Source: Salinigranum marinum (GTDB lineage: Archaea; Halobacteriota; Halobacteria; Halobacteriales; Haloferacaceae). From it: a DNA stretch of 64,000 nucleotides. Numbering within the stretch: position 1 is the first letter of the stretch; the number at the start of each line of letters is the position of its first letter. A program made the translations under genes and the position numbers. The notes below the pieces were generated by a model. That model was not told the DNA's origin. It saw nothing but the letters and a program-made list of their open reading frames with translations, and did no database searches. The stretch is taken from positions 3,779,398-3,843,397 of the forward strand of contig NZ_CP100461.1 of assembly GCF_024228675.1 (NCBI RefSeq), in the 5' to 3' direction. Positions 1 to 64,000 of the stretch are shown piece after piece.

Positions 1-347
1 CCGACGTCGACACGCTCGCTCGGAACCTCTCGCACGGCGATCAGCGCCGCCTGGGGATCGCGATGGCGCTCGCGACCGACCCCGAGGTGTTGCTGTTGGA
101 CGAACCGACCTCGGGGATGAGCCCAGCCGCCACCGAGGAGACCGCCACGCTCGTCGAGGAGATCCAGGCGGCGATGGGGCTGACGGTGCTGCTCATCGAA
201 CACGACATGGACGTCGTGCTCTCGATCAGCGACCGGATCTCCGTGCTCGATCGCGGGTCGGTCATCACCACCGGCCCGCCCGACGCGGTCCGCGAGAACA
301 CCGACGTCCAGGACGCGTACCTCGGCGGGATGCGGGAGGCACTATGA
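1..347 (+). CDS. LivG/UrtD-type ABC importer ATPase, C-terminal part
   Basis: ATP-hydrolysing subunit of an importer of the branched-chain amino acid/urea class, acting at the cytoplasmic face of the membrane. Only about the last 115 residues are in the window, reading from base 3; the gene enters from the left. Visible are the ABC signature (LSHGDQ), Walker B (LLLDEPTSG) and the H-loop histidine in LIEHDMD, followed by the AYLGG tail usual in LivG. Its stop overlaps the next start by 4 bp (ATGA), so the two ATPases are probably translationally coupled. The substrate cannot be decided because the binding protein and permeases lie outside the window. Confidence 0.9.
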   Translation, partial: DVDTLARNLSHGDQRRLGIAMALATDPEVLLLDEPTSGMSPAATEETATLVEEIQAAMGLTVLLIEHDMDVVLSISDRISVLDRGSVITTGPPDAVRENTDVQDAYLGGMREAL

Positions 348-1111
348 GCGACGGCTCCGCGTCCGACGCCGCGCCCGTCCCCGAAGGGACGCCCGACCCG
401 CCCGCCGACCCGTTGCTCTCGGTCGAGGGGCTCGAGGCGGGCTACGAGACCGGCCAGGTGCTGTTCGGCGTCGACCTCGCGGTCGGCGACGACGAACTCG
501 TCTCGCTCCTGGGGCGCAACGGCGCGGGCAAGACGACCACCCTGCGGGCCGTCGCGGGTGCGGAGGTCCCGCGCGTGCTCGGCGGCGACATCCGCCTCGA
601 CGGGGAGTCGCTCCTCGGCCGACCCGCCTACGAGATCGCGGGCGAGGGCGTCGCGTTCGTCCCCGAGGACCGCCGGTGTTTCCCCCGGTTGAGCATCGCC
701 GAGAACGTCCGCGTGGCGATCAACCACGCCCGCGATCCGCTCGGACTGGCGGAGGTGTTCGAGTTCTTCCCCGAACTGGCGGAGATGCGCGCGAAGGAGG
801 CCCGCAACACCAGCGGCGGCGAACAGCAGATGCTCGCCATCGCTCGCGCGGTCGCCGCCAACCCCCGCGTGATGTTGCTCGACGAACCGTTCGAGGGGCT
901 GGCTCCCTACATCGTCCGCCGGATCGAGGACATCATCGCCGAGATCAACGCCGCCGGGACGGCCGTCCTGATGGTCGAACAGAACGTCGCCGCCGCGATG
1001 GCCGTCGCCGATCGCCACTACGTCCTCGACGAGGGACGCATCGTCGCGCAGGTCTCCACCGAGCAGTTGCGGGCGGACGCCGACCTCCGGCGGGCGTATC
1101 TCGGCGTCTGA
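344..1111 (+). CDS. LivF/UrtE-type ABC importer ATPase
   Basis: Second ATPase of the same importer, 255 residues. A 24-residue Pro/Asp-rich N-terminal extension precedes the ABC domain. Walker A is GRNGAGKT (residues 57-64), the signature SGGEQQ (157-162), Walker B VMLLDE (176-181), and the H-loop region reads VLMVEQN, where LivF proteins typically have Gln rather than His. The start overlaps the upstream stop (ATGA). The gene is followed by a T-run terminator. The neighbouring 2-oxoacid dehydrogenase E1 genes make a branched-chain amino acid role attractive, but this is inference; UrtE (urea) is the main alternative. Confidence 0.9.
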   Translation: MSDGSASDAAPVPEGTPDPPADPLLSVEGLEAGYETGQVLFGVDLAVGDDELVSLLGRNGAGKTTTLRAVAGAEVPRVLGGDIRLDGESLLGRPAYEIAGEGVAFVPEDRRCFPRLSIAENVRVAINHARDPLGLAEVFEFFPELAEMRAKEARNTSGGEQQMLAIARAVAANPRVMLLDEPFEGLAPYIVRRIEDIIAEINAAGTAVLMVEQNVAAAMAVADRHYVLDEGRIVAQVSTEQLRADADLRRAYLGV

Positions 1112-1558
1112 TCGCCGTTTCGCTCCCGTCGGTCGGTGTACACGATCGCACAACGTCGTATTTTTTACTCCATCGACGAACGTACACGGGGAGAGATCGC
1201 GGAAGGAGGCGTGAACGTCCACGATCTCGATCGGGTGCTAGCGTTTCTCACAGAATAGCTAAGTGTAAACCTTCACAATCGTTAACTATGGACTCCGCCA
1301 GTCCGCGCCGTTCCGGCATCGGCAGTCCGACCGTCCCCGCACGCGGCGGGACCGGGTTCGACCCGTCGGCCACACCGGCAGGGACACTGGCGGAGACACC
1401 CACCCGTTCGCTCCACTCCTCGCGCTCGCTCGCGGGTACCGACGACGGGGACGCCGATGGCGTCCCGTGATCGCCCCGCTGTAGCGATGCCCGTTCGCAC
1501 CCGCGTCCGCGACCCCGCGGTCCGCACCGACACGCAGCCACGCCACCCACACTCTCCC
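1112..1558 (+). other. 447-bp intergenic region before the E1 genes
   Basis: Apart from the T-run near 1160, an AT-rich patch at about 1250-1287 is the likely promoter zone for the E1 alpha/beta pair. It ends in ACAATCGTTAAC (1275-1286), a 12-mer that also lies just before the start of the PQQ-dehydrogenase-like gene (complement of 14959-14970). An ATG at 1288 opens a 60-codon frame to 1470 with low-complexity Ser/Pro/Thr composition; I do not regard it as a convincing gene. If transcription starts near 1285, the E1 alpha mRNA would have a leader of about 270 nt. Confidence 0.4.
1158..1168 (+). terminator. T-run terminator after the LivG/LivF genes
   Basis: A run of six T (1161-1166) about 50 bp after the LivF stop, the usual oligo-T type of haloarchaeal termination signal. 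There is no strong hairpin before it. Confidence 0.45.
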
Positions 1559-2689
1559 ATGAGTACCACCAGAGACCACCCCGAGTACCGACTCCCGGAC
1601 CCCAACTTCCACCGCGTCCAGTTGCTCGACGTGGACGGGGGGGTACGGCCCGACGTCGATCTCCCGGCGATCCCCGACGAGCGACTGCTCGCCATCTACG
1701 AGGACATGCGCCTCGCCCGCCGCTTCGACGAGCGCGCAGTCAGCCTCCAGCGCCAGGGACGCATCTCGACGTACGCACCGATCCGCGGTCACGAGGCCGC
1801 ACAGGTCGCCAGCGCCCACGCTCTCGCTGACGACGACTGGTGTTACCCGACCTACCGTGACCACGCCGCCAAGTACGTCCGCGGGATGGACCTCGCAACG
1901 ATGTTGAAAGCGATGGCCGGCCACGGCGACGGCTACCGTATCGACGAGGACGTCCGCGTCATGCCCGAGTTCATCCCGATCGCCACGCAGATCCCACAGG
2001 CCGTCGGGGCCGCGTGGGCCGCCCGACTCCGGGGGAGAGACGAAGTCACGTTGTGTTACTTCGGCGACGGCGCGACGAGCGAGGGCGACTTCCACGAGGG
2101 GCTGAACTTCGCGGGCGTCTTCGACACGCCCACCGTGTTCTTCTGCATCAACAACCAGTGGGCGATCTCCGTCCCCCGGGAGCGACAGACCGCCGCCGCG
2201 ACCCTCGCGGGGAAGGCCCACGCCTACGGCTTCCAGGGGGTTCAGGTCGACGGCACCGACCCGCTCGCGGTGTACGAGGTGACGCGGCTGGCCGCCGAGA
2301 AGGCCCGCGACCCCGCCGCCGGCGAGCGACGCCCGACGCTCGTCGAGGCGGTCACCTACCGCCAGGGGGCCCACTCCACCGCGGACGACCCCTCGACGTA
2401 CCGCGACGGCGTCCCCGAGAAGTGGCGCGACCGCGACCCGCTCGACCGCTACGAGACGTTCCTCCGCGACGCCGGCCTGCTCGACGACGAGCGTGTGGCC
2501 GCTATCGACGCCCGGGTGACCGAGGAGATCGACGACGCGGTCGACCGCGCCGAAGCGGCCCGGGACGACCCCGAGGCGATGTTCGAGCACGTCTACGCCG
2601 AGCCGACCGCAGAGCTGGAGCGCCAGCGCGCGGAGCTCCGGCGGCTCAGGGAGCGCTACGGCGACGCGGCGTTCACGGAGGGGTGGTGA
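1559..2689 (+). CDS. 2-oxoacid (pyruvate or branched-chain) dehydrogenase E1 alpha
   Basis: Thiamine-diphosphate decarboxylase subunit that, with E1 beta, converts a 2-oxoacid and passes the acyl group to lipoyl-E2. The product has 376 residues. The TPP/Mg motif begins at GDGATSEG (169-176) and ends at NNQW (198-201); the C-terminal part has the YRxxxHS-type phosphorylation-loop region (YRQGAHSTADDPS). The start at 1559 (MSTTRDHPEY) is preferred because the in-frame upstream extension is Arg/Pro-rich and unlike the family. The stop overlaps the beta-subunit start (TGATG). No E2 or E3 follows, so partners must be elsewhere. Substrate is not readable from sequence; the Liv-type importer upstream favours branched-chain oxoacids by inference. 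Confidence 0.9.
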   Translation: MSTTRDHPEYRLPDPNFHRVQLLDVDGGVRPDVDLPAIPDERLLAIYEDMRLARRFDERAVSLQRQGRISTYAPIRGHEAAQVASAHALADDDWCYPTYRDHAAKYVRGMDLATMLKAMAGHGDGYRIDEDVRVMPEFIPIATQIPQAVGAAWAARLRGRDEVTLCYFGDGATSEGDFHEGLNFAGVFDTPTVFFCINNQWAISVPRERQTAAATLAGKAHAYGFQGVQVDGTDPLAVYEVTRLAAEKARDPAAGERRPTLVEAVTYRQGAHSTADDPSTYRDGVPEKWRDRDPLDRYETFLRDAGLLDDERVAAIDARVTEEIDDAVDRAEAARDDPEAMFEHVYAEPTAELERQRAELRRLRERYGDAAFTEGW

Positions 2690-3732
2690 TGAGTGCGCCC
2701 GAATTCGACACCAGCCAGCGGACGGAGCCCGACCCGGGATCGGAGCCGGAGTCGACGGCCGACCTGACGCTCGTCGAGGCAGTCCGCGACGGGCTCCGGA
2801 CCGAACTGGCCCGCGACGACCGCGTGCTCGTGCTCGGCGAGGACGTGGGTCGCGCCGGCGGGGTGTTCCGGGCCACGGAGGGGCTCCAGGAGGCGTTCGG
2901 CCGCGACCGCGTCGTCGACACGCCGCTCGCCGAGTCGGGCATCGTCGGTGCCGCCATCGGGCTGGCGACCCACGGGCTCCGCCCGGTCGCCGAGATCCAG
3001 TTCATGGGTTTCGTCTACCCCGCGTTCGACCAGTTGGTCTCCCACGCCGCCCGCCTGCGGTCGCGGTCCCGCGGGCGCTTTACCTGCTCGCTCGCCGTGC
3101 GGATGCCGTACGGCGCGGGTATCGCCGCCCCCGAACACCACTCGGAGTCCGCCGAGGCGCTGTTCGCCCACCAGCCCGGTCTCAAAGTCGTCGTCCCCTC
3201 GACCCCGGCGGACGCGAAGGGGCTGCTCGCCAGCGCGATCCGCGATCCCGATCCCGTCGTGGTTCTCGAACCGAAACGGCTCTACCGCGCCACCCGCGGC
3301 GCGGTCCCCACCGGTGCGCACACGGTCCCCATCGGCGAGGCGGAGCTTCGGAGGAAGGGGAGCGACGTGTCCGTGTTCACCTACGGTGCGATGACCCGCC
3401 CCGCCGCGGTCGCGGCCGAGGAGCTCGCCGCGGAGGGGATCGACTGTGAGGTGGTCGACCTCCGGACCGTCTCGCCGCTCGACCGCGAGCGTATCGTCGA
3501 CTCGTTCGAGAAGACGGGCCGCGCCGTGGTGGTCCACGAGGGGCCGCGTTCTGGCGGGATCGGTGCCGAGGTCACCGCCACGCTCCAGGAGGCGGCGCTG
3601 TTCTCCCAAGAGGCTCCCGTCGCGCGCGTGACCGGCTACGACGTCCCGGTGCCGCTCCACCGGAACGAGGACTTCTACCTGCCGGCCGCGGTCCGCATCG
3701 TGGACGCCGTCCGCGAGACGGTCAGGTGTTGA
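2689..3732 (+). CDS. 2-oxoacid dehydrogenase E1 beta
   Basis: Beta subunit of the alpha2beta2 E1 enzyme, 347 residues. A roughly 25-residue acidic N-terminal tail precedes the transketolase-like pyrimidine-binding domain (LGEDVGRAGGVF, then DTPLAESGIVGAAIG) and the C-terminal transketolase domain (VVDLRTVSPLDRE). It begins one base inside the alpha stop codon, so the two are a tight operon. It is followed by a convergent gene, so the operon ends here. Family membership is secure; whether the complex acts on pyruvate or on branched-chain oxoacids is open. Confidence 0.92.
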   Translation: MSAPEFDTSQRTEPDPGSEPESTADLTLVEAVRDGLRTELARDDRVLVLGEDVGRAGGVFRATEGLQEAFGRDRVVDTPLAESGIVGAAIGLATHGLRPVAEIQFMGFVYPAFDQLVSHAARLRSRSRGRFTCSLAVRMPYGAGIAAPEHHSESAEALFAHQPGLKVVVPSTPADAKGLLASAIRDPDPVVVLEPKRLYRATRGAVPTGAHTVPIGEAELRRKGSDVSVFTYGAMTRPAAVAAEELAAEGIDCEVVDLRTVSPLDRERIVDSFEKTGRAVVVHEGPRSGGIGAEVTATLQEAALFSQEAPVARVTGYDVPVPLHRNEDFYLPAAVRIVDAVRETVRC

Positions 3733-3841
3733 ACCGCCCAGGGCCGCCCGCCGTCCGGAGCCAGACCGTGCCTGTTCGGGGTCGACGCGCGTGAGACTCC
3801 CGTGAGACGCCGGCCGTGACCACGCGAGCGGCGTCGACCGC

Positions 3842-4921
3842 TCACGCCGGCGCGATTCCGCCCTCGTTCCTCGTGAGCAGGTACACCACGAACGACGAGA
3901 GCCAGTGTGCGCCCGCGTACTCGTCGGTGAACGCCCGCGCCAGGCCACGTCGCGCGTGCCGGACGGCGCTCCGTTCGAGCGTCGCGACGGTCCGAGGGTC
4001 GCGGCCGCGGAGCGCGGCGGCGACGCCCGCGAGACACCACGCCTTCGAGAGGTTCAGCCCGACCAGGTGGAGTTCGGCCCCGTCGTCCGTCCCCGGGGGA
4101 GCTTCGACCGGCGCCGAGACGGCGTCGGACGGGCCCGTCCGCACGTCGGGGAGGAAGCCGTCGAGCCACGTCTCGAACGCGTCGCCGTCGAGCACGCGGC
4201 GCATCAGGTCCGCCTCCACGAGCGCCGGTGACAGGAAGTCCCACCCCAGCGGCTCGTACTCGACGGGGTAGTCGCAGTCCGCCGCGAACAGCTCCCGCGA
4301 GGTGTCCGCCGCCGCGGCCGCGAGCGAGTCGTCCCCGATCACGCGCGCGTAGTCGAGGACACACCCCAGCGCGAACGCGGTGTTGTCGTGGGTCCCGACC
4401 CGTATCGGGCGCTCTCGGGCGAGGAGCGCGGACTCGACGAGCGTGACGATCCGCGCCTCCAGCGGTTCCAACACCCGACGCCAGTCGTCGGCAGGGCCGT
4501 CGTCCCACAGGTGCAGTTCGGCCGCCAGCCGCAGGAACCACGCCCAGCCGTACGGCCGCTCGAACGACTCGTTCTCCTCGAAGTACGCCACCTCGCGCGC
4601 GACGGTCTCGGGCGTGAGTCGACGCTCGACGCTTCGGGTGATCTCCGCCTCCGCCGGGTGTTCGTCGCACACGCGCAGGAGCCGGAACAGACTCCAGTGG
4701 CTGTGGACCGACGAGTGCCAGTCGAAGCTGCCGTAGAACACCGGGTGGCGCTCCGTCGGGCGCTCGACCGTCTCGGCGTCGATCGACCCCTGATAATGGG
4801 GAAACTCCGTCTCGACTCCCTCCAGCGGCCGCCGCGAGAGCCGTGCCGCCAGGTCGGTGTCGAGCCAGTCGCCCCGGCCCGAGAGCACCGTCCGCGACTC
4901 GACCGACTCGAACGCGTCCAT
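3842..4921 (-). CDS. DUF2891 family protein
   Basis: 359 residues, no signal peptide and no membrane segments, so a cytosolic protein. The N-terminal part carries the family's hallmark stretch HPVFYGSFDWHSSVHSHW (residues about 59-76), rich in His and Trp, and further conserved Trp/Tyr/His positions (GWAWFLRLAAELHLW). The overall make-up is that of an alpha/alpha toroid-like fold, but no enzymatic activity is established for the family that I know of. The upstream neighbour on the same strand (RNA-processing MBL protein) ends 68 bp before this start; co-transcription is possible. Confidence 0.75.
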   Translation of the reverse strand: MDAFESVESRTVLSGRGDWLDTDLAARLSRRPLEGVETEFPHYQGSIDAETVERPTERHPVFYGSFDWHSSVHSHWSLFRLLRVCDEHPAEAEITRSVERRLTPETVAREVAYFEENESFERPYGWAWFLRLAAELHLWDDGPADDWRRVLEPLEARIVTLVESALLARERPIRVGTHDNTAFALGCVLDYARVIGDDSLAAAAADTSRELFAADCDYPVEYEPLGWDFLSPALVEADLMRRVLDGDAFETWLDGFLPDVRTGPSDAVSAPVEAPPGTDDGAELHLVGLNLSKAWCLAGVAAALRGRDPRTVATLERSAVRHARRGLARAFTDEYAGAHWLSSFVVYLLTRNEGGIAPA

Positions 4922-4989
4922 CTCCAGTACTGCCTCTCCGCGGCCCCACTTATCGGTACGGCCCGTGCGGGAAACGAGTGCGGCCCGAC

Positions 4990-5973
4990 TCAGAAGTCCG
5001 CCAGCGACGACTGGTTCCGCTTGAGCGACCGGGCGTCCCAGCCGCGCTGCGTGAGGTGTCTGGCGAACGCGTCAGTCGAGCCGTGGGTCGTGTACACCCG
5101 CTCGGGATCGATGGCCTCGACGACCGCGACGAGTTCGGCGAAGTCGGCGTGGTCGGAGAGGACGTACGCGTCGTCGTAGCCGCCCCGAAAGCGGAACGAG
5201 GAGTCGACCGCCCACCCCGAGAAGCCGAGCCTGCGCGCACCGGTCCGCTCGGCGAGCGCCTCGACCCAGTTCGCACGCGAGGCCTGGGACGGGACGACGA
5301 GTGCCGTCCCCGGCTCGAGTTCGACCTCGTCCGTGTACGGGTCGGCCGGAAACGTCACGTCGCGGTGGGCCTCGATCACGTCGTTCACGCGCCGGATCGC
5401 GCGGGTCGCGTGCACGTCGAGGCCGACCTCGGCGGCGAGCAGTTGGAGCGTCTGGGCCCGCCCGAGCGAGTAGCCGAACAGGAGCAGGGGCCCGTCGGCC
5501 GCGGCCTCCGCCAGCGCCGCGCGTACCGTCGCCTCCAGCTGCCCCTGCGGGGGAAACTCGTACCCCGGCTCCCCGTAGGTCGATTCGATCACCAGCACGT
5601 CGGCGGGTTCGGGGTCGAACCCCGAGCGATACGCCCGGTCACGGATCGAACAGTCCCCGGTGTAGCAGTACGTCGTCTCCCCGTCGTCGACGTACGTCGC
5701 GCGCGCCCCGGCGACGTGTCCCGCGGGCACCTGCCGGATCCGGTCGTCGGCCACGCGGGTCGGCACCTCCTCCTGGGTGTCCTCACGGCGGGCCGTCGCG
5801 AGCGCCAGCGTGAGCGCCGAACAGACCACTTCTTCGGGGGGATCGGCGTAGAAATGGTCGCCGTGGGCGTGGCTCACCACGTTGACGTCGCCCGCCGGCC
5901 GGTCGGCGTCGCAGACGACCCGGGTACCGTCCGCGAGCGTGATCTCGATCCCGTCGCGGAGCCGAACGCTCAT
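4990..5973 (-). CDS. metallo-beta-lactamase fold RNA-processing exonuclease
   Basis: 327 residues related to the Ysh1/CPSF-73-like haloarchaeal family annotated as mRNA 3'-end processing factor or exonuclease of the beta-lactamase fold. The metal-binding motif SHAHGDH is at residues 34-40; later come the YTGDCSIRD and VIESTYGEP stretches and a C-terminal LSDHADF with YTTHGS, which correspond to the beta-CASP motif region. It is probably cytosolic and acts on RNA, though substrate is inferred from the family only. The start ATG at 5973 is preceded by a short AT-containing stretch (tatatcgcc), consistent with a leaderless or short-leader transcript. Confidence 0.8.
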   Translation of the reverse strand: MSVRLRDGIEITLADGTRVVCDADRPAGDVNVVSHAHGDHFYADPPEEVVCSALTLALATARREDTQEEVPTRVADDRIRQVPAGHVAGARATYVDDGETTYCYTGDCSIRDRAYRSGFDPEPADVLVIESTYGEPGYEFPPQGQLEATVRAALAEAAADGPLLLFGYSLGRAQTLQLLAAEVGLDVHATRAIRRVNDVIEAHRDVTFPADPYTDEVELEPGTALVVPSQASRANWVEALAERTGARRLGFSGWAVDSSFRFRGGYDDAYVLSDHADFAELVAVVEAIDPERVYTTHGSTDAFARHLTQRGWDARSLKRNQSSLADF

Positions 5974-6160
5974 CGGTTCGTCTCAGTGGGCGGGACGTAT
6001 ATCGCCTCCGTCGAGAGCGACGGTGGCGGCTCGCGGTCCGTCGTTCTCGATCCGCCGCGGGAGGATCGGTGATCCTCGCGTCTCTCTCGAGCTTCGGAGA
6101 GCAGGGCGGTGCGCCCAACTCTACAGAAGGCACTTACCCCACACGGCGGTTCCTGGACCT

Positions 6161-7369
6161 ATGAACAGGCGGTCGGTCCTCGGGGCTCTCGCGAGCTGCA
6201 CCCTCACCGGGGTCGTGGGCTGTCTCGGAGAGGTCGGGTTCGGTGCGGCAGAGTCAACACCGACCCCGGTCGTGAACCGCGAGGTGCCGCCCGGGGACGA
6301 CGGCGGCGAAACGATCCCGCAGTTCCAGGGCGCTCCCGAACACACGGGGCGGGTCGATGCAACCGGGCCGACTGACTCCGTCACGACGTTCTGGCGACGG
6401 ACTCCCTACCGGTACGACCACTCTCAGCCGGTCGTCGTCGGTGAGCGAGTGTACGTCTCGTTCACCGGCAACCTGATCCAGTTGGACCGTTCGACAGGCG
6501 AGCGTCGGTGGCTCACCGATGTCGGTCACGACGGTGCCTCGACGCCCGCGGTGTACGATGGGACAGTCTACGTCACGGTCTGGAACGGCGGGGCTGATGT
6601 CGACCGTGGGTTGGCAGCTCTCGATACTGAGAGTGGTGCGGTCGAGTGGCGCGGCGTGACAGACGCAGACGTAACTACCGCCCCGGCCGTGACTGTCGAC
6701 GGTGTGTTCGTCGGCGGTGGGCACGAGACGACAACTGTCGCAGCGTTCGCTCACGATGGTACCGAGCGCTGGCGTCACGACCTCGGCGAATACGCTTCGA
6801 CACCGGCGGTGGCCGACAGCACTGCCATCTACGGGGCGGGAACTGCTCGCGTCGTCGCCTACGACGCCGTCTCGGGCGAACGGCAGTGGCAGTTCGACAC
6901 CGATGGCGACGTGACAGCGGCGCCTACCGTCGCGGACGGCCGCGTCGTGGTCGGAACGCGGGCCGGTGCGCTGTACGCCCTCGATGTCGAGGATGGTTCC
7001 GAAGACTGGACGGTCGATCTTCCCGGTCCAGTTCGTCAGTCGGTCGCCGTGGCTGACGACCGAATCGTCGCCCCGACAGAGAGGGGGCTGGTGACGGTCG
7101 ATACCGGGGGCTCTGTACAGTGGACTGCCGACGCGGTTTCGGGAGCCACTGCACCGGTGATCGCCGGAGATGGCGTATACGTCGGCGACGAGCGGACGGT
7201 ACGGTCGCTGTCGCTGACCGATGGAACGGAGTGGTGGTCGTTCGAGACCCGAGAACGCACCTACACTGACGTCGTGCTCGGAGGTATTCGGGCCGCGCCG
7301 ACCGTCACGGATGGCATCGTCATCGTCGCCACCCAGGCCGGTGACGTGTACGCGTTAGGCGAGGCGTGA
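6161..7369 (+). CDS. secreted PQQ-like beta-propeller lipoprotein
   Basis: 402 residues. The N-terminus has Arg-Arg (MNRRSVLGAL) and a lipobox ending VVGC at Cys21, so it is likely a lipid-anchored extracellular protein. After an acidic Thr/Pro-rich linker come repeated beta-propeller blades with the pattern VYV-(x)n-LD/A-x-GxxxW (for example LIQLDRSTGERRW, LAALDTESGAVEW, LYALDVEDGSEDW). Such propellers in haloarchaea are usually structural or binding modules and need not bind PQQ. The start at 6161 was chosen because it begins the signal peptide. GC is slightly lower than in the neighbours. Exact role unknown. Confidence 0.82.
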   Translation: MNRRSVLGALASCTLTGVVGCLGEVGFGAAESTPTPVVNREVPPGDDGGETIPQFQGAPEHTGRVDATGPTDSVTTFWRRTPYRYDHSQPVVVGERVYVSFTGNLIQLDRSTGERRWLTDVGHDGASTPAVYDGTVYVTVWNGGADVDRGLAALDTESGAVEWRGVTDADVTTAPAVTVDGVFVGGGHETTTVAAFAHDGTERWRHDLGEYASTPAVADSTAIYGAGTARVVAYDAVSGERQWQFDTDGDVTAAPTVADGRVVVGTRAGALYALDVEDGSEDWTVDLPGPVRQSVAVADDRIVAPTERGLVTVDTGGSVQWTADAVSGATAPVIAGDGVYVGDERTVRSLSLTDGTEWWSFETRERTYTDVVLGGIRAAPTVTDGIVIVATQAGDVYALGEA

Positions 7370-7543
7370 GACCCGACGAATCGCGAGATCCAGGCGGCAG
7401 AAGCCGATCCCGTGCTGACGACGACTTCTGTATACCGCATCCCCTCTCACGATCCGGCCATCGTCCCGACAGAGCCGTCAGTACGCGGCTCAGCCGATCG
7501 ATCGGCCCCGCCCCGACGCTCCGACCCCGGACTCACTCGTATC

Positions 7544-9280
7544 CTACTGCCCTTCGTACAGCGACTCGATCCGAGCGCTGGTGTCGGCCGCCGTCGGATC
7601 GAGGTCCTCGCGCACGCCCAGGAACCGCGGGAACCGAAGCGCGAAGCCGGAGTCGTACTCGGTCGAGCGCTGGATCTCCTCGTACTCGACTTCGAGGACG
7701 ACCGCGGGTTCTACCTCGACCTGCCGGCCCGCCTCGCCCGTGACGTGGTGCTCCAAGCGCTCGGTCAGCGCCGCCAGTTCCTCGTCGGTGTACCCCGTCG
7801 ACAGCCGCCCCACCTCCCTGAACTCTCCGGTCTCGGGGTCGCGACAGCCGAGAAAGAGCCGTCCGAGCTGTTCGGCCCGGCGGCCCTCCGACCACTGCGC
7901 ACGCGTCACCACGAGGTCGAGTGGTTCCATCACCGGCTTGAGCTTCACCATCTGCCCGACCCGAACGCCCGGCTGGTACGGTGCCGTCCCGTTCTTCAGC
8001 ATGACTCCCTCGTGGCCGGCCGCGAGCACCTCGCGGTAGAACGACTCCGTCCGAGCGACCGGCTCGTCGGTCTCGTCCAGCCACGTGTTCCGGACGCGCT
8101 CGATCCGCCCCGCCGACGGCGTGAACGACGCCTCCAGCCGGGCGACTCGCTCGCGGAGCGGGCTGTCGAGCAACGAGTCGCCGTCGACGTGGAGCGCGTC
8201 GAACAGGTACAGCGTGGCGGGGATCTCGGCGGCCAGCCGCTCGACCTCGTACTCGCGCTTGATGCGCCGCGAGAACTCCTGGAACGGGACCAACTCGTCC
8301 GTCTCGCCGTCGAACCCGACAGCCTCCCCGTCCAGCACGGCTGTCGTCGCGGTGACCGCCTCGCGCACCGCGGCCTCGACCTCGGGGAACCCCGCGGTAA
8401 CGTCTCCGAGCCGACGGGTGTACAGCGTCACGTCGTCGCCGTCGACGTGGACCTGCAGCCGCATCCCGTCGAGCTTCGTCTCGACGAGCACCGCCGGGTG
8501 CGAGGCGACCGCGTCGATGCCGGCCGCCGCCGACTCGGCTTTCTCGGCCTTCATCGACTGGATCGGCCGGCCCACCTCGATGTCGAGCGCCGCGAGCCCG
8601 GCCAGTCCCTCGTCGCGTGCGGTCGTCGCCACGAGCGGGTAGTCGTTCGTCACCTGAAAGCCGCGCTCGACCGCCGCGGTGAGCTCCGCGGGCGGTTCGG
8701 TCCGGCGCTCGGGAGGGAGTTCCCACAGCGGTGTCCCGTCGGCTAAGAACGCGGCGGCGATGGCGTCACGGACCAGCCCGTCGCCGATCCCGAGCCGGAG
8801 GTGACCGACGGCGAGCCGGACGAGGTACCGGGCCTCCGCAGGGTCGGCGTCCGAGACGAGCCCGGCCAGTTCGTCGATCCGTCGGGTCTGCGAGCCCGCC
8901 CCCTGGAAGTCGGGGAACGCACGGAGCGTCGACAACAGCCGGTCGACGGTGAGCGGCTCGGAGAACAGGCGCTGTTGTGTCCGGTGGTCGACCGCCCACG
9001 CGGCGGCGTCGCCGAGGTCGCCCGTCTCGCCCCAGCGCTCCTCGATCGCCGCCTCATCGACGCCGGTCGCCTTCGCCACCGCCGCGCGCGCCGACCGCGA
9101 GGAGACCCCGAGGTCGGCGGGGTCCCACGAGGGGAACAGCTGTCCCTGGACGACCACGACCAGGTCGGCGAGTCGGCCGTCGGCACCGGCGAACCGCTCC
9201 GCTAAGACGGCCGTCTTGTCGAGCGTCGAGGCGGTCGCGTCGAGCGCGTCGAACGTCGCGACCAGCGTGGCGAACTCCAT
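7544..9280 (-). CDS. lig: ATP-dependent DNA ligase
   Basis: Seals nicks in duplex DNA during replication and repair through a ligase-AMP intermediate. 578 residues, close to other archaeal type-I ligases. An N-terminal alpha-helical DNA-binding domain (about 1-200) precedes the nucleotidyltransferase core: adenylated Lys269 in motif I (ETKLDGMRL), the YLFDALHVDGDSL region (motif III), EGVMLKN (motif IV) and QMVKLKPV (motif V), then the OB fold. The start MEFATLVATF matches where archaeal ligases begin. The reading frame is open upstream without any stop right through a histidine-kinase domain, so either this ATG is used independently or a kinase-ligase fusion is made; no clear ribosome-binding site is visible before the ATG. 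Confidence 0.93.
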   Translation of the reverse strand: MEFATLVATFDALDATASTLDKTAVLAERFAGADGRLADLVVVVQGQLFPSWDPADLGVSSRSARAAVAKATGVDEAAIEERWGETGDLGDAAAWAVDHRTQQRLFSEPLTVDRLLSTLRAFPDFQGAGSQTRRIDELAGLVSDADPAEARYLVRLAVGHLRLGIGDGLVRDAIAAAFLADGTPLWELPPERRTEPPAELTAAVERGFQVTNDYPLVATTARDEGLAGLAALDIEVGRPIQSMKAEKAESAAAGIDAVASHPAVLVETKLDGMRLQVHVDGDDVTLYTRRLGDVTAGFPEVEAAVREAVTATTAVLDGEAVGFDGETDELVPFQEFSRRIKREYEVERLAAEIPATLYLFDALHVDGDSLLDSPLRERVARLEASFTPSAGRIERVRNTWLDETDEPVARTESFYREVLAAGHEGVMLKNGTAPYQPGVRVGQMVKLKPVMEPLDLVVTRAQWSEGRRAEQLGRLFLGCRDPETGEFREVGRLSTGYTDEELAALTERLEHHVTGEAGRQVEVEPAVVLEVEYEEIQRSTEYDSGFALRFPRFLGVREDLDPTAADTSARIESLYEGQ

Positions 9281-9385
9281 CGGACGCGTGTTGGGCACGG
9301 GTGGGGAAGAACCCCGCTCTCGACCGGGGGTCGACGTCGGTCGTGTCCGGCCGACCGGACACCGCGTCTCGCGTCGCTCGGTGGC

Positions 9386-10827
9386 CGGGACGGAGACGGC
9401 GACGACGTTCCCGCGCGGGTCGTTCGGTTCGAACCCCAGCGTGCCGTCCGAGCGCCTGACGATCCAGTTGACCATCCACAGGCCCAGTCCCGTGCCGCGG
9501 TAGAGCGGTTCGATCGATCGTTCGCCCGTCAGGGTTGCGACCTCCATCTCGGGGATCGGCGGGCCGTCGTCGGCGACGCGGCTCCGGACCCGTTCGTCGC
9601 GGGTCTCGACGCGCAGGTCGACGAGCGGCGCGTCCCGCGCGTTGTGGACGATGGCGTTCTCCACCAGTTCGCCGACCGACTGTCCGAACCCCTCGACTAC
9701 CCTGATCGGGACGTTCTCGGGGACCGTCCGATCCACCCGAGCGTCGGGGTAGCGATCGGCGTCGTCGTCGGCGATCCGTCGCGTGAGCGCGGCGACGTCG
9801 AGGGTGACGGGGCCGGCACACTCGGTGAGGACGTCGACGGTTTCCTGCTGTTTGTCGATCGTCGACAGCAGGCGGTTCGACGCCCGGACGATCCGGTCGG
9901 CGTTCGCCCGGTGTTCCTCGTCGACCCCCTCGTGGAGGACCTCGGCCCAGCCCCGGATGACGTTCACCTCGTTCCGGAGGTTGTGCCGGACGAGGTGGTT
10001 GAGCGCGGTGAGCTGGAGTTCGCGCTCCTTGCGCTCGGTCACCTCCCGCGTGACCCCGAGTAGCCCGACGACGTCGTCCGTCCCGTCGTGGAGGGGGATC
10101 TTCGTGGTCAGGAACCACCGTCCCGACGACGCGAAGTACTCCTCCTCGTCGACGGCCGGGTCGCCTATGCCGATCACCCGCAGGTCGTCGACGTACGAGC
10201 CGAGCCCCTCCTCGAACGGGACGACGCCGTCGATGTCGCGCTTGCCGCGGAACCGGTTCCCGAAGGGGTGGAGGCGCTCCTCGACGGGACCCTTGGTGAC
10301 GAGTGCGATCCGACCGTCGCGGTCCTTGACGAAGACGTGGAGCGGGAGCCTGTCGAACAGCTGGTCGAGGACGCTCGCTTTCCAGGCGTCCGCCGACCAG
10401 CCGGCCGGGGGGAGTCGCCCGGAGATCGCCCCCCACCGTTGCTCCCGACGGCCGCGTCGACCGCCTCGGTCAGTCCATCGACCGGCGTCGTGCCGTCGGT
10501 CACGACGCGGGCCGCGAACCCGTCGGCGACGGCCCCGGCAGGGATCCGGCCGTCCGTGGCTTCGACGCACAACATGACCGGCACGTCGGGTCGGCGCTCG
10601 GTCACGCGGGCGAGGACGTCCGTCCCGGTCCCGTCGACGAGATCGTACCGACAGACGACGCAGTCGATCCAGGCGTCGGTGTCGAGGGGGGCGGTCAGGT
10701 CGTCGACCGATTCCGCGATGGTGACCTCGTGGCCCGGACGAACGTCGAGTTCGCGGACGACCGCGTCCGATTCCCCGGGCGGGACGACGGCGAGTAGCCG
10801 AACGGGAGAGGAGACGCGGGAACCCAT
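9386..10827 (-). pseudogene. receiver-PAS-histidine kinase, frameshifted and lacking its own stop
   Basis: A cytosolic haloarchaeal-type sensor kinase split between two frames. The first frame (start 10827) gives a receiver-like domain of about 125 residues in which the phospho-acceptor position appears to be Arg (CVVCRYDLVDG). The second frame gives a PAS domain (LPLHVFVKDRDG), an H-box (LNHLVRHNLRNEVNVI), an N-box (LVENAIVHN) and G-boxes ending GNVVAVSVP. The break lies at a G6 run (C6 on the plus strand, 10429-10434); one more G would join the frames. The kinase frame then continues with no stop, 35 residues, into the DNA ligase. This is either a sequencing error in a homopolymer, a real frameshift, or a decayed gene. 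Confidence 0.72.
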
Positions 10828-10849
10828 CTCCCCGCGAATATGGGGTGTT

Positions 10850-10861
10850 CTGATATATCAG
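10850..10861 (-). promoter_or_regulatory. palindromic TATA-type promoter of the sensor-kinase gene
   Basis: CTGATATATCAG is a perfect 12-bp palindrome containing a TATA box, 23-34 bp before the ATG at 10827, the distance expected for a leaderless haloarchaeal transcript. Confidence 0.55.
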
Positions 10862-10892
10862 TTCTGCCCGGCCCGTCCGGTCCGAACGCGGC

Positions 10893-12263
10893 TCAGTCGT
10901 CGTCGGCCGCCACCTGTGTCACTCGGCCGAGCATCGGGGTCCCGTCAGCACGCGGACCGAGGCGGGGGCCGACCGTCGACGCGTCGGGGTTGACCCGGTG
11001 TCGCCGCCGGTAGTCGGTCGAGCGTTCGACCAGTGGGCGGCCGATCGCCGACGCCATGTCGACGTAGTCGGCGACCGAGCGGAACTCGCCGTACTCGCCC
11101 CCGGCGCGTTTCGTGATCTCCTCGGAGAGGATCGTTCCCATGAGGTCGTTCGCGCCGCAGTTGAGCAGTTTGAGCGCCTTCGCGTTGCCGTACTTCACCC
11201 ACGACGACTGGACGTTGTCGACGTTGTCGAGGAACAGCCGCGAGACGGCGATCATCAGTTCGTCCTCCGCGTCGCTCGCCCCGCCGTCGACGACGCCCCG
11301 CCTGTACAGCGGCGTGTTCTGGTGGACGAACGATAGCGGGACGAACTCGGTGATTCCCCCCACTCGATCCTGCAGGTCGCGGACGACGTCGAGATGCATG
11401 ACGCGGTGCATCTCGTTCTCGACGTGGCCGTACATGATCGTCGCTGTCACGTCCAGCCCCGCGGCCACCGCGCCCTCGATCGCGGTGACCCACCCGTCGG
11501 AGTCGATCTTCCCGGGACAGATGACGTCGCGCACCTCGTCGACGAGGATCTCCGCCGCGGTTCCCGGTGCCGAATCGAGACCCGCCTCGCGGAGTCTGCG
11601 GTACACCGACTCGTACGACCAGTCGGTTCCGCGGCGGGCGTGGTACGCCTCCTCGGGCGTCATCGAGTGGAGGTGGATGCCGCCGACGCTCATCGCCCGC
11701 ATCTGGTCGAGGTAGGTGCCGGGGTCGACTTCGTACGCCGCGGGCGGCTTGTAGTTCACCGTCTTCGCCGGGGCGTCGTGGGACGCGAGGATCTCGTGGT
11801 GTTCGTCGTCGAGGGCGAAGGCGGGGTGGAGGCCCGACACCGAACACACTTCCGAGATGCCGCGGTCGAGTGTCTCCCTGACGATCCGCCGGGACTCCGC
11901 GGGCGGTTTGGTGAAGCCGGCGTGCTCCTCGCCGCCGCGCTCGAACCGGTGGGCGGTATCCTTGAAGTTGCAGAACAGACAGCCCGTGTTGCAGGCGGTG
12001 GTGACGTTGTTGTTGAGGTTGGCGACGAATGTCACGTCCTCGCCGACGACGTCGGCGCGGCGGCGGTCGGCCGCTTCCAAGACGAGTTCCTTCCGTTCGA
12101 GGTCGATCCCGTCGGCGTCGGTGCCCGTGGTGAGGAGTTCGACGCCGTCGTCGACGGTGAGACGGTCGCCCGCGCGGGCCTTCACGAGGGCGTTCTCGAA
12201 CGACTGGTCCGTGTCCGGGACGTGCTCGAACGTCACGTCAGTCGGGACCGGACGTGAAGACAT
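10893..12263 (-). CDS. cofH: FO synthase subunit 2 (CofH), radical SAM enzyme
   Basis: Joins 4-hydroxybenzyl-type radical chemistry on tyrosine to the pyrimidine precursor in making FO, the deazaflavin core of coenzyme F420. 456 residues. The radical-SAM cluster motif CX3CX2C is Cys91, Cys95, Cys98 (CNTGCLFC), followed by the TIM-barrel and characteristic stretches GIHLHSMTPEE and IMYGHVENEMHR. No cofG is adjacent. Two other F420-linked genes (Mer-like reductase, CofE) lie 6-9 kb away. An A-rich stretch (12286-12293) 23-30 bp before the ATG is probably the TATA element of a leaderless transcript. Confidence 0.93.
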   Translation of the reverse strand: MSSRPVPTDVTFEHVPDTDQSFENALVKARAGDRLTVDDGVELLTTGTDADGIDLERKELVLEAADRRRADVVGEDVTFVANLNNNVTTACNTGCLFCNFKDTAHRFERGGEEHAGFTKPPAESRRIVRETLDRGISEVCSVSGLHPAFALDDEHHEILASHDAPAKTVNYKPPAAYEVDPGTYLDQMRAMSVGGIHLHSMTPEEAYHARRGTDWSYESVYRRLREAGLDSAPGTAAEILVDEVRDVICPGKIDSDGWVTAIEGAVAAGLDVTATIMYGHVENEMHRVMHLDVVRDLQDRVGGITEFVPLSFVHQNTPLYRRGVVDGGASDAEDELMIAVSRLFLDNVDNVQSSWVKYGNAKALKLLNCGANDLMGTILSEEITKRAGGEYGEFRSVADYVDMASAIGRPLVERSTDYRRRHRVNPDASTVGPRLGPRADGTPMLGRVTQVAADDD

Positions 12264-12285
12264 GCTCTGGGGGAGAGGCTACTGC

Positions 12286-12293
12286 GTAAAAAA
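12286..12293 (-). promoter_or_regulatory. TATA-like element of cofH (may also terminate sir2)
   Basis: On the minus strand this reads TTTTTTAC, 23-30 bp before the cofH ATG. The same T-run lies about 100 bp beyond the sir2 stop and could serve as its terminator. Confidence 0.4.
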
Positions 12294-12392
12294 TGGGACG
12301 GTCGGCGAAACCCCTGACGGCACGCGGGTCGCGCCCCGCCGGCGACGTGGACAGCGTCCCGTCCCCGGCTCACGCGACGGCGACCAACCGTC

Positions 12393-13181
12393 TCACGGCC
12401 GGTCGTCGACGAGGTCGACCAGTCGGGGCAGCGCCCGCGTGACGTCCGCGCGGAGGTCGACCGCTGCGCGGTCTGTGTACGGCGTCTCGTCGAAGTTGAC
12501 GACGACGAGCCGCTCGCCCAGCCCGGCGAGCGACGCCGCGGGCTCGACCTGCAGCGAGGTACCCACCGCGAGGACGGTCTCCGAGCCCATCGCGAGCTCT
12601 TCGGCCCGCGCGAGCGTGTCGGGGTCGAGCTGTTCGCCGAAGAGCACGACGTCGGGCTTGTAGACGCCGCCGCAGTCACACCGCGGCGGGCGGTCGCCGT
12701 CGCGGACGCGGTCGAAGATCGGCTCTGCGGGGCGCGTCCCCCCGCACGACTGACACGCGACGCGGGCGGCGTTCCCGTGGAGCTCCGCCAGCGTCTCCTG
12801 ACCCGCCGCGCGGTGGAGGCCGTCGGTGTTCTGGGTGACGACGCCGTCGATGACGCCGCGTTCCTCCAGGGCGACGAGCGCATGGTGGGCGGCGTTCGGC
12901 TCGTACTCGCCCCCGAACATCGCCTCCTGGAGGCGGAGCCGGTCGGCCCAAAAACCCGCGGGATCGCGCAGGAACCGCGAGTGGTGGAAGTCGTTCGGGT
13001 CGAACTCGGTCCGCCAGATGCCACCCTCGCCGCGGAAACTCGGTACGCCCGAGGCGGTCGAGACGCCCGCACCCGTGAGCACCATCGCCCCGTGTCCCTC
13101 GACGAGCGCGTCGGCGACGGTCCGCAGTGCCGTCTCAGTCTCGGCGTCTCCGCCGTCGGGCTCGCTCCCTGTGCCGTCCAT
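12393..13181 (-). CDS. Sir2-family NAD-dependent protein deacylase
   Basis: Removes acyl groups from protein lysines with consumption of NAD. 262 residues. The Rossmann motif GAGVSTASGVPSFRG begins at residue 37; TQNTDG (116-121) and catalytic His135 (LHGN) follow; the zinc site is Cys143/Cys146 and Cys168/Cys170; GTSLQVEPAASL closes the NAD pocket. A short acidic tail of about 15 residues precedes the domain. A GATAAAAG box (13204-13211) 23-30 bp upstream suggests its own leaderless promoter. Substrate specificity (acetyl versus longer acyl) is not readable. Confidence 0.92.
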   Translation of the reverse strand: MDGTGSEPDGGDAETETALRTVADALVEGHGAMVLTGAGVSTASGVPSFRGEGGIWRTEFDPNDFHHSRFLRDPAGFWADRLRLQEAMFGGEYEPNAAHHALVALEERGVIDGVVTQNTDGLHRAAGQETLAELHGNAARVACQSCGGTRPAEPIFDRVRDGDRPPRCDCGGVYKPDVVLFGEQLDPDTLARAEELAMGSETVLAVGTSLQVEPAASLAGLGERLVVVNFDETPYTDRAAVDLRADVTRALPRLVDLVDDRP

Positions 13182-13203
13182 GACTCGTCGGAGCCGCTCG
13201 CTC

Positions 13204-13211
13204 GATAAAAG
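13204..13211 (-). promoter_or_regulatory. TATA-like element of the Sir2 gene
   Basis: CTTTTATC on the minus strand, 23-30 bp before the ATG at 13181; fits a leaderless start. Confidence 0.45.
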
Positions 13212-13286
13212 TCGTCCGTCGTCGCCGGTCCCCCGACCGTGGGGCCGCTGTCCCTCGCTCCACGGTCACGGACCCGGTGTGTTCGC

Positions 13287-14948
13287 CTACGCGTCGACCG
13301 AGTAGACCAGCAGGTGGCCCGGACGCGAGGGGTACTTGTACCGTGCCACGTCGCCGCCGCCACCGGCGGCGACCGCGAGGTACTGCTTCTCGGTGCCGGG
13401 GTCGTACCAGCTCGTCGGCGCGGCACACACCGGCGCGTCGGGCTCCCGTTCCCGGCGCAGGAGATCGCCCGTCTCGGCGTCGATGAACCGGATCTCGCTG
13501 GTCGGGAGGCCGACGACGAGAACGTTCCCGCCGGTGACGAGCGAGCCGGACATGATGATCTCCGGCGTCTCGTGGGTCCAGTCGCGGGCCCCGGTCTCGG
13601 GGTCGTACGCCACAACTTCGCCGCCTTCGTTCGTGGGAAGTACGTCGTTCTTCAGCCCGCCGCCGACGAAGCCGTCGAGGTAGCCGTAACTCCCCTGCGC
13701 CCGCTCTTCGTAGTCGGGATGGGCCGCGACGAGGTCGTTCTTGGTGAAGTTCCCTAGCGCGTAGAACCGGTCGGTCTTCGGGCTCCAACTCGGCGGCGAC
13801 CACTCGCTCCCCCCCCACAGAGAGGGCCCCTGGTCTTCGACGGCCTCCTCGTTGGAGAAGCCGGGCCGTTCGAACTCGTTGTCCGTGTGGTAGCCGTACG
13901 GCTCGCTCCGTTCCGTGACCTTCCCGCTCTCCGCGTCGAACATGTACACCCAGCCGTGTTTGCCCTGCTGGAACACCCGGGTCCGACCGTCGCTCGGGGT
14001 CGCGACCAGCGGCGGGCTCGCGATGTCGCGGTCCCACCAGTCGTGCGGAAGGATCTGGTAGAACCACTTCAGCTCGCCGGTGTGTGCATCGGTCGCGACC
14101 GTCGAACACGTCATCACGTTCGGCCCGGGCCGGACGTTCGCGTTGAAGTCCGGCCCGGGGTTCCCCGTCGACCAGTAAACTGTCTCCGTCTCCGGATCGA
14201 TGACCGGGGTCATCCACGCCGTGCCGGCACCGTACCGCCAGCTCTCCTCGGGCCACTTGTCCTTGAGGATGAACGTCTCGCTGTACTCGATCTCGCCGGT
14301 CTCGGCGTCGACAGCGGTGTACTCGCCCTGGACGCCCCGCTCCCCACCCGAGTGACCGAGGATGAGCATCCCGTCGTAGACGATCGGCTTCTGGGTCTGG
14401 AAGTAGCCGTCCGTCGGATCGTGGAGGCGGGTCGACCAGCGCTCCTCGCCCGTGTAGCGGTCGAGCGCGTAGATCGTCGTGTCAGTCGCGTTGAGATACA
14501 CCGTGTCGCCGTACACCGCGACGCCCCGACTGTACGGCCGGGCCATGCTGACGTCCGTGTGGTGTCTGAACCGCGGCTGGAACACCCAGTACACCTCACC
14601 CGTGCGGGCGTTGAGTGCCGCCATCTTGTCGTAACCGCCGACCGTGTACAGGATCGGCGGGTCGCCCGGGACGATCGTGGGCGAGTCCTCGTAGCCGCCG
14701 CCCGTGTCGATGTGGTAGATGTACTCCAGTTCGAGGTCCGCGACGCTCTCCGTGTCGAGCGCGTCACACGGGGTGTAGCCGTGGCCTCTGTACCCGCCCC
14801 GGTAGTGGAGCCACGACTCCTCGTTCTCGCCGTCTTCGAGCAGCATCTCGTCGGTGACTTCCACCCGCGGGATCTCGTCCGTCGCGTACGTCTCGTGTGC
14901 CGGGCCGTAGTCGACCTGCCCCGAATCGGTGACGTCTGGTGCTGGCAT
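13287..14948 (-). CDS. PQQ-dependent alcohol dehydrogenase-like beta-propeller protein
   Basis: 553 residues from MPAPDVTDSG. It resembles the eight-bladed quinoprotein alcohol dehydrogenases in order and blade motifs: WLHYRGGYRGHGYTP near the N-terminus, then VYWVFQPRF, DRYTGEERWSTRL, VYWSTGNPGPDFN and DHWW-like PHDWWDRDIASPPL. In contrast to secreted bacterial enzymes it has no recognisable Sec or Tat signal, and I do not see the vicinal Cys-Cys pair of that family. The start at 14948 is preferred over one 16 codons earlier because the palindrome ATCGTTAACGAT (14956-14967) and an A/T-rich patch sit directly before it. Role and PQQ binding are unproven; PQQ biosynthesis genes are not in the window. 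Confidence 0.78.
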   Translation of the reverse strand: MPAPDVTDSGQVDYGPAHETYATDEIPRVEVTDEMLLEDGENEESWLHYRGGYRGHGYTPCDALDTESVADLELEYIYHIDTGGGYEDSPTIVPGDPPILYTVGGYDKMAALNARTGEVYWVFQPRFRHHTDVSMARPYSRGVAVYGDTVYLNATDTTIYALDRYTGEERWSTRLHDPTDGYFQTQKPIVYDGMLILGHSGGERGVQGEYTAVDAETGEIEYSETFILKDKWPEESWRYGAGTAWMTPVIDPETETVYWSTGNPGPDFNANVRPGPNVMTCSTVATDAHTGELKWFYQILPHDWWDRDIASPPLVATPSDGRTRVFQQGKHGWVYMFDAESGKVTERSEPYGYHTDNEFERPGFSNEEAVEDQGPSLWGGSEWSPPSWSPKTDRFYALGNFTKNDLVAAHPDYEERAQGSYGYLDGFVGGGLKNDVLPTNEGGEVVAYDPETGARDWTHETPEIIMSGSLVTGGNVLVVGLPTSEIRFIDAETGDLLRREREPDAPVCAAPTSWYDPGTEKQYLAVAAGGGGDVARYKYPSRPGHLLVYSVDA

Positions 14949-14955
14949 GTAACAG

Positions 14956-14967
14956 ATCGTTAACGAT
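14956..14967 (-). promoter_or_regulatory. palindrome ATCGTTAACGAT before the PQQ-type gene
   Basis: Perfect 12-bp palindrome 8-19 bp before the ATG at 14948. Twelve bases overlapping it (ACAATCGTTAAC) recur at 1275-1286 upstream of the E1 genes. It may be an operator; the binding protein is unknown. Confidence 0.3.
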
Positions 14968-15150
14968 TGTCCCGGAACTAATTTTTTTGGACACATCTAG
15001 CGAATACTGTTATTAAATCTATACCATATCACTGTCACTTATAGACAAAAATCGCTCCAGGTGCGAGAAAATGGCAGCAAGACAGATAGAGAACGAGAAC
15101 ACTTCGTACCATATTAGGGTTATTTCTCGCATCATATCCCCCGTCACAAG

Positions 15151-15160
15151 TTTTATTTTA
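15151..15160 (+). promoter_or_regulatory. TATA box of the unknown acidic protein gene
   Basis: TTTTATTTTA lies 23-32 bp before the ATG at 15183 in a strikingly AT-rich divergent intergenic region. TCACTGTCA occurs between it and the start (15165-15173) and again at 15029-15037. Confidence 0.55.
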
Positions 15161-15182
15161 GTTGTCACTGTCATAGAATAGC

Positions 15183-15980
15183 ATGGTTGAAGACCTCGAC
15201 CGAACGGTCGAACAGGAGACGAGGGAGGAACTGGCCGCCGCCGGCGAGGAGGTGGCGGCAGCGGTCGGCTCCGACGTCGACGCGTCGGCGCTTTCGGACG
15301 ACGCGGCGGCGGTGGCGGAGGCGTTGGGTGGACTCACGGAGCTGACCGGTGACGACCTGACACCGGAGCTGGAGGCGAGGTACAAGGAGTTGGCGAACGC
15401 GGGGGACGCCGTCGTCTCCCGTCTCGTCTCGGCGGGCTTCTTCGAGGCCGTCGACGAGACGCTCCCGCCGTTCGACGACGACTTCCTCGATGCCTGTCTC
15501 ACTCACGGCCTCGGGAGCGCCGAAGCAACGGACGCGTCGGTGTTCGAGACGGCGAACGTGGACGCTGCCCTCCCGGAACTGGTGAGCGAAGCCCTCGAAC
15601 ACACCGCGGAGATCGGCGTGAACGTCCGCTGGGAGCCCGACAGGCCCGACAAGGTCTCCCCGATGACGACGCGTGGGGCGACCGAAGGTGTGGTCGACTG
15701 GCTCGACGACCTCGGGAGGCATCTCTGGATGTCGGAGGTGCTCCTCTCGGACGCGATGCTCGCCGACGCGTCGACCCACACGCGGGGACTGGGGAGCGCA
15801 CTCCTCCTGCTCGCCCGGGGTGCGGCCGGGCTGGACGACGGCGGTTCCTCGCCCGAGGACGCCGTCGCCGAGGTCGTCGCCGGGATCGCCCTCCACACGT
15901 ACCACCAGCGGCGGGTCCCCGAGGACCTGTCGTGGATCACCGACGAGATGCGAGCACCCGGCGCGTGGGCCGCCGACTGA
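15183..15980 (+). CDS. unknown acidic cytosolic protein
   Basis: 265 residues. I do not recognise a family. The sequence is strongly acidic, mostly helical in appearance, with Ala/Glu/Asp-rich N-terminal 60 residues and no signal peptide or membrane segment. A conserved-looking centre (NVRWEPDRPDKVSPMTTRGATEG) is followed by a helical C-terminus ending PGAWAAD. It is divergent from the PQQ-dehydrogenase-like gene across a 234-bp AT-rich spacer, so the two may be co-regulated. The start is set by the TATA box at 15151-15160, which implies a leaderless mRNA. Confidence 0.7.
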   Translation: MVEDLDRTVEQETREELAAAGEEVAAAVGSDVDASALSDDAAAVAEALGGLTELTGDDLTPELEARYKELANAGDAVVSRLVSAGFFEAVDETLPPFDDDFLDACLTHGLGSAEATDASVFETANVDAALPELVSEALEHTAEIGVNVRWEPDRPDKVSPMTTRGATEGVVDWLDDLGRHLWMSEVLLSDAMLADASTHTRGLGSALLLLARGAAGLDDGGSSPEDAVAEVVAGIALHTYHQRRVPEDLSWITDEMRAPGAWAAD

Positions 15981-16068
15981 CCGGCGTCCCAGGCACCGCC
16001 CACGCGGTCGACGACACGCGACGGACGGAACTGAACCCTTTTTCCCGTCGGCCGACCCGCACACGGGT

Positions 16069-17100
16069 ATGACCAGCGTCAAGGAGATCCGCGTCGACCG
16101 CGAACCCGACGTGGACGGCCTGGGCCGCGGGGAGTTCTACTTCACCGACGACTACTCGGTCTTCGACTGGGGGACGATGCCGGACCGGATCCCCGAGAAG
16201 GGAGCCGCCCTCTGTACGATGGGGGCGGCCAACTTCGAACTCCTCGACGTGAACCACGTCCCGACGCACTACCGCGGGGTGTACGAGGAGGCGGACGCGA
16301 GGGGAGAACCGAAGGAACTCGGCGAGTGCGAGACGCCCCCGCGGACGATGGCGATCGACCTCGCGCGGGTGCCCGACCTGCCTGCCGACGGCGACGGCTA
16401 CGACTACGAGGCGTTTCACGCCGCGGCTGGCGACGGCTACGTCGTCCCGCTGGAGATCGTCTTCCGCAACACGGTCCCCGAGGGGTCGTCGCTCAGGCGG
16501 CGACGCTCGCCTGAGACGTTCGACCTCCCGTACGACGAGTGGCCCGACGAGACGGTCGACCTCCCCACCCCGATCGTCGAGTTCTCCACGAAGTTCGAAG
16601 AGCAGGACCGCTACCTCTCCGAGGGGGAGGCCGACGCCATCGCGGGGCGCGCCAGCCTCGACCGGCTGGAGGAGCTGGCGCTCGGGGTGAACACGGTCGT
16701 GACGATGCGGGCCGAGCGCGCCGGCTTCACCCACGAGGACGGCAAGATCGAGGTGGTGTACGACGACGGGACGCTGAAAGTCGCCGACGTCGTCGGTACG
16801 TTCGACGAGAACCGCTTTTCGTATCGGGGTCAGGAGCTCTCGAAGGAGGTCGTCAGGCAGTACTACCGGCGGACGAACCCTGCGTGGGTCGACGCGGTGA
16901 GTACGGCGAAGCGGGCGGCCCGCGAGCAGGGGGTCGCCGACTGGCGGACGCGCTGTACGGAGTCGCCCGACCCGCTCCCGGCCGAGGTCGTCGAGACCGT
17001 CTCGAACGTCTACACCGCGGGGACGAACGCCTACACCGGCTTCGACTGGTTCGATGCGCCGCAGCTCGAGGCGGTCGTGGATAGCGTCGCCGATCTCTGA
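16069..17100 (+). CDS. purC: SAICAR synthetase (PurC)
   Basis: Phosphoribosylaminoimidazole-succinocarboxamide synthase, step 7 of de novo purine synthesis: ATP-dependent joining of aspartate to CAIR. 343 residues. Diagnostic stretches are an N-terminal GRGEFYFTDDYSVFDWGTMP, PLEIVFRNTVPEGSS in the centre, EFSTKFEEQDRYLS, and the C-terminal DVVGTFDENRF with LSKEVVRQYYR. Haloarchaeal PurC is longer than the bacterial form (about 240), which this matches. The start at 16069 has a T-rich box (CCTTTTTCC near 16037) about 25 bp upstream. It ends before a convergent gene. Confidence 0.93.
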   Translation: MTSVKEIRVDREPDVDGLGRGEFYFTDDYSVFDWGTMPDRIPEKGAALCTMGAANFELLDVNHVPTHYRGVYEEADARGEPKELGECETPPRTMAIDLARVPDLPADGDGYDYEAFHAAAGDGYVVPLEIVFRNTVPEGSSLRRRRSPETFDLPYDEWPDETVDLPTPIVEFSTKFEEQDRYLSEGEADAIAGRASLDRLEELALGVNTVVTMRAERAGFTHEDGKIEVVYDDGTLKVADVVGTFDENRFSYRGQELSKEVVRQYYRRTNPAWVDAVSTAKRAAREQGVADWRTRCTESPDPLPAEVVETVSNVYTAGTNAYTGFDWFDAPQLEAVVDSVADL

Positions 17101-17169
17101 TCCGGCCTTGACCCTGGCCGCCCGGAGGCCGACCGACGCGCCTGGCCGCAGGGCGTGCCCACCCCGGCA

Positions 17170-17883
17170 TCAGTCGTTGAGTTGTGCCTTCTCGAACCGG
17201 CTCGCCGGCAGTCGGAGTTCGTCGAGCCCCGGCAGGTGCTTGACGTTGTAGACGACTTTCAGTTCGTCCGTCGTCGGGATCCCGATACACGACAGTTCGA
17301 TCCCGTTGTCGCGCATCTCCGACGAGAGGATGTGTCCGGCCGGCATCTCCACCTCGCCCTCCGTGACGGCGACCGCGCAGTTGGCGCACGCCCCGCCGCG
17401 GCAGGCGTACGGCCACGCGAAGCCGCAGTTCTCTGCGGCCTGCAGGATCGACTCGCGGCCCTGGACGAGAAAGCGGCCGCGGTCGGCGGGGTCGAGATCC
17501 GCGTCGGCCGCCTTCTCGAACAGGTCCTCGTCGTCGAGCGACCAGCCGTGGTCGGCGAGGACGTCGTAGTTCAGGTACTCGACCGTCACGCCCTCCGACC
17601 CCTCCTCGACCGGCTCGTCCCCGCCGGCGTCGTCGTCCTGGCCGTCGTCCGCGTCGACGCCGTCGTCGGGGGGGTCCGTGTCCTCCGCGTCGACCGCGGT
17701 CTCGAGTTCGGCGTCGCCGCGACCCGCCTTGATCTCCTCGTACGCCTGCTTGACGAGCTGGAACTCCCGCGCCGAGCCGCCCTGGTCCGGGTGGGTCTCG
17801 ATTACGCGGCGGCGATACGCCCGGCTCAGTTCCCGTTCGTCCGCGTCCGGGTCGACCTGTAGAATATCGAACGGAGACGCCAC
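17170..17883 (-). CDS. J-domain/[2Fe-2S] ferredoxin fusion protein
   Basis: 237 residues from a GTG start. The N-terminal 60 residues are a J-domain with the Hsp70-activating HPD at 31-33 (RRRVIETHPDQGG). A 40-residue Asp/Gly-rich linker follows, then a plant-type ferredoxin of haloarchaeal style with cluster ligands Cys161, Cys166, Cys169 (CRGGACANC) and Cys199 (LSCIG). The GTG at 17883 is chosen because it begins the J-domain and has AGATATAACG (17905-17914) at the TATA position. The ferredoxin half probably transfers electrons; why it carries a chaperone-partner domain is not known to me, perhaps for cluster loading by DnaK. Confidence 0.85.
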   Translation of the reverse strand: MASPFDILQVDPDADERELSRAYRRRVIETHPDQGGSAREFQLVKQAYEEIKAGRGDAELETAVDAEDTDPPDDGVDADDGQDDDAGGDEPVEEGSEGVTVEYLNYDVLADHGWSLDDEDLFEKAADADLDPADRGRFLVQGRESILQAAENCGFAWPYACRGGACANCAVAVTEGEVEMPAGHILSSEMRDNGIELSCIGIPTTDELKVVYNVKHLPGLDELRLPASRFEKAQLND

Positions 17884-17904
17884 GACTACCCCTAGCGAAA
17901 TCAG

Positions 17905-17914
17905 AGATATAACG
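17905..17914 (-). promoter_or_regulatory. TATA box of the J-domain/ferredoxin gene
   Basis: CGTTATATCT on the minus strand, 22-31 bp before the GTG at 17883; decides the GTG start and implies a leaderless transcript. Confidence 0.55.
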
Positions 17915-18036
17915 CTTCTCCCAGCGGGGGCCGCTGCCCCCGAACCGCCCCCGCGGTTCGGGTCGGCCAGCCCCGTCGAACACCCGCGCCGGCGGAAGCC
18001 TGAACACACAAGTACCCCCCGTCCCAACCCCCGCAC

Positions 18037-18294
18037 ATGGTCACGCTCGTGGATTTCCTCGCCCGGTTGATCGGGAGCGTCTTCGAACTCGTCGTCATCT
18101 TCATCACGCAGGTGGCGCTGTCCGATCCGCTCTCGTTCGTCTCGTTCGCCGTCGGCGGCGCGCTGACGACGTTCTCCATCGTCGCGCTAGGGTATCTCGC
18201 GTTCGGCGCGCTCGTCGACGCCGTCGCCGGGGGCTCGGGGGACACCAGCGGTGGCGACGGCGCTATCGGTCGTGCGCCGCCGCCGCGAGAGTAA
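18037..18294 (+). CDS. small two-helix membrane protein
   Basis: 85 residues, not assigned to a named family. Two hydrophobic segments (about residues 8-29 and 34-62) are followed by a Gly/Ser/Asp-rich cytosolic or external tail. A pyrimidine-rich CCCCC stretch precedes the ATG. Its last 32 bases overlap the 3' end of the convergent Mer-like gene (18263-18294). Function unknown. Confidence 0.6.
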   Translation: MVTLVDFLARLIGSVFELVVIFITQVALSDPLSFVSFAVGGALTTFSIVALGYLAFGALVDAVAGGSGDTSGGDGAIGRAPPPRE

Positions 18295-19234
18295 TCGCCT
18301 CGTCGAGGTCGGGACCGATCGGCGAGCCGACGACGATGCTGTCGGCGTGCTCGCGCACGCCGGCCATCCGTTCGGCCACGTCGTCGACCGTCCCCGCCAT
18401 ACAGAACGCGTCGATCATCGCCGGCGTGACGCGCTCGAACGCCGCCGAGAACTCGCCAGCACGTATCTTCTCGCCGATCTCCTCCGCCCGCTCGTGGTCG
18501 AGTCCGTGTCTGTCGAGCACCGGCGGTGCCGCGCCCGCCGCGATGAACGCCACCGGCGGCCGGGCGGCCTCCCGCGCCGCCTCGCGCTCGTCGGCCACCG
18601 AGACGCTGGCGTACGCCGCGAGGTCGAACGCGCCGTCCTCGACGGGACGCTCTTTCTTCCCTTCCTCGACGCGGTCACGCGCCCACGCGAGGTCGTCGGG
18701 GTGGGAGCCGTTGAACAGCAGGCCGTCGGCGTGTTTGCCCGCCATCCGGCACATGTGCGGCCCCTCGCCGCCGACGTACACCGGGACCTCGCCGGGCACG
18801 TCGAAGTTCAGCCCCGCGTCCTCGCACTGAAACGCCCCGTCGTGCGTGACGCGCTCGCCGTCCCAGAGCCGCCGCGCCACGCGGAACGCCTCCAGCACGG
18901 AGCGGAGGCCGCGCTCGTCGGCGAGGCCAAGGTTGGCGAGCGTGGAGGGGTCGCCCGGGCCGATGCCGAAGACGGCCCGGCCGCCGGACTCCTCGGCGAC
19001 CGTTCCCACCTGCGAGGCGAGCGTCACCGGGTGGCGCTCGTAGGGGTTCACCACGCCCGGTCCCAGGCGGACGCGCTCGGTCTCGATCGCGAGCCGTGCC
19101 AGCACCGCGAACGGATCGCGGTTGTTGTAGTGTGAGGTGACGAACACCGTGTCGTAACCCGCGCGCTCGGCGCGGACACCGAGGTCGACGACCTCGTCGA
19201 CGGGGTGTTCGGGGGTGAGTTCGATTCCGAACAT
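18263..19234 (-). CDS. mer: F420-dependent methylene-tetrahydropterin reductase (Mer-like)
   Basis: 323 residues of the bacterial-luciferase-like (LLM) F420 fold. In methanogens Mer reduces methylene-H4MPT with F420H2; the haloarchaeal version is thought to act on methylene-tetrahydrofolate. Family features are the N-terminal MFGIELTPEHP, VVNPYERHPVTLASQ, and GIGPGDPSTLANLG, a glycine-rich F420-binding loop, and YVGGEGPHMCRMAGKHADG. Short gap to CofE on the same strand (131 bp) and shared F420 theme. The exact substrate is inferred from the family; another F420-linked LLM oxidoreductase is the alternative. Confidence 0.82.
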   Translation of the reverse strand: MFGIELTPEHPVDEVVDLGVRAERAGYDTVFVTSHYNNRDPFAVLARLAIETERVRLGPGVVNPYERHPVTLASQVGTVAEESGGRAVFGIGPGDPSTLANLGLADERGLRSVLEAFRVARRLWDGERVTHDGAFQCEDAGLNFDVPGEVPVYVGGEGPHMCRMAGKHADGLLFNGSHPDDLAWARDRVEEGKKERPVEDGAFDLAAYASVSVADEREAAREAARPPVAFIAAGAAPPVLDRHGLDHERAEEIGEKIRAGEFSAAFERVTPAMIDAFCMAGTVDDVAERMAGVREHADSIVVGSPIGPDLDEAITLAAAAHDR

Positions 19235-19365
19235 CAGACGACCCTCCCGTCGGGTCGCGCGCCGACGTCGGCGGTCGCTCGCGGGGTGTGCTGTCGCATA
19301 TTCTCACTCGGGACGCGTCGGGTTTCAACGGTCGAGGTACCGGCAAGGGTGCCCGCTCTCGAAAC

Positions 19366-20121
19366 CTATCCTCGGAACCGCCACTCGCGGATCGCCTGCC
19401 GCACGAGGTCGTCGTCGATCTCCCGAAAGAGTTCGTCGCTCCCCTGGTGGTCGCCGAACGCGAAGTCACGGACGACGACGACGGGCGTCCCCCCTGCGCC
19501 CTCGCCCGCGACGAGGTTCGACGCGGCGGCGAGTTCGTCGACGACGCTCTCGACCGTCGCCGTGAGTTCGCGCCCGTCGCGGTCGCGTTCGCCGCGCCAG
19601 TCGCGGGAGGCCGGCGTACCGGCCCAGCCGATGGCGACGCCGCGCTGGCCGTGACGGAACGGCCGGCCGCAGGTGTCGGTGACGACGACCCGGTCGGCCA
19701 CGAGCCCCTCCCGGAGCCGTTCGGCCGACTCGTCCGGGCGCTTCGGGAGCAACAGCAGGTCACCGCCCGCGACGTTCGAGCGGTCGATCCCCGCGTTGAC
19801 GTTGACGTGGCCGAAGCGCGTCTCCGTCAGGAGGAACGGCGCCTCGATCAGCAGTTCGGTCGACTCCTCCAGGACGGCCTGTGCGAACCGGGGGTCCTTC
19901 GTCTCGCCCGTGATCGACGCCAGTTCGGTGGCGATCTCCCGCGCGCGGGGCCCCGCGGGGAAGTCGTCGAGCGCTTTCACCCTGTTTTCGGCCTTCGAGA
20001 CCACCGTCGAGGCGACGCAGACGACGTCGTCGGGGCGGAGGTCGACCCGTTCCGTGATCAGGGCGGCGAGGTCGTCGCCCGGTTCGATCTCCGGCAGGTC
20101 CGGGACGGCGAACAGTTCCAT
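19366..20121 (-). CDS. cofE: coenzyme F420-0:L-glutamate ligase (CofE)
   Basis: Adds glutamate residues to F420-0 with GTP, the last steps of F420 biosynthesis. 251 residues. Recognisable stretches are CVASTVVSKAENR near residue 35, GHVNVNAGIDRSNV, LLPKRPDESAERLR, and [22 protein letters not shown], the metal/GTP-binding half. GGATAAAAAG at 20141-20150 lies 20-29 bp before the ATG, a good leaderless promoter, so the gene has its own start of transcription and may read on into mer. Confidence 0.93.
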   Translation of the reverse strand: MELFAVPDLPEIEPGDDLAALITERVDLRPDDVVCVASTVVSKAENRVKALDDFPAGPRAREIATELASITGETKDPRFAQAVLEESTELLIEAPFLLTETRFGHVNVNAGIDRSNVAGGDLLLLPKRPDESAERLREGLVADRVVVTDTCGRPFRHGQRGVAIGWAGTPASRDWRGERDRDGRELTATVESVVDELAAASNLVAGEGAGGTPVVVVRDFAFGDHQGSDELFREIDDDLVRQAIREWRFRG

Positions 20122-20140
20122 ACGCCCCCGTTCGCGGCAG

Positions 20141-20150
20141 GGATAAAAAG
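20141..20150 (-). promoter_or_regulatory. TATA box of cofE
   Basis: CTTTTTATCC on the minus strand, 20-29 bp before the cofE ATG at 20121. Confidence 0.5.
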
Positions 20151-20217
20151 AGGCGCGTGAACGGGCCGCGAAGCCAAAGCGTCCCTCGGTTTCCGTTCGC
20201 GCGGACGCGACCGGCGG

Positions 20218-20727
20218 TCACTCCGCGTGCAGTTCCACGTCGATCGCGTCGCCGTCGACCCGGACCGAGAGCATCGTCGTCCGCGTTGCCGGCCGCGCGC
20301 CCGTCGCGCTCCCGGGGTTGAGCAGTCGGCGGCCCGCGACCACCGTGTCGGTCGGCGTGTGCGTGTGACCCGCGACGCCGACGACGATCCCCTCGGTCTC
20401 GCCGCCGATCGCCTCCCCGACGAGCGTCGCGACGCGCTCCGGCCACGACTCGTGCGGGCCCGTCCCGTGGACGACGACGAACGTCACGTCCTCGATCTCG
20501 ACCGTCGCGGTCGTCGGCAGGTCGACGGTCGAGGGGTCGATGTTCCCCGCCACGGCGGTCAGTTCGGTCGCGAGGCCGCGGACGGTTTCGAGCGTCTCGG
20601 GGGCGTCGAAGTCGCCCGCGTGGATCGTGTGGTCGGCGGCGCGGACGCGCGCGCTCACCCACTCGGGAATCGCCGGTTCGCGCCCCGGGACGTGCGTGTC
20701 GCTGACGACGGCGAGTTCGGTCGGCAT
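20218..20727 (-). CDS. YfcE/MJ0936-type metallophosphoesterase
   Basis: 169 residues with the calcineurin-like metal motifs in order: SDTHVPG (residues 8-14), GDFD, AGNID (the GNHD-equivalent), VVHGTGP and GHTHTPT. MJ0936-class enzymes hydrolyse phosphodiesters with two metals; the physiological substrate here is unknown. The start at 20727 is where homologous proteins begin (MPTELAVVSDTH). It ends 96 bp before cofE's region on the same strand. Confidence 0.85.
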   Translation of the reverse strand: MPTELAVVSDTHVPGREPAIPEWVSARVRAADHTIHAGDFDAPETLETVRGLATELTAVAGNIDPSTVDLPTTATVEIEDVTFVVVHGTGPHESWPERVATLVGEAIGGETEGIVVGVAGHTHTPTDTVVAGRRLLNPGSATGARPATRTTMLSVRVDGDAIDVELHAE

Positions 20728-20890
20728 GGCTGAGCCGTCGGCCGCGAGCGGCAAAGCCGTTTCCCGAGGTGCGACCTGTCGGTGCCGGGCGAGCGGCGCT
20801 CTGTCGCCCGCCCGTCGACCCGATTCCCCGGTCACGACGCGGTGGTCTCCGGAGGTCGTTCCCCATCGAACGTGACGGAGGATCGTCTAG

Positions 20891-20900
20891 TTTTATATAT
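20891..20900 (+). promoter_or_regulatory. TATA box of the ABC transporter operon
   Basis: TTTTATATAT, the strongest TATA box in this region, 29-38 bp before the ATG at 20929. It probably drives the five-gene operon through 27711. Confidence 0.6.
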
Positions 20901-20928
20901 TAGTAGTGTTTCGGCCAGTTCACGCATC

Positions 20929-22884
20929 ATGGACGATAATGACAATAACAGTGTGTGCGAGAACGGACTGTCGCGCCGTCGGATGCTGGTGTCGACGGCG
21001 GTGCTCGGAACCGCCGGACTCGCCGGCTGTGGTGGTCAAAGCGGTGGTGGCGGGGGCGGTGACGGCGGCGACGGTGGCGGCGGCAGCGGTGGCGGCGGCG
21101 GCACCAGCAGCGGCGGCGGCCAGGGTCGAAGCGTCGAGACCATGTTCCGGGGCGAGTGGCCGATCGAGACGAAGAACAACGACAACATCCCCTTCGAGTA
21201 CACGGTGACCGAGGGGGCGGCCGTCCCGGAGATCACGGTCAACTTCGCCAGCGACGAGGAGCCGTGGATGCGCGAGCACGCGCTGATGATCCAGCGCGCG
21301 TTCACCGACGTCGGCGTCCCGGTCGCGCTCGACGACGTCCCGACGAACGTGATGTACGACGAGTACTGGGCCGCGGACACGGGCCACACGGTATCGGTGT
21401 CGATGAACACCCACGGCCCGGACCCCCAGCGCGGTCTCGACCCCAACCCGTTCCTGATGCGGATGCACCCGAAGACGGGCGGCAACTACTACAACTACAA
21501 CAACCCCGAGATCACGGAACTGCTCGACCAGCAGGCGACCGAGATCCAGGATCGAGAGCGCCGCGTCGAACTGTGCCACGAGATCCAGCGGAAGGCGAGC
21601 GAGGACGCGTACATCCAGTCGATCGCGTTCACCGACGTCATCATGGCGGGCAACACCGCCAACTGGGAGGGGTACGTCCCCATGCCCGGCAACGGGACGA
21701 ACCGCGACTCGTTCATCTGGACGCAGGTGAACCTCCAGCCGCAGGGCGATTCGAGCACGTGGGTCAAGGGCGTCCTCGCGTCGATGGGCGGGCTCAACAT
21801 CGCCTGGGCCGGCGGCGGCCCCGAGGCGAAGCGGCTCACCAACCTCTACGACGGGCTCTTCGACGCCTCGCCGAACCTCGAGATCGTCCCGGCGCTCGCG
21901 ACCAACGCCGAGGTCGTCGACGACACGACCGTCGATGTCGACCTCCGCGAGGGGGTCCAGTGGCACGACGGGGAGTCGTTCGGCCCGCAGGACGTGAAGT
22001 TCAGCGTCGAGCTGTTCAAGGAGTACAACTCCCCCGAGATGGGACCGTTCTACAGCCCGATCGACAGCGTCGAGGTCGTCTCGGAGAGCGGCGGCGGCGC
22101 GGTCCGGTTCAACCTCTCTCAGCCCGACGCGGCGTTCCTGACCCAGCGCATGGTCCGCAGCGTCATCCTCCCGCAACACAAGTGGGAGGACGTCGACAAC
22201 CCCGCACAGCACAGTCCCTCGAACCCGGTCGGGACGGGGCCGTTCCAGTTCTCCAGCTGGGAGCAGGGGACCCGCTTCGCCGTCGAGAAGAACCCCGGCC
22301 ACTGGATGTGGGACGAGGCGGTCCGCGAGGAGATCCTCGGCGACTACTTCACCCCTGGGGACGGCATCGACGGCATCGTCTGGGCCAACGTCGGCAACGT
22401 CGACGCGCTCATCGGTGCCATGCAGAGCGGCGACATCGACGCCATCGGGACGACGCTGTCGAACTCCCAGGCGGAACGCGCCGCTCAGACCAGCGGCGTC
22501 GAGAAGCAGGTGTCGCAGAACTACGCGCCGCTCGACGTCCACATCAACCACATCAACCCCCTCATCCGTGACAAGGAGTTCCGCAAGGCGCTCAGCCACT
22601 CGGTCGACAAGACGGGGTTCGTCGAGGGCGTCCTCGGCGGCCGCGGGACGGTCATCGAGGGACAGAACCTCATCTCGCCGATGATGAGTCCGTTCTACAC
22701 CGGCGACATCCCGACGTACGAGTACGACCCCGAAATGGCCGTGCAACGGCTCGAACAGGCGGGGTACACCTTCGACGGCGACACGCTCGTGGCCCCCTCG
22801 GGCGATGCCTGGGACGCGTTCGCTGCACGGGTCGAAGACGGGCACGCCGATCGGTCCGACCTGGACCAGCCCGACTTCTCCTGA
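20929..22884 (+). CDS. peptide-type ABC solute-binding lipoprotein, circularly permuted
   Basis: Extracellular binding protein of a DppA/OppA-type importer, 651 residues. A Tat signal (SRRRMLV, residues 15-21) and lipobox LAGC (Cys34) are followed by a Gly/Ser linker (35-66). The mature part is a SBP_bac_5 protein in the wrong order. Residues about 96-254 correspond to the usual C-terminal piece (DPNPF, NYYNYNNPEITELLDQQ, VELCHEIQRKASEDAYIQS, GYVPMP). Residues about 280-625 then give the usual N-terminal and middle parts (LYDGLFDASPNLEIVPALA, LREGVQWHDGE, NPVGTGPFQFSSW, FRKALSHSVDK), and the protein stops at the canonical midpoint (YDPEMAVQRLEQAGY). Ligand unknown; peptides or other organic solutes are possible. 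Confidence 0.9.
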   Translation: MDDNDNNSVCENGLSRRRMLVSTAVLGTAGLAGCGGQSGGGGGGDGGDGGGGSGGGGGTSSGGGQGRSVETMFRGEWPIETKNNDNIPFEYTVTEGAAVPEITVNFASDEEPWMREHALMIQRAFTDVGVPVALDDVPTNVMYDEYWAADTGHTVSVSMNTHGPDPQRGLDPNPFLMRMHPKTGGNYYNYNNPEITELLDQQATEIQDRERRVELCHEIQRKASEDAYIQSIAFTDVIMAGNTANWEGYVPMPGNGTNRDSFIWTQVNLQPQGDSSTWVKGVLASMGGLNIAWAGGGPEAKRLTNLYDGLFDASPNLEIVPALATNAEVVDDTTVDVDLREGVQWHDGESFGPQDVKFSVELFKEYNSPEMGPFYSPIDSVEVVSESGGGAVRFNLSQPDAAFLTQRMVRSVILPQHKWEDVDNPAQHSPSNPVGTGPFQFSSWEQGTRFAVEKNPGHWMWDEAVREEILGDYFTPGDGIDGIVWANVGNVDALIGAMQSGDIDAIGTTLSNSQAERAAQTSGVEKQVSQNYAPLDVHINHINPLIRDKEFRKALSHSVDKTGFVEGVLGGRGTVIEGQNLISPMMSPFYTGDIPTYEYDPEMAVQRLEQAGYTFDGDTLVAPSGDAWDAFAARVEDGHADRSDLDQPDFS

Positions 22885-22909
22885 ACGCAGCGGGGTAGCT
22901 TACTCTCAC

Positions 22910-23893
22910 ATGAGTTTCAGACGATTTCTCGTCAAACGAATTGCGATCTCGATAGTCCTGACGCTCGTCTCCGTCTCGATCATCTTCCTCGCGCTCCGAC
23001 TGCTCCCGGGCGATCCGTTCAGCTCGCTCATCGCCTCCGGAGGGCTCACACAGGAGCAAGTCCAGGCGTTGCGCGTCCAGTATGGCCTCGACGAGCCGAT
23101 ATACGTCCAGTACCTCAAGTACGTCCAGAGCCTGATGACGCTGAACTTCGGGTTCTCGATCGCCCAGAGCCGCCCGGTGAGCGCCATCGTCTTCCCGCGG
23201 CTGCTCAACACGATGATCCTGCTCGTGCCCGCGCTGGTCGTGACCGCCATCGTCAGCTCGGCGCTCGGCTCGTACGCCGGCTGGAACCGTGGCTCGAAGT
23301 TCGAGCAGCTGAGCATCGTCGTGACGACGTTCTTCCGCTCGACGCCGGTGTTCGTCACGGGCATCTTCTTCCTCATCATCTTCTCCTACCAGCTCGACCT
23401 GCTGCCCGCGTTCGGGATGCGGAGCCCGACGGCGGCCCCGGAGGGGTTCGTCGAGACGTACCTCTCGCCGGACTTCGCGATGCACTACTTCCTGCCGTTC
23501 CTCGCGACGGTGCTGTACTACAGCGGCGACTTCCTGATGCTCGCGCGCAACTCGGTCGTCGAGCGCAAGGGGTCGGCGTTTCTCACGCTCCACCGTGCGA
23601 AAGGGCTCTCCGAGATGGAACAGCTCGCCCGCGCCGGGCGAAACTCGATGCTTCCCTTGCTCACGTACTTCGCGCTCCGGCTCGGGATGATGTTCCAGGG
23701 CGTCATCACCCTCGAAGTCGTCTTCGCGTGGCCGGGGATCGGGCGCGCGCTCGTCCAGGCGATCAACCAGCAGGACTACCCGACCGTCCAGGCGGCGATC
23801 TTCATCATGGCCTTTGCCGTCATCGTAATGAACCTCCTCGCGGACGTGATGTACGCGAAGGTCGACCCGACGGTCGAAGGGGGTGACGTCTGA
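22910..23893 (+). CDS. DppB-type ABC permease
   Basis: 327 residues, about six membrane helices. An N-terminal helix (RIAISIVLTLVSVSIIFLAL) is followed by the family's LLPGDPF motif, and the cytoplasmic EAA-type coupling loop reads RAKGLSEMEQLARAGRNSMLP near residue 220. It forms the membrane channel with the next gene product. The ATG at 22910 is 25 bp after the binding-protein stop. The stop overlaps the next start (TGATG). Confidence 0.92.
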   Translation: MSFRRFLVKRIAISIVLTLVSVSIIFLALRLLPGDPFSSLIASGGLTQEQVQALRVQYGLDEPIYVQYLKYVQSLMTLNFGFSIAQSRPVSAIVFPRLLNTMILLVPALVVTAIVSSALGSYAGWNRGSKFEQLSIVVTTFFRSTPVFVTGIFFLIIFSYQLDLLPAFGMRSPTAAPEGFVETYLSPDFAMHYFLPFLATVLYYSGDFLMLARNSVVERKGSAFLTLHRAKGLSEMEQLARAGRNSMLPLLTYFALRLGMMFQGVITLEVVFAWPGIGRALVQAINQQDYPTVQAAIFIMAFAVIVMNLLADVMYAKVDPTVEGGDV

Positions 23894-24816
23894 TGCTCTC
23901 GGTCGCCACGCTCGACGCCGAGGAGCTACGAGAGCGCGCCTCGGAGAACCTCACGCGCGCCAGGAACGTCATGGCGGTCGTGTTGCAGGACGACGCCGCC
24001 AAGGTCGGCGTCGTCGTGCTCGTCGCGTTCGTCTTCTTAGGGCTGTTCGGACCGATGCTGGCCCCGTACGAGCCGATCGAGGACACGCTCCGGGCGAACG
24101 ACGGCGGCATCATGCGGATGTCCCCGCCCAGCAGCGCGGCCCCGCTCGGGACCACGACGTTCGGGAAGGACGTGCTGAGCCAGTTCCTCGCCGGCGCACG
24201 GCCGACGTTCATCGTCGGCTTCTTCGGCGGCATCGGAACCGGCGTCGTCGGCTTCCTCGTCGGGCTCACGAGCGGCTACTTCGGCGGGCGGGTCGACGAA
24301 CTGCTGATGCGCCTGACGGACCTGACGTTCGCCCTGCCGTTCCTGCCGATGGCGCTGCTCGTGCTGACGTTCGTCCAGCCGACAATCGTCCTCATCACCG
24401 CGGTGATCGTGGCGTTCTTCTGGAAGATGCCCGCTCGCGTCATCCGGTCGGAGGTGATGACCGTCCGCGAGCGCACGTTCGTGAAGTCGGCTCGCGCCGC
24501 CGGCGCGGGTCACGGGCGGACGATGTTCTTACACGTCGCGCCGAACGTCATCGGCGTCGGCTTCCTCTACACCGCCTACGCCGTCTCCTGGGCCATCGCG
24601 GGCCAGGCGTCGCTCGCCTTCCTCGGCTTCGGCGATCCGACGGCCACCTCGTGGGGCCGGATGCTCCAGCAGGTGTTCGAGTCCGGCGGGATGCGCGAGG
24701 CGTGGTGGTGGGTGCTCCCACCGGCGGTCGGTATCGCGGCGGTGACTACCTCGGTGTTCCTCGTCGGACGCGCGTTCGAAGAGGTCGTGAACCCCGAACT
24801 ACGGAGCGAAGAATGA
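23893..24816 (+). CDS. DppC-type ABC permease
   Basis: Partner permease, 307 residues. After an amphipathic N-terminus comes the first helix (VGVVVLVAFVFLGLFGPMLAPYEP), then the GTTTFGKDVLSQFLAGARPTF periplasmic/coupling segment typical of DppC, and the EAA loop KSARAAGAGHGRTMFLHVAPN. Overlaps by 1 bp with the gene before and by 4 bp (ATGA) with the ATPase gene behind, so translational coupling throughout. Confidence 0.92.
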   Translation: MLSVATLDAEELRERASENLTRARNVMAVVLQDDAAKVGVVVLVAFVFLGLFGPMLAPYEPIEDTLRANDGGIMRMSPPSSAAPLGTTTFGKDVLSQFLAGARPTFIVGFFGGIGTGVVGFLVGLTSGYFGGRVDELLMRLTDLTFALPFLPMALLVLTFVQPTIVLITAVIVAFFWKMPARVIRSEVMTVRERTFVKSARAAGAGHGRTMFLHVAPNVIGVGFLYTAYAVSWAIAGQASLAFLGFGDPTATSWGRMLQQVFESGGMREAWWWVLPPAVGIAAVTTSVFLVGRAFEEVVNPELRSEE

Positions 24817-26864
24817 GTCTACTCGAAGTCGAAGACCTCCGAATCAGGTATCGTACGTCCGAGGACGACGTTCACGCGGTCAACGGCGTCTCGTTCTCGG
24901 TCGACGCCGGCGACAACTACGGGCTCGTCGGCGAGTCCGGCTGTGGTAAATCCACCATCGCCCACTCGATCCTCGGGCTCCTCGACGACAACGCGCGGAT
25001 CGACTCCGGAACGGTCACCTTCGACGGCCAGGACCTGCTCGACCTCTCCGAGCGGGAGTGGCGGGACGTGCGCTGGCAGCAGATCTCGTACATCCCACAG
25101 AGCGCGATGGACTCGCTCGACCCCGTGATGAGCGTCGGCGCGCAGATCACACAGGCCATCCGGAAACACCGCGACGTCTCGAAGGCCACCGCACGCGAGC
25201 GCGTCGCCGAGGTGTTCGACATCGTCGGGCTGGACCCCGACCGCATTAGCGACTACCCCCACCAGTTCTCCGGGGGGATGCGCCAGCGCGTCACGATCGC
25301 GATGGCGCTCGCGCTCGATCCGGACCTCATCATCGCCGACGAACCCACGACCGGGCTGGACGTCATCGTCCAGGACAAGATCATCCACAAGCTGATGGAG
25401 ATCCAAGCGGAGATCGACAGCTCGCTCCTGTTGATCACCCACGACATCGGCGTCGTCTCCGAGACCTGCGACGACATCTCCGTCCTCTACGGCGGGAAGG
25501 TGATGGAGCAGGGGGCGACCCGACACGTGCTCAAGCACCCAACCAACCCGTACACGATGGGGCTGAAGAACTCCTTCCCGGACATCGAGGACTTCGACCG
25601 ACAGGCCGTCTCGATCCCGGGTTCGCTGCCCGATCTTACGGAGGAGCCGACGGGCTGTGTGTTCCGGAACCGCTGTCCGTTCGCCACCGAGGCGTGCGAG
25701 AACGGCCACCCGGAGTTGGAGACGGTCGAGAACCAGCGGTCGGCCTGCTACCACACCGACCGCGTCGAACAGCTCCGCGAGGAGGCGACCGACCCGGGGA
25801 CCTGGGGGCTCGACCTCGCCGACCGCACGGGCGACCGCGAGCACGGCGAGACGGTGCTCAGCACCGACGACCTCTCGAAGTGGTTCACGCAGACCCAGGG
25901 GATGCTCGACCAGTTGCTGGGGAACGAGCCGAACTACGTCAAGGCGGTCAACGAGGTCGACCTCGACGTGCGCGAGAGCGAGATCGTCGGCATCGCCGGC
26001 GAGTCCGGCTGTGGGAAGTCGACGCTCGGCGAGGTCATCTCGGTGCTCCAGCCGCGGACCGACGGCGGTATCACGTTCCGCGGCAAGTCGGTCGACGACT
26101 ACCTCGCCGACGGGCCCAAGGAGTTCCGCTCGAAGGTACAGTTCATTTTCCAGGACCCCTTCGACTCGCTGAACCCCCGACAGACGGTCCGCGCGGCGGT
26201 GGCCGAACCGCTGAAGATCCAGGGCCGCCAGCGCGGCGGCATCGAGGGGACGGTCAGAGAGACGCTCTCAGACGTCGGCCTCAACCCGCCCGAGAAGTAC
26301 CTCGACAGCTACCCCCACCAGCTGTCGGGCGGCGAGCGCCAGCGCGTCGCCATCGCGCGGGCGCTCGTCCTCGATCCCGAACTGCTCATCTGCGACGAGC
26401 CGGCGTCGATGCTCGACGTCTCGCTGAAGGCCAGCATCCTCAACATCCTCCGCCAGATGGCCGACGAGCGCGACATCGGGATCGTCTACATCTCCCACGA
26501 TCTGGCAAGCCTCTCGCAGATCACGGACCGCCTCGCCGTGATGTATCTGGGCCGGATCGTCGAGGTCGGGGAGACGCGCGAGATCGTCCAGGACCCGAAA
26601 CACCCCTACGCCGCGTCGCTCCTGTCGGCCTCGCCGAACGCCGACCCGACCGAAAAACGAAAACGGGTGTTGCTCCCGGGCGAGCCGCCGAACCCAGTCA
26701 ACCTCCCCGACGGCTGTAACTTCGCCCCGCGCTGCCCGAAGGCGACCGAAGAGTGCCGCACCACGGAACCAGAGCGGGCGACGTTCAGCGACGGCGACCA
26801 CGAGGCCGCCTGCTACCACCCCGTCGAGCGCATCGAACGAGAGCTGCTGGCGGAGTACGAGTGA
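24813..26864 (+). CDS. fused DppD-DppF double ABC ATPase
   Basis: 683 residues combining both ATPases of a dipeptide-type importer in one chain. Domain 1: Walker A GESGCGKST (40-48), signature FSGGMRQ (about 152-158), Walker B LIIADEP; its tail has Cys282, Cys288, Cys295 and Cys312, the positions that in DppD/OppD proteins can bind an iron-sulphur cluster. Domain 2: Walker A GESGCGKST (396-404), signature LSGGERQ, Walker B LLICDEP, and a second cysteine tail (CNFAPRCPKATEEC). Separate D and F genes are commoner. It follows the permease with a 4-bp overlap. Confidence 0.92.
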   Translation: MSLLEVEDLRIRYRTSEDDVHAVNGVSFSVDAGDNYGLVGESGCGKSTIAHSILGLLDDNARIDSGTVTFDGQDLLDLSEREWRDVRWQQISYIPQSAMDSLDPVMSVGAQITQAIRKHRDVSKATARERVAEVFDIVGLDPDRISDYPHQFSGGMRQRVTIAMALALDPDLIIADEPTTGLDVIVQDKIIHKLMEIQAEIDSSLLLITHDIGVVSETCDDISVLYGGKVMEQGATRHVLKHPTNPYTMGLKNSFPDIEDFDRQAVSIPGSLPDLTEEPTGCVFRNRCPFATEACENGHPELETVENQRSACYHTDRVEQLREEATDPGTWGLDLADRTGDREHGETVLSTDDLSKWFTQTQGMLDQLLGNEPNYVKAVNEVDLDVRESEIVGIAGESGCGKSTLGEVISVLQPRTDGGITFRGKSVDDYLADGPKEFRSKVQFIFQDPFDSLNPRQTVRAAVAEPLKIQGRQRGGIEGTVRETLSDVGLNPPEKYLDSYPHQLSGGERQRVAIARALVLDPELLICDEPASMLDVSLKASILNILRQMADERDIGIVYISHDLASLSQITDRLAVMYLGRIVEVGETREIVQDPKHPYAASLLSASPNADPTEKRKRVLLPGEPPNPVNLPDGCNFAPRCPKATEECRTTEPERATFSDGDHEAACYHPVERIERELLAEYE

Positions 26865-26865
26865 C

Positions 26866-27711
26866 GTGAGTCGCTCGACTCGCCCCCGCCGGTCGGCCCT
26901 GTTCACACCCGCCGACGACGCCGAGATGCTCCACAAGGCCGTGGGGACCGACGCCGACGCGTTCATCTTCGACCTGGAGGACGCGGTCCACCCCTCGATG
27001 AAGGAGACGGCCCGCGCGAACGTCCGCGAGGTCGTCCCGGAGCTCGACGTGGCCCGGGAGGTGGCAGTGCGGATCAACGCGCCCAGCACCGACTGGTTCG
27101 CGCGCGACGTGGCCACCGCCGTCGACGCCGGGGCGGACGCCGTGGCGCTTCCGATGGTCGAGTCGGGCCGCGACGTCCGCGAGACGTGGGCGACGCTTAC
27201 GGCGTTGACCGACGATCCGCCCCTGCTCCGGGCGACGATCGAGACGCCGACCGGCATGCACGCGGGTAGGGAGATCGCCGCCGCCTGTCGCGAGACCGGG
27301 GTCGAGAGTCTCGCGTTCGGCTTCGCGGACTACTGCAAGGCGATCGGCTCGCCGGGCACGCCCGACCGGGTTCGTGAGCGACTCGAACTGCTGACCGTCG
27401 AGTACGCCGCCATGGGCGGTGTCGACCCCGTCGCCTCCGTCCACCTCGACATCGGCGACGACGCGGGGCTCGAACGGGTCGCCGACCGCGCCAGCGAGAC
27501 GGGGTTCGTCGGGATGACGGCGATCCACCCCGGCCAGCTCGACGTGATCAACGAGGCGTTCACCCCGGACGAGGATGCGGTCGCGCAGGCGCGACGGCTG
27601 GTCAGTGCGTTCGACGACTCCGAGCGGGACGCACTCGAAGTCGAGGGCGTCTTCCTCGACACGGCGACCGTCGACCGCTACCGCCGACTGCTCGACCGCG
27701 TCCCGGAGTAA
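26866..27711 (+). CDS. HpcH/HpaI-CitE family lyase (malyl-CoA lyase-like)
   Basis: 281 residues from a GTG start only 1 bp after the ATPase stop, so part of the transporter operon. TIM-barrel family members cleave or form malyl-CoA, beta-methylmalyl-CoA or citramalyl-CoA with Mg. Seen here: RRSALFTPADD at the N-terminus, FIFDLEDAVHPSMKE with the metal-binding region, RINAPST with the CoA-site Arg, ATIETPTGMHAGREI, FGFADYCKAIG, and GMTAIHPGQLDVIN. Exact acyl-CoA is not decidable. The operon context suggests catabolism of an imported organic acid or peptide-derived carbon, which is inference. Confidence 0.85.
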   Translation: MSRSTRPRRSALFTPADDAEMLHKAVGTDADAFIFDLEDAVHPSMKETARANVREVVPELDVAREVAVRINAPSTDWFARDVATAVDAGADAVALPMVESGRDVRETWATLTALTDDPPLLRATIETPTGMHAGREIAAACRETGVESLAFGFADYCKAIGSPGTPDRVRERLELLTVEYAAMGGVDPVASVHLDIGDDAGLERVADRASETGFVGMTAIHPGQLDVINEAFTPDEDAVAQARRLVSAFDDSERDALEVEGVFLDTATVDRYRRLLDRVPE

Positions 27712-27766
27712 CACGCCGGCGGCGTCCGCGTCGCCCAACTGTCGCGGCCGCGTGCGAGCCGTTCGT

Positions 27767-27774
27767 CTTTTTTC
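27767..27774 (+). terminator. T-run terminator between convergent citE-like and acyl-CoA synthetase genes
   Basis: Six T at 27768-27773, 57 bp after the lyase stop, overlapping the end of the opposite gene; likely terminator of the transporter operon. Confidence 0.4.
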
Positions 27775-29890
27775 ACTCGCGGGTTCTGATCAGCGCGTCG
27801 ACGGCGACTGGCCCGTCGTCGGTCACGAGGATCGGGTTGAGGTCGAGTTCGGCGACCGCCTCGACCGTCGTGGCCAGGTCGCCGACGTTCACGAGCAACT
27901 CGACGAGCCCGTCGAGCGAGAGCGCGGGCCCGCCGCGTCGGTCGGCGAGGAGGTCCGCGAGCGCCGTCGTCTCGACCGCCTCCCGCGCGTCGTCCCGCGA
28001 GAACGGCGGCACCAACACCGCGCTGTCGTTCAGCGCCTCGACCAGGACGCCGCCGGGGCCGACCGTCACGAGCGAGCCGAACACCTCGTCCGGCGAGACG
28101 CCCGCGATGGCCTCGACGCCGTCGTCGACCATCGGCTGGACGAGCACGCCCTCGATCGCCTCGGTGGGGGCGCTGGCCCGGGCGGCCTCCGTGATCTCCC
28201 CGAAGGCGTCGCGGACCCCTTCGGCGGAGTCGACGCCGACCCGGACGGCACCGACGTCGGTCCGGTGTGGGAGCGCGGGTGAGTCGATCTTGAGGACGAC
28301 CGGGTAGCCGACCGCCTCCGCGGCGGCAACGGCGTCGTCCGCGGTCGTCGCGAGGTGCGTCTCCACGACCGGGACGTCGAACGCCGCGAGCAGGGCCTCG
28401 CTCTCGGCCCACGTGAGGACGCGCCCGCGCGGCGGGTCGACGGCGGGATCGTCGAGCCGCTCGTCGAGTTCGGGTCGGGTCGGTCGCTCCGCGAGTCGGT
28501 CGCGAGCGGCGGCGGCGTCGACGGTCGAGGCGACCGCGTCCATGCAGCGGCCGGGATCCTCGTACACGGGAATCGACCGCCGAAGCCGGGCGTACGGCGG
28601 GGTCTCGGTTGGGTCGTCGGGCTCTTTCCGCCCGGTCCAGAGGACGAACACCGGGTCGTCGGTGCGGTCGACGATGGCTTGGAGGTCGCCCGCGACGCGG
28701 GCGGCCCGTTCGTCCACGGCCGAGAGGCCGATGGCGAAGACGTAGGCGTCGAACGACTCGTCGGCGAACAGCGTGTCGGCGATCTCGGGGAGCACCTCGG
28801 CGCCGTAGCCACGGATGTCGGCGGGGTTGTGGAACGCGCCGAACGTGAGCAGTTCGTCCATCTCCAGCAGCGTTTCCTCGGTCTCGCCGGTGATGTCCGG
28901 GAGCGCGAGTCCGCGTTCGTCGGCCAGATCGGCGAGCAGGCTCGCCAGCCCGCCACTGGTCGACGCGACGGCGACGCGGCCGCCCTCGGGGGCGTCGTCC
29001 GTCGCGTGTGCGCTGGCCCGCGAGAGCAGGTCGGGGATGTCCGGGACGCGCTGGACGCCGGTCTGTCGGAACGCCGCCTCCCAGGCGTCGTCGTCGCCCG
29101 TGAGCGACCCGGTGTGTGAGAGGGTCGCGGCCTCGGCGACGTCCGACTGGCCGATCTTCACGGTGAGGACGGGCGTTCCGGCGCGGGTCGCGGCCTCGGC
29201 GACGCGCATGAACCGCTCGGGGTCGGTCAGCCCCTCGACGTACGCGCAGACGACGTCGACCGTCTCCTGGGCGGCGAGGTAGGCGACGTAGTCGCTGGTG
29301 GTGAGGTCGGCCTCGTTGCCGGTCGAGACGATGTGGCTGAAGTGGACGTCGTCGTCCGCGGCGCGCTCGAAGAAGGTGGTAAACGCGAGCGCACCGGACT
29401 GACTGACGAGGCCGATCGATCCCGGCTCGGGCTCGCGGGAACACGTCGCGGTCAGCGTCGCGCCGCGGGCCGCCATCACGCCGATGCAGTTCGGCCCGAC
29501 GACGCGGATCCCGACCTCGGCGGCAGTCGCGGCGAGTTCGGCCTCGAGTTCGGCCCCGCGCTCGTCCGCCTCGCCGAAGCCGGCGGCGACGACGAGCGCC
29601 ACGGGGACGCCGCGTTCGCCCGCCGAGCGAACGACGTCGACGACGTAGTCGCGGGGGACGCTGACGACGACGAGATCGACGGTCTCGGGCACGTCGTCGA
29701 TCGAATCGTAGCAGGGCCGATCCCACACCTCCTCGCGCTTCGGGTTCACGGGGTACAGCGAGCCGTCGAAGCCGTAGTCGAGGAGGTTGTCGATGAGGTT
29801 GCCGGCGTAAAACGAGTCCGGACTCGCGCCGACGACGGCGACGGAGTCTGGATCGAACAGGGGGGCGAGAGCTGGGGCGTCGACTGACAT
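27773..29890 (-). CDS. NDP-forming acyl-CoA (acetate-CoA type) ligase
   Basis: 705 residues with alpha and beta parts fused. It makes ATP from ADP, phosphate and an acyl-CoA (or the reverse). The N-terminal CoA-binding domain begins VAVVGASPDSFYAGN; next come the two succinyl-CoA-ligase-like domains (VGPNCIGVMAARG, GLVSQSGALAF, LTVKIGQSDVAEAATLSHTG) and the C-terminal ATP-grasp domain (VVLKIDSPALPHRTDVGAV, GVLVQPMV, ELDLNPILV). The start at 29890 (MSVDAPALAP) begins the CoA domain and has CGTAAAAACG (29912-29921) at the TATA position. Acetate is the best-known substrate in haloarchaea, but another carboxylic acid is possible. Confidence 0.88.
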   Translation of the reverse strand: MSVDAPALAPLFDPDSVAVVGASPDSFYAGNLIDNLLDYGFDGSLYPVNPKREEVWDRPCYDSIDDVPETVDLVVVSVPRDYVVDVVRSAGERGVPVALVVAAGFGEADERGAELEAELAATAAEVGIRVVGPNCIGVMAARGATLTATCSREPEPGSIGLVSQSGALAFTTFFERAADDDVHFSHIVSTGNEADLTTSDYVAYLAAQETVDVVCAYVEGLTDPERFMRVAEAATRAGTPVLTVKIGQSDVAEAATLSHTGSLTGDDDAWEAAFRQTGVQRVPDIPDLLSRASAHATDDAPEGGRVAVASTSGGLASLLADLADERGLALPDITGETEETLLEMDELLTFGAFHNPADIRGYGAEVLPEIADTLFADESFDAYVFAIGLSAVDERAARVAGDLQAIVDRTDDPVFVLWTGRKEPDDPTETPPYARLRRSIPVYEDPGRCMDAVASTVDAAAARDRLAERPTRPELDERLDDPAVDPPRGRVLTWAESEALLAAFDVPVVETHLATTADDAVAAAEAVGYPVVLKIDSPALPHRTDVGAVRVGVDSAEGVRDAFGEITEAARASAPTEAIEGVLVQPMVDDGVEAIAGVSPDEVFGSLVTVGPGGVLVEALNDSAVLVPPFSRDDAREAVETTALADLLADRRGGPALSLDGLVELLVNVGDLATTVEAVAELDLNPILVTDDGPVAVDALIRTRE

Positions 29891-30208
29891 CGGCTGAACT
29901 GGCTCGCCGCCCGTAAAAACGTTTGATAAATCGTTGTAGTTGTGACGGCGCAGTGACCCGACGGAGGGACTCGCCTTCGGGTACTCCCGCGGGAACCATG
30001 TGCGTTTTTCCCCTCCGGAGCGAAGAGACGAGCGGTGGCAGTGACGACAGTTACCCCCTCCGAGCCCCGTGTGACGAGGCATTTCCCCGAGCCACCGTTC
30101 TGACGACCCGGATCCGCGACGCTCGCCGACGAGCGTGAGCGCCGAGCCGCGTGCATCGAACCCACACAGCCGCGCGCCGATTATCCGTCTACTCGACGAG
30201 ACGCGTGT
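29891..30208. other. 318-bp divergent intergenic region
   Basis: Holds the promoter of the acyl-CoA ligase on its left side and a possible TATA element for the DUF3179 gene (GATTATCCG near 30177-30185). Between them is moderately AT-rich sequence with no open frame that looks coding and no clear RNA. Confidence 0.4.
29912..29921 (-). promoter_or_regulatory. TATA-like element of the acyl-CoA ligase gene
   Basis: CGTTTTTACG on the minus strand, 22-31 bp before the ATG at 29890; also a self-complementary-looking element. Confidence 0.4.
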
Positions 30209-31075
30209 ATGGACGACTCCCGCGCGCCGACCCGCCGTCGACTCCTCGCGGTGCTCGCCGCCGGTGTCACGGGCGCGTTCGCCGGCTGTGCGACCGACGC
30301 GCCGCGCGCTGCCGACGGGGAGACGGCGGTGACGGCGACACCGAGGCCGTCGCCGACGGCCCCCGACCGCGGCGCGTTCGCCGTCGACGGAACGCCCGTT
30401 CCCGTCGAGGAGCGCGACAGCCTCGGGGAGTGGGGGCTCCCTTCGACGATCTGTCGGGCGGAGATCGTCGAGGACACGGGGATCCGCGCCATCGTCGAAC
30501 CCGTCTTCGGCGACAGCTGGGAGGAGATCGCGGTCGAAGAGCGGTACCGGATGGGGTTCGAGGTCGGCGACGGCCTCACCGACGACAGCTACGTCATCGG
30601 CGTGACGAGCGCCGACGGCGACCAGGCCCGCGCGTACCCGCTGTCGGTGGTCTGGTGGCACGAGATCGTCAACGACAGCCTCGACGGGCCGCTGCTCGTC
30701 ACGTTCTGTCCGATCTGCCAGTCGGGGATGGTCGCCGAGCGGCTCGTCGACGGCGAGCCGACCGTCTTCGGCGTCACGGGACAGCTCTGGCAACCCCCAC
30801 GGATCTACACCGAGACCGCGAAAACCGACGGCCGCGTCTTCGGCGCGAGCGCGACCGACGGCGAGGCCGAGGTCCGGAACTCGGGGAACCTCGTCCTCTA
30901 CGACGGGCGCACGCGAAGCTACTGGAGCCAACTCCTCGCCCGCGCCATCTGCGGCGAGCGCGAGGGCGATCGGCTCACGATCCGCCCCTCGACGGTGGTT
31001 CGCTGGGGGGAGTGGCGCGCCGACCATCCGGAGACGGACGTTCTCCTGCCGCCGCCGCACTCGACGGTGATGTGA
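30209..31075 (+). CDS. DUF3179 Tat lipoprotein
   Basis: 288 residues. The N-terminus has RRR, a hydrophobic run and a lipobox ending FAGC (about Cys28), then an acidic Thr/Pro linker, so an extracellular lipoprotein. The DUF3179 domain shows YPLSVVWWHEIVND, TFCPICQSG (two Cys in a CxxC) and LVLYDGRTRSYWSQ. Function is unknown; the paired Cys and conserved His/Trp suggest metal or redox chemistry, which is only inference. Halorhodopsin follows 54 bp later on the same strand with its own AT-rich box. Confidence 0.85.
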   Translation: MDDSRAPTRRRLLAVLAAGVTGAFAGCATDAPRAADGETAVTATPRPSPTAPDRGAFAVDGTPVPVEERDSLGEWGLPSTICRAEIVEDTGIRAIVEPVFGDSWEEIAVEERYRMGFEVGDGLTDDSYVIGVTSADGDQARAYPLSVVWWHEIVNDSLDGPLLVTFCPICQSGMVAERLVDGEPTVFGVTGQLWQPPRIYTETAKTDGRVFGASATDGEAEVRNSGNLVLYDGRTRSYWSQLLARAICGEREGDRLTIRPSTVVRWGEWRADHPETDVLLPPPHSTVM

Positions 31076-31129
31076 CCGACGGCCCTTGATCGGCAATCAA
31101 CTTATCTCGCCTCAGTCCTGCGCTCCGGT

Positions 31130-31975
31130 ATGGTGCGACACGACAGCCTGTCGACGCTCGCAGAGGTACCGCTGCAGACGACACAGACCGAGGTGCTCCG
31201 GTTGATCCAGGAGAACGCTTCGCTCAACGCGTCGCTGTGGGTGAACATCGCGCTCGCGGGGCTCTCGATCCTCCTGTTCGTCGCGATGGGACGCCGCATC
31301 GAGTCGGCCCGGGCGCGGCTCATCTGGGTGGCGACGCTGCTCGTCCCGCTGGTCTCGATCTCGAGCTACGCCGGGCTCGCGTCGGGGCTGACCGTCGGCC
31401 TGCTGGAGATGCCGGCGGGCCACGCCCTCGCCGGCCAGGAGGTGCTCTCGCCGTGGGGTCGCTATCTCACGTGGACGTTCTCGACGCCGATGATCCTCCT
31501 CGCGCTCGGGCTGTTGGCCGGGACCGACCGGACGAAGCTGTTCACGGCCATCACGATGGACGTCGGGATGTGCGTCACGGGGCTCGCCGCGGCGCTCATC
31601 ACCTCGTCGTACCTGCTCCGGTGGGTGTTCTACGGCATCAGCTGTGCCTTCTTCATCGCCGTCCTGTACGTGCTCCTCGTCGAGTGGCCGCAGGACGCGG
31701 CGGCCGCCGGCACGAGCGAGATCTTCGGCACGCTCAAACTGCTGACGGTCGTCCTCTGGCTCGGCTATCCGATCCTCTGGGCGCTGGGGAGCGAGGGCTT
31801 CGCCCTGCTCGACGTCGCGACCACCTCGTGGGGCTACTCGCTGCTCGACATCGGCGCGAAGTACGTCTTCGCGTTCCTGTTGCTCCGGTGGGTCGCGGCG
31901 AACGAACGCGTCGTCGACGCCGTCACGCCGGGCCGCTCGACGGGCGCGGAGACCGCGACCCCGGCCGACGACTGA
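31130..31975 (+). CDS. hop: halorhodopsin (light-driven chloride pump)
   Basis: 281 residues with seven membrane helices. It pumps chloride into the cell using light absorbed by retinal. The helix-C motif is Thr114, Ser118, Ala125 (RYLTWTFSTPMILLALG), the T-S-A pattern of chloride pumps instead of the D-T-D of bacteriorhodopsin. The Schiff-base lysine is Lys244 in LDIGAKYVFAF. AACTTATCTC (31099-31108) upstream of the ATG is a plausible TATA element. No bop regulators or carotenoid genes are next to it. Confidence 0.93.
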   Translation: MVRHDSLSTLAEVPLQTTQTEVLRLIQENASLNASLWVNIALAGLSILLFVAMGRRIESARARLIWVATLLVPLVSISSYAGLASGLTVGLLEMPAGHALAGQEVLSPWGRYLTWTFSTPMILLALGLLAGTDRTKLFTAITMDVGMCVTGLAAALITSSYLLRWVFYGISCAFFIAVLYVLLVEWPQDAAAAGTSEIFGTLKLLTVVLWLGYPILWALGSEGFALLDVATTSWGYSLLDIGAKYVFAFLLLRWVAANERVVDAVTPGRSTGAETATPADD

Positions 31976-32088
31976 GACGGACTGTTGCTGGGTACTGGTC
32001 GATCGCGGGCCGTCCCGCGATCCGGTCGTGACTGACGGCAGTCCGTCCGACGCGTCGAACCCCTGCCGACTTTGTACGGCGCGCGTGA

Positions 32089-33024
<936 letters not shown>

Positions 33025-33025
33025 C

Positions 33026-33646
33026 TCAGGCCGTGACGAACTTCAGCAGGTCGTCTCGCTTCTGGTCGTGGAAGTGGGTCCGGAGCGCTTCGAGGAGGGG
33101 TTCGACGCTCCCGCGCTTGGCGCTGACGGGCGCGACCGTCTCGCGCCACTGCTGCCACGGCGGGAGCAGTCCCAGCCGGTCACAGAGTTCGTTCAGCCGC
33201 TCGTCGCGGTCGTCGACCTTGTCCATCTTGTTGACGGCGACGACCGTCGGAATCTCGAGTTCCCGGAGGAAGTGGAACAGTTCGACGTCGTGCGGCACCT
33301 CGCCCGCGTCGGCGTGGCGGTCGATGATATCGACGGCGGCCTTCCCGTCGACGACGACGACGCCGACGAGCACCCGGTCGGCGTTCGCCTCGAGGTAGCG
33401 GACGACGTCGGTCTTGATCTGCTCGCGTCGCTCCTCGCTCACGCCGGACATGAAGCCGAACCCCGGGAGGTCGGTGAACATGAACTTCTCGGGGGCCCAG
33501 TCGAAGTGGTTCGGCTGGCGGGTGACGCCGGGTTTCTTCCCCGTCTTCACCGCGTGCCCGGTGAGTTCACGCATCAGCGTCGACTTGCCCACGTTCGACC
33601 GTCCCACGAGCACCACTTCGTCGCGGTCGGGTCGGTTCTCGAACAT
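33026..33646 (-). CDS. engB: EngB/YihA-family GTPase
   Basis: 206 residues, a TrmE-Era-EngA-YihA class GTP-binding protein; in bacteria EngB helps assemble the large ribosomal subunit. G1 is GRSNVGKST (about residues 16-24), G3 is TDLPGFG, G4 is NKMDK and G5 is PVSAKRG. The archaeal form is expected at this length. GTGTTATCC, about 30 bp upstream of the ATG on the minus strand, may be its TATA element. Tail to tail with the dehydrogenase gene. Confidence 0.92.
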
Positions 33647-33771
33647 ACCGTCGGTACACCGTAGAGGCGGATAACACCCACGAGTCGGCCGGCCCGTCGC
33701 CGAACCGGTGGGGTCGGGACGGGTCGAGCACGGAGGCGTGGGCTTTTCACGCCGCCGACTGAACCCGGAGT

Positions 33772-34557
33772 ATGGAGCGTCCCGACGGTGGCTCGTTCGC
33801 CGACGCCGCGGACCGCGACACCGCGCGGAGCGTCGACACGCCCGCGCCGTCCGACGCCGACGTCCGCGGCCCCACGGTCGTCTGCCGGCTCCACTCCCGG
33901 GAGCGCGACCACCGCCGCGCGGGGGACACGCCGCCGACGCTCACCCTCCAGCCGTGGACCCCGCGGGGTGCCGCCGCGACGTACGTCGCGTGGGCGGTCG
34001 ACGACTGCGGCGGGCACTTCGGCGTCTTCGACCGCGGGCAGGAGCGACTCCTCCTCGGCGAGGGGACGCCCGCCGGTCGGCGGTGGCGGCCGGTGGTCGA
34101 GACCGGCCCCGCGAGCGACCACCTCGCCGACGCCACGCCCGACCTCAGGCCGTCGGTCCCCCGCGCGAGCGCGGCGTCGGTCGAAACGCCCGTCCGACAC
34201 CCGAAGCCGGCCGACGCGGCCGCCGCGGGCGAGACGCGCGCCCTCGCGCTGGAGTCGTGGACCCGTCCGGTCACGGCGTACGTCCAGCCGTGGCGGCCGC
34301 TCAACGGCGGTGCCGTCTACGTCGCCTGCCGCATCGACGACCCGCACGACCGCTTCTCGTACCACGGCTGGTTCGGCACGCTCGACGACGGCGTCCTCAG
34401 GCTCGGTCGCCGGCCCGCGCCGGCGTTCGTCGCGATCGACCTCCACGAGTCGGCGGCGCTCGCCGCCGACCGCGCCGAGCTGGTCCCCGACCGGCTCTCG
34501 ACGCGCGTCGTGAGCGAGGTGGTCGCCGTCGACCCCGGCTCAGAACGTCAGGTGTGA
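33772..34557 (+). CDS. unknown protein with an internal domain duplication
   Basis: 261 residues, no family recognised, no signal or membrane segment. Two similar units are visible: residues about 62-104 ([20 protein letters not shown], then [15 protein letters not shown]) and about 167-215 ([20 protein letters not shown], then [15 protein letters not shown]). Each is a PW-P...YVA...DD...G-F/G...LG pattern, probably a small beta domain. The gene overlaps the convergent Rieske gene by 18 bp at its 3' end. Confidence 0.65.
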
Positions 34558-34965
34558 CGTCGAACTCGGCTCGTCGTCGCCGTCGTCGACCCCGCCCTCG
34601 TGGGCGAACGTGACGGCCGCGTCGGTGAGGTAGACGTCGCCGTCGTCGACCGCCACGTCGACCGCCGAGAGGTACGACTCCGCGGCCTTTCCGTTGTCAC
34701 AGTAGCCCGTGCAGGTGTCGAACATCGAGCCGTGTTTCGGGCAGACGACCTCCCCGTCGCGGACCGCGGCACCGAACCCCCGGTCGAGGCGCTGGTCGGT
34801 CTCGTGCTGGCAGAAGTTCCGCCACGCCGCCACCGCGTCGCCCTCGCCGTCGGCACACCGGACGAGGATCACCTCCTCTTCGGTGCCGTCCCGCTCCCGA
34901 ACGGTGAACAGCACCGAGCCGTCTTCGGGCACGTCGTCGACCGCCGCGAGTCGCGTTCGCGTCAT
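34540..34965 (-). CDS. Rieske [2Fe-2S] protein
   Basis: 141 residues, a soluble Rieske ferredoxin. Cluster ligands are Cys52/His54 (FCQH) and Cys75/His78 (CPKHG); two further Cys follow in FDTCTGYC. A long acidic C-terminal tail ends the protein. The start at 34965 is set by the domain border and by GGTAAACG (near 34990) at the TATA position. Likely an electron carrier to an oxygenase or reductase; the partner is not in the neighbourhood. Confidence 0.9.
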   Translation of the reverse strand: MTRTRLAAVDDVPEDGSVLFTVRERDGTEEEVILVRCADGEGDAVAAWRNFCQHETDQRLDRGFGAAVRDGEVVCPKHGSMFDTCTGYCDNGKAAESYLSAVDVAVDDGDVYLTDAAVTFAHEGGVDDGDDEPSSTSHLTF

Positions 34966-35102
34966 GCCCGACGCGTCGCCTCGCGGGCGGGTAAACGTAC
35001 CGCGCGTCGCGCGACGCCGCGGCCGCCGCACGGGATCGATCCGCTGGCCCTCTCTGTCACGGTCGACCCAACGGTTATGCGACCGACCGGCGTACACCCT
35101 CC

Positions 35103-35999
35103 ATGGGTTCGTACGGTGACATTTTGATCCCGACCGACGGAAGCGAGTCGGCCGAGCGGGCCGCACAGCACGGCCTGGTACTGGCGGCAGCGTACGACGC
35201 CACGGTCCACGCGCTCACCGTCGTCGACGAGCGTGACTACGACGGGGCCACGCTCGACACGGAGACGGCGTTCGACGACGGACGGACGGACGCCTCCCAG
35301 GACGCGCGGCGGGCGGTCGACGCGGTCGCCGATCTCGCCGAAGACGGCGCGGCCGTCACGCACGTCGAGGTCGGCGTCCCGTCGGAGGCGATCCTCGCGT
35401 ACGTCGCCGACGCCGGCGTCGACCTCGTCGTGATGGGGACGCACGGGCGAACCGGCGTCGGTCGGTTCGTCATCGGGAGCGTCGCCGAGAAGGTGGTCAG
35501 GCGCGCCGACGTTCCCGTGGTGACGGTCCGCGCCGCCGAGACCGCCCCGCGGTGGCCGCCGATCGACCGTATCCTCGTGCCGACCGACGGGAGCGACGAA
35601 TCGTTCTCGGCGCTGCCGCACGCGCTCGACATCGCCGACCGGTTCGACGCCACGGTTGACGCCTTCTCGGTCGTCGACGAGCGGGCGAAGTCGACGTTCT
35701 ACAACGTCGGAACGGCGCTGGAGGACCTGGTCGGCGGGCTGCAGACGACGGCCGAGGCCGCCACCGGGCGGATCGAGCGCGAGGCCACAGCGCGCGGGGT
35801 CGACGTGTCGACGACCATCGTTGAGGGGCTGCCGTCCCGGGCGATCTGCGACCACGCGGACGAGTCGGGGGCCGACCTCGTCGTCATGGCCTCTCACGGG
35901 CGAACCGGACTCGCCCACTACCTCCTCGGGAGCGTCGCCGAACGCGTCGTGCGGAACTCCGTCGTCCCGGTGCTCACCGCGCCCGTCGAGGACGTCTGA
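35103..35999 (+). CDS. double-domain universal stress protein (UspA)
   Basis: 298 residues made of two UspA domains. Each begins with the strand ILIPTDGSE / ILVPTDGSD and ends with the ATP-binding G-x2-G-x9-G-(S/T) loop (GTHGRTGVGRFVIGSVAEK and ASHGRTGLAHYLLGSVAER). Cytosolic; the role is a nucleotide-binding stress regulator by family. It forms the left border of the accessory island that starts just behind it. Confidence 0.93.
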   Translation: MGSYGDILIPTDGSESAERAAQHGLVLAAAYDATVHALTVVDERDYDGATLDTETAFDDGRTDASQDARRAVDAVADLAEDGAAVTHVEVGVPSEAILAYVADAGVDLVVMGTHGRTGVGRFVIGSVAEKVVRRADVPVVTVRAAETAPRWPPIDRILVPTDGSDESFSALPHALDIADRFDATVDAFSVVDERAKSTFYNVGTALEDLVGGLQTTAEAATGRIEREATARGVDVSTTIVEGLPSRAICDHADESGADLVVMASHGRTGLAHYLLGSVAERVVRNSVVPVLTAPVEDV

Positions 36000-36107
36000 G
36001 GTGGCGCAGGCCCCGTGATGCGACGCGGGGGACCGACTCGTCCCCGCCGGCAGGGCGGCCGGGCGATGCGGACGTACAACGGTCGTCGGTCCGTCGTCCG
36101 GGACCTC

Positions 36108-36188
36108 ATGGACAAGCAGGCGTTGCGAGAGCGGATCTGGGACGAGTTGGAAGACAGCGGCGAGGCGCGGTTTCCGTCCCCGCCCTGA
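36108..36188 (+). pseudogene. 5' fragment 1 of a cyclo-ligase gene (26 codons, then stop)
   Basis: ATG to TGA gives 26 residues beginning MDKQALRERIWDEL and ending EARFPSPP, the same as the start of the intact gene at 36347. The homology stops exactly after the PP codons, where the intact copy continues HGRIPNF. GC is as high as in the core genome, so this is probably the true 5' end of the native gene; a matching decayed 3' part lies at 41096-41484. Confidence 0.8.
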
Positions 36189-36226
36189 GGTGACGATATA
36201 CTCGTGCGGAGCCGAACGGTTGGCAC

Positions 36227-36307
36227 ATGGAGAAACAGGACCTTCGTGAGCGAGTGTGGGACTAACTCGGGGAGAGTGGAGAGGCCCGTTTTCCGTTTCC
36301 GCCGTAA
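36227..36307 (+). pseudogene. 5' fragment 2 of a cyclo-ligase gene (with internal stop)
   Basis: Starts 119 bp after fragment 1. It translates MEKQDLRERVWD, then a TAA at 36263-36265, then LGESGEARFPFPP and TAA. It ends at the same codon as fragment 1. Both fragments are followed by a related spacer, (TGA/TAA)GGTGA(C/G)GAT(A/G)TACT, which looks like a promoter remnant. Confidence 0.8.
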
Positions 36308-36346
36308 GGTGAGGATGTACTAGTACGGCGGACTGCAATTGGGAGT

Positions 36347-37066
36347 ATGGACAAGCAGGAATTACGAGCGCGGATCTGGGATCAGATAGAGGAAAGCGGG
36401 GAAGCCCGTTTTCCATATCCGCCCCACGGGAGAATTCCCAATTTCAACGGTGCGGGCCGGGCGGCGGAGCGGTTGACGGCGAACGAGACGTGGCAGGACG
36501 CGGATGTAATCAAGTCCAATCCCGACTCTCCGCAGCTTCCCGTTCGGCGGGCCGCACTGCGAGAGGGAAAGACGATTTACATGGCTGTTCCTCGACTGCG
36601 AGACGAGAAGTGCTTCTTTCGGCTAGATCCGGACGAGATTGAGGATATCAATCACGCGACGACGATTGGCGGTTCTTCGGAGGTCGGTGTGCAGGTCGGT
36701 CCCGACGAGATGGAACCGATCGATCTGATCGTCTCGGGGAGCGTCGCCGTGAACGACGAAGGTGCGCGAGTCGGGAAAGGCGAAGGATACAGCGACCTTG
36801 AGTTCGTCATCCTGCGTGCGTTCGGACTGGTGGACGACGAGACAACTACCGTCACGACGGTTCACGAGATACAGGTCGTCAACGAAGAGATTCCGACGAC
36901 ACCACAAGACGTTCCAATGGACCGGCTATTCACTCCAGAGCGGTCGATTCGAGCGGACGCCTCAGGTAGTAAACCGACGGAGATCGAATGGGGCATTCTT
37001 AGCGAGGAACGACTCGACGAGATTCCGGCTCTACGGCGACTCGAACGGACGTACTCGGATTCGTAA
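36347..37066 (+). CDS. 5-formyltetrahydrofolate cyclo-ligase family protein
   Basis: 239 residues. Family members close 5-formyl-tetrahydrofolate to methenyl-tetrahydrofolate with ATP. Seen are N-terminal MDKQELRARIWDQIE, the NFNGAGRAAERL and KSNPDSPQLPVRRAAL stretch (substrate/ATP region), VGPDEMEPIDLIVSGSVAVN, GKGEGYSDLEF (the family GKGxGYxD loop) and a C-terminal EIEWGILSEERLDEIPALR. It is full length and intact. Base composition is visibly lower in GC than the neighbouring core genes, which suggests recent acquisition; two truncated 5' copies precede it. Confidence 0.85.
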   Translation: MDKQELRARIWDQIEESGEARFPYPPHGRIPNFNGAGRAAERLTANETWQDADVIKSNPDSPQLPVRRAALREGKTIYMAVPRLRDEKCFFRLDPDEIEDINHATTIGGSSEVGVQVGPDEMEPIDLIVSGSVAVNDEGARVGKGEGYSDLEFVILRAFGLVDDETTTVTTVHEIQVVNEEIPTTPQDVPMDRLFTPERSIRADASGSKPTEIEWGILSEERLDEIPALRRLERTYSDS

Positions 37067-37379
37067 CGACCATTGGCGACCTTGGCACCAGTTCATAATC
37101 GGATCGCTCAGAACCTGACGCACGTAGCCGTCTGACGAAGTACATCGCTTCCCGTCACGACGACGGGGGAACTCCCGGGAGACCGTGACTGGAGACGGGA
37201 CGACGAGCGACTCATACTCACCGGAGACGGATCGACTGAGCCAACGCACTCGGGCGGGATAGTGGACTAGTGGCGTGGTTCGTTCCTCGAAACCCGTCCG
37301 TAACAGGCGGTAACCGGTCGGCCTGACGTGTTGGGTCGAACCCGCGTCCGAAAGATCTCGAGAGTGTAACCGAACACGG
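37067..37379 (+). other. 313-bp spacer between cyclo-ligase and insertion sequence
   Basis: No convincing gene or RNA. It ends with CGAACACGG (37371-37379), the left copy of the IS target duplication. Composition is lower in GC than core sequence. Confidence 0.5.
37371..37379. repeat. left target-site duplication of the IS
   Basis: CGAACACGG, repeated exactly at 38446-38454 on the other side of the element. Confidence 0.85.
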
Positions 37380-38445
37380 AGGGTGTCATAGAAGAGTTCT
37401 CACACCGTGATCACGGTACTTCCCGGATTGTCTCCACGTTCGTAGTTGGTGATTGCGACGACGAGGCGAAGGCACAGGGCGAGAAATACCTGCGCCCGTG
37501 CGTGGACGCGGCCTCGGGCGTGCGTTCGCCCGAGGCCGCAGTCCTTCACTGATTCGTTGGTTCGTTCGACTCCACTACGGCGGTTGTACGTCTCATCCAA
37601 CGTGGACTGCTTCAACTGAACGTCCTCGCCGTGTTCGGTGATGCGGTCTTCGACCCTGTACTCAATGTCTTTCGGGTCATCAGCGTTCCGGGCGTTGTAT
37701 GGAGCGACTGGCACGACCCCTGCGGTCAGCAGGTGGTCGTGCCAGTCGAGCGTGTCGTAGGCGCTGTCACCGACCATTCCAGATCGGTGTGGCGACGGCG
37801 AGCGCGTCACGCGTGACGCGCATCGCCGTCTCTTCTGGCGCTTGCTTACTCTCGGTGAACTCCGCTCCGATCGGGATCTTTTGCCCGGTCGAGACGATCG
37901 TACAGCCGTAGCCGTAGTAGTACTCGTCGTCGGTTGGATCGTAGCACTTTGAGGCGTCTGGATCGGCGGGCATCGCCCTCACGTCTGTTGAATCGATACA
38001 GTAGGTCAAGTCGAGCAGGCCGCGCCGGGCGGCCTGCTCGACGAGGTGGTCGAACACCTTGTCAACGACGTGTTCAAGATCGGTGAGAAAGCGATCGACC
38101 GCGTCTCTCGACGGCGGTCGATCGAATCCACAGCCAGATCGCCGACCGTGTTCCGAAGCTCTCGTTCAACGGGACGAATGCCGTAGATGTCCTTGTAGTA
38201 GCAGTGGAGAAAGCCACGCATCAGTTCTGGTGGTTCGTGGTCTCGTGTTCGCCCCGTCTTCGCCGGGGCGAACACGTCGAACTCTTCGAGAAACTCGAAA
38301 GAGAGGTGCTCGAACAGCGCTAGCGTCTCTGTCTCCACGGCATTGAAGAACGAGTCTACCGAAGGATCATCTTGCAGGGTCGCTGAACTCATCCACCTCA
38401 GCGTTCACCCTGCTCTTTGGTGTGCTAATCGTTCTATGACACCCT
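37380..38445 (-). mobile_element. insertion sequence, 1066 bp, decayed
   Basis: Bounded by perfect 14-bp inverted repeats, AGGGTGTCATAGAA (37380-37393) and TTCTATGACACCCT (38432-38445), and flanked by the 9-bp duplication CGAACACGG. One transposase gene on the minus strand, broken by two frameshifts. The DDE-type transposase and the structure fit the IS4/IS5 group of haloarchaeal elements (ISH type); the exact family needs ISfinder. The intact target duplication shows the element is where it landed. Confidence 0.93.
37400..38392 (-). pseudogene. DDE transposase, two frameshifts
   Basis: Three overlapping frames together make one transposase of about 330 residues: 38392 downwards (MSSATLQDDPSVDSFF ... 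RPVERELRNT), 38057 upstream end to 37767 (VFDHLVEQAARRGLLD, with DSTDVRAMP containing the first catalytic Asp) and 37786-37400 (MVGDSAYDTLDW with the second Asp, then GVERTNESVKDCGLGR with the Glu). The first break is at about 38125-38145; the second is one extra A in ATCTGGAATGG (TT at 37777-37778 on the plus strand). Not expected to be active. Confidence 0.88.
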
Positions 38446-38454
38446 CGAACACGG
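38446..38454. repeat. right target-site duplication of the IS
   Basis: CGAACACGG, exact copy of 37371-37379. Confidence 0.85.
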
Positions 38455-38648
38455 TGAAACAGCAGTATCTCTCCGGAGTTCGTAGGTAGGGCAGTGCAAG
38501 AGACAGAGCGTATCTGCGGCATTATGGATTCTCCACTCAAACTATCATGACAACGGCGTTTCTACGTGGGTTCGGCTCCTTATGTGACTTCTTTCTCCTC
38601 GGGAGATGCTGCTTGTACGTGCGTAACGCGGTTCAATTCGGCTCCGGT

Positions 38649-39827
38649 TCAGAACCCGAATATCGGGACGAACCGGAACGTGAGATAGGCACCGGCCGTC
38701 GCGATGGCCGGCACGACGTTCTGCATCAGGACGACCCGGGCGGTCGTTACGGGGTTGAACAACGCCCCCGGGCTGGGGATGTCCTTGGTATCTTCGGCGC
38801 CGATAGGGGGGAGCGTCTCGCCCTCCTCGTCGGCCGCCAGCGCGTCGACCGTGACCGGGGTCCCACCATCGCCAGAGACTATTTCGCGGCCGGTCATCGG
38901 TCGAGTCGCTCGACCCCAACCCAGCCCGACGATGGACATGGTCGCGATGATGACGAAACTCGCGGGGATGCCGAGCGCCGAGAGGAAGACGACCAGCGTC
39001 GAGGAGACCGACGCGACGACGATGGCCGCAGTGAGGGGTAGTTCCGTGATATCACTGCCCATCGTCTCCAGAGTTCGTCGAGCGATGGTGAACGAGCCGA
39101 TGGCGACGGCGATCCCACCGAAGATGATCGCGGGATTCATCGCCAGTTCGCCGCTGCCGACCAGCGGTGCGACGGCGTTGGCGATGTTCGAGGTGCCCGA
39201 GGAGAAGGCCATCAGACAGCCGATCGCGACGACGGTAAACGTCCCGGCCAGCTCCCGGCGGTTGGTCGTCCGGTGGACCCGTGGAACGGGGACGACACCG
39301 GACCGGTCGAGCTCGAACAGAGGCCCCGTACTGCGCTCTATCGCGATCAATCCGTTCAGCCGCGCGTAGAAGTACCGGCCGATGATCAGCGAGACCCAGA
39401 AGCCGATGATGGGCGAGACGACCCACCAAACGACGATCTGTCCCATCACGGCGAAATCCAGCACGCCACCGGCCAACGCGAGGCCGGCGATTGCCCCCAC
39501 AGCGGTCATCGAAGTCGAGGCCGGTACGCCGAAGAGGTTCCCGACCAGCAGTGCGATCCCGATAAAAAACAGCACCGCGATGGAGGATTCGAGCGTGAAG
39601 ACACCGGGGTCGACGACCAGTTCGGTGCCGAGCTTCGTTACGACGTTCCGACCTAGCGTCCAGGCACCGATGAAAAAGAACACACCCATCAACGCCGCGG
39701 CTACGGGCTTGGAGATAGCGTCGGCACCGACGGCCGGCCCGAACGCCGGTCCCGTGGTCGACCCTCCGATGTTGTAGGCGACGAACATCGCGACGAGGAC
39801 GCCAGCGACGAGCAGGAGGTCGATCAT
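38649..39827 (-). CDS. PiT-family inorganic phosphate transporter
   Basis: 392 residues, about ten membrane helices in two inverted halves with the signature regions FVAYNIGGSTTGPAFGPAVGA near the N-terminus and FSSGTSNIANAVAPLVG in the second half. Takes up phosphate with Na+ or H+. Transcribed after the tetrapeptide-repeat gene with a 4-bp ATGA overlap, so the two are translationally coupled. It lies in the low-GC accessory island and may have been acquired. The usual PhoU/DUF47 partner is absent; the repeat protein stands in its place. Confidence 0.88.
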   Translation of the reverse strand: MIDLLLVAGVLVAMFVAYNIGGSTTGPAFGPAVGADAISKPVAAALMGVFFFIGAWTLGRNVVTKLGTELVVDPGVFTLESSIAVLFFIGIALLVGNLFGVPASTSMTAVGAIAGLALAGGVLDFAVMGQIVVWWVVSPIIGFWVSLIIGRYFYARLNGLIAIERSTGPLFELDRSGVVPVPRVHRTTNRRELAGTFTVVAIGCLMAFSSGTSNIANAVAPLVGSGELAMNPAIIFGGIAVAIGSFTIARRTLETMGSDITELPLTAAIVVASVSSTLVVFLSALGIPASFVIIATMSIVGLGWGRATRPMTGREIVSGDGGTPVTVDALAADEEGETLPPIGAEDTKDIPSPGALFNPVTTARVVLMQNVVPAIATAGAYLTFRFVPIFGF

Positions 39828-40441
39828 CGATCCTCTGTCTCGTCGTCCCCGGCGGCCTCGTCCGTCTCGCTATCCGCGCTCTCGGCCGCACGCTGTTCTT
39901 CGAGGGTCTTCTCCACTGTCTCCCCGACCTTCTCCTCGACGGTCTTCTCGACCGTCTCTCCAACCTTCTCGTCCATCGTCTTTTCTACTGTCTCTCCAAC
40001 CGTCTTCTCGACGGTTTCGCCGACCGTTTTCTCGACCGTCTCTCCAACCTTCTCGTCCACCGTCTTCTCCACTGTCTCTCCAACCTTCTCTTCGACCGTC
40101 TTCTCGACCGTCTCGCCGACCTTCTCCTCGACGGTCTTTTCAACCGTTTCTCCGACCGTCTTCTCGACCGTCTCGCTGACTGTCTCGTCGACAGTTTCTC
40201 CGACCGTCTCGTTGACGGTCTCCTCGACGGTCTCCTCGACGGTTTCTTTGACCGCCGTCGTCATCCAGTTCGGATCGAAACGGGCCATCTTCCAAACGAC
40301 GTGGAGGACGTAGGAAAGCAATACTCCAAACCCGAACGCCAACCCGATAGCGTTGCCAGCGACGACGATCAGTCCGACCGAGACCGCGATTAACAGGCCG
40401 TAGGTCAGGTCGACGAGAGAGTCGACGCGGTTCGGGTTCAC
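39824..40441 (-). CDS. tetrapeptide-repeat membrane protein coupled to PiT
   Basis: 205 residues from a GTG start. Residues 1-55 carry two membrane helices (TYGLLIAVSVGLIVVAG and AIGLAFGFGVLLSYVLHVVW). From residue 64 to 183 the chain is thirty consecutive four-residue units of the type V-x-E-T, V-E-K-T or V-x-E-K, followed by an acidic tail (184-205). A valine at every fourth position suggests a long straight or right-handed coil projecting from the membrane. The role is unknown; overlap with PiT suggests it regulates or assembles with the transporter. Confidence 0.8.
   Translation of the reverse strand: MNPNRVDSLVDLTYGLLIAVSVGLIVVAGNAIGLAFGFGVLLSYVLHVVWKMARFDPNWMTTAVKETVEETVEETVNETVGETVDETVSETVEKTVGETVEKTVEEKVGETVEKTVEEKVGETVEKTVDEKVGETVEKTVGETVEKTVGETVEKTMDEKVGETVEKTVEEKVGETVEKTLEEQRAAESADSETDEAAGDDETEDR
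39893..40252 (-). repeat. 12-bp coding tandem repeat (30 units)
   Basis: Codes for the thirty V-x-x-x tetrads. Units are divergent at DNA level, mixed from a few types (GTCGAGAAGACG, GTCGGAGAGACA and similar). No stop or frameshift interrupts them. Confidence 0.85.
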
Positions 40442-41095
40442 GACCCACCCAGTTCGAAGGTCACCTGAATGGGTAGGACAAACTCGAAATCAATAGACGT
40501 GAGAGAACACATATAGGTTTTATGCCCGCCTCGTTCAAGTAATTTGGCAAAGACATCTCGGCCGGATGCCGGTGGTTGAGCACGGTCGATCGTACGTCTG
40601 ACCCGGGAGAACTCCCTCTGACGGTGCTGTGAGGTGCTGCATACGCGCCCTGTCTGCAGAACGGTCCGAAGAACGCTCGTGCGAGATCCAGAGGCTATCG
40701 TCGACAGTTTCCCGTCTACTTGCTCGTCGTTCGGTCGCAGTGGCCCCCCGCCGATCGAGTACATCCACTCGAACGTGCACGGCCACCACGATTTCGAAGG
40801 TGTATCAACGTGCTGGTGAGACCGTGGATACCTCTTCTAGCTATTTTGACGTTTCGTTTTCTGATCGAGAACCGGCCCGAGACGTCCTCGTTCCGACGGG
40901 AGCCGCATCGAACGGTTGTCTGGTTGATATATAACCCGATGCACCGTCTCTCGCTACGACGTCAGATCGAGGTTCCGAAGTGAACTTCCAGGGGCTCGGA
41001 ACGTATGCTACTGAATAGAGTACGTTCGGGTCGACGACCGACGTCGCACCTTTCGAGCAACCGCGGTACACGTTCTGTACGGAACGTGGCGCCGT
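40442..41095 (+). other. 654-bp low-GC region without a clear gene
   Basis: Contains possible TATA elements of the PiT operon (on the minus strand near 40510-40530, cataaaacctatatg). Several short open frames are present on both strands, but none is recognisable. The right part, about 40975-41095, may be further-decayed cyclo-ligase sequence leading into the remnant at 41096, but I cannot align it securely. Confidence 0.4.
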
Positions 41096-41484
41096 CCGGG
41101 CCAGCAGTCGACGCTTCTACCTGAGTGGGAGCGCCGCCGTGACCGAATCGGGCGTCAGAGTCGACAAAGGTGAGGGCGACTCCGACACGTAGTGGGCGGT
41201 GCTCTCCGAACTCGACCGTGTGGACGAGACGACGCCGGTGGCGACGACTGTCCACGAGCGGCAGGTCGTCGCCGCGACCGACGCGCCGACGCCCGCGACA
41301 CACGACGTGTCGATGGACCTCGTCGCCACGCCGGAGCGAGTGTGGTCGAGACCGGCGCGACGGGGAAACCGGCGGGGATCGACTGGGCGCTCGCGGCCGA
41401 TCGGCTCGGCGAGATCCCGCTCTGGCGCGGTTCGCACCCGACGGGGTCAACACGGCCGATACGGCCGACGAAGCCGGCGGGTAG
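41096..41484 (+). pseudogene. decayed 3' part of a cyclo-ligase gene
   Basis: In successive frames it matches the C-terminal half of the gene at 36347: VAPSGPAVD, SGSAAVTESGVRVDKGEGDSD (compare SGSVAVNDEGARVGKGEGYSD), a TAG at 41190-41192, VDETTPVATTVHERQVV (compare VDDETTTVTTVHEIQVV), MDLVATPERV, a frameshift near 41340, then GIDWALAADRLGEIP (compare EIEWGILSEERLDEIP), another shift and TAG at 41482-41484. High GC, like the core genome. Together with the fragment at 36108 it appears to be the native gene, split by the island. Confidence 0.85.
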
Positions 41485-41485
41485 G

Positions 41486-41493
41486 GTTATAAG
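41486..41493 (+). promoter_or_regulatory. TATA-like element of the DUF389 gene
   Basis: GTTATAAG, 25-32 bp before the GTG at 41518. Confidence 0.45.
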
Positions 41494-41517
41494 CCGGCGG
41501 CGGCGTGAGAGGGACGC

Positions 41518-42852
41518 GTGCGACTCGTCCAGGTCACGGTCCCCGCGGGCAAGCGCGAGGCGGTCACGTCGACGCTCGACGACGACGGGGTTGACTACGT
41601 CCTCACCGACGAGACGAGCGGCCGGGAGTACACCGCGGTCGTCTCGTTTCCCCTGCCGACGGCGGCGGTCGAGTCGGTCCTCGACGACCTGCGCGAGGCG
41701 GGGTTGGAACGCGACTCGTTTACGGTCGTGGTCAACGCCGAGACGGTCGTCTCCCGCCGGTTCGAGGAACTCCAGGCGGAGTACGAGGAGACGGCCGAGA
41801 ACGGCGACCGCATCTCGCGGGACGAACTCACTGCGCGCGCGAGAGAGATGGCCCCGTCGCTGGTGACGTTCGTCGTGATGACGCTCATCAGCACCGTCGT
41901 CGCCACCGCGGGGGTACTCGTCGACTCGCCGGCGGTCGTCGTCGGCTCGATGGTCATCGCGCCGCTCATCGGCCCCGCGATGGCGACCAGCGTCGGCACC
42001 GTCGTCGACGACGAGGAACTGTTCGACCGTGGTGTCCGGCTCCAGGTGCTCGGCGGTGTCCTCGCGGTCGCTGGTGCGGCCGTCTTCGCGTTCGCCGTTC
42101 GGTGGAGCGGGATCGTCCCGTTGACCGCGACCGAGGTGTTCGCGATCGGCGAGGTCCGCGAGCGACTCTCGCCGGACGTCCTCTCGCTGGCCGTGGCGCT
42201 CGGTGCCGGCGTCGCGGGCGCGCTCTCGCTCTCGACGGGGGTCTCATCGGCACTCGTCGGCGTCATGATCGCCGCGGCGCTCGTTCCCCCCACTGCGGTC
42301 GTCGGCATCGGCATCGCGTGGGGGCGGCCGACTGCCGTCGTGGGTTCCGCCGTGTTGGTGCTGGTGAACTTCCTCGCGATCAACCTCGTCGCCCTCGCCG
42401 TCCTCTGGCACCAGGGCTACCGGCCCGAGCGGTGGTTCAAGCTCGACGAGGCGCGGACGGCGACGCTGAAGCGGATCGCCGTTCTCGCGGTCGGACTCGT
42501 GGTGCTCTCGGCGTTCCTCGCCGGCGTCACGTACTCGACGTACCGGACGGCGACGTTCGAGGAGGACGCCCGCGCCGCCGTCGCCGCCGAACTCGAGGCG
42601 ACCGACACGGAGCTGGAACTCCTCTCGATGACCGTCGAGTACGAGGACTTCCCGTTCCGGCGACCGACGCGCGTCGTCGTCACCGTGGGCCATCCGATCG
42701 ACACCGAGCCGCCGCCCCTGGCCGACCGACTCGGCGGCCGCGTTCGAGCCGTGGCGCGCCAGCCACCGCCGCCGCAACTCCCGGTCGAGACGAACGGCGA
42801 CGTCGCGGTCGACGTTCGGTACGTCCCGGTCGACGGCTCGCCGGGCGAGTGA
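41518..42852 (+). CDS. DUF389/TIGR00341 membrane protein
   Basis: 444 residues from a GTG start. A soluble N-terminal domain (about 1-115, MRLVQVTVPAGKREAV) precedes seven or more membrane helices, including MTLISTVVATAGVLVDSPAVVVGSMVIAPLIGPAMATS, the hallmark of the family. A soluble C-terminal domain follows. Function unknown in archaea. Its start is 33 bp after the stop of the decayed cyclo-ligase, so the two were probably neighbours before the island arrived. Confidence 0.88.
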   Translation: MRLVQVTVPAGKREAVTSTLDDDGVDYVLTDETSGREYTAVVSFPLPTAAVESVLDDLREAGLERDSFTVVVNAETVVSRRFEELQAEYEETAENGDRISRDELTARAREMAPSLVTFVVMTLISTVVATAGVLVDSPAVVVGSMVIAPLIGPAMATSVGTVVDDEELFDRGVRLQVLGGVLAVAGAAVFAFAVRWSGIVPLTATEVFAIGEVRERLSPDVLSLAVALGAGVAGALSLSTGVSSALVGVMIAAALVPPTAVVGIGIAWGRPTAVVGSAVLVLVNFLAINLVALAVLWHQGYRPERWFKLDEARTATLKRIAVLAVGLVVLSAFLAGVTYSTYRTATFEEDARAAVAAELEATDTELELLSMTVEYEDFPFRRPTRVVVTVGHPIDTEPPPLADRLGGRVRAVARQPPPPQLPVETNGDVAVDVRYVPVDGSPGE

Positions 42853-42980
42853 GTCGGCTGCGACACGAGAAAAAAGAGCCGAGCCGAGAACCCGAAACGG
42901 GCGGAACGGCTCCCGAGATGAGTGAAATGCGTACTTGTGTCTAACGTGTCTTCAATATCCGAGCCGTCGTCCGTCTCGCC

Positions 42981-43703
42981 ATGCGAACACGATCCCTCGC
43001 CGTGGCGCTCGGCCTGCTCGTCCTGCTCGCCGGCTGTCTCGGCCCGCTCCAGACCGCATCGACCACGACGGACACGACCGAGACGACCGACGGCACGACC
43101 ATCTCCGCGACCGGCACTGGCTCCGTGACCGCCGACGCCGACCTCGCGGTCGTCTCTGTCGCGGTCGTCGCGACGGCCGACTCCGCCGACGCCGCCCGCG
43201 GCCAGATCGCCACGGACAGCCAGCGCATGCGCACTGCCCTCCGCGACGCCGGTGTCCCCGACGATGCGGTCTCGACGGCGTCCTTTTCGGTGTTCCCCGA
43301 CTATCGCAACGGCGACGATCCCGCCGAACGCGGCTTCCGCGCGGTCCACTCGTTCCGCATCGAGACCGACCCCGCGCGCGCCGGCGAGATCGTCGACGTC
43401 GTGGTCGCAAACGGCGCGAGCGAGGTCCAGGGCGTCGTCTTCACGCTCACCGACGAGACCCGTGCGTCGCTCCGCAGTCAGGCCATCGAACGCGCCGTGA
43501 CGGCCGCCCGCGCGGACGCCGACGCGATGGCCGGGTCGGTCGACCGCTCGATCACGGGCGTGGAGACGATGTCGACGACGGGTGGGTTCGCCCCCGTCGA
43601 ACGGCTCGCCGCGGAGTCGGCCGCCGACGGTGCCCGGACGACGTTCAAGCCCGGTCCGGTCTCCGTCTCGGTGACGGTCGACGTCACCTACCGCGCCGCC
43701 TGA
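42981..43703 (+). CDS. SIMPL-domain (DUF541) lipoprotein
   Basis: 240 residues. Signal peptide with lipobox LLAGC (Cys19), Thr-rich linker, then a SIMPL domain (ISATGTGSVTADADLAVVSVAV, PDDAVSTASFSVFPDY, VEVMSTTGG-like end). Probably anchored outside the membrane. The family is linked to signalling and oxidative stress in other organisms but has no defined activity here. Confidence 0.85.
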   Translation: MRTRSLAVALGLLVLLAGCLGPLQTASTTTDTTETTDGTTISATGTGSVTADADLAVVSVAVVATADSADAARGQIATDSQRMRTALRDAGVPDDAVSTASFSVFPDYRNGDDPAERGFRAVHSFRIETDPARAGEIVDVVVANGASEVQGVVFTLTDETRASLRSQAIERAVTAARADADAMAGSVDRSITGVETMSTTGGFAPVERLAAESAADGARTTFKPGPVSVSVTVDVTYRAA

Positions 43704-43750
43704 GCGTGGCGGGACGAGGGGAGACGAGGTTCAGTCAGACCGGCGTCGGG

Positions 43751-44035
43751 CTACGATCCCGTCGGCCGGGAGACGCTCTCTTCGTCTTCCTCCCCGTCGC
43801 CCTCCCCGTCATCCTCGTCGCTTTCTTCTCCCCCGTCATCCTCGTCATCGTCGCCTTCTTCTCCACCCTCATCCTCGTCGTCGTCTTCCTCTCCACCTCC
43901 GCCTTCCCCGTCACCACCGTCGTCGCCTTCCTCTCCGCCGGGACCGGCACAGCCCGCGACGCCGACGCTCAGTAGACACGCGAAGATCCCCCGGAGGAGC
44001 GTCCGACGGTCGAGTCTTCGGCTGGTTCGTTCCAT
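43751..44035 (-). CDS. small, extremely acidic lipoprotein
   Basis: 94 residues. Twin-Arg region (DRRTLLRGI) and lipobox GVAGC at about Cys29, then a mature part made almost only of Gly, Glu and Asp (about 55 residues of GEEGDDGG-like sequence) and a short SVSRPTGS end. The start at 44035 begins the signal peptide. The low-complexity tail may be a spacer or a cation-binding surface; no family recognised. It could also be a degenerate remnant of a larger lipoprotein. Confidence 0.55.
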   Translation of the reverse strand: MERTSRRLDRRTLLRGIFACLLSVGVAGCAGPGGEEGDDGGDGEGGGGEEDDDEDEGGEEGDDDEDDGGEESDEDDGEGDGEEDEESVSRPTGS

Positions 44036-44233
44036 GCGTCGGGGTCGTCCCACCGCCTCGTAAAACTGTTCTCGAACGCCGTTTCGACTGACCTCCCGGG
44101 TCGCCGCCGCGAACGCTCGCCGCGAACGACGACGCACGACGGGACTCAGCGCCGAACCGACGGCCGCCACACGCAGGCCGTCCGGCGGGACTGCCGGATC
44201 CGACCACCCCCGAGGCCGTTCACGCCGTCTGGA

Positions 44234-45256
44234 TCAGCCGTCGAGCCGCGACGGGGGGACGTCGGGTTCGTAGTCGACCGCGTCGACCGCGAGGTCGAGG
44301 AGTTCCTCAACGCCCTCGCCCTCGGTGACGCTCATGTACGCGTCGGCCTCGACCTCCCGGGACCGGTCGATCTTGTTGCAGACGGTGAGAACCGGAACGC
44401 CGCGGGTGGCGAAGCGGTCGCGGACCGCGTCGCGGAGTTCGAGCTGTGAGTCGAGTGGGTAGCCGCAGTCGCCGCTGGGGTCGACGAGAAAGACCACGGC
44501 GTCGGCGAGGTGCTCCAGCGCAGAGACGGCCTGGCGTTCGATGTCGTTCCGCTCGCCGTCGGGGCGGTCCAGGAGTCCAGGCGTGTCGATGATCTGATAG
44601 CGGATGCGGTCGCGCTCGAAGTGGCCGATCTGGACGCCCTTCGTCGTGAAGGGGTACGACGCGATCTCGTTCGACGCGCGGGTCACGCTGTTGACGAACG
44701 ACGACTTGCCGACGTTCGGGTAGCCCGCGACGACGATCGCCGGCTCGTCGGGGCGGATGTCGGGGAGGTTCTTCAGCGCGTCGCGGGCCGCGCCGATTCG
44801 GAGCAGGTCGCCCTCGATTTCGTCGAGGATGTCGGCGATGCGGGCGAACGCCTGTTTCCTGTGCTTGCGCGCCGTCTCCAGGTCGGCGTTGCGGAGCTTC
44901 GTCTGGTACTCCGAGCGGATCTCGCGGATCTGTCGGGACGCCCACGTCACCTCGGAGAGGCTCCCTCTGATCGCGTCGACGCCGAGCGTCTCGCCCTCGG
45001 GGCTCTCGCGCGCCAGCGTTGACTGCCGGAGCACTGCGTCGGCCAGTTCCCGGTAGAAGGGGTCGACAGTGTCGAAGTCGGGCCACGTCGTCACCACGTT
45101 CTCGAGGTTGTCGGAGACGATGTTCGACGCCGTGACGAGCATCGACTCCTGTGCCTCCAGCCCCGATTTCGATCGCCCGGAGCGGGCCGCCCGCGAGAAC
45201 GCCTTGTCCAGGAGCTCCTCCGCGCGCGGTGTCGTCGGGAGGGTCTCGAATATCAT
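44234..45256 (-). CDS. NOG1-family GTPase
   Basis: 340 residues. An N-terminal helical domain (MIFETLPTTPRAEELLDKAF) leads into a G domain: G1 GYPNVGKSS, G2 region TTKGVQIGHF, G3 DTPGLLDRP, G4 NKID. NOG1/Obg-related proteins act in large-subunit ribosome assembly. The start at 45256 (MIFETLP) is where family members begin. Cytosolic. Confidence 0.9.
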   Translation of the reverse strand: MIFETLPTTPRAEELLDKAFSRAARSGRSKSGLEAQESMLVTASNIVSDNLENVVTTWPDFDTVDPFYRELADAVLRQSTLARESPEGETLGVDAIRGSLSEVTWASRQIREIRSEYQTKLRNADLETARKHRKQAFARIADILDEIEGDLLRIGAARDALKNLPDIRPDEPAIVVAGYPNVGKSSFVNSVTRASNEIASYPFTTKGVQIGHFERDRIRYQIIDTPGLLDRPDGERNDIERQAVSALEHLADAVVFLVDPSGDCGYPLDSQLELRDAVRDRFATRGVPVLTVCNKIDRSREVEADAYMSVTEGEGVEELLDLAVDAVDYEPDVPPSRLDG

Positions 45257-45854
45257 TTCACGACTCTTGATCGCCCGCACGCAAAAGCCCGTCCGTTCGC
45301 GGGCGCTCCCTCAGTCGCGCGTGGCGGAGTCGCCCGTCGGCCGACGTCGCTCACGCGGGCCGTCGAGGCTGGCGGGTGGTGGGAGACCGAAACAGTGGGG
45401 CGATCGAACGGAACGATCGGCCGAACGAGTGCAGCCGCCAGCGCGGCGACGGGCCACGCCCTCTCCAGCCGATTCGGGCCCTCGCTCACTTCGTTCGCTC
45501 GCGTTCTCATCCTCCGCACGATGGAGGTGCGACCCCTATCGCGCCAGCGCGCGCCACCGAACCGCAACGCCACCGAACGGTCCCGTGTCGCTGTCACCGC
45601 TTCGATCGGCGCGAAACGAACGGACGAAGCGCCGACCGAGGCTGGTTGAGGGGCTCGCCGCACACCGCTCGCCATGACACGAACGTTTACATCCGAGAGG
45701 GGGGCCACCCGGGGTCGTGAGCTGACGACCGCCGCGAGACGACCGCGGGTGTGCGACACCGCGTCTCGCGTCTCTCACCCTCGGTGTCGCCTGTTCGCAC
45801 GACCGTCCGGCGCGTCTCAACGCAGTTATCCATCCCCCATCCGTCGCGCCACGT
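45257..45854. other. 598-bp intergenic region
   Basis: No recognisable gene. Open frames on both strands are Arg/Pro-rich shadows of GC-rich sequence, and a minus-strand frame with a short hydrophobic stretch (AWPVAALAAALVRPIV) is not convincing. I see no tRNA-like or repeat structure. Confidence 0.4.
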
Positions 45855-46223
45855 ATGACGAACTGGCGTGCGGTCGCGGTCGGGTTCGCTCTCCTCGTCG
45901 TCATCGGCACGGCCGGGGTCTCGGTTCCGGTCGTCGGACAGCTCGGTGCCGGGCTCGTCGCCGGCTTCGCCGCCGGCTACGTCGCCGGTGGCGGTCCCGG
46001 ACGCGGCGCGTGGCACGGGCTCGTCGCTGGCTCGATCGCGGGGTTGGTCGTCGCACTCGGCGTCGCCTTCCTCGGCGACGCCGTCGCCTCGGGCGGCCCG
46101 CTCAGCGCGCTCGTCGGCGGCTTCGGTGCGCTCGTCGTCGTCTCCGCGCTCACGCTCCTCTTCGCCGCCGACAGCGCCGTCGCCGGCGCGGTCGGCGGCT
46201 GGCTCAAGCGCCGCTCGACGTAA
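45855..46223 (+). CDS. DUF5518-like membrane protein
   Basis: 122 residues with four hydrophobic helices, Gly/Ala/Val-rich, with the family-type stretch GLVAGFAAGYVAGGGPGRGAWHGLVAGSIAGLVV. Common in haloarchaea; no known function. Ends 25 bp before the convergent Tsr3 gene. Confidence 0.7.
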   Translation: MTNWRAVAVGFALLVVIGTAGVSVPVVGQLGAGLVAGFAAGYVAGGGPGRGAWHGLVAGSIAGLVVALGVAFLGDAVASGGPLSALVGGFGALVVVSALTLLFAADSAVAGAVGGWLKRRST

Positions 46224-46248
46224 CGGGGCAGTCGGTGGGACTCGACGG

Positions 46249-46743
46249 CTACCGATCCAGGTACTCCTGCTGGATCGCGACGACCTCGGTCGAGTCGGCG
46301 CAGTCGGCGTACCGCCGCAGGGGCTCGTCGTTGAGTTCGAGGAACGTTTCGCCCCACCGGAACTTCGAGAGGATCCGTACTGCGTGGGCTCGCTCGCCGA
46401 AGAGACACAGCGCGGCCGCGAGCGCCTCGACCGTCGTCAGCTGGAGCGGCCGCCCGAAGTTGACCGGGTTGGCCGCCACGAGATACGGGAGGGCGCGGTG
46501 GTCGCCGCGGAGCGAGAAGCGTTTTTCGCCCGCCGACTCCCACGAGCAGTCGAGGGCGACGAGCGTGTCGGTCGCGTCCGCGGGCGAGAGCGCCCGCTCG
46601 GCGTGAGGGTTCAACACGACACCGTACGGCGTCTCCCTGTCGGACCGGTGGAGCGTCGTGAGGTCGAACCGCGCGAGTTTCCGTGCCGTACACTTGTCGG
46701 GGTCGTCGTCACCCTCGTATCGGACGTGCAGGTCGACGGGCAC
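46249..46743 (-). CDS. tsr3: Tsr3 rRNA aminocarboxypropyltransferase
   Basis: 164 residues from a GTG start. Transfers the aminocarboxypropyl group of SAM to a small-subunit rRNA uridine derivative. Stretches seen: [47 protein letters not shown] (SAM/RNA site), [15 protein letters not shown] and [15 protein letters not shown]. The GTG at 46743 begins the conserved domain ([18 protein letters not shown]). Cytosolic. Confidence 0.88.
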
Positions 46744-46792
46744 GGTGGATGATAGACGAGCCACCGGTAAAGCGCGTTCGGGAACGGTGGCG

Positions 46793-47233
46793 TCAGGATG
46801 TCCTGTCGCGCGGGTCGCCGGTGAGCGCCCGCCGCCGCCGACGAGCGACCTCCTCGTCGCTGCCTTCGCCGACCCCGCCGTGGACGGCCGTCTCCTCGAG
46901 CGTGGCGAGGTCGTCGCCCGCCCGGGGCGTGACGGCGACACTCGCGAGCAGGACGACGACCACGACGACGCCGACGGCGACGAGCGTCGACAGGGAGGAA
47001 CCGGTACCCGAGAGCCCGCCCCCGGCGAACATCGTGTCGATGCCCGGTGGTATCGCGCTGGGGGTGGTCATGCCGGCCGCGGGGCCGTACTGTGCGTGTG
47101 GTGCCACGGCGACGACGCCCCAGAAGAGCAGTCGCCACGCTCCCCAGAGCAAGACGCCGAGCACCGGAACCGCGAGGAGGACGGTGATCGCCCCGGTCGC
47201 GAGGTGCACTCCGTGGGTGCGTCGAGTGGTCAT
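46793..47233 (-). CDS. hypothetical membrane protein
   Basis: 146 residues. Two long hydrophobic segments ([21 protein letters not shown] and [20 protein letters not shown]) flank a Pro/Gly-rich loop; an acidic-basic tail of about 35 residues ends the protein. The ATG at 47233 was chosen because the residues before it are not hydrophobic or conserved. No family recognised. Directly downstream of serS on the same strand. Confidence 0.6.
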
Positions 47234-47297
47234 ACGAGAACGTACGATCTCGACCGCAGGGTGTTCCTCGATCGTTTTCAGCGCGTGCGAACGAGTA

Positions 47298-48674
47298 TCA
47301 GTCGTCCGCACCGAGCGCCGACTCGCCGACCTTCTCGTGCCCCTCGATGACCTCCTGGCCGCCCATGTACGGCCGGAGCACCTCGGGGACGGTGACGGTG
47401 CCGTCGTCGTTCTGGTAGTATTCGAGGATGGCGACCATCACCCGGCCGACGGCGGTCCCCGAGGCGTTGAGCGTGTGGAGGTACTCCGCCGACTCGTGGT
47501 GTTCGGGACGGTAGCGAATCCCGGCGCGTCGTGCCTGGAACTCCTCGAAGTTCGAGGCGCTCGACACCTCCAACCATCGGCCGCCCATCTCGGGGCCGTC
47601 GTCGGCGTCGGTGCCGGGTGCCCACACTTCGAGGTCGTACGTCTTCGCCGAGGCGAAGGTGAGGTCGCCGGTACAGAGCGAGAGCACGCGGTAAGGGAGC
47701 TCGAGCCGTTCGAGTACCGTGGCGGCCTCCTCGACCAGGCGTTCGAGCCGGTCGTACGACTCGTCGGGCTCGACGAAGTTGACGAGTTCGACCTTGTTGA
47801 ACTGGTGGACGCGGACGATCCCTCGGGTCTCGGTGCCGTGCTCGCCCGCCTCGCGCCGGAAGTTCGGCGTGTACGCCTGGTGCTTGAGGGGGAGGTCCTC
47901 GCGGAGGAGGATCTCGTCGGCGTACATGTTCGTGACGGGCACCTCGGCGGTGGGACAGAGCCAGAGGTCGTCGTCGGCGTAGTCTTCGAACTCGTCGCCA
48001 CCCACTCGGTACGCGTCCTCGTTGAACTTCGGGAGTTGACCCGTCCCGCGCATCGACGCGCTCTTGACGGGAACGGGCGGGAAGACGTCGACGTACGCCT
48101 GCTCGCGGTGGACGTCGAGCATGAACTGGATGAGCGCGTGTTCGAGACGCGCCCCGTCGCCCTTCAGGAAATAAAAGCCCGCGCCGGTCGTCTTCGCGCC
48201 GCGCGCCTCGTCGATGATGTCCAGGTCCTCGCCGAGGTCGTAGTGTGGGGTCACCTCGTCGGGCAGGGCGCGGAGCGCGTCGAACCCCCAGCGGTCGACT
48301 TGGACGTTGTCGGCCTCGTCCGCACCGACCGGAACCGACCCGTGAGGGACGTTCGGGAGTTCGAGCATCCGCGCTTCCAACTCGGCTTCGAGTTCGTCGG
48401 CCCGCGATTCGACCTCCTGGATGCGTTCTTTCAGCTCCTGTGAGCGCTCGATCGCCGCCTCGGCCTCGTCCTCTTTCCCTTCCTGTTTCAGCCGGCCGAT
48501 CTTCGCTGACACCTCGTTGCGCTCGTGGCGGAGGTCGTCGCCCTCGCTCTTGCGCGCGCGCCACTCGTCGTCGAGCTCGAGGATCCGGTCGAGGTCGGTG
48601 TCGTCGTACCCGCGGTCGTCGAGCGAGGCCCGAACGTCCTCGGGGTGCTCGCGGAGGTACTGCCTGCTCAACAT
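47298..48674 (-). CDS. serS: seryl-tRNA synthetase
   Basis: 458 residues, class II synthetase charging tRNA-Ser. The N-terminal coiled-coil arm (about 30-110, KSEGDDLRHERNEVSAKIGRL) binds the long variable arm of the tRNA. Class II motif 2 appears at FRREAGEHGTETRG and motif 3 at NASGTAVGRVMVAILE. This is the common, not the rare methanogen-type, enzyme. Ordinary length. Confidence 0.95.
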   Translation of the reverse strand: MLSRQYLREHPEDVRASLDDRGYDDTDLDRILELDDEWRARKSEGDDLRHERNEVSAKIGRLKQEGKEDEAEAAIERSQELKERIQEVESRADELEAELEARMLELPNVPHGSVPVGADEADNVQVDRWGFDALRALPDEVTPHYDLGEDLDIIDEARGAKTTGAGFYFLKGDGARLEHALIQFMLDVHREQAYVDVFPPVPVKSASMRGTGQLPKFNEDAYRVGGDEFEDYADDDLWLCPTAEVPVTNMYADEILLREDLPLKHQAYTPNFRREAGEHGTETRGIVRVHQFNKVELVNFVEPDESYDRLERLVEEAATVLERLELPYRVLSLCTGDLTFASAKTYDLEVWAPGTDADDGPEMGGRWLEVSSASNFEEFQARRAGIRYRPEHHESAEYLHTLNASGTAVGRVMVAILEYYQNDDGTVTVPEVLRPYMGGQEVIEGHEKVGESALGADD

Positions 48675-48792
48675 TTGTTCTGAATTCAGACGGGCGCGGC
48701 AAAACCGTGTCGTTCACGCGCCGCCTGGACGACCGTCTCCGCGCCGACGGAGCCGACCGAACCCTTTTGCCAGCCCGCCTCCCTCCCCTCGT

Positions 48793-49695
48793 ATGGCCAT
48801 CGGCGACTGGTTCGAAGTCCCCGGCTGCACCGACCTCTACTACGTCGACGTCGGCGCGTACGGCATCCCCGAGTACGGGACCGTCTACGTGGTCGACGCC
48901 GAGCGGCCGGCCGTCGTAGACACGGGCCTCGGGCGCAACCGCGAGTACGTGTACGACCTCCTCGACCACCTCGAGATCGACCCCGAGTACGTCGTTCCGA
49001 CGCACGTCCACCTTGACCACGCCGGCGGGGCGGGCTATCTGGCTGAACGCTACCCCGACTCGACCGTCCTGACGCCCAAACGGGGCGTCGAACACCTCGT
49101 CGACCCCTCGCGGCTCGTCGCGGGAACGAAGGCGGCCGTTGAGGACCAGTGGAAGTACTACGACGAACCGGTGCCCGTCCCCGAAGATCGGATCCGGGGG
49201 ATCGAAGACGGCGACGAGATCGACCTCGGGGACCGGACCCTCCACGTCCACCACGCGCCCGGCCACGCGCCGCACCACTGTTTCGTCCACGACGACGGCG
49301 ACGACGTCGTCTTCACCGCCGACGCGGCGGGCATCTACGTCCCCGAGACCGGGGCGGTCCGGCCGACGTCGCCGCCGGCGCAGTTCCACTTGGAGAAGTC
49401 TCTCGCCGACGCCGACGCTATCGCCGCGGTCGACCCCGAGGTCCTCTGTTACGGCCACTTCGGCTCGCGTCCCTACGAGGACGGCATCATGGACGAGTAC
49501 AAACGGACGCTCGTCGAGTGGGTCGAGGCCGTCCGGCAGAAACGCTCGGAACTCCCGGACGACGACGCCGTCGTCGACTACTTCATGGACCACACCGACA
49601 TGGTCGAGATCTGGGGCGAGGAGAAGGCGCGGGCGGAGGATCGACTGAACACGAAAGGCGTGCTGGGCTACCTCGACTACGTCGCCGACGAGTGA
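48793..49695 (+). CDS. metallo-beta-lactamase fold hydrolase
   Basis: 300 residues. Metal motif HVHLDHAGG (THxHxDH type) near residue 73, then HHAPGHAPHH, TADAAG and YGHFGS. Glyoxalase II-like architecture, but the substrate is unknown. The start at 48793 (MAIGDWFEVPG) follows a CCCCTC stretch. Divergent from serS. Confidence 0.85.
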   Translation: MAIGDWFEVPGCTDLYYVDVGAYGIPEYGTVYVVDAERPAVVDTGLGRNREYVYDLLDHLEIDPEYVVPTHVHLDHAGGAGYLAERYPDSTVLTPKRGVEHLVDPSRLVAGTKAAVEDQWKYYDEPVPVPEDRIRGIEDGDEIDLGDRTLHVHHAPGHAPHHCFVHDDGDDVVFTADAAGIYVPETGAVRPTSPPAQFHLEKSLADADAIAAVDPEVLCYGHFGSRPYEDGIMDEYKRTLVEWVEAVRQKRSELPDDDAVVDYFMDHTDMVEIWGEEKARAEDRLNTKGVLGYLDYVADE

Positions 49696-49763
49696 CGCGC
49701 TGATCGGCCCTGGCCGGGCGAGGGATGCCGACAGCCTCGCCGACCCGTCGGCGGCCGGGCCGG

Positions 49764-50186
49764 CTACGCCGGGAGGACCGGCACGGACGCGGTCCGGAGG
49801 ACGCGGTCGGTGCAGGAGCCGATGTGGGGCACCGGATGCGCGGATGCCCCGTGGCGACCCATCACGATGAGGTCGACGTCGTGCTCGTCGGCGTACGCCG
49901 TGATGATCTCGTAGGGCATCCCACGTCGCACGGTCGTCCGGACGTCGAGCCCCAGTTCGTCGGCCTGGGTTTCGATCTCGGACAGGAACTCCTCGCCCCG
50001 GTCTTCGATCTGTTCGAAGCGGAGCTCCATGTCCGAGAGGCCGGGCGTCTCCCCGTAGATGCGCTCGTCGACGACGAACAGCGCGTGGATCGTCGCGTCG
50101 TACTGCCCCGCGAGGTCGAGTCCGGTCTCGACACCGCGGTCGGCCCCGATACTCCCATCAGTTGGAATTAATATTCTCTTGTACAC
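49764..50186 (-). CDS. single-domain universal stress protein
   Basis: 140 residues from a GTG start. Strand 1 is RILIPTDGS, and the C-terminal ATP-binding loop is MGRHGASAHPVPHIGSCTDRVLR, an altered version of G-x2-G-x9-G-S. The GTG at 50186 (VYKRILIPTDG) is supported by CTTATACC (50211-50218) at the TATA position. It lies 64 bp downstream of the channel-stress-domain fusion on the same strand, which suggests common function. Confidence 0.88.
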   Translation of the reverse strand: MYKRILIPTDGSIGADRGVETGLDLAGQYDATIHALFVVDERIYGETPGLSDMELRFEQIEDRGEEFLSEIETQADELGLDVRTTVRRGMPYEIITAYADEHDVDLIVMGRHGASAHPVPHIGSCTDRVLRTASVPVLPA

Positions 50187-50210
50187 GACTTGAGAAAGGA
50201 TGTCGGCACG

Positions 50211-50218
50211 CTTATACC
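50211..50218 (-). promoter_or_regulatory. TATA box of the single-domain UspA gene
   Basis: GGTATAAG on the minus strand, 25-32 bp before the GTG at 50186. Confidence 0.5.
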
Positions 50219-50250
50219 ATGCACCCGATCGCCGGTTCGTGCGAACGGGC

Positions 50251-52065
50251 TCAGCGCTGCCCGAACAGGCGCTCACGGAGACTGCGAGGCCTCGCTCGCT
50301 CGGCGAGCAGGACCGAACAGTCCACCTCGTCGACGACGCTGAGGTTGAGCGAGTCGTGGACGAGCCGCGAGAGCAGTCCCCGTTCGGTCGCCCCGAGGAG
50401 CAACAGCGAGTTGTCACGCGCCTCGCGAGCGATGGCTCGCTCGACGTCGCCGGTGTCGTCGACGACGCGCGTCGCGTCACCGATCCCGAGTTCGTCGGCC
50501 CATTCGGCCAGGAACCGTTCGCCGGCATCGCGTTCGGTGACGTCCGCGACCACGTGCAACAGGGTGATCTCCGACCCGACGGCGTCGCGGAGCGTGCGGG
50601 CGATCTCGGCGCTCAGCTCGCAGTTGTGTCCCCCTTCGGTCGGCAACAGGAGGCGTGACGCGTCGAAGCCACGGTTCTTCAACACGAGGAAGTCACAGGG
50701 GAGCTGGCTGGTGAGATCGCTCAGCGAGCGGTCCGTTCGCGCGGCCCCCCACAGCCGGTCGTCACCCCACTGCAGCAGCGCCAGGTCGGCCTGCTTGCGC
50801 CTGGCGATCTCGAACAGTTCCTCGAACGAGCGACGGGAGACGACAGTCGAACTCTGGTACTCGACGTCGTAGTCGGCGGCGATGTCGCGCATGTCTCCCA
50901 TCAGCGCCTCGGACTCGGTGACGATCCGCCGGCGCTGTGTGCTTCCGTACCCCCGACTCCGGTCGGGGACCTGCACGATGTGCACGGGGTTGACGACGGC
51001 GTCGTCCCGCTGACTGGCCAACAGACAGGCGACCTCGACGAGTTGCGTTTCTGTCCGTGGGTTCTGGATCGGCACGACGATCCGGTACGGACCGTCGTCC
51101 GCGACCGGAGGGGCGTCGGCCGTGTCGAGCAGCGGGACGTACGACCGCCCGGCGAGGCCACCGAGCACCCACTCCGGGAGGGAGAGCTGGCGTTGGGCTC
51201 CCTCGAAGCGGGCCGATTCGAGCCGCTGTTCGGTCGTCTGGAAGTAGTTGACGACAGTCACCAACACCACGCCGCCGATCGTGTTCCCCAAGAGGACCGG
51301 GAGCACGAAGTCGACGAGTCCGACGCCGATCGCGAGGTCGCCGAGCAAGACCAGGTAGATCATCTCCGTGAACGAGACGACCGAGTGGTACAGTCCTCCG
51401 AGCGGGATGGCCAGGAACGCGAGATAGACCACGGCGAGCCGGGAGATCGTGTCCCGGGCCGCGTACTCGACCCAGACGACGCCGGCGACGATCAACCCCG
51501 CGAAGGCCGCCTTGCTGAACAGGTTCCACCACGCCGTGTCGACGCCCTCCTGTGCGATCCCGGCCGCCACCACGCCGGCCTCCGGGGAGAGGACACCGCC
51601 GAACGCGAGCGCGGCCGCACCCATCGCCCCGCCGGCGAAGTTACCGGTCAGGACGACGATCCAGTTGCGCAACAGAGCCGGAACGCTCGCCAGCCGTTCG
51701 AGGGTCAGCGCGACCGGCGGCAGCGTGTTCTCGGTGTAGAGTTGGTAGCCGCCGATGATGATGTAGACGAACCCGAGCGGATACAGCAGGGCGCTCAACA
51801 CCGGGTCGCCCCCGGTCGAGGTCTTCATCGAGACGTAGAGCATGAACGTGATGGTGATCGCGAACCCGCCCGCGAGCGCGCTGAAGAACAGTTCGCGGCT
51901 CCCAGACGTGATCTCCTCGTCGGCCGCCGCGACGATCCGCTGGAACACCTCGTCGGACGAGAAGCGATCGCGAACGACGTGGCCGACGGCCGGCGCACCG
52001 CTCCGAGACCGTTCGACGGCGTCCCGAACTGACTCCTCGGGGACTCGTTCGTCGGGATCGCTCAT
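50251..52065 (-). CDS. formate/nitrite transporter-UspA fusion
   Basis: 604 residues. The N-terminal 290 residues are an FNT-type pentameric anion channel with six helices (ELFFSALAGGFAITITFML, NWIVVLTGNFAGGAMGAAAL, LLGNTIGGVVLVTVVNYF). The C-terminal 280 residues are two UspA-like domains (YRIVVPIQNPRTETQLVEVA; LLLPTEGGHNCELSAEIARTL ending LLLGATERGLLSRLVHDSL). The stress domains probably sense nucleotide or stress and gate or modulate the channel, which is inference. Substrate could be formate, nitrite or another small anion. Confidence 0.85.
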   Translation of the reverse strand: MSDPDERVPEESVRDAVERSRSGAPAVGHVVRDRFSSDEVFQRIVAAADEEITSGSRELFFSALAGGFAITITFMLYVSMKTSTGGDPVLSALLYPLGFVYIIIGGYQLYTENTLPPVALTLERLASVPALLRNWIVVLTGNFAGGAMGAAALAFGGVLSPEAGVVAAGIAQEGVDTAWWNLFSKAAFAGLIVAGVVWVEYAARDTISRLAVVYLAFLAIPLGGLYHSVVSFTEMIYLVLLGDLAIGVGLVDFVLPVLLGNTIGGVVLVTVVNYFQTTEQRLESARFEGAQRQLSLPEWVLGGLAGRSYVPLLDTADAPPVADDGPYRIVVPIQNPRTETQLVEVACLLASQRDDAVVNPVHIVQVPDRSRGYGSTQRRRIVTESEALMGDMRDIAADYDVEYQSSTVVSRRSFEELFEIARRKQADLALLQWGDDRLWGAARTDRSLSDLTSQLPCDFLVLKNRGFDASRLLLPTEGGHNCELSAEIARTLRDAVGSEITLLHVVADVTERDAGERFLAEWADELGIGDATRVVDDTGDVERAIAREARDNSLLLLGATERGLLSRLVHDSLNLSVVDEVDCSVLLAERARPRSLRERLFGQR

Positions 52066-52255
52066 TGCCGGGATTCCGTCGAACGGCTACTAATCGTTTG
52101 GCATGTCCACTCCCGCACTGGCACGGGGGCGGCACACGCCGCGTCGGCCGAGCCTGCTGGGCGACTCCAGGACGCTCGGGCCACGCTGACCGCGTCCACG
52201 TCGGACGGTCTCACGGTCGAGGTCGGAGGGCGGTTCGGGCGCATGCACTATCGGG

Positions 52256-52263
52256 ATTTATTT
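52256..52263 (+). promoter_or_regulatory. TATA box of the antiporter gene
   Basis: ATTTATTT about 41-48 bp before the ATG at 52304; a GGAGG at 52291-52295 then lies 8 bp before that ATG, an unusually clear Shine-Dalgarno for this window. A 4-codon frame (ATG GAG GCG AAC TGA, 52289-52303) directly precedes the start. Confidence 0.45.
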
Positions 52264-52303
52264 CCGAGGGGGGGCTGGACAGTCGTACATGGAGGCGAAC
52301 TGA

Positions 52304-54172
52304 ATGGCCACCGCCGAAGGTGTCAGCCTCATTCCGATCGTCGCCGCGATCATCGGAATCGGTGTCGTCTCCCAGATCCTCTCGGATCGGTTTCAGATCC
52401 CCAGCGTCGTGTTCCTCATCGCGGCCGGGATCGCGCTCGGCCCCGAGATGCTCGGGATCGTCGACCCGGACGTGTTCGGCGGCGCGCTCTCGGACATCGT
52501 CGGCCTCTCGGTCGCCGTCATCGTCTTCGAGGGCGCGTTTCACCTCCGCATCGAGAAACTGCGCGAGGCACCGGCCGTGACGCTCCGACTCGTCACCGTC
52601 GGTGCCGCCATCGCGCTGGTCGGGACGGCGGTGGCGGTTCACTTCCTGCTCGGTGTGGAGTGGCTCGTCTCGTTTCTCATCGGCGCGCTCCTCGTGGCGA
52701 CGGGGCCGACGGTCATCGCGCCGATCCTCGAAGTCGTCCCCGCGCGGGACCGCGTCGAGGCCGCGCTCGAAACCGAAGGGATCGTCAACGACGTCACCGC
52801 GGCGATCCTCGCGGTCGTCATCTTCGAGGCCATCCTCGCCCAGGAGGCCGGCGCGAGCATCTTCGTCGCGCTGTTCGCCGAACGACTGGGGATCGGGATG
52901 CTCGTCGGCGTCGTCGTCGGGGCAGTCGTCTACTATCTCCTGCGGTACGTCGACCTCTCGCCCGGCAACGCACCGCAGAACGCCCGACTCCTGGTGCTCG
53001 CGGGGGCGCTCGTCGCCTACGGTGCCGCCGACGCCATCGCGACCGAGGCGGGCATCGCGGCTGTCGCGACCGCGGGCGTCATCCTTGGCAACCTCGACGT
53101 GCCGTACGAACAGGACATCGAGGAGTTCAAAGGCGACATCACCCTGGTGGTCCTCTCGTTCGTCTTCATCGCGCTCGCGGCGCTGCTGCAGTTCTCGACG
53201 CTCATCCAGCTCGGGCTCGGCGGTATCCTCCTCGTCGTCGTCGTCGCGGTCGTCATCCGTCCGCTGTTGGTGTTCGTCTCCTGTCTCGGCGATCGCTTCT
53301 CCCGGGGAGAGAAGCTCTTCATGAGTTTCGTCGGCCCCCGCGGGATCATTCCCGCCTCCGTCGCGACGCTGTTCGCCATCCAACTCCGGGCGCAGGGGCT
53401 CACGGCGGCGGCGGACCTCCTCGTCGGCACCGTCTTTCTCGTCATCCTCATGACCGTCGTCTTCGAGGGTGGCTTCGCCCGGCAGATCGCCGAATACCTG
53501 GACGTGATTCCCATGCGTGTACTCGTCATCGGAGGCGGCAAGGTGGGCCGGACGCTCGCCGAACGCCTCGAAGACCGCGGAGAGAACGTCGTACTGATCG
53601 AAGAAGACATCGAGACCGTCGAGACCGCGCGCAACGCGGGTTTTACCGTCCACCACGGCGACGCCACCGCCACGGACGTGCTCCGGTCGGCGGGTGCCGA
53701 GAAGTCGAAGGTCGTCGTCGCCGCCACCGGTGACGACGACGTGAACCTGCTCGTCGCCCAGCTGTCGAACTCGAAGTTCGCGCCCGAGACGATCCTGGCG
53801 CGCGTCAACAACCCCTCGAACGTCGAGGCGTTCGAGGAGCTCGGTGTGCGGACCATCTCGACCACGCTCGCCACGGCGCAGGCGCTCGACAACTACATCG
53901 AGCGGCCGGCGATGATGAACTGGATGAGCGAGATCGGCCAGTCGGGCGACGTCCAGGAGGTCGAACTCACGGCGGACGAACTCATCGGGATGACGATCGA
54001 GGAGATCACCAACCAACTCCCCTCGGGAGTGCTCGTCGCGCTCGTCGCCCGCGACGGCAACGCGCGCGTCCCGCCAGACGACTTCACCGTCGAGCACGGC
54101 GACCGCGTCACCGTCATCGGCGAACGCGCCGACGTCCGCGAGGCGATGTCGTTCGTCCACCCTGACGGCTGA
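52304..54172 (+). CDS. NhaP-type Na+/H+ antiporter with TrkA domains
   Basis: 622 residues. A CPA1-type antiporter domain with about 12 helices (1-400: ATGPTVIAPILEVVPARDRV, ETEGIVNDVTAAILAVVIF, FVGPRGIIPASVATLFA) is followed by a TrkA-N NAD-binding domain (VLVIGGGKVGRTLAERLEDRG) and a TrkA-C domain (VEHGDRVTVIG). Exchanges sodium or potassium for protons, with NAD(H)/nucleotide control from the TrkA part. The start at 52304 has a good ribosome-binding site. Confidence 0.92.
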   Translation: MATAEGVSLIPIVAAIIGIGVVSQILSDRFQIPSVVFLIAAGIALGPEMLGIVDPDVFGGALSDIVGLSVAVIVFEGAFHLRIEKLREAPAVTLRLVTVGAAIALVGTAVAVHFLLGVEWLVSFLIGALLVATGPTVIAPILEVVPARDRVEAALETEGIVNDVTAAILAVVIFEAILAQEAGASIFVALFAERLGIGMLVGVVVGAVVYYLLRYVDLSPGNAPQNARLLVLAGALVAYGAADAIATEAGIAAVATAGVILGNLDVPYEQDIEEFKGDITLVVLSFVFIALAALLQFSTLIQLGLGGILLVVVVAVVIRPLLVFVSCLGDRFSRGEKLFMSFVGPRGIIPASVATLFAIQLRAQGLTAAADLLVGTVFLVILMTVVFEGGFARQIAEYLDVIPMRVLVIGGGKVGRTLAERLEDRGENVVLIEEDIETVETARNAGFTVHHGDATATDVLRSAGAEKSKVVVAATGDDDVNLLVAQLSNSKFAPETILARVNNPSNVEAFEELGVRTISTTLATAQALDNYIERPAMMNWMSEIGQSGDVQEVELTADELIGMTIEEITNQLPSGVLVALVARDGNARVPPDDFTVEHGDRVTVIGERADVREAMSFVHPDG

Positions 54173-54303
54173 TCGACGGCTGGACGGTCGGTGCGGTGAC
54201 CGCGCCGCCCGGGCGACAGTTCGTTCTCCTCGGCTGTCACGTCGTGTTTCGCCGGTTCGCGGTGACCGCCGCCGCGACGGTCCGAGACGAGGTTTTCCCG
54301 GCG

Positions 54304-54477
54304 TCAGGTCCGCGCCCAGTGGACGAAGACGCCCCAGTAGCCGACGACGAGCGCGGCGAGGACGAGCCAGACGGGATCGGCCAGGGCTGGCTGGCCGACC
54401 AGACCGGCCTCCACGACGGCCATGCCGAGGCCGGTGAAGGCGGCTGCCACCCCGACCGCGAGACGTCGACGGCGCAT
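54304..54477 (-). CDS. 57-residue small membrane protein
   Basis: A short open frame ATG-TGA giving MRRRRLAVGVAAAFTGLGMA then a second hydrophobic helix (VWLVLAALVVGYWGVFVHW). Four N-terminal Arg and two helices fit a genuine tiny inner-membrane protein, and codon use is like the genome's. No family recognised; it could be missed in automated annotation. Confidence 0.5.
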   Translation of the reverse strand: MRRRRLAVGVAAAFTGLGMAVVEAGLVGQPALADPVWLVLAALVVGYWGVFVHWART

Positions 54478-54706
54478 GCGCTACGAATCGACGGGTGACA
54501 GACATATGCGTATCGGTCTCCGTACGACCGCTGCGTGCCCGGCCTCGTCGGACGCTCCCGTCTCGTCCGGCGACCGTCACGGTTCCGGGGGAGTTCGGCG
54601 CTCACTCTATCTCCCCGAGACGGCTCTCGTCGGCCGCGTTTCAGGGTTATCGCGGATGATGCGCGGATAGCAATCCACATTAACCCCGAACTACAACGTG
54701 GCGGAT

Positions 54707-55942
54707 ATGAGCCAGTCGTATGTGATCATCGGCGACGGCATCGCGGGTTCGTCCGCGGCCGAGACGCTCCGTGAGGAGGCGCCAGACGCCGATGTCACCG
54801 TCATCACAGACGAGGGCGAGGCCCTGTACAACCGGATCCTCATCAAGGAGTTCGCCAAAGGCAAACTCCCCGAGGCCCCCATCTCCATCCACAGCGACTC
54901 GTGGTACGACGACCGCGACATCGACCTCCGCCTCAACACGGTCGTGACGAACGTCGACCCCGACGCGCACACCCTCGCGACCCACGAGGGCGAGGAGATC
55001 GAGTACGACAAACTCCTCGTCGCCACGGGCGGGACCCCGACCCAGTTGCCCGTCGAGAACTCCGACGCCGAGGGCATCCACCACTTCTGGACGTTTCAGG
55101 ACGCCCGCGCCATCCGCGAACACGCCGAACAGTCCGAGACCGGCGTGGTCGTCGGTGCCGGCCTCCTGGGGATCGACCTCGCGGCCATCTGCGCCGCACA
55201 GGGCATCGACGCACACTACCTGATGCGCGGCGAGTGCTGGTGGCGCTACGCGCTGTCGCCAGACGGTGCCGAGATCATCCACGACGCCCTCGAAGAGCGC
55301 GGCGTCACCCCCGTCTTTGGATCGGGTGTCGACCGCTTCGAGACCGACGACGACGGCCACGTCGTCTCGACCGTCGACCCCAACGGCGACCGCTACGACT
55401 CGGCGTTCGTCGGCATCGCGATCGGCCTCGACTTCAACGCCGAACTCCTCCAGGGCACCGACGTCGAGTGCGACGACGGGGTCGTCGTCGACGAGTATAT
55501 GCGGACGAACGACGACGACATCTTCGCCGCGGGCGACATCACGCAGTTCCACGACGTTATCCTCGGCGAGCGGACCCAAAACGGCGCGTGGGGGAGCGCG
55601 AAAGAGCAGGGGACCATCGCCGCGAAGAACATGGTCGACTACGCCTCCGAGGAGTTCCGCTGGGTCTCGTCGTACTCGATCACGCACTTCGACTTCCCGT
55701 TCCTCTCCTTCGGCCACCCGACCCTCGGCGACGACGAGGCCGAGCGACGCTACGAGGACGACACCTGGCGGCGCATCACGTTCAAGGATGGCAAGATCAT
55801 CGGCGGCGTCCTCGTCGGCGACCTCTCGGCGCAGTCGGCGTACAAGAAGCTGATGCGCGAAGAGCGCGTCGTCTCCGACCAGAAGGACGTCCTCTTGGAG
55901 AAGCGTGTCGACCTCGACAAGGTCGCCCCGGCCCAGCAGTAA
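54707..55942 (+). CDS. NAD(P)/FAD-dependent oxidoreductase (NirB/nitric-oxide-reductase-like flavoprotein)
   Basis: 411 residues. FAD site GDGIAGSSAAE (residues 8-18), NAD site VVVGAGLLGIDLA (about 147-159) and a late FAD motif IFAAGDITQFHD. Similar to rubredoxin reductase and the small flavoprotein subunit of nitrite reductases; no second redox cofactor domain. Partner unknown. The ATG at 54707 is preferred over a GTG 9 bp earlier because the FAD motif begins close to it. Confidence 0.88.
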   Translation: MSQSYVIIGDGIAGSSAAETLREEAPDADVTVITDEGEALYNRILIKEFAKGKLPEAPISIHSDSWYDDRDIDLRLNTVVTNVDPDAHTLATHEGEEIEYDKLLVATGGTPTQLPVENSDAEGIHHFWTFQDARAIREHAEQSETGVVVGAGLLGIDLAAICAAQGIDAHYLMRGECWWRYALSPDGAEIIHDALEERGVTPVFGSGVDRFETDDDGHVVSTVDPNGDRYDSAFVGIAIGLDFNAELLQGTDVECDDGVVVDEYMRTNDDDIFAAGDITQFHDVILGERTQNGAWGSAKEQGTIAAKNMVDYASEEFRWVSSYSITHFDFPFLSFGHPTLGDDEAERRYEDDTWRRITFKDGKIIGGVLVGDLSAQSAYKKLMREERVVSDQKDVLLEKRVDLDKVAPAQQ

Positions 55943-55991
55943 GCCGACTCGGAAACGAAGCCGTTTTTCCGCCGCCCGCGTATCGAAGGGT

Positions 55992-56411
55992 ATGGACGGC
56001 GGCGACACGGGTGGGACGATGACACTCGCCTTCGAACTCGACGCGCTCAAAGCGGTCGCGGATCCGGGGGCAGTGTTCTCCGACGCCCGACAGTGGACCA
56101 AGTACGTCGGCGTCGTGAGCGACCAGCCCACGTACGTCGTGACCAACTACACCCGGAAACACCGGGTTCGGCAGGACTTCTTCTCGGGCCCGCGCGGGGT
56201 GATAGAGAGCCTCGAGAACGTCAAACGGCAGTTCGACACCGACCGGCACGTCCTCGTCGGCACCACCGACGAGGACCGCGCGGCCGCCGAGGAGACCGAC
56301 TGGGAGTTCCTCCCGGTCGAGCAGGCGGCCGAGGCCGCCGGCTGGACGCTCGGCGACGAGGAGAGCGAGGACGACCCCTTCGAGGACGACGGCCGCGGCG
56401 ACTGGCCCTGA
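55992..56411 (+). CDS. conserved haloarchaeal protein of unknown function
   Basis: 139 residues, acidic, cytosolic. The sequence MTLAFELDALKAVADPGAVF with a central YVVTNYTRKHRVRQDFFSGPRG matches a family I believe is called DUF7124, from memory. An alternative start at the second ATG (56019) is possible. An acidic tail ends the protein. Convergent with the next gene, only 2 bp apart. Confidence 0.7.
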   Translation: MDGGDTGGTMTLAFELDALKAVADPGAVFSDARQWTKYVGVVSDQPTYVVTNYTRKHRVRQDFFSGPRGVIESLENVKRQFDTDRHVLVGTTDEDRAAAEETDWEFLPVEQAAEAAGWTLGDEESEDDPFEDDGRGDWP

Positions 56412-56413
56412 CG

Positions 56414-57190
56414 TTACACGCCCAGGGCGTCGGTCGTCGGCCGGGTTCCCCGCGACGGGTCGATTCCGTCACGGAGCTGGACGAACGCGTCCGACAGCAC
56501 CGCGAGGAGGTACAGCGTCGCGACGACGTTGACCATCGCGACGACGACCCCGGCGAGCCCGCCGGAGCCGGACGCGAGCACGAACCCGAGGCCGAAGCTG
56601 ACGACGAACGTCGCGACGACGATCGCGACGAGGAGCACGACGACGAGGAGGAAGAGCCGGATTCGGTTCCCCTTCGTGAGCCGCCAACTGCGTCGCATCG
56701 CCGTGAGGAAGTTCACGTTCTCGACGGCGACGAACTGCACCATGAACAGGAGCCCGACGTACGCAACGATGCCGGGGACGACGAGCAGGAGCGTTCCGAG
56801 GCCGACGACGAGCGCGAACGCGATCCCGCCGACGACGACGTTGACGACCGCGAACGGCATGCGTTCGGTCAGGAACCGACGGGGGACGTGCGCGCGCTCG
56901 CCGGCGACGAACGTGCGGATGGCGACCACGCTGATGACCGCCGCCGTGAGCAGCGCGAGCGCGGCCAGTCCGCCCGCGACGACGCCGGGCACCGGAAGCG
57001 TCACCAGCCCCGGGGTGGCCGACCCGACGCCCGGCGGCGTCAGCCCGGCGAGGAGTGGCTGCAACAGGGTGTTGAAACTCAGCTGGTAGACGAGCATCGT
57101 CGCCGCGTACGCGGCGAGGACCACGGCACCGGCCCGGCTGACGAGCAGGCCAGCGCCTCGTTTCAGTGCGCGTCCGAGTTGGAGGGACAT
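56414..57190 (-). CDS. multi-span membrane protein of unknown function
   Basis: 258 residues with about six helices, strongly Val/Ala/Leu-rich; a cytosolic loop [16 protein letters not shown] lies between helices, as in haloarchaeal membrane proteins annotated as glycerophosphodiester phosphodiesterase membrane-domain-like. No catalytic motif. CAATAAAAC (57214-57222) at the TATA position. Divergent from mptA. Confidence 0.7.
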
Positions 57191-57213
57191 GCTCCAGCAC
57201 GTCGTCTTTATGG

Positions 57214-57222
57214 CAATAAAAC
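57214..57222 (-). promoter_or_regulatory. TATA box of the membrane-protein gene
   Basis: GTTTTATTG on the minus strand, 24-32 bp before the ATG at 57190. Confidence 0.5.
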
Positions 57223-57308
57223 GGTGTCGAACCGGTGACAGTCCGGACGGTTGCTGGTCGAGTCACCCCATCGAAAGCCCTAATCAAACCGGGTCCTTGA
57301 CTCCGGTA

Positions 57309-58235
57309 ATGAGTCATCAGCTGCCCGACGTGCAGGCGACTCGCCCCGACGTCACCGTTGGACTGAGCCAGGTCGGCGTGACCGGCGTCGAGAAGCTCGT
57401 GAAGATCGCCCGCAACGGCAAGCGCCCGCTCGTTCTGATGGCGGAGTTCGAGGTGTTCGTCGATCTCCCCGGGGGAAGGAAGGGAATCGACATGAGCCGG
57501 AACATGCAGGTCATCGACGAGATCCTCGAAGAGGCGGTCTCGGAGCCGGCGTACCGGGTCGAAGACGTCTGCGGCGACGCCGCCGAACGCCTCCTGGCCA
57601 AACACGACTACACCTCGACGGCGGAGGTCCACATGGAGGCCGAACTCATCCTCAAGGAGGACACGCCCGCGAGCGGCCTCGCGACCCAGAGCAGCGTCGA
57701 CATCATCGCCTCGGCGACGGCCACCGACGAGGGGACCCGCGAGGAGATCGGCGCGCGCGTCGTCGGCATGACCGTCTGTCCCTGCTCGCAAGGGATGTCG
57801 GCCTCCCGTGCCCGCGAGACGCTCCTCGACCTCGGCGTCGACGAGGAGACGACCGAGGAGTTCTTAGAGGCAGTGCCCCAGCCGGGCCACTCACAGCGCG
57901 GCCACGCCACGCTGACCGTGACGAGCGAGGGGTCGCCGGACGTCGACCTCATCGACCTCATCGACATCGCACGCGACGCGATGAGCGCGCGGATCTACAA
58001 CCTCGCGAAGCGCCCCGACGAGGATCACATGACCTACCACGCCCACGCGAACGCGAAATTCGTCGAGGACTGCGTCCGCTCGATCGCCGAGGGCGTCGTC
58101 GACGAGTTCGATCACCTGCCGGACGACGCGGTCGTCCACATGAAGCAGTCGAACGACGAGTCCATCCACCAGCACAACGCCCACGCCGAGCGCGAACTGA
58201 CGATGGGCACGCTCCGCGAGGAGCTCCGGCTGTAA
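57309..58235 (+). CDS. mptA: GTP cyclohydrolase MptA
   Basis: 308 residues. Fe(II)-dependent GTP cyclohydrolase of the archaeal type that makes 7,8-dihydroneopterin 2',3'-cyclic phosphate, the first step to the archaeal pterin. Features: [20 protein letters not shown] at the N-terminus, [35 protein letters not shown] (likely zinc/iron ligands Cys), and HNAHAERE near the C-terminus. With the Mer-like enzyme and the cyclo-ligase elsewhere in the window it points to C1-pterin metabolism. Confidence 0.92.
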
Positions 58236-58239
58236 CGTC

Positions 58240-59043
58240 TCACAACGACAGCGGCTCGGCCTCGACCCACCGTTCGTCGAACGCCTCTCTGAGGTTCGCC
58301 GCGAACTCGGGGTCCTTGAGATCGATCATCGCGAAGGCTTGTGCCGGGTCGAGCGGGTTCGGCACCTCGATGCACACCTCCACGTCGTCGATGAGATTGA
58401 ACGTCCCCGACACCTCGCTCGCGACGCGCGCCTCGAACCCCTCGTTCGTCACGAGGCGCGCGTGGTAGTCGTCCCACACGGTCTCTGGAAGCGACTCGAC
58501 GAGCCCCGGCGAGAGCAACAGGGACGCGCGGACCCCGCGGTCGAGTGCCTCGTCGAGCCGGTCGACGACCCGTCCGCTGACCTGACCGATGTCGAACTGC
58601 GGCGAGGGTGTCCCGGCGACCATGACGAGCCGCTCGTCGGCGGCCGCCAGCCGTTCGACGAGCAGATCCCCGCTCTCGTCGGGGCCGATAGCGGCGGTCC
58701 AGAACTGCTCGTCGACCGCGCCCCGCGCGTCGAGTTCCTCGGAGAGCTCCTCCACGACGGCCTCGTACTGCTCCACCTTCCGTTCGAGCTCAGCTCGTTT
58801 GTCGCCCAAGAGCCGTTCGAGCCCCGTCTCCGGCTCCACGGCGACGTACTTCTTCGGGCGGCTCGCCGCCTGGCTCCGAACGAGGCCGTCCTGTTCGAGG
58901 CCGTTGAGAACGTCGTAGACCCGGCCCATCGGCACGTCGCTCGTCCGCGAGAGCTCCTTGGCGGTCGTCGGTCCGAGGTCGAGGAGCGACCGGTACGAGC
59001 GGGCTTCGTACTCGGACAGGCCGAGGTCACGCAGTGTCGCCAT
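58240..59043 (-). CDS. TrmB-family transcriptional regulator
   Basis: 267 residues. N-terminal winged helix-turn-helix (LRDLGLSEYEARSYRSLLDL, TTAKELSRTSDVPMGRVYDVL) and helical linker, then a C-terminal sugar/effector-binding-like region (LVERLAAADERLVMVAGT). TrmB proteins control sugar and central metabolism genes in archaea; this one's targets are unknown. AGATATAAAC (59064-59073) 21-30 bp upstream is a strong TATA box, so leaderless. It sits 4 bp after the convergent mptA stop. Confidence 0.88.
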   Translation of the reverse strand: MATLRDLGLSEYEARSYRSLLDLGPTTAKELSRTSDVPMGRVYDVLNGLEQDGLVRSQAASRPKKYVAVEPETGLERLLGDKRAELERKVEQYEAVVEELSEELDARGAVDEQFWTAAIGPDESGDLLVERLAAADERLVMVAGTPSPQFDIGQVSGRVVDRLDEALDRGVRASLLLSPGLVESLPETVWDDYHARLVTNEGFEARVASEVSGTFNLIDDVEVCIEVPNPLDPAQAFAMIDLKDPEFAANLREAFDERWVEAEPLSL

Positions 59044-59063
59044 ACACGCCCGTACCCTCGGAC

Positions 59064-59073
59064 AGATATAAAC
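59064..59073 (-). promoter_or_regulatory. TATA box of the TrmB-family gene
   Basis: GTTTATATCT on the minus strand, 21-30 bp before the ATG at 59043. Confidence 0.55.
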
Positions 59074-59173
59074 ACGTCGTCAGTTTACTCTCGTTCTTCC
59101 GGCTCCCCGGTCTCGAGTCCACACTCGTCGGTCGATTCTCCCGGAGGCCGTCGTCGACGCCCGGCGAGGCCGC

Positions 59174-60814
59174 CTACCTGAGCGCCGACACCTCGGCCAT
59201 CAGCTCGTCGGGCGTCGTCGCCGTGCGGCGGTCGTCGCCGACGCGGACCGCCGCGGCGTCGCGCTCGCCCGGGACGACCACCTTCTCGTGGTCGGCCACG
59301 CGGAGCGCCGCGCGGTGGAGATCCCCACCGTCGGGAACCTCGATGACGAGCGCCGGCCGGCAGAGCCGCGCCGCGACCGAGCCGTAGCCGGCGACCTGGA
59401 TCCCGAAGCGATCGGTCGCGCCCGCGAAGGCCGCGACGACCTCCCGGGCGACCGTCTCGTACCTGTTCTCGCCGGTGAGCGCCGCGAGATCCAGACAGAC
59501 CTCCGCGAGTTCGACGTTGCCGTCGATCGGCCGGAGCGGCCGGTCGAGCAACCCCTCGCCCGCCGCGGGACCGTCGCGGAACGAGCCGTCGTCGTGGAGC
59601 GCCTCGATCGCGTGGTCGACGACCGCGCGCGCGGTCTCTCTGCCCTCGCCGAGCACCTGCTCGGCGCGGCAAAAGGCCGCGGCGACCCGCGCGTGCTCCT
59701 CCAGGAGGCCGCGCTCGCCGGCCTCGTCGCCGTCGCGGTAGCGAGTCACGACCCCGTCCACGACGAGTTCCGCGCGGAGGTGGTCGAGCACGCGCTCGGC
59801 GGCGTCGCGCGCGGCCTCGTCGTCGGTGTACGCGGCCAGGGTGAGAAACGCCTCCGCGGCGAGGCCGTTGTCGCCGGCGTACACCGTCAGGTCGCGCCGC
59901 GGCGGGGCGACGGCCGCGCGCTCGTCGGCGGCGAGCGCGTAGTAGTCGGACTCGTCGGCGGGGCCGAGGCTTCCGCCGACAGCCCGGCCGGTCCAGAGGT
60001 CGTCGGTGAGAAAGTCCACCGTCGAACGGGCGGTCTCGCGGTAGGCGTCGTCGCCGGTGTAGAGGTAGCCGTTCGCGAACGCCCGGACGAGCGCCGCGTT
60101 CGTCGCGAGCAGTTTCTCGTGGGCGACGTCGCTCCAGTCCCGGGAGCCGGCGTAGCGGAAGAAGCCGCCGTCGACCTCGTCGAAGAGCCGTCGCTGGATC
60201 ACGTCGAGCGTCGACAGCGCCTGGTGGCGTTCGCGCTTGAGGGCGAACTCGATCGTCCGGGGGAGCGGGAACTTCGCGTCCGTCCCCCAGCCGGCGAACT
60301 CGTGGTCGTACTGCGCCTCCAGTTGGCCCGCGAGGTGTTCTTCGATCCGTCCCGTGACCTCGCCCGCTGGCGTGGGGTCGCCGGCGAGCGCCCGAGGGAC
60401 GCTCCCCGCGTCGCGTCCGCGCTCGGCCCACGTCTCGCGGATCCGGTCGACCACCTGTTTCATCCCGTCGGGACCGAGATAGGTCGCGCCCGTGAGCACC
60501 TCGCCCGCGGGCGTGCAGAAGACGGTCGACGGGAAGCCGCCCATGTTGTACCGTTCTCGAACCCGAGGATGGCGGTCGATGTCGACGCGGACCGGAACGT
60601 AGCCGTCCCTGACGGCGGCCGCCACCCTGGGGTCGGCGTAAGTCTCCCGCTCCATCTCGTGACAGGCGCTACACCACGTCGCGGTCAGCGACAGCAGGAG
60701 AGGGACGTCGCGCTCGCGCGCCTCGTCGAACGCGTCCGTCCCCCACTCGCGCCAGTCGACGCCGACCACTGGCTCGCTCTCGTTCGCGTCCGCGCCCGCG
60801 CCCTCGTCGTCCAT
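59174..60814 (-). CDS. YyaL/SSP411-type thioredoxin-domain protein
   Basis: 546 residues. N-terminal thioredoxin-like (DUF255) domain with the CxxC motif in ATWCSACHEMERETYADP (Cys near residue 50) and GGFPSTVFCTPAGE, then a long alpha/alpha-barrel part (LFDEVDGGFFRYAGSRDW, KLLATNAALVRAFANGYLYTGD, AGDNGLAAEAFLTLA). The start at 60814 (MDDEGAGADANESE) is chosen because the residues before are not family-like. Somewhat shorter than many members. Function uncertain, perhaps cofactor- or sugar-related. Confidence 0.88.
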   Translation of the reverse strand: MDDEGAGADANESEPVVGVDWREWGTDAFDEARERDVPLLLSLTATWCSACHEMERETYADPRVAAAVRDGYVPVRVDIDRHPRVRERYNMGGFPSTVFCTPAGEVLTGATYLGPDGMKQVVDRIRETWAERGRDAGSVPRALAGDPTPAGEVTGRIEEHLAGQLEAQYDHEFAGWGTDAKFPLPRTIEFALKRERHQALSTLDVIQRRLFDEVDGGFFRYAGSRDWSDVAHEKLLATNAALVRAFANGYLYTGDDAYRETARSTVDFLTDDLWTGRAVGGSLGPADESDYYALAADERAAVAPPRRDLTVYAGDNGLAAEAFLTLAAYTDDEAARDAAERVLDHLRAELVVDGVVTRYRDGDEAGERGLLEEHARVAAAFCRAEQVLGEGRETARAVVDHAIEALHDDGSFRDGPAAGEGLLDRPLRPIDGNVELAEVCLDLAALTGENRYETVAREVVAAFAGATDRFGIQVAGYGSVAARLCRPALVIEVPDGGDLHRAALRVADHEKVVVPGERDAAAVRVGDDRRTATTPDELMAEVSALR

Positions 60815-60938
60815 GCTCGCGGGTGGGAAGTGGAGGGGTAAAGCCCCTCGGGATTCGTGTGATCCGGCGGTGGACCGGCCGGGGCCCGATGGCGACGGGT
60901 GCAGAAAGGCTATCTGTCCGGACCAGCAAGTCGACTCT

Positions 60939-61436
60939 ATGCCGCGCACGCGCTGGATCATCGCGTCCTTGCTCCTCATCCCGCTCGCGGACGCACTGTT
61001 CCTCGTGGTCGTCTCGGACTTCATCGGGTGGAAGGCCACCGTCGCGCTCGTCGTCCTGACGGGGCTCGTCGGGATGCTGCTCGTCCGCGCCGAGGGTCGA
61101 CACACGCTCCGGGCGCTCCAGCGGAAGGTCGGGACCGGCGACCTCCCGACGAACGAACTGATGGACGGCGGGTTGCTTATCGCCGCCGGGGCGTTCCTCC
61201 TCACCCCCGGACTGGTGACCGACACCATCGGCTTTCTCATCGCCGTGCCGCTCACGCGCTACCCCATCCGGGAGTTCCTCAAACGGCTCGTCGTCGAGCC
61301 GTATCTCGACCGGCGCATGGACGGCTTCGTCTCGGGGACCGTCTGGACCGCCGGCTTCCCGCAGGACGGCGGATCGCGCCCCGCTGGCGACTACGTCGAC
61401 GTCGACGGCGGCCCGGTGAACGAGGACAACCGGTGA
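60939..61436 (+). CDS. FxsA-family membrane protein
   Basis: 165 residues with three helices (WIIASLLLIPLADALFLVVV, ATVALVVLTGLVGMLLV, LTPGLVTDTIGFLIAVPLT). The core matches FxsA, which in E. coli counters phage-T7 exclusion by F plasmids; its archaeal role is unknown. Followed by an acidic Gly-rich tail. Divergent from the thioredoxin-domain gene. Confidence 0.85.
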   Translation: MPRTRWIIASLLLIPLADALFLVVVSDFIGWKATVALVVLTGLVGMLLVRAEGRHTLRALQRKVGTGDLPTNELMDGGLLIAAGAFLLTPGLVTDTIGFLIAVPLTRYPIREFLKRLVVEPYLDRRMDGFVSGTVWTAGFPQDGGSRPAGDYVDVDGGPVNEDNR

Positions 61437-61458
61437 CGGCGCGGTGGTGAAAGGAAAC

Positions 61459-61467
61459 TCTTAAACA
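61459..61467 (+). promoter_or_regulatory. promoter of the tRNA gene
   Basis: TCTTAAACA, 33-41 bp before the tRNA 5' end; typical TATA box for an archaeal tRNA. Confidence 0.55.
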
Positions 61468-61499
61468 AACCAGCGCGCAACGACTGAATGCGCTCACCT

Positions 61500-61573
61500 G
61501 GGCCAATAGCTCAGTCAGGTTGAGCGCTCGGCTGATAACCGGGAGGTCCGCGGTTCAAATCCGCGTTGGCCCA
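61500..61573 (+). tRNA. tRNA-Ile (anticodon GAT)
   Basis: 74 nt. The acceptor stem is GGGCCAA with TTGGCCC, discriminator A; the D arm contains AGCTC...GAGC, the anticodon stem-loop CGGCTGATAACCG gives anticodon GAT, and the T arm has CGCGGTTCAAATCCGCG. No intron and no encoded CCA. Unlike many tRNAs it is not used as an integration site here: no duplicated 3' end is visible nearby. Confidence 0.95.
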
Positions 61574-61582
61574 CCTCCAAAA

Positions 61583-61631
61583 CGGACGGTCTCTGGCCGT
61601 CCGGGATGGGTGGGGAACAACTCCCCAGCCA
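61583..61631 (+). terminator. two hairpins behind the tRNA
   Basis: CGGACGG (61583-61589) pairs with CCGTCCG (61597-61603) with a 7-nt loop, then TGGGGA and TCCCCA form a second hairpin around ACAAC (61611-61627). No strong T-run follows. May be RNA 3'-end processing or termination structure. Confidence 0.35.
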
Positions 61632-61760
61632 CCTAACTTCGGCTTCCACTCTCCTGGAGAGACGTCCCTCCTCGGCGACCGTCAGGGCTGTGCCGACACT
61701 GCGCTTCGTCCGTTCGTGTCACCTGTTCCGACCATCATTATCACCTGTCGTTCCGCGGTG

Positions 61761-61770
61761 CTAAACTTTA
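61761..61770 (+). promoter_or_regulatory. TATA-like element of the surface-protein gene
   Basis: CTAAACTTTA, 27-36 bp before the ATG at 61797. Confidence 0.45.
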
Positions 61771-61796
61771 GGTATCACCCAACATGACGGAATCGT

Positions 61797-63344
61797 ATGT
61801 CATCTAGAGTCGTTCTCGTGGTCGTTCTCCTCGTCGTCACGTCGGTCGGGGCCGGCGTCGCCGGTGCCGACACACCGTCGCTCTCGCTGACGGTCGACGG
61901 CGAGCAGGCGTCTAGCGGCCAGGAGTTCGTCCTCAACCGCAACCCCGACTTCGGTATCGAGGCATCGGCCGCCGAACCGATCGAGAGCGTCGTGGTCCGA
62001 CTCAACGGCGAGTCGGTCCGCACGTTCTCGCCGGACGGCACGGAGTTCTCCCGGGTGTTCGTCGCACAGCTCGAAGACAACGAGCAGAACACGGTGAACG
62101 TCATCGTGCGCGACAGCGCCGGCGGTGTCGAATCGCGCCAGATCACGATCACGAAAGACGGCGTCGGCCCGTTCATCGGCTTCGAGTCGCCGTTCCAGAG
62201 CCAGCTAGGGTCGCGGCCACCGACGCAGGCGTCCGAGACGAACTCGCGGCTGACGTTCGCGGGCAGTTTCGAGGACATCACCGGCGTCGAGACGATCGCG
62301 ATCGAGCGGCGGCACTTCTACACGACCCTCAACGAGGAGCGGGTCGCGACGTCGAACCAGCAGCTCAGCGACCCCGGCTCGTCGTTCTCGATGGACGTGT
62401 TCCTCGGCTACGGCCGGAACGAGATCACGATCACGATGACCGACCGGCTACAGAACACCCGGACGTACACCATCGACTTCAGGATCAACGACCGGAGCGC
62501 CCCGGAACTCTCGATGGACGAGACGCCCACGGAGATCCGGAACAGCTCGATCGTTCTGTCCGGGCAGGCCACGGACAACGTGCAGGTGGACGAGGTGACC
62601 TACTCGATCGAGGGGAGCGTCGACTCCGCGACGCTCGTCGTATCCGAAGGTGACGGTGCGGATCCGGCTCGGCAGTCGATCGACTTCGAACAGCGAGTCC
62701 CGCTCGGGCCCGGCGAGAACGTCATCCGCGTGACCGCCCGCGACGTCTCCGGCCGGACGTCGACCGTGCGCCGTACCGTCGTCTACAACGACACGGTCGT
62801 CCCCGAGATGTCGATCGCGAGCGCCGTCTCGGAGTCCGGCAGCGTCCGGTTCGACGGCTTCGTTCGGTACGGCTCGTTCAAGCGCGTCTCGGTCGAAACG
62901 GTCGACCCCGAGACGGGCGAGACGCTCGACTTCAAACAGGTGTACCAGGGTGAGACGACCGGCGGGAACGTGAGCTTCGACGAACAGATGGCGGCGGTCG
63001 AAGACGGACCGACGGAGGTCGTCGTCCGCGCCGTCGACAACGAGGACGAAGAACACGTCCGGAGCGTGACCGTCGAACCCGGGAGCCGGGTCGACGCGAG
63101 TTCGGCGTCGAACGAGGAGTCGGACGGAGCCGGCGAGCGTGACGGCGACGCCGGGACCGAGAGCGACAACGCGAACGACGAGTCGGGTGGCGGAGACAGT
63201 GCGAGTAACGGCAACGGCGGCAGCGACAACAACAGCGGCGGGGCGACGTCGACGCCCACGGTCATCCCGGGCTTCGGAGTCGGTCACGCGCTCGTCGCCG
63301 CCGTCTCGGCCGCGCTGCTCTTGGCCCGACGCCGCAACCGCTGA
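61797..63344 (+). CDS. cell-surface protein with PGF-CTERM anchor
   Basis: 515 residues. N-terminal Sec signal (VVLVVVLLVVTSVGAGVAGA), several Ig-like beta repeats with the RINDRSAPELSMDETPTEI and VTARDVSGRTSTVRRTVV patterns, an acidic Asn/Gly/Ser-rich linker (probable glycosylation region), and a C-terminal PGFGVGHALVAAVSAALLLARRRNR, the PGF-CTERM signal processed by archaeosortase A. A surface or S-layer-associated protein. A TATA-like CTAAACTTTA (61761-61770) precedes it; an out-of-frame ATG (61784) lies just before the start. Confidence 0.9.
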   Translation: MSSRVVLVVVLLVVTSVGAGVAGADTPSLSLTVDGEQASSGQEFVLNRNPDFGIEASAAEPIESVVVRLNGESVRTFSPDGTEFSRVFVAQLEDNEQNTVNVIVRDSAGGVESRQITITKDGVGPFIGFESPFQSQLGSRPPTQASETNSRLTFAGSFEDITGVETIAIERRHFYTTLNEERVATSNQQLSDPGSSFSMDVFLGYGRNEITITMTDRLQNTRTYTIDFRINDRSAPELSMDETPTEIRNSSIVLSGQATDNVQVDEVTYSIEGSVDSATLVVSEGDGADPARQSIDFEQRVPLGPGENVIRVTARDVSGRTSTVRRTVVYNDTVVPEMSIASAVSESGSVRFDGFVRYGSFKRVSVETVDPETGETLDFKQVYQGETTGGNVSFDEQMAAVEDGPTEVVVRAVDNEDEEHVRSVTVEPGSRVDASSASNEESDGAGERDGDAGTESDNANDESGGGDSASNGNGGSDNNSGGATSTPTVIPGFGVGHALVAAVSAALLLARRRNR

Positions 63345-63584
63345 ACCGCACAGTTCTGCTTCGACTGCTCGACTGCAGACCCCGATCTGTCGTCTCCTCG
63401 TTCTTCGCCGTCTCGCCTCGTCGGCCGTTCGGCTCCCGGTCGATTCTCCGTTCGCCATCAGGGTGGTTCTCCGTTCGACTTCCGAACCCGGCGGCCGCAC
63501 GCCGTCCGCCACCCCGTTCTCGCCGGAGTCACGAGCGACCGAGAGAGGAGCGACCGCCTCTCCGTGTTCGGTGCTCTCGACGTC

Positions 63585-64000
63585 TCAGCCGTGGTCGTCG
63601 ACGAGGCCCCAGACGGTTCCGTCGTGGTCGGGTACGTAGAGCGCCCCGTCGACCGCGGCGACGCTCGATTCGATCCGCGTCCCGGCGTCGGTGGCGTCGT
63701 CCCAGAGCGACTCGCCGGTCCGGCAGTCGAGCGCCGCCAGTCGACCGCCGTTGGTTCCGAGGAAGAGCCCCTGGCCGGCGACCGTCGGCGACGAGATGGT
63801 CATCGCGTCGAGGTCAGTCTCCCAGCGTCGCTCGATTCGCCCCTCGAGGTCGAACGCGGTGACGACCGCACGCGGCGAGGCCGACGCGCCGTCGTCGTCG
63901 TCGGTCGGCCCGCGCGCCTCGGCCGAGACGCGCCCGCCGACGTTGCTCACGACGTACGCCCGCTCGCCGTGGACCGCGGCGGACGAGACGATCTCGTCGC
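63585..64000 (-). CDS. beta-propeller (PQQ-like) protein, C-terminal part
   Basis: The last 138 or so residues of a gene that enters from the right edge. Blade motifs AALDCRTGESLWDDA, LFLGTNGGRL and YVPDHDGTVWGLVDDHG show the propeller. Similar in type to the lipoprotein at 6161. No start is visible in the window; the upstream frame stays open to the edge. Function unknown. Confidence 0.8.
   Translation of the reverse strand, partial: DEIVSSAAVHGERAYVVSNVGGRVSAEARGPTDDDDGASASPRAVVTAFDLEGRIERRWETDLDAMTISSPTVAGQGLFLGTNGGRLAALDCRTGESLWDDATDAGTRIESSVAAVDGALYVPDHDGTVWGLVDDHG

Follow-up and report, generated by a model that had tools for sequence, protein, structure and literature searches.

The question raised by this locus is whether the substrate-binding protein (SBP) of a peptide-type ABC importer operon in Salinigranum marinum carries the two parts of its fold in exchanged order, as a circular permutation would give. 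The gene lies in a 64,000-nucleotide stretch of DNA, referred to here as the window (contig NZ_CP100461.1, positions 3,779,398 to 3,843,397 of the forward strand), and coordinates in the window are counted from its first letter. The parts of the gene are:

20929-22884, plus strand: SBP open reading frame, 651 amino acids, with ATG at 20929 and the stop codon at 22882-22884.
20929-21030, plus strand: Tat signal and lipobox, residues 1-34, read from the sequence.
21031-21126, plus strand: Gly/Ser-rich linker, residues 35-66, read from the sequence.
21229-21702, plus strand: canonical C-terminal segment, placed first, residues 101-258, equivalent to profile positions 390-541 (profile and PDB matches).
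21703-21777, plus strand: new joint between the old C-terminus and the old N-terminus, residues 259-283 (profile).
21778-22803, plus strand: canonical N-terminal and middle segment, placed second, residues 284-625, equivalent to profile positions 64-386 (canonical-only profile).
22804-22881, plus strand: C-terminal tail, residues 626-651, ending AARVEDGHADRSDLDQPDFS, just past the cut (alignment A1).

The protein is encoded by a single open frame from end to end. The original prediction had described a normal Tat-lipoprotein signal followed by a Gly/Ser linker, and both are present: the motifs SRRRML and LAGC are those expected of a Tat signal and a lipobox in haloarchaeal lipoproteins, with Cys34 likely to be lipid-anchored. 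The orthologue from Halorussus salinisoli (L012, 5974-7878) has a Tat motif and lacks the lipobox cysteine (GLTGISTGAA), so that protein is probably not lipid-anchored. At the other end of the chain, alignment A1 showed the tail of the window SBP (DAWDAFAARVEDGHADRSDLDQPDFS) to be strongly conserved in close orthologues only and to be missing from more distant permutants.

To establish the order of the segments, the protein was compared with the Pfam collection, with sequences in the PDB and with a tailored profile. SBP_bac_5 (PF00496) was the only Pfam family to match, at 180 bits (cut-off 32.4), and its main match placed residues 318-618 on profile positions 1-283. When the front fragment was scanned alone, residues 94-171 gave a weak match to PF00496 positions 287-358 (E 0.019) that fell short of the gathering score. 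A phmmer search against the PDB aligned residues 306-645 with AppA 52-376 and residues 181-253 with AppA 436-506, and residues 95-256 with OppA 364-515. The genome holds six SBP_bac_5 genes, four of which match nearly the whole profile collinearly and a fifth of which matches positions 13-328; the SBP gene of the window is alone in having a match that ends at 283.

The tailored profile was built from 31 canonical relatives and zero permuted sequences, which guards against circularity. Residues 101-258 of the window SBP matched its positions 390-541 at 54 bits (E 1e-14), and the match of residues 284-625 to its positions 64-386 reached 232 bits (E 9e-69), so that both parts of the fold are covered, without overlap and in reversed order. 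The reversed window protein and 50 shuffles gave zero matches to this profile, and canonical control proteins, from the same genome and from elsewhere, gave one collinear match apiece. The boundaries proposed beforehand, 96-254 and 280-625, differ from these by a few residues, and a single linear alignment of the whole protein to the family profile, which would have contradicted the proposed exchange, was absent. Because the parts are not collinear with the profile, the protein is a permuted variant and not a canonical SBP_bac_5 member. AlphaFold models made on shallow alignments of 4 and 6 sequences reached a mean pLDDT of only 34 and 41, and the fold is for this reason inferred from sequence. 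On the evidence of these profile and structure-database matches, the window chain is very probably a true circular permutation of the SBP_bac_5 fold, acting outside the cell as the lipid-anchored receptor of a peptide/nickel-type (Dpp/Opp) importer.

The genes that follow the SBP were predicted to form a normal and intact operon, and the order SBP-permease-permease-ATPase was found:

22910-23893, plus strand: permease 1, DppB/OppB type, BPD_transp_1 (Pfam, synteny).
23893-24816, plus strand: permease 2, DppC/OppC type, OppC_N and BPD_transp_1 (Pfam, synteny).
24812-26864, plus strand: fused double ATPase, two ABC_tran and oligo_HPY (ORF, Pfam, synteny); the mechanical ORF opens upstream at 23883, and the real start is near 24812.
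26866-27711, plus strand: HpcH/HpaI aldolase / CoA ester lyase, CitE-like (Pfam, synteny).
27776 to about 29900, minus strand: ADP-forming acyl-CoA synthetase (conserved neighbour).

This arrangement is conserved in relatives. Both permeases adjoin the SBP in all 18 close relatives compared, and the permease-permease-ATPase order is kept in 17 of the 18. Given importer genes conserved beside it, the window SBP is very likely to be a working importer receptor. In the seven closest relatives both the CoA ester lyase and the acyl-CoA synthetase are found beside the importer genes, and the synthetase is so placed in four more; these neighbours hint at an organic acid, or a precursor of one, as the substrate. 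In the Ketogulonicigenium and Roseomonas plasmids described below (L117 and L118), the permuted-SBP operons adjoin hydantoinase/oxoprolinase and M20/M28 peptidase genes, which may be a further hint at substrate. Elsewhere in the window, a single protein (17173-18036, minus strand) combines DnaJ and 2Fe-2S ferredoxin (Fer2) domains, and RNA families were not found in the neighbourhood of the SBP.

The exchanged order was then followed through other genomes. A search for haloarchaeal homologues with this order, as suggested with the original prediction, covered 170 genomes of the same family; 35 of them, counting that of the window itself, encode full-length relatives sharing 47-91% identity. 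Scanning named genomes added three (Halomarina, Halorussus and Halolamina), with possible species overlap with the 35. A second tier of relatives, at 24-30% identity in alignment A1, also has the exchanged order, and all 27 members of that alignment match SBP_bac_5. Remoter permutants were also seen among other haloarchaea. Relative to the nearest orthologues, dN/dS was 0.07-0.2 in either half; purifying selection acts on both halves. Where permuted relatives carry an annotation, it reads 'ABC transporter substrate-binding protein'. Relatives were absent from the viral contigs scanned.

Beyond the Archaea, single-piece permuted matches were found in complete alphaproteobacterial plasmids of Nitratireductor, Microvirga, Ketogulonicigenium, Roseomonas, Neorhizobium and Maritalea. 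The order of the segments was confirmed for the proteins from Nitratireductor, Microvirga, Ketogulonicigenium, Roseomonas and Maritalea, and Salipiger joined the set later. A profile spanning the junction added permuted proteins from the phyla Bacillota and Chloroflexota, the phylum in each case being that of the centre genome (Planomicrobium and Dehalococcoidia, respectively). Within single genomes, permuted proteins scored about 260-280 bits along the full length of the junction profile, whereas canonical proteins matched mainly its second half, at less than 80 bits. One candidate from Planomicrobium (L014), with coverage of 101-614 in the genome scan, turned out to be canonical once its segments had been mapped. 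What could have been a one-off is instead a large permuted group in Archaea and Bacteria, in which the order has seemingly arisen more than once and at two cut sites.

Classification of 174 ORFs, some from overlapping loci, gave 122 with a cut at about profile position 387/390 (cut A, as in the window), 40 canonical and 12 with a cut at position 244/245 (cut B), right behind a conserved N-P-x-Y-W. Cut B was seen in the Bacillota-phylum sample only (L157 and L159-L169); in these proteins profile positions 245-541 are followed by 54-244, most clearly in L161 and L164, and importer genes adjoin the SBP in the loci examined. Across the permuted proteins the two segments abut at the cut without overlap, with a median gap of 10 profile positions, and the joint between them has a median length of about 20 residues. 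A Bacillota-phylum locus, L200, holds two adjoining importer operons with SBP ORFs at 34-1440 and 6990-8699; the second has cut B, and the first matched profile positions 245-536 only, being incomplete either within the stretch or by itself.

To count the origins of the exchanged order, sequences were rotated to canonical order and a tree of 106 rows was built by a quick search with SH-aLRT support. The window SBP falls in a 56-member cut-A clade of haloarchaeal and bacterial proteins (support 92). L095 (1730-3472, minus strand), a permutant that lacks a lipobox and has a membrane helix at its C-terminus, comes from the same phylum as the window and a different order, and it pairs with the canonical protein L126 of its own genome, G345 (98). 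Three Bacillota-phylum permutants, L158, L171 and L176, fall among canonical proteins (96), and the cut B rows form one clade (100). These separate-origin and cut-B permutants also adjoin permeases, mostly with ATPases too, and the bacterial permutants likewise have importer genes for neighbours; in the Chloroflexota-phylum locus L204, importer genes were not found within its stretch. The tree makes it likely that natural permutation of cluster C binding proteins occurred at least four times: three events in the domain III loop (the window clade, the L095 lineage and the L158/L171/L176 group) and one after N-P-x-Y-W (L157 and L159-L169). How many events there were can be given only provisionally, since the count comes from a quick tree search with SH-aLRT support only; the floor is two events, because cuts A and B differ.

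A single origin for all cut-A permutants, with the apparent separate origins explained by tree error or by reversions, would be favored by the moderate support of several key branches, including the 92 of the main clade, and by the tendency of a quick search to misplace long branches. This explanation is rather unlikely: with the tree thinned to 69 rows, a single clade of all cut-A proteins was rejected by the AU test (p 5.7e-5), and a single origin would also have to account for L095 beside the canonical protein of its own genome and for the L158 group among canonical proteins. The type B cut, being different, is a separate event whatever the origin of cut A. Under the reading of at least four events, the loop in domain III would be a hot spot at which permutation occurs naturally, and permuted receptors would work in importers of two domains of life.

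The position of cut A suggests how the permuted chain may be built. The cut falls at about residue 357 of Salmonella OppA, a residue that by the published domain boundaries lies inside domain III. The canonical chain would have been opened in the loop that links the helix with AGY at its end to the next beta strand, and the old ends would be connected through a short linker; as both old termini lie in domain I, a short joint is enough. Because the cut is made inside a single lobe, the chain should cross between the lobes as often as before and the 'Venus flytrap' closing should persist; binding and transport would be retained as well. The N-terminal lipid anchor would be relocated from the first lobe to domain III, in the second. 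Tandem duplication of the gene followed by loss of the outer parts may have been the route by which the order arose.

Such a moved tether could itself be the adaptive reason for the permutation, as was proposed for TpMglB-2, a binding protein of Treponema pallidum. The lipobox of the window SBP and of most of its haloarchaeal relatives fits this idea, and the pattern occurs in 45 of 60 thinned cut-A rows. However, a lipobox is about equally common in canonical rows (25 of 38), it is found in none of six alphaproteobacterial permutants and none of eight type B rows, and L095 has its C-terminal membrane helix in place of one. As a general reason, a tether-driven cause is not supported, and we regard it as an improbable driver of the rearrangement.

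The same chain order could also have been produced by domain shuffling, if halves of two different binding-protein genes had been fused rather than one gene permuted. The authors of the TpMglB-2 study considered this likewise for their protein (PMC4990184), and among the SBP_bac_5 proteins the tree of the C-terminal half alone is poorly resolved and fails to confirm the grouping of the N-terminal half, the tree of which leaves the event count unchanged. Against fusion, at either type of cut the two segments cover the canonical fold with no overlap. Both half trees also agree in giving L126 as the nearest row to L095 by path, and in each of them the L158 group stays together, as does the type B group. 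We therefore consider fusion quite improbable and retain permutation of a single gene. An assembly or gene-model artefact, in which neighboring SBP genes were collapsed or fused, has a negligible chance of being correct, since one open frame runs throughout the window SBP and the order recurs at 47-91% identity in many independent genomes, complete replicons included; the collapse of two neighboring genes is excluded by the recurrence of the order in some 35 independent orthologues and in many relatives at greater distance.

Compared with known systems, the window SBP has in common with AppA, OppA, DppA and NikA (cluster C, PF00496) its family by profile, its type of operon and both parts of the fold; it differs from them in the exchange of those parts and in having its new N-terminus within domain III. 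A solved chain in the exchanged order was not found among the best PDB matches, where the first half of the fold comes first. Canonical haloarchaeal SBPs, such as L002-L004 of the same genome, are also Tat lipoproteins with the SBP_bac_5 fold, but they are collinear with the profile. The closest precedent is TpMglB-2 (Tp0684) of 'cluster Bc', a widespread and conserved natural circular permutant that retains glucose binding and conformational change (PMC4990184). Like the window SBP, it is a naturally permuted binding protein of an ABC importer. It differs in its cut site and in its cluster B sugar-binding fold; membership of cluster B (type I sugar-binding) was not found for the window SBP, SBP_bac_5 being its sole Pfam match. 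The permutation in TpMglB-2 adds a fourth hinge crossing, whereas the crossings of the window SBP should stay unchanged. The original prediction knew of no published natural example in the SBP_bac_5 family, and the open-licence full-text literature likewise yielded none. On that search the permuted SBP_bac_5 appears to be new, while natural permutation of binding proteins was already known from TpMglB-2.

In the literature searched, permutation of binding proteins is mainly a matter of engineered sensors; the one natural case with a solved structure belongs to another cluster. Rearranged folds such as those described here are concealed when proteins are annotated from one family match. A large natural family in which one loop has apparently been hit repeatedly offers ready-made pairs of canonical and permuted receptors, with which the effects of chain order, anchor position and hinges on ligand capture and permease docking can be probed.
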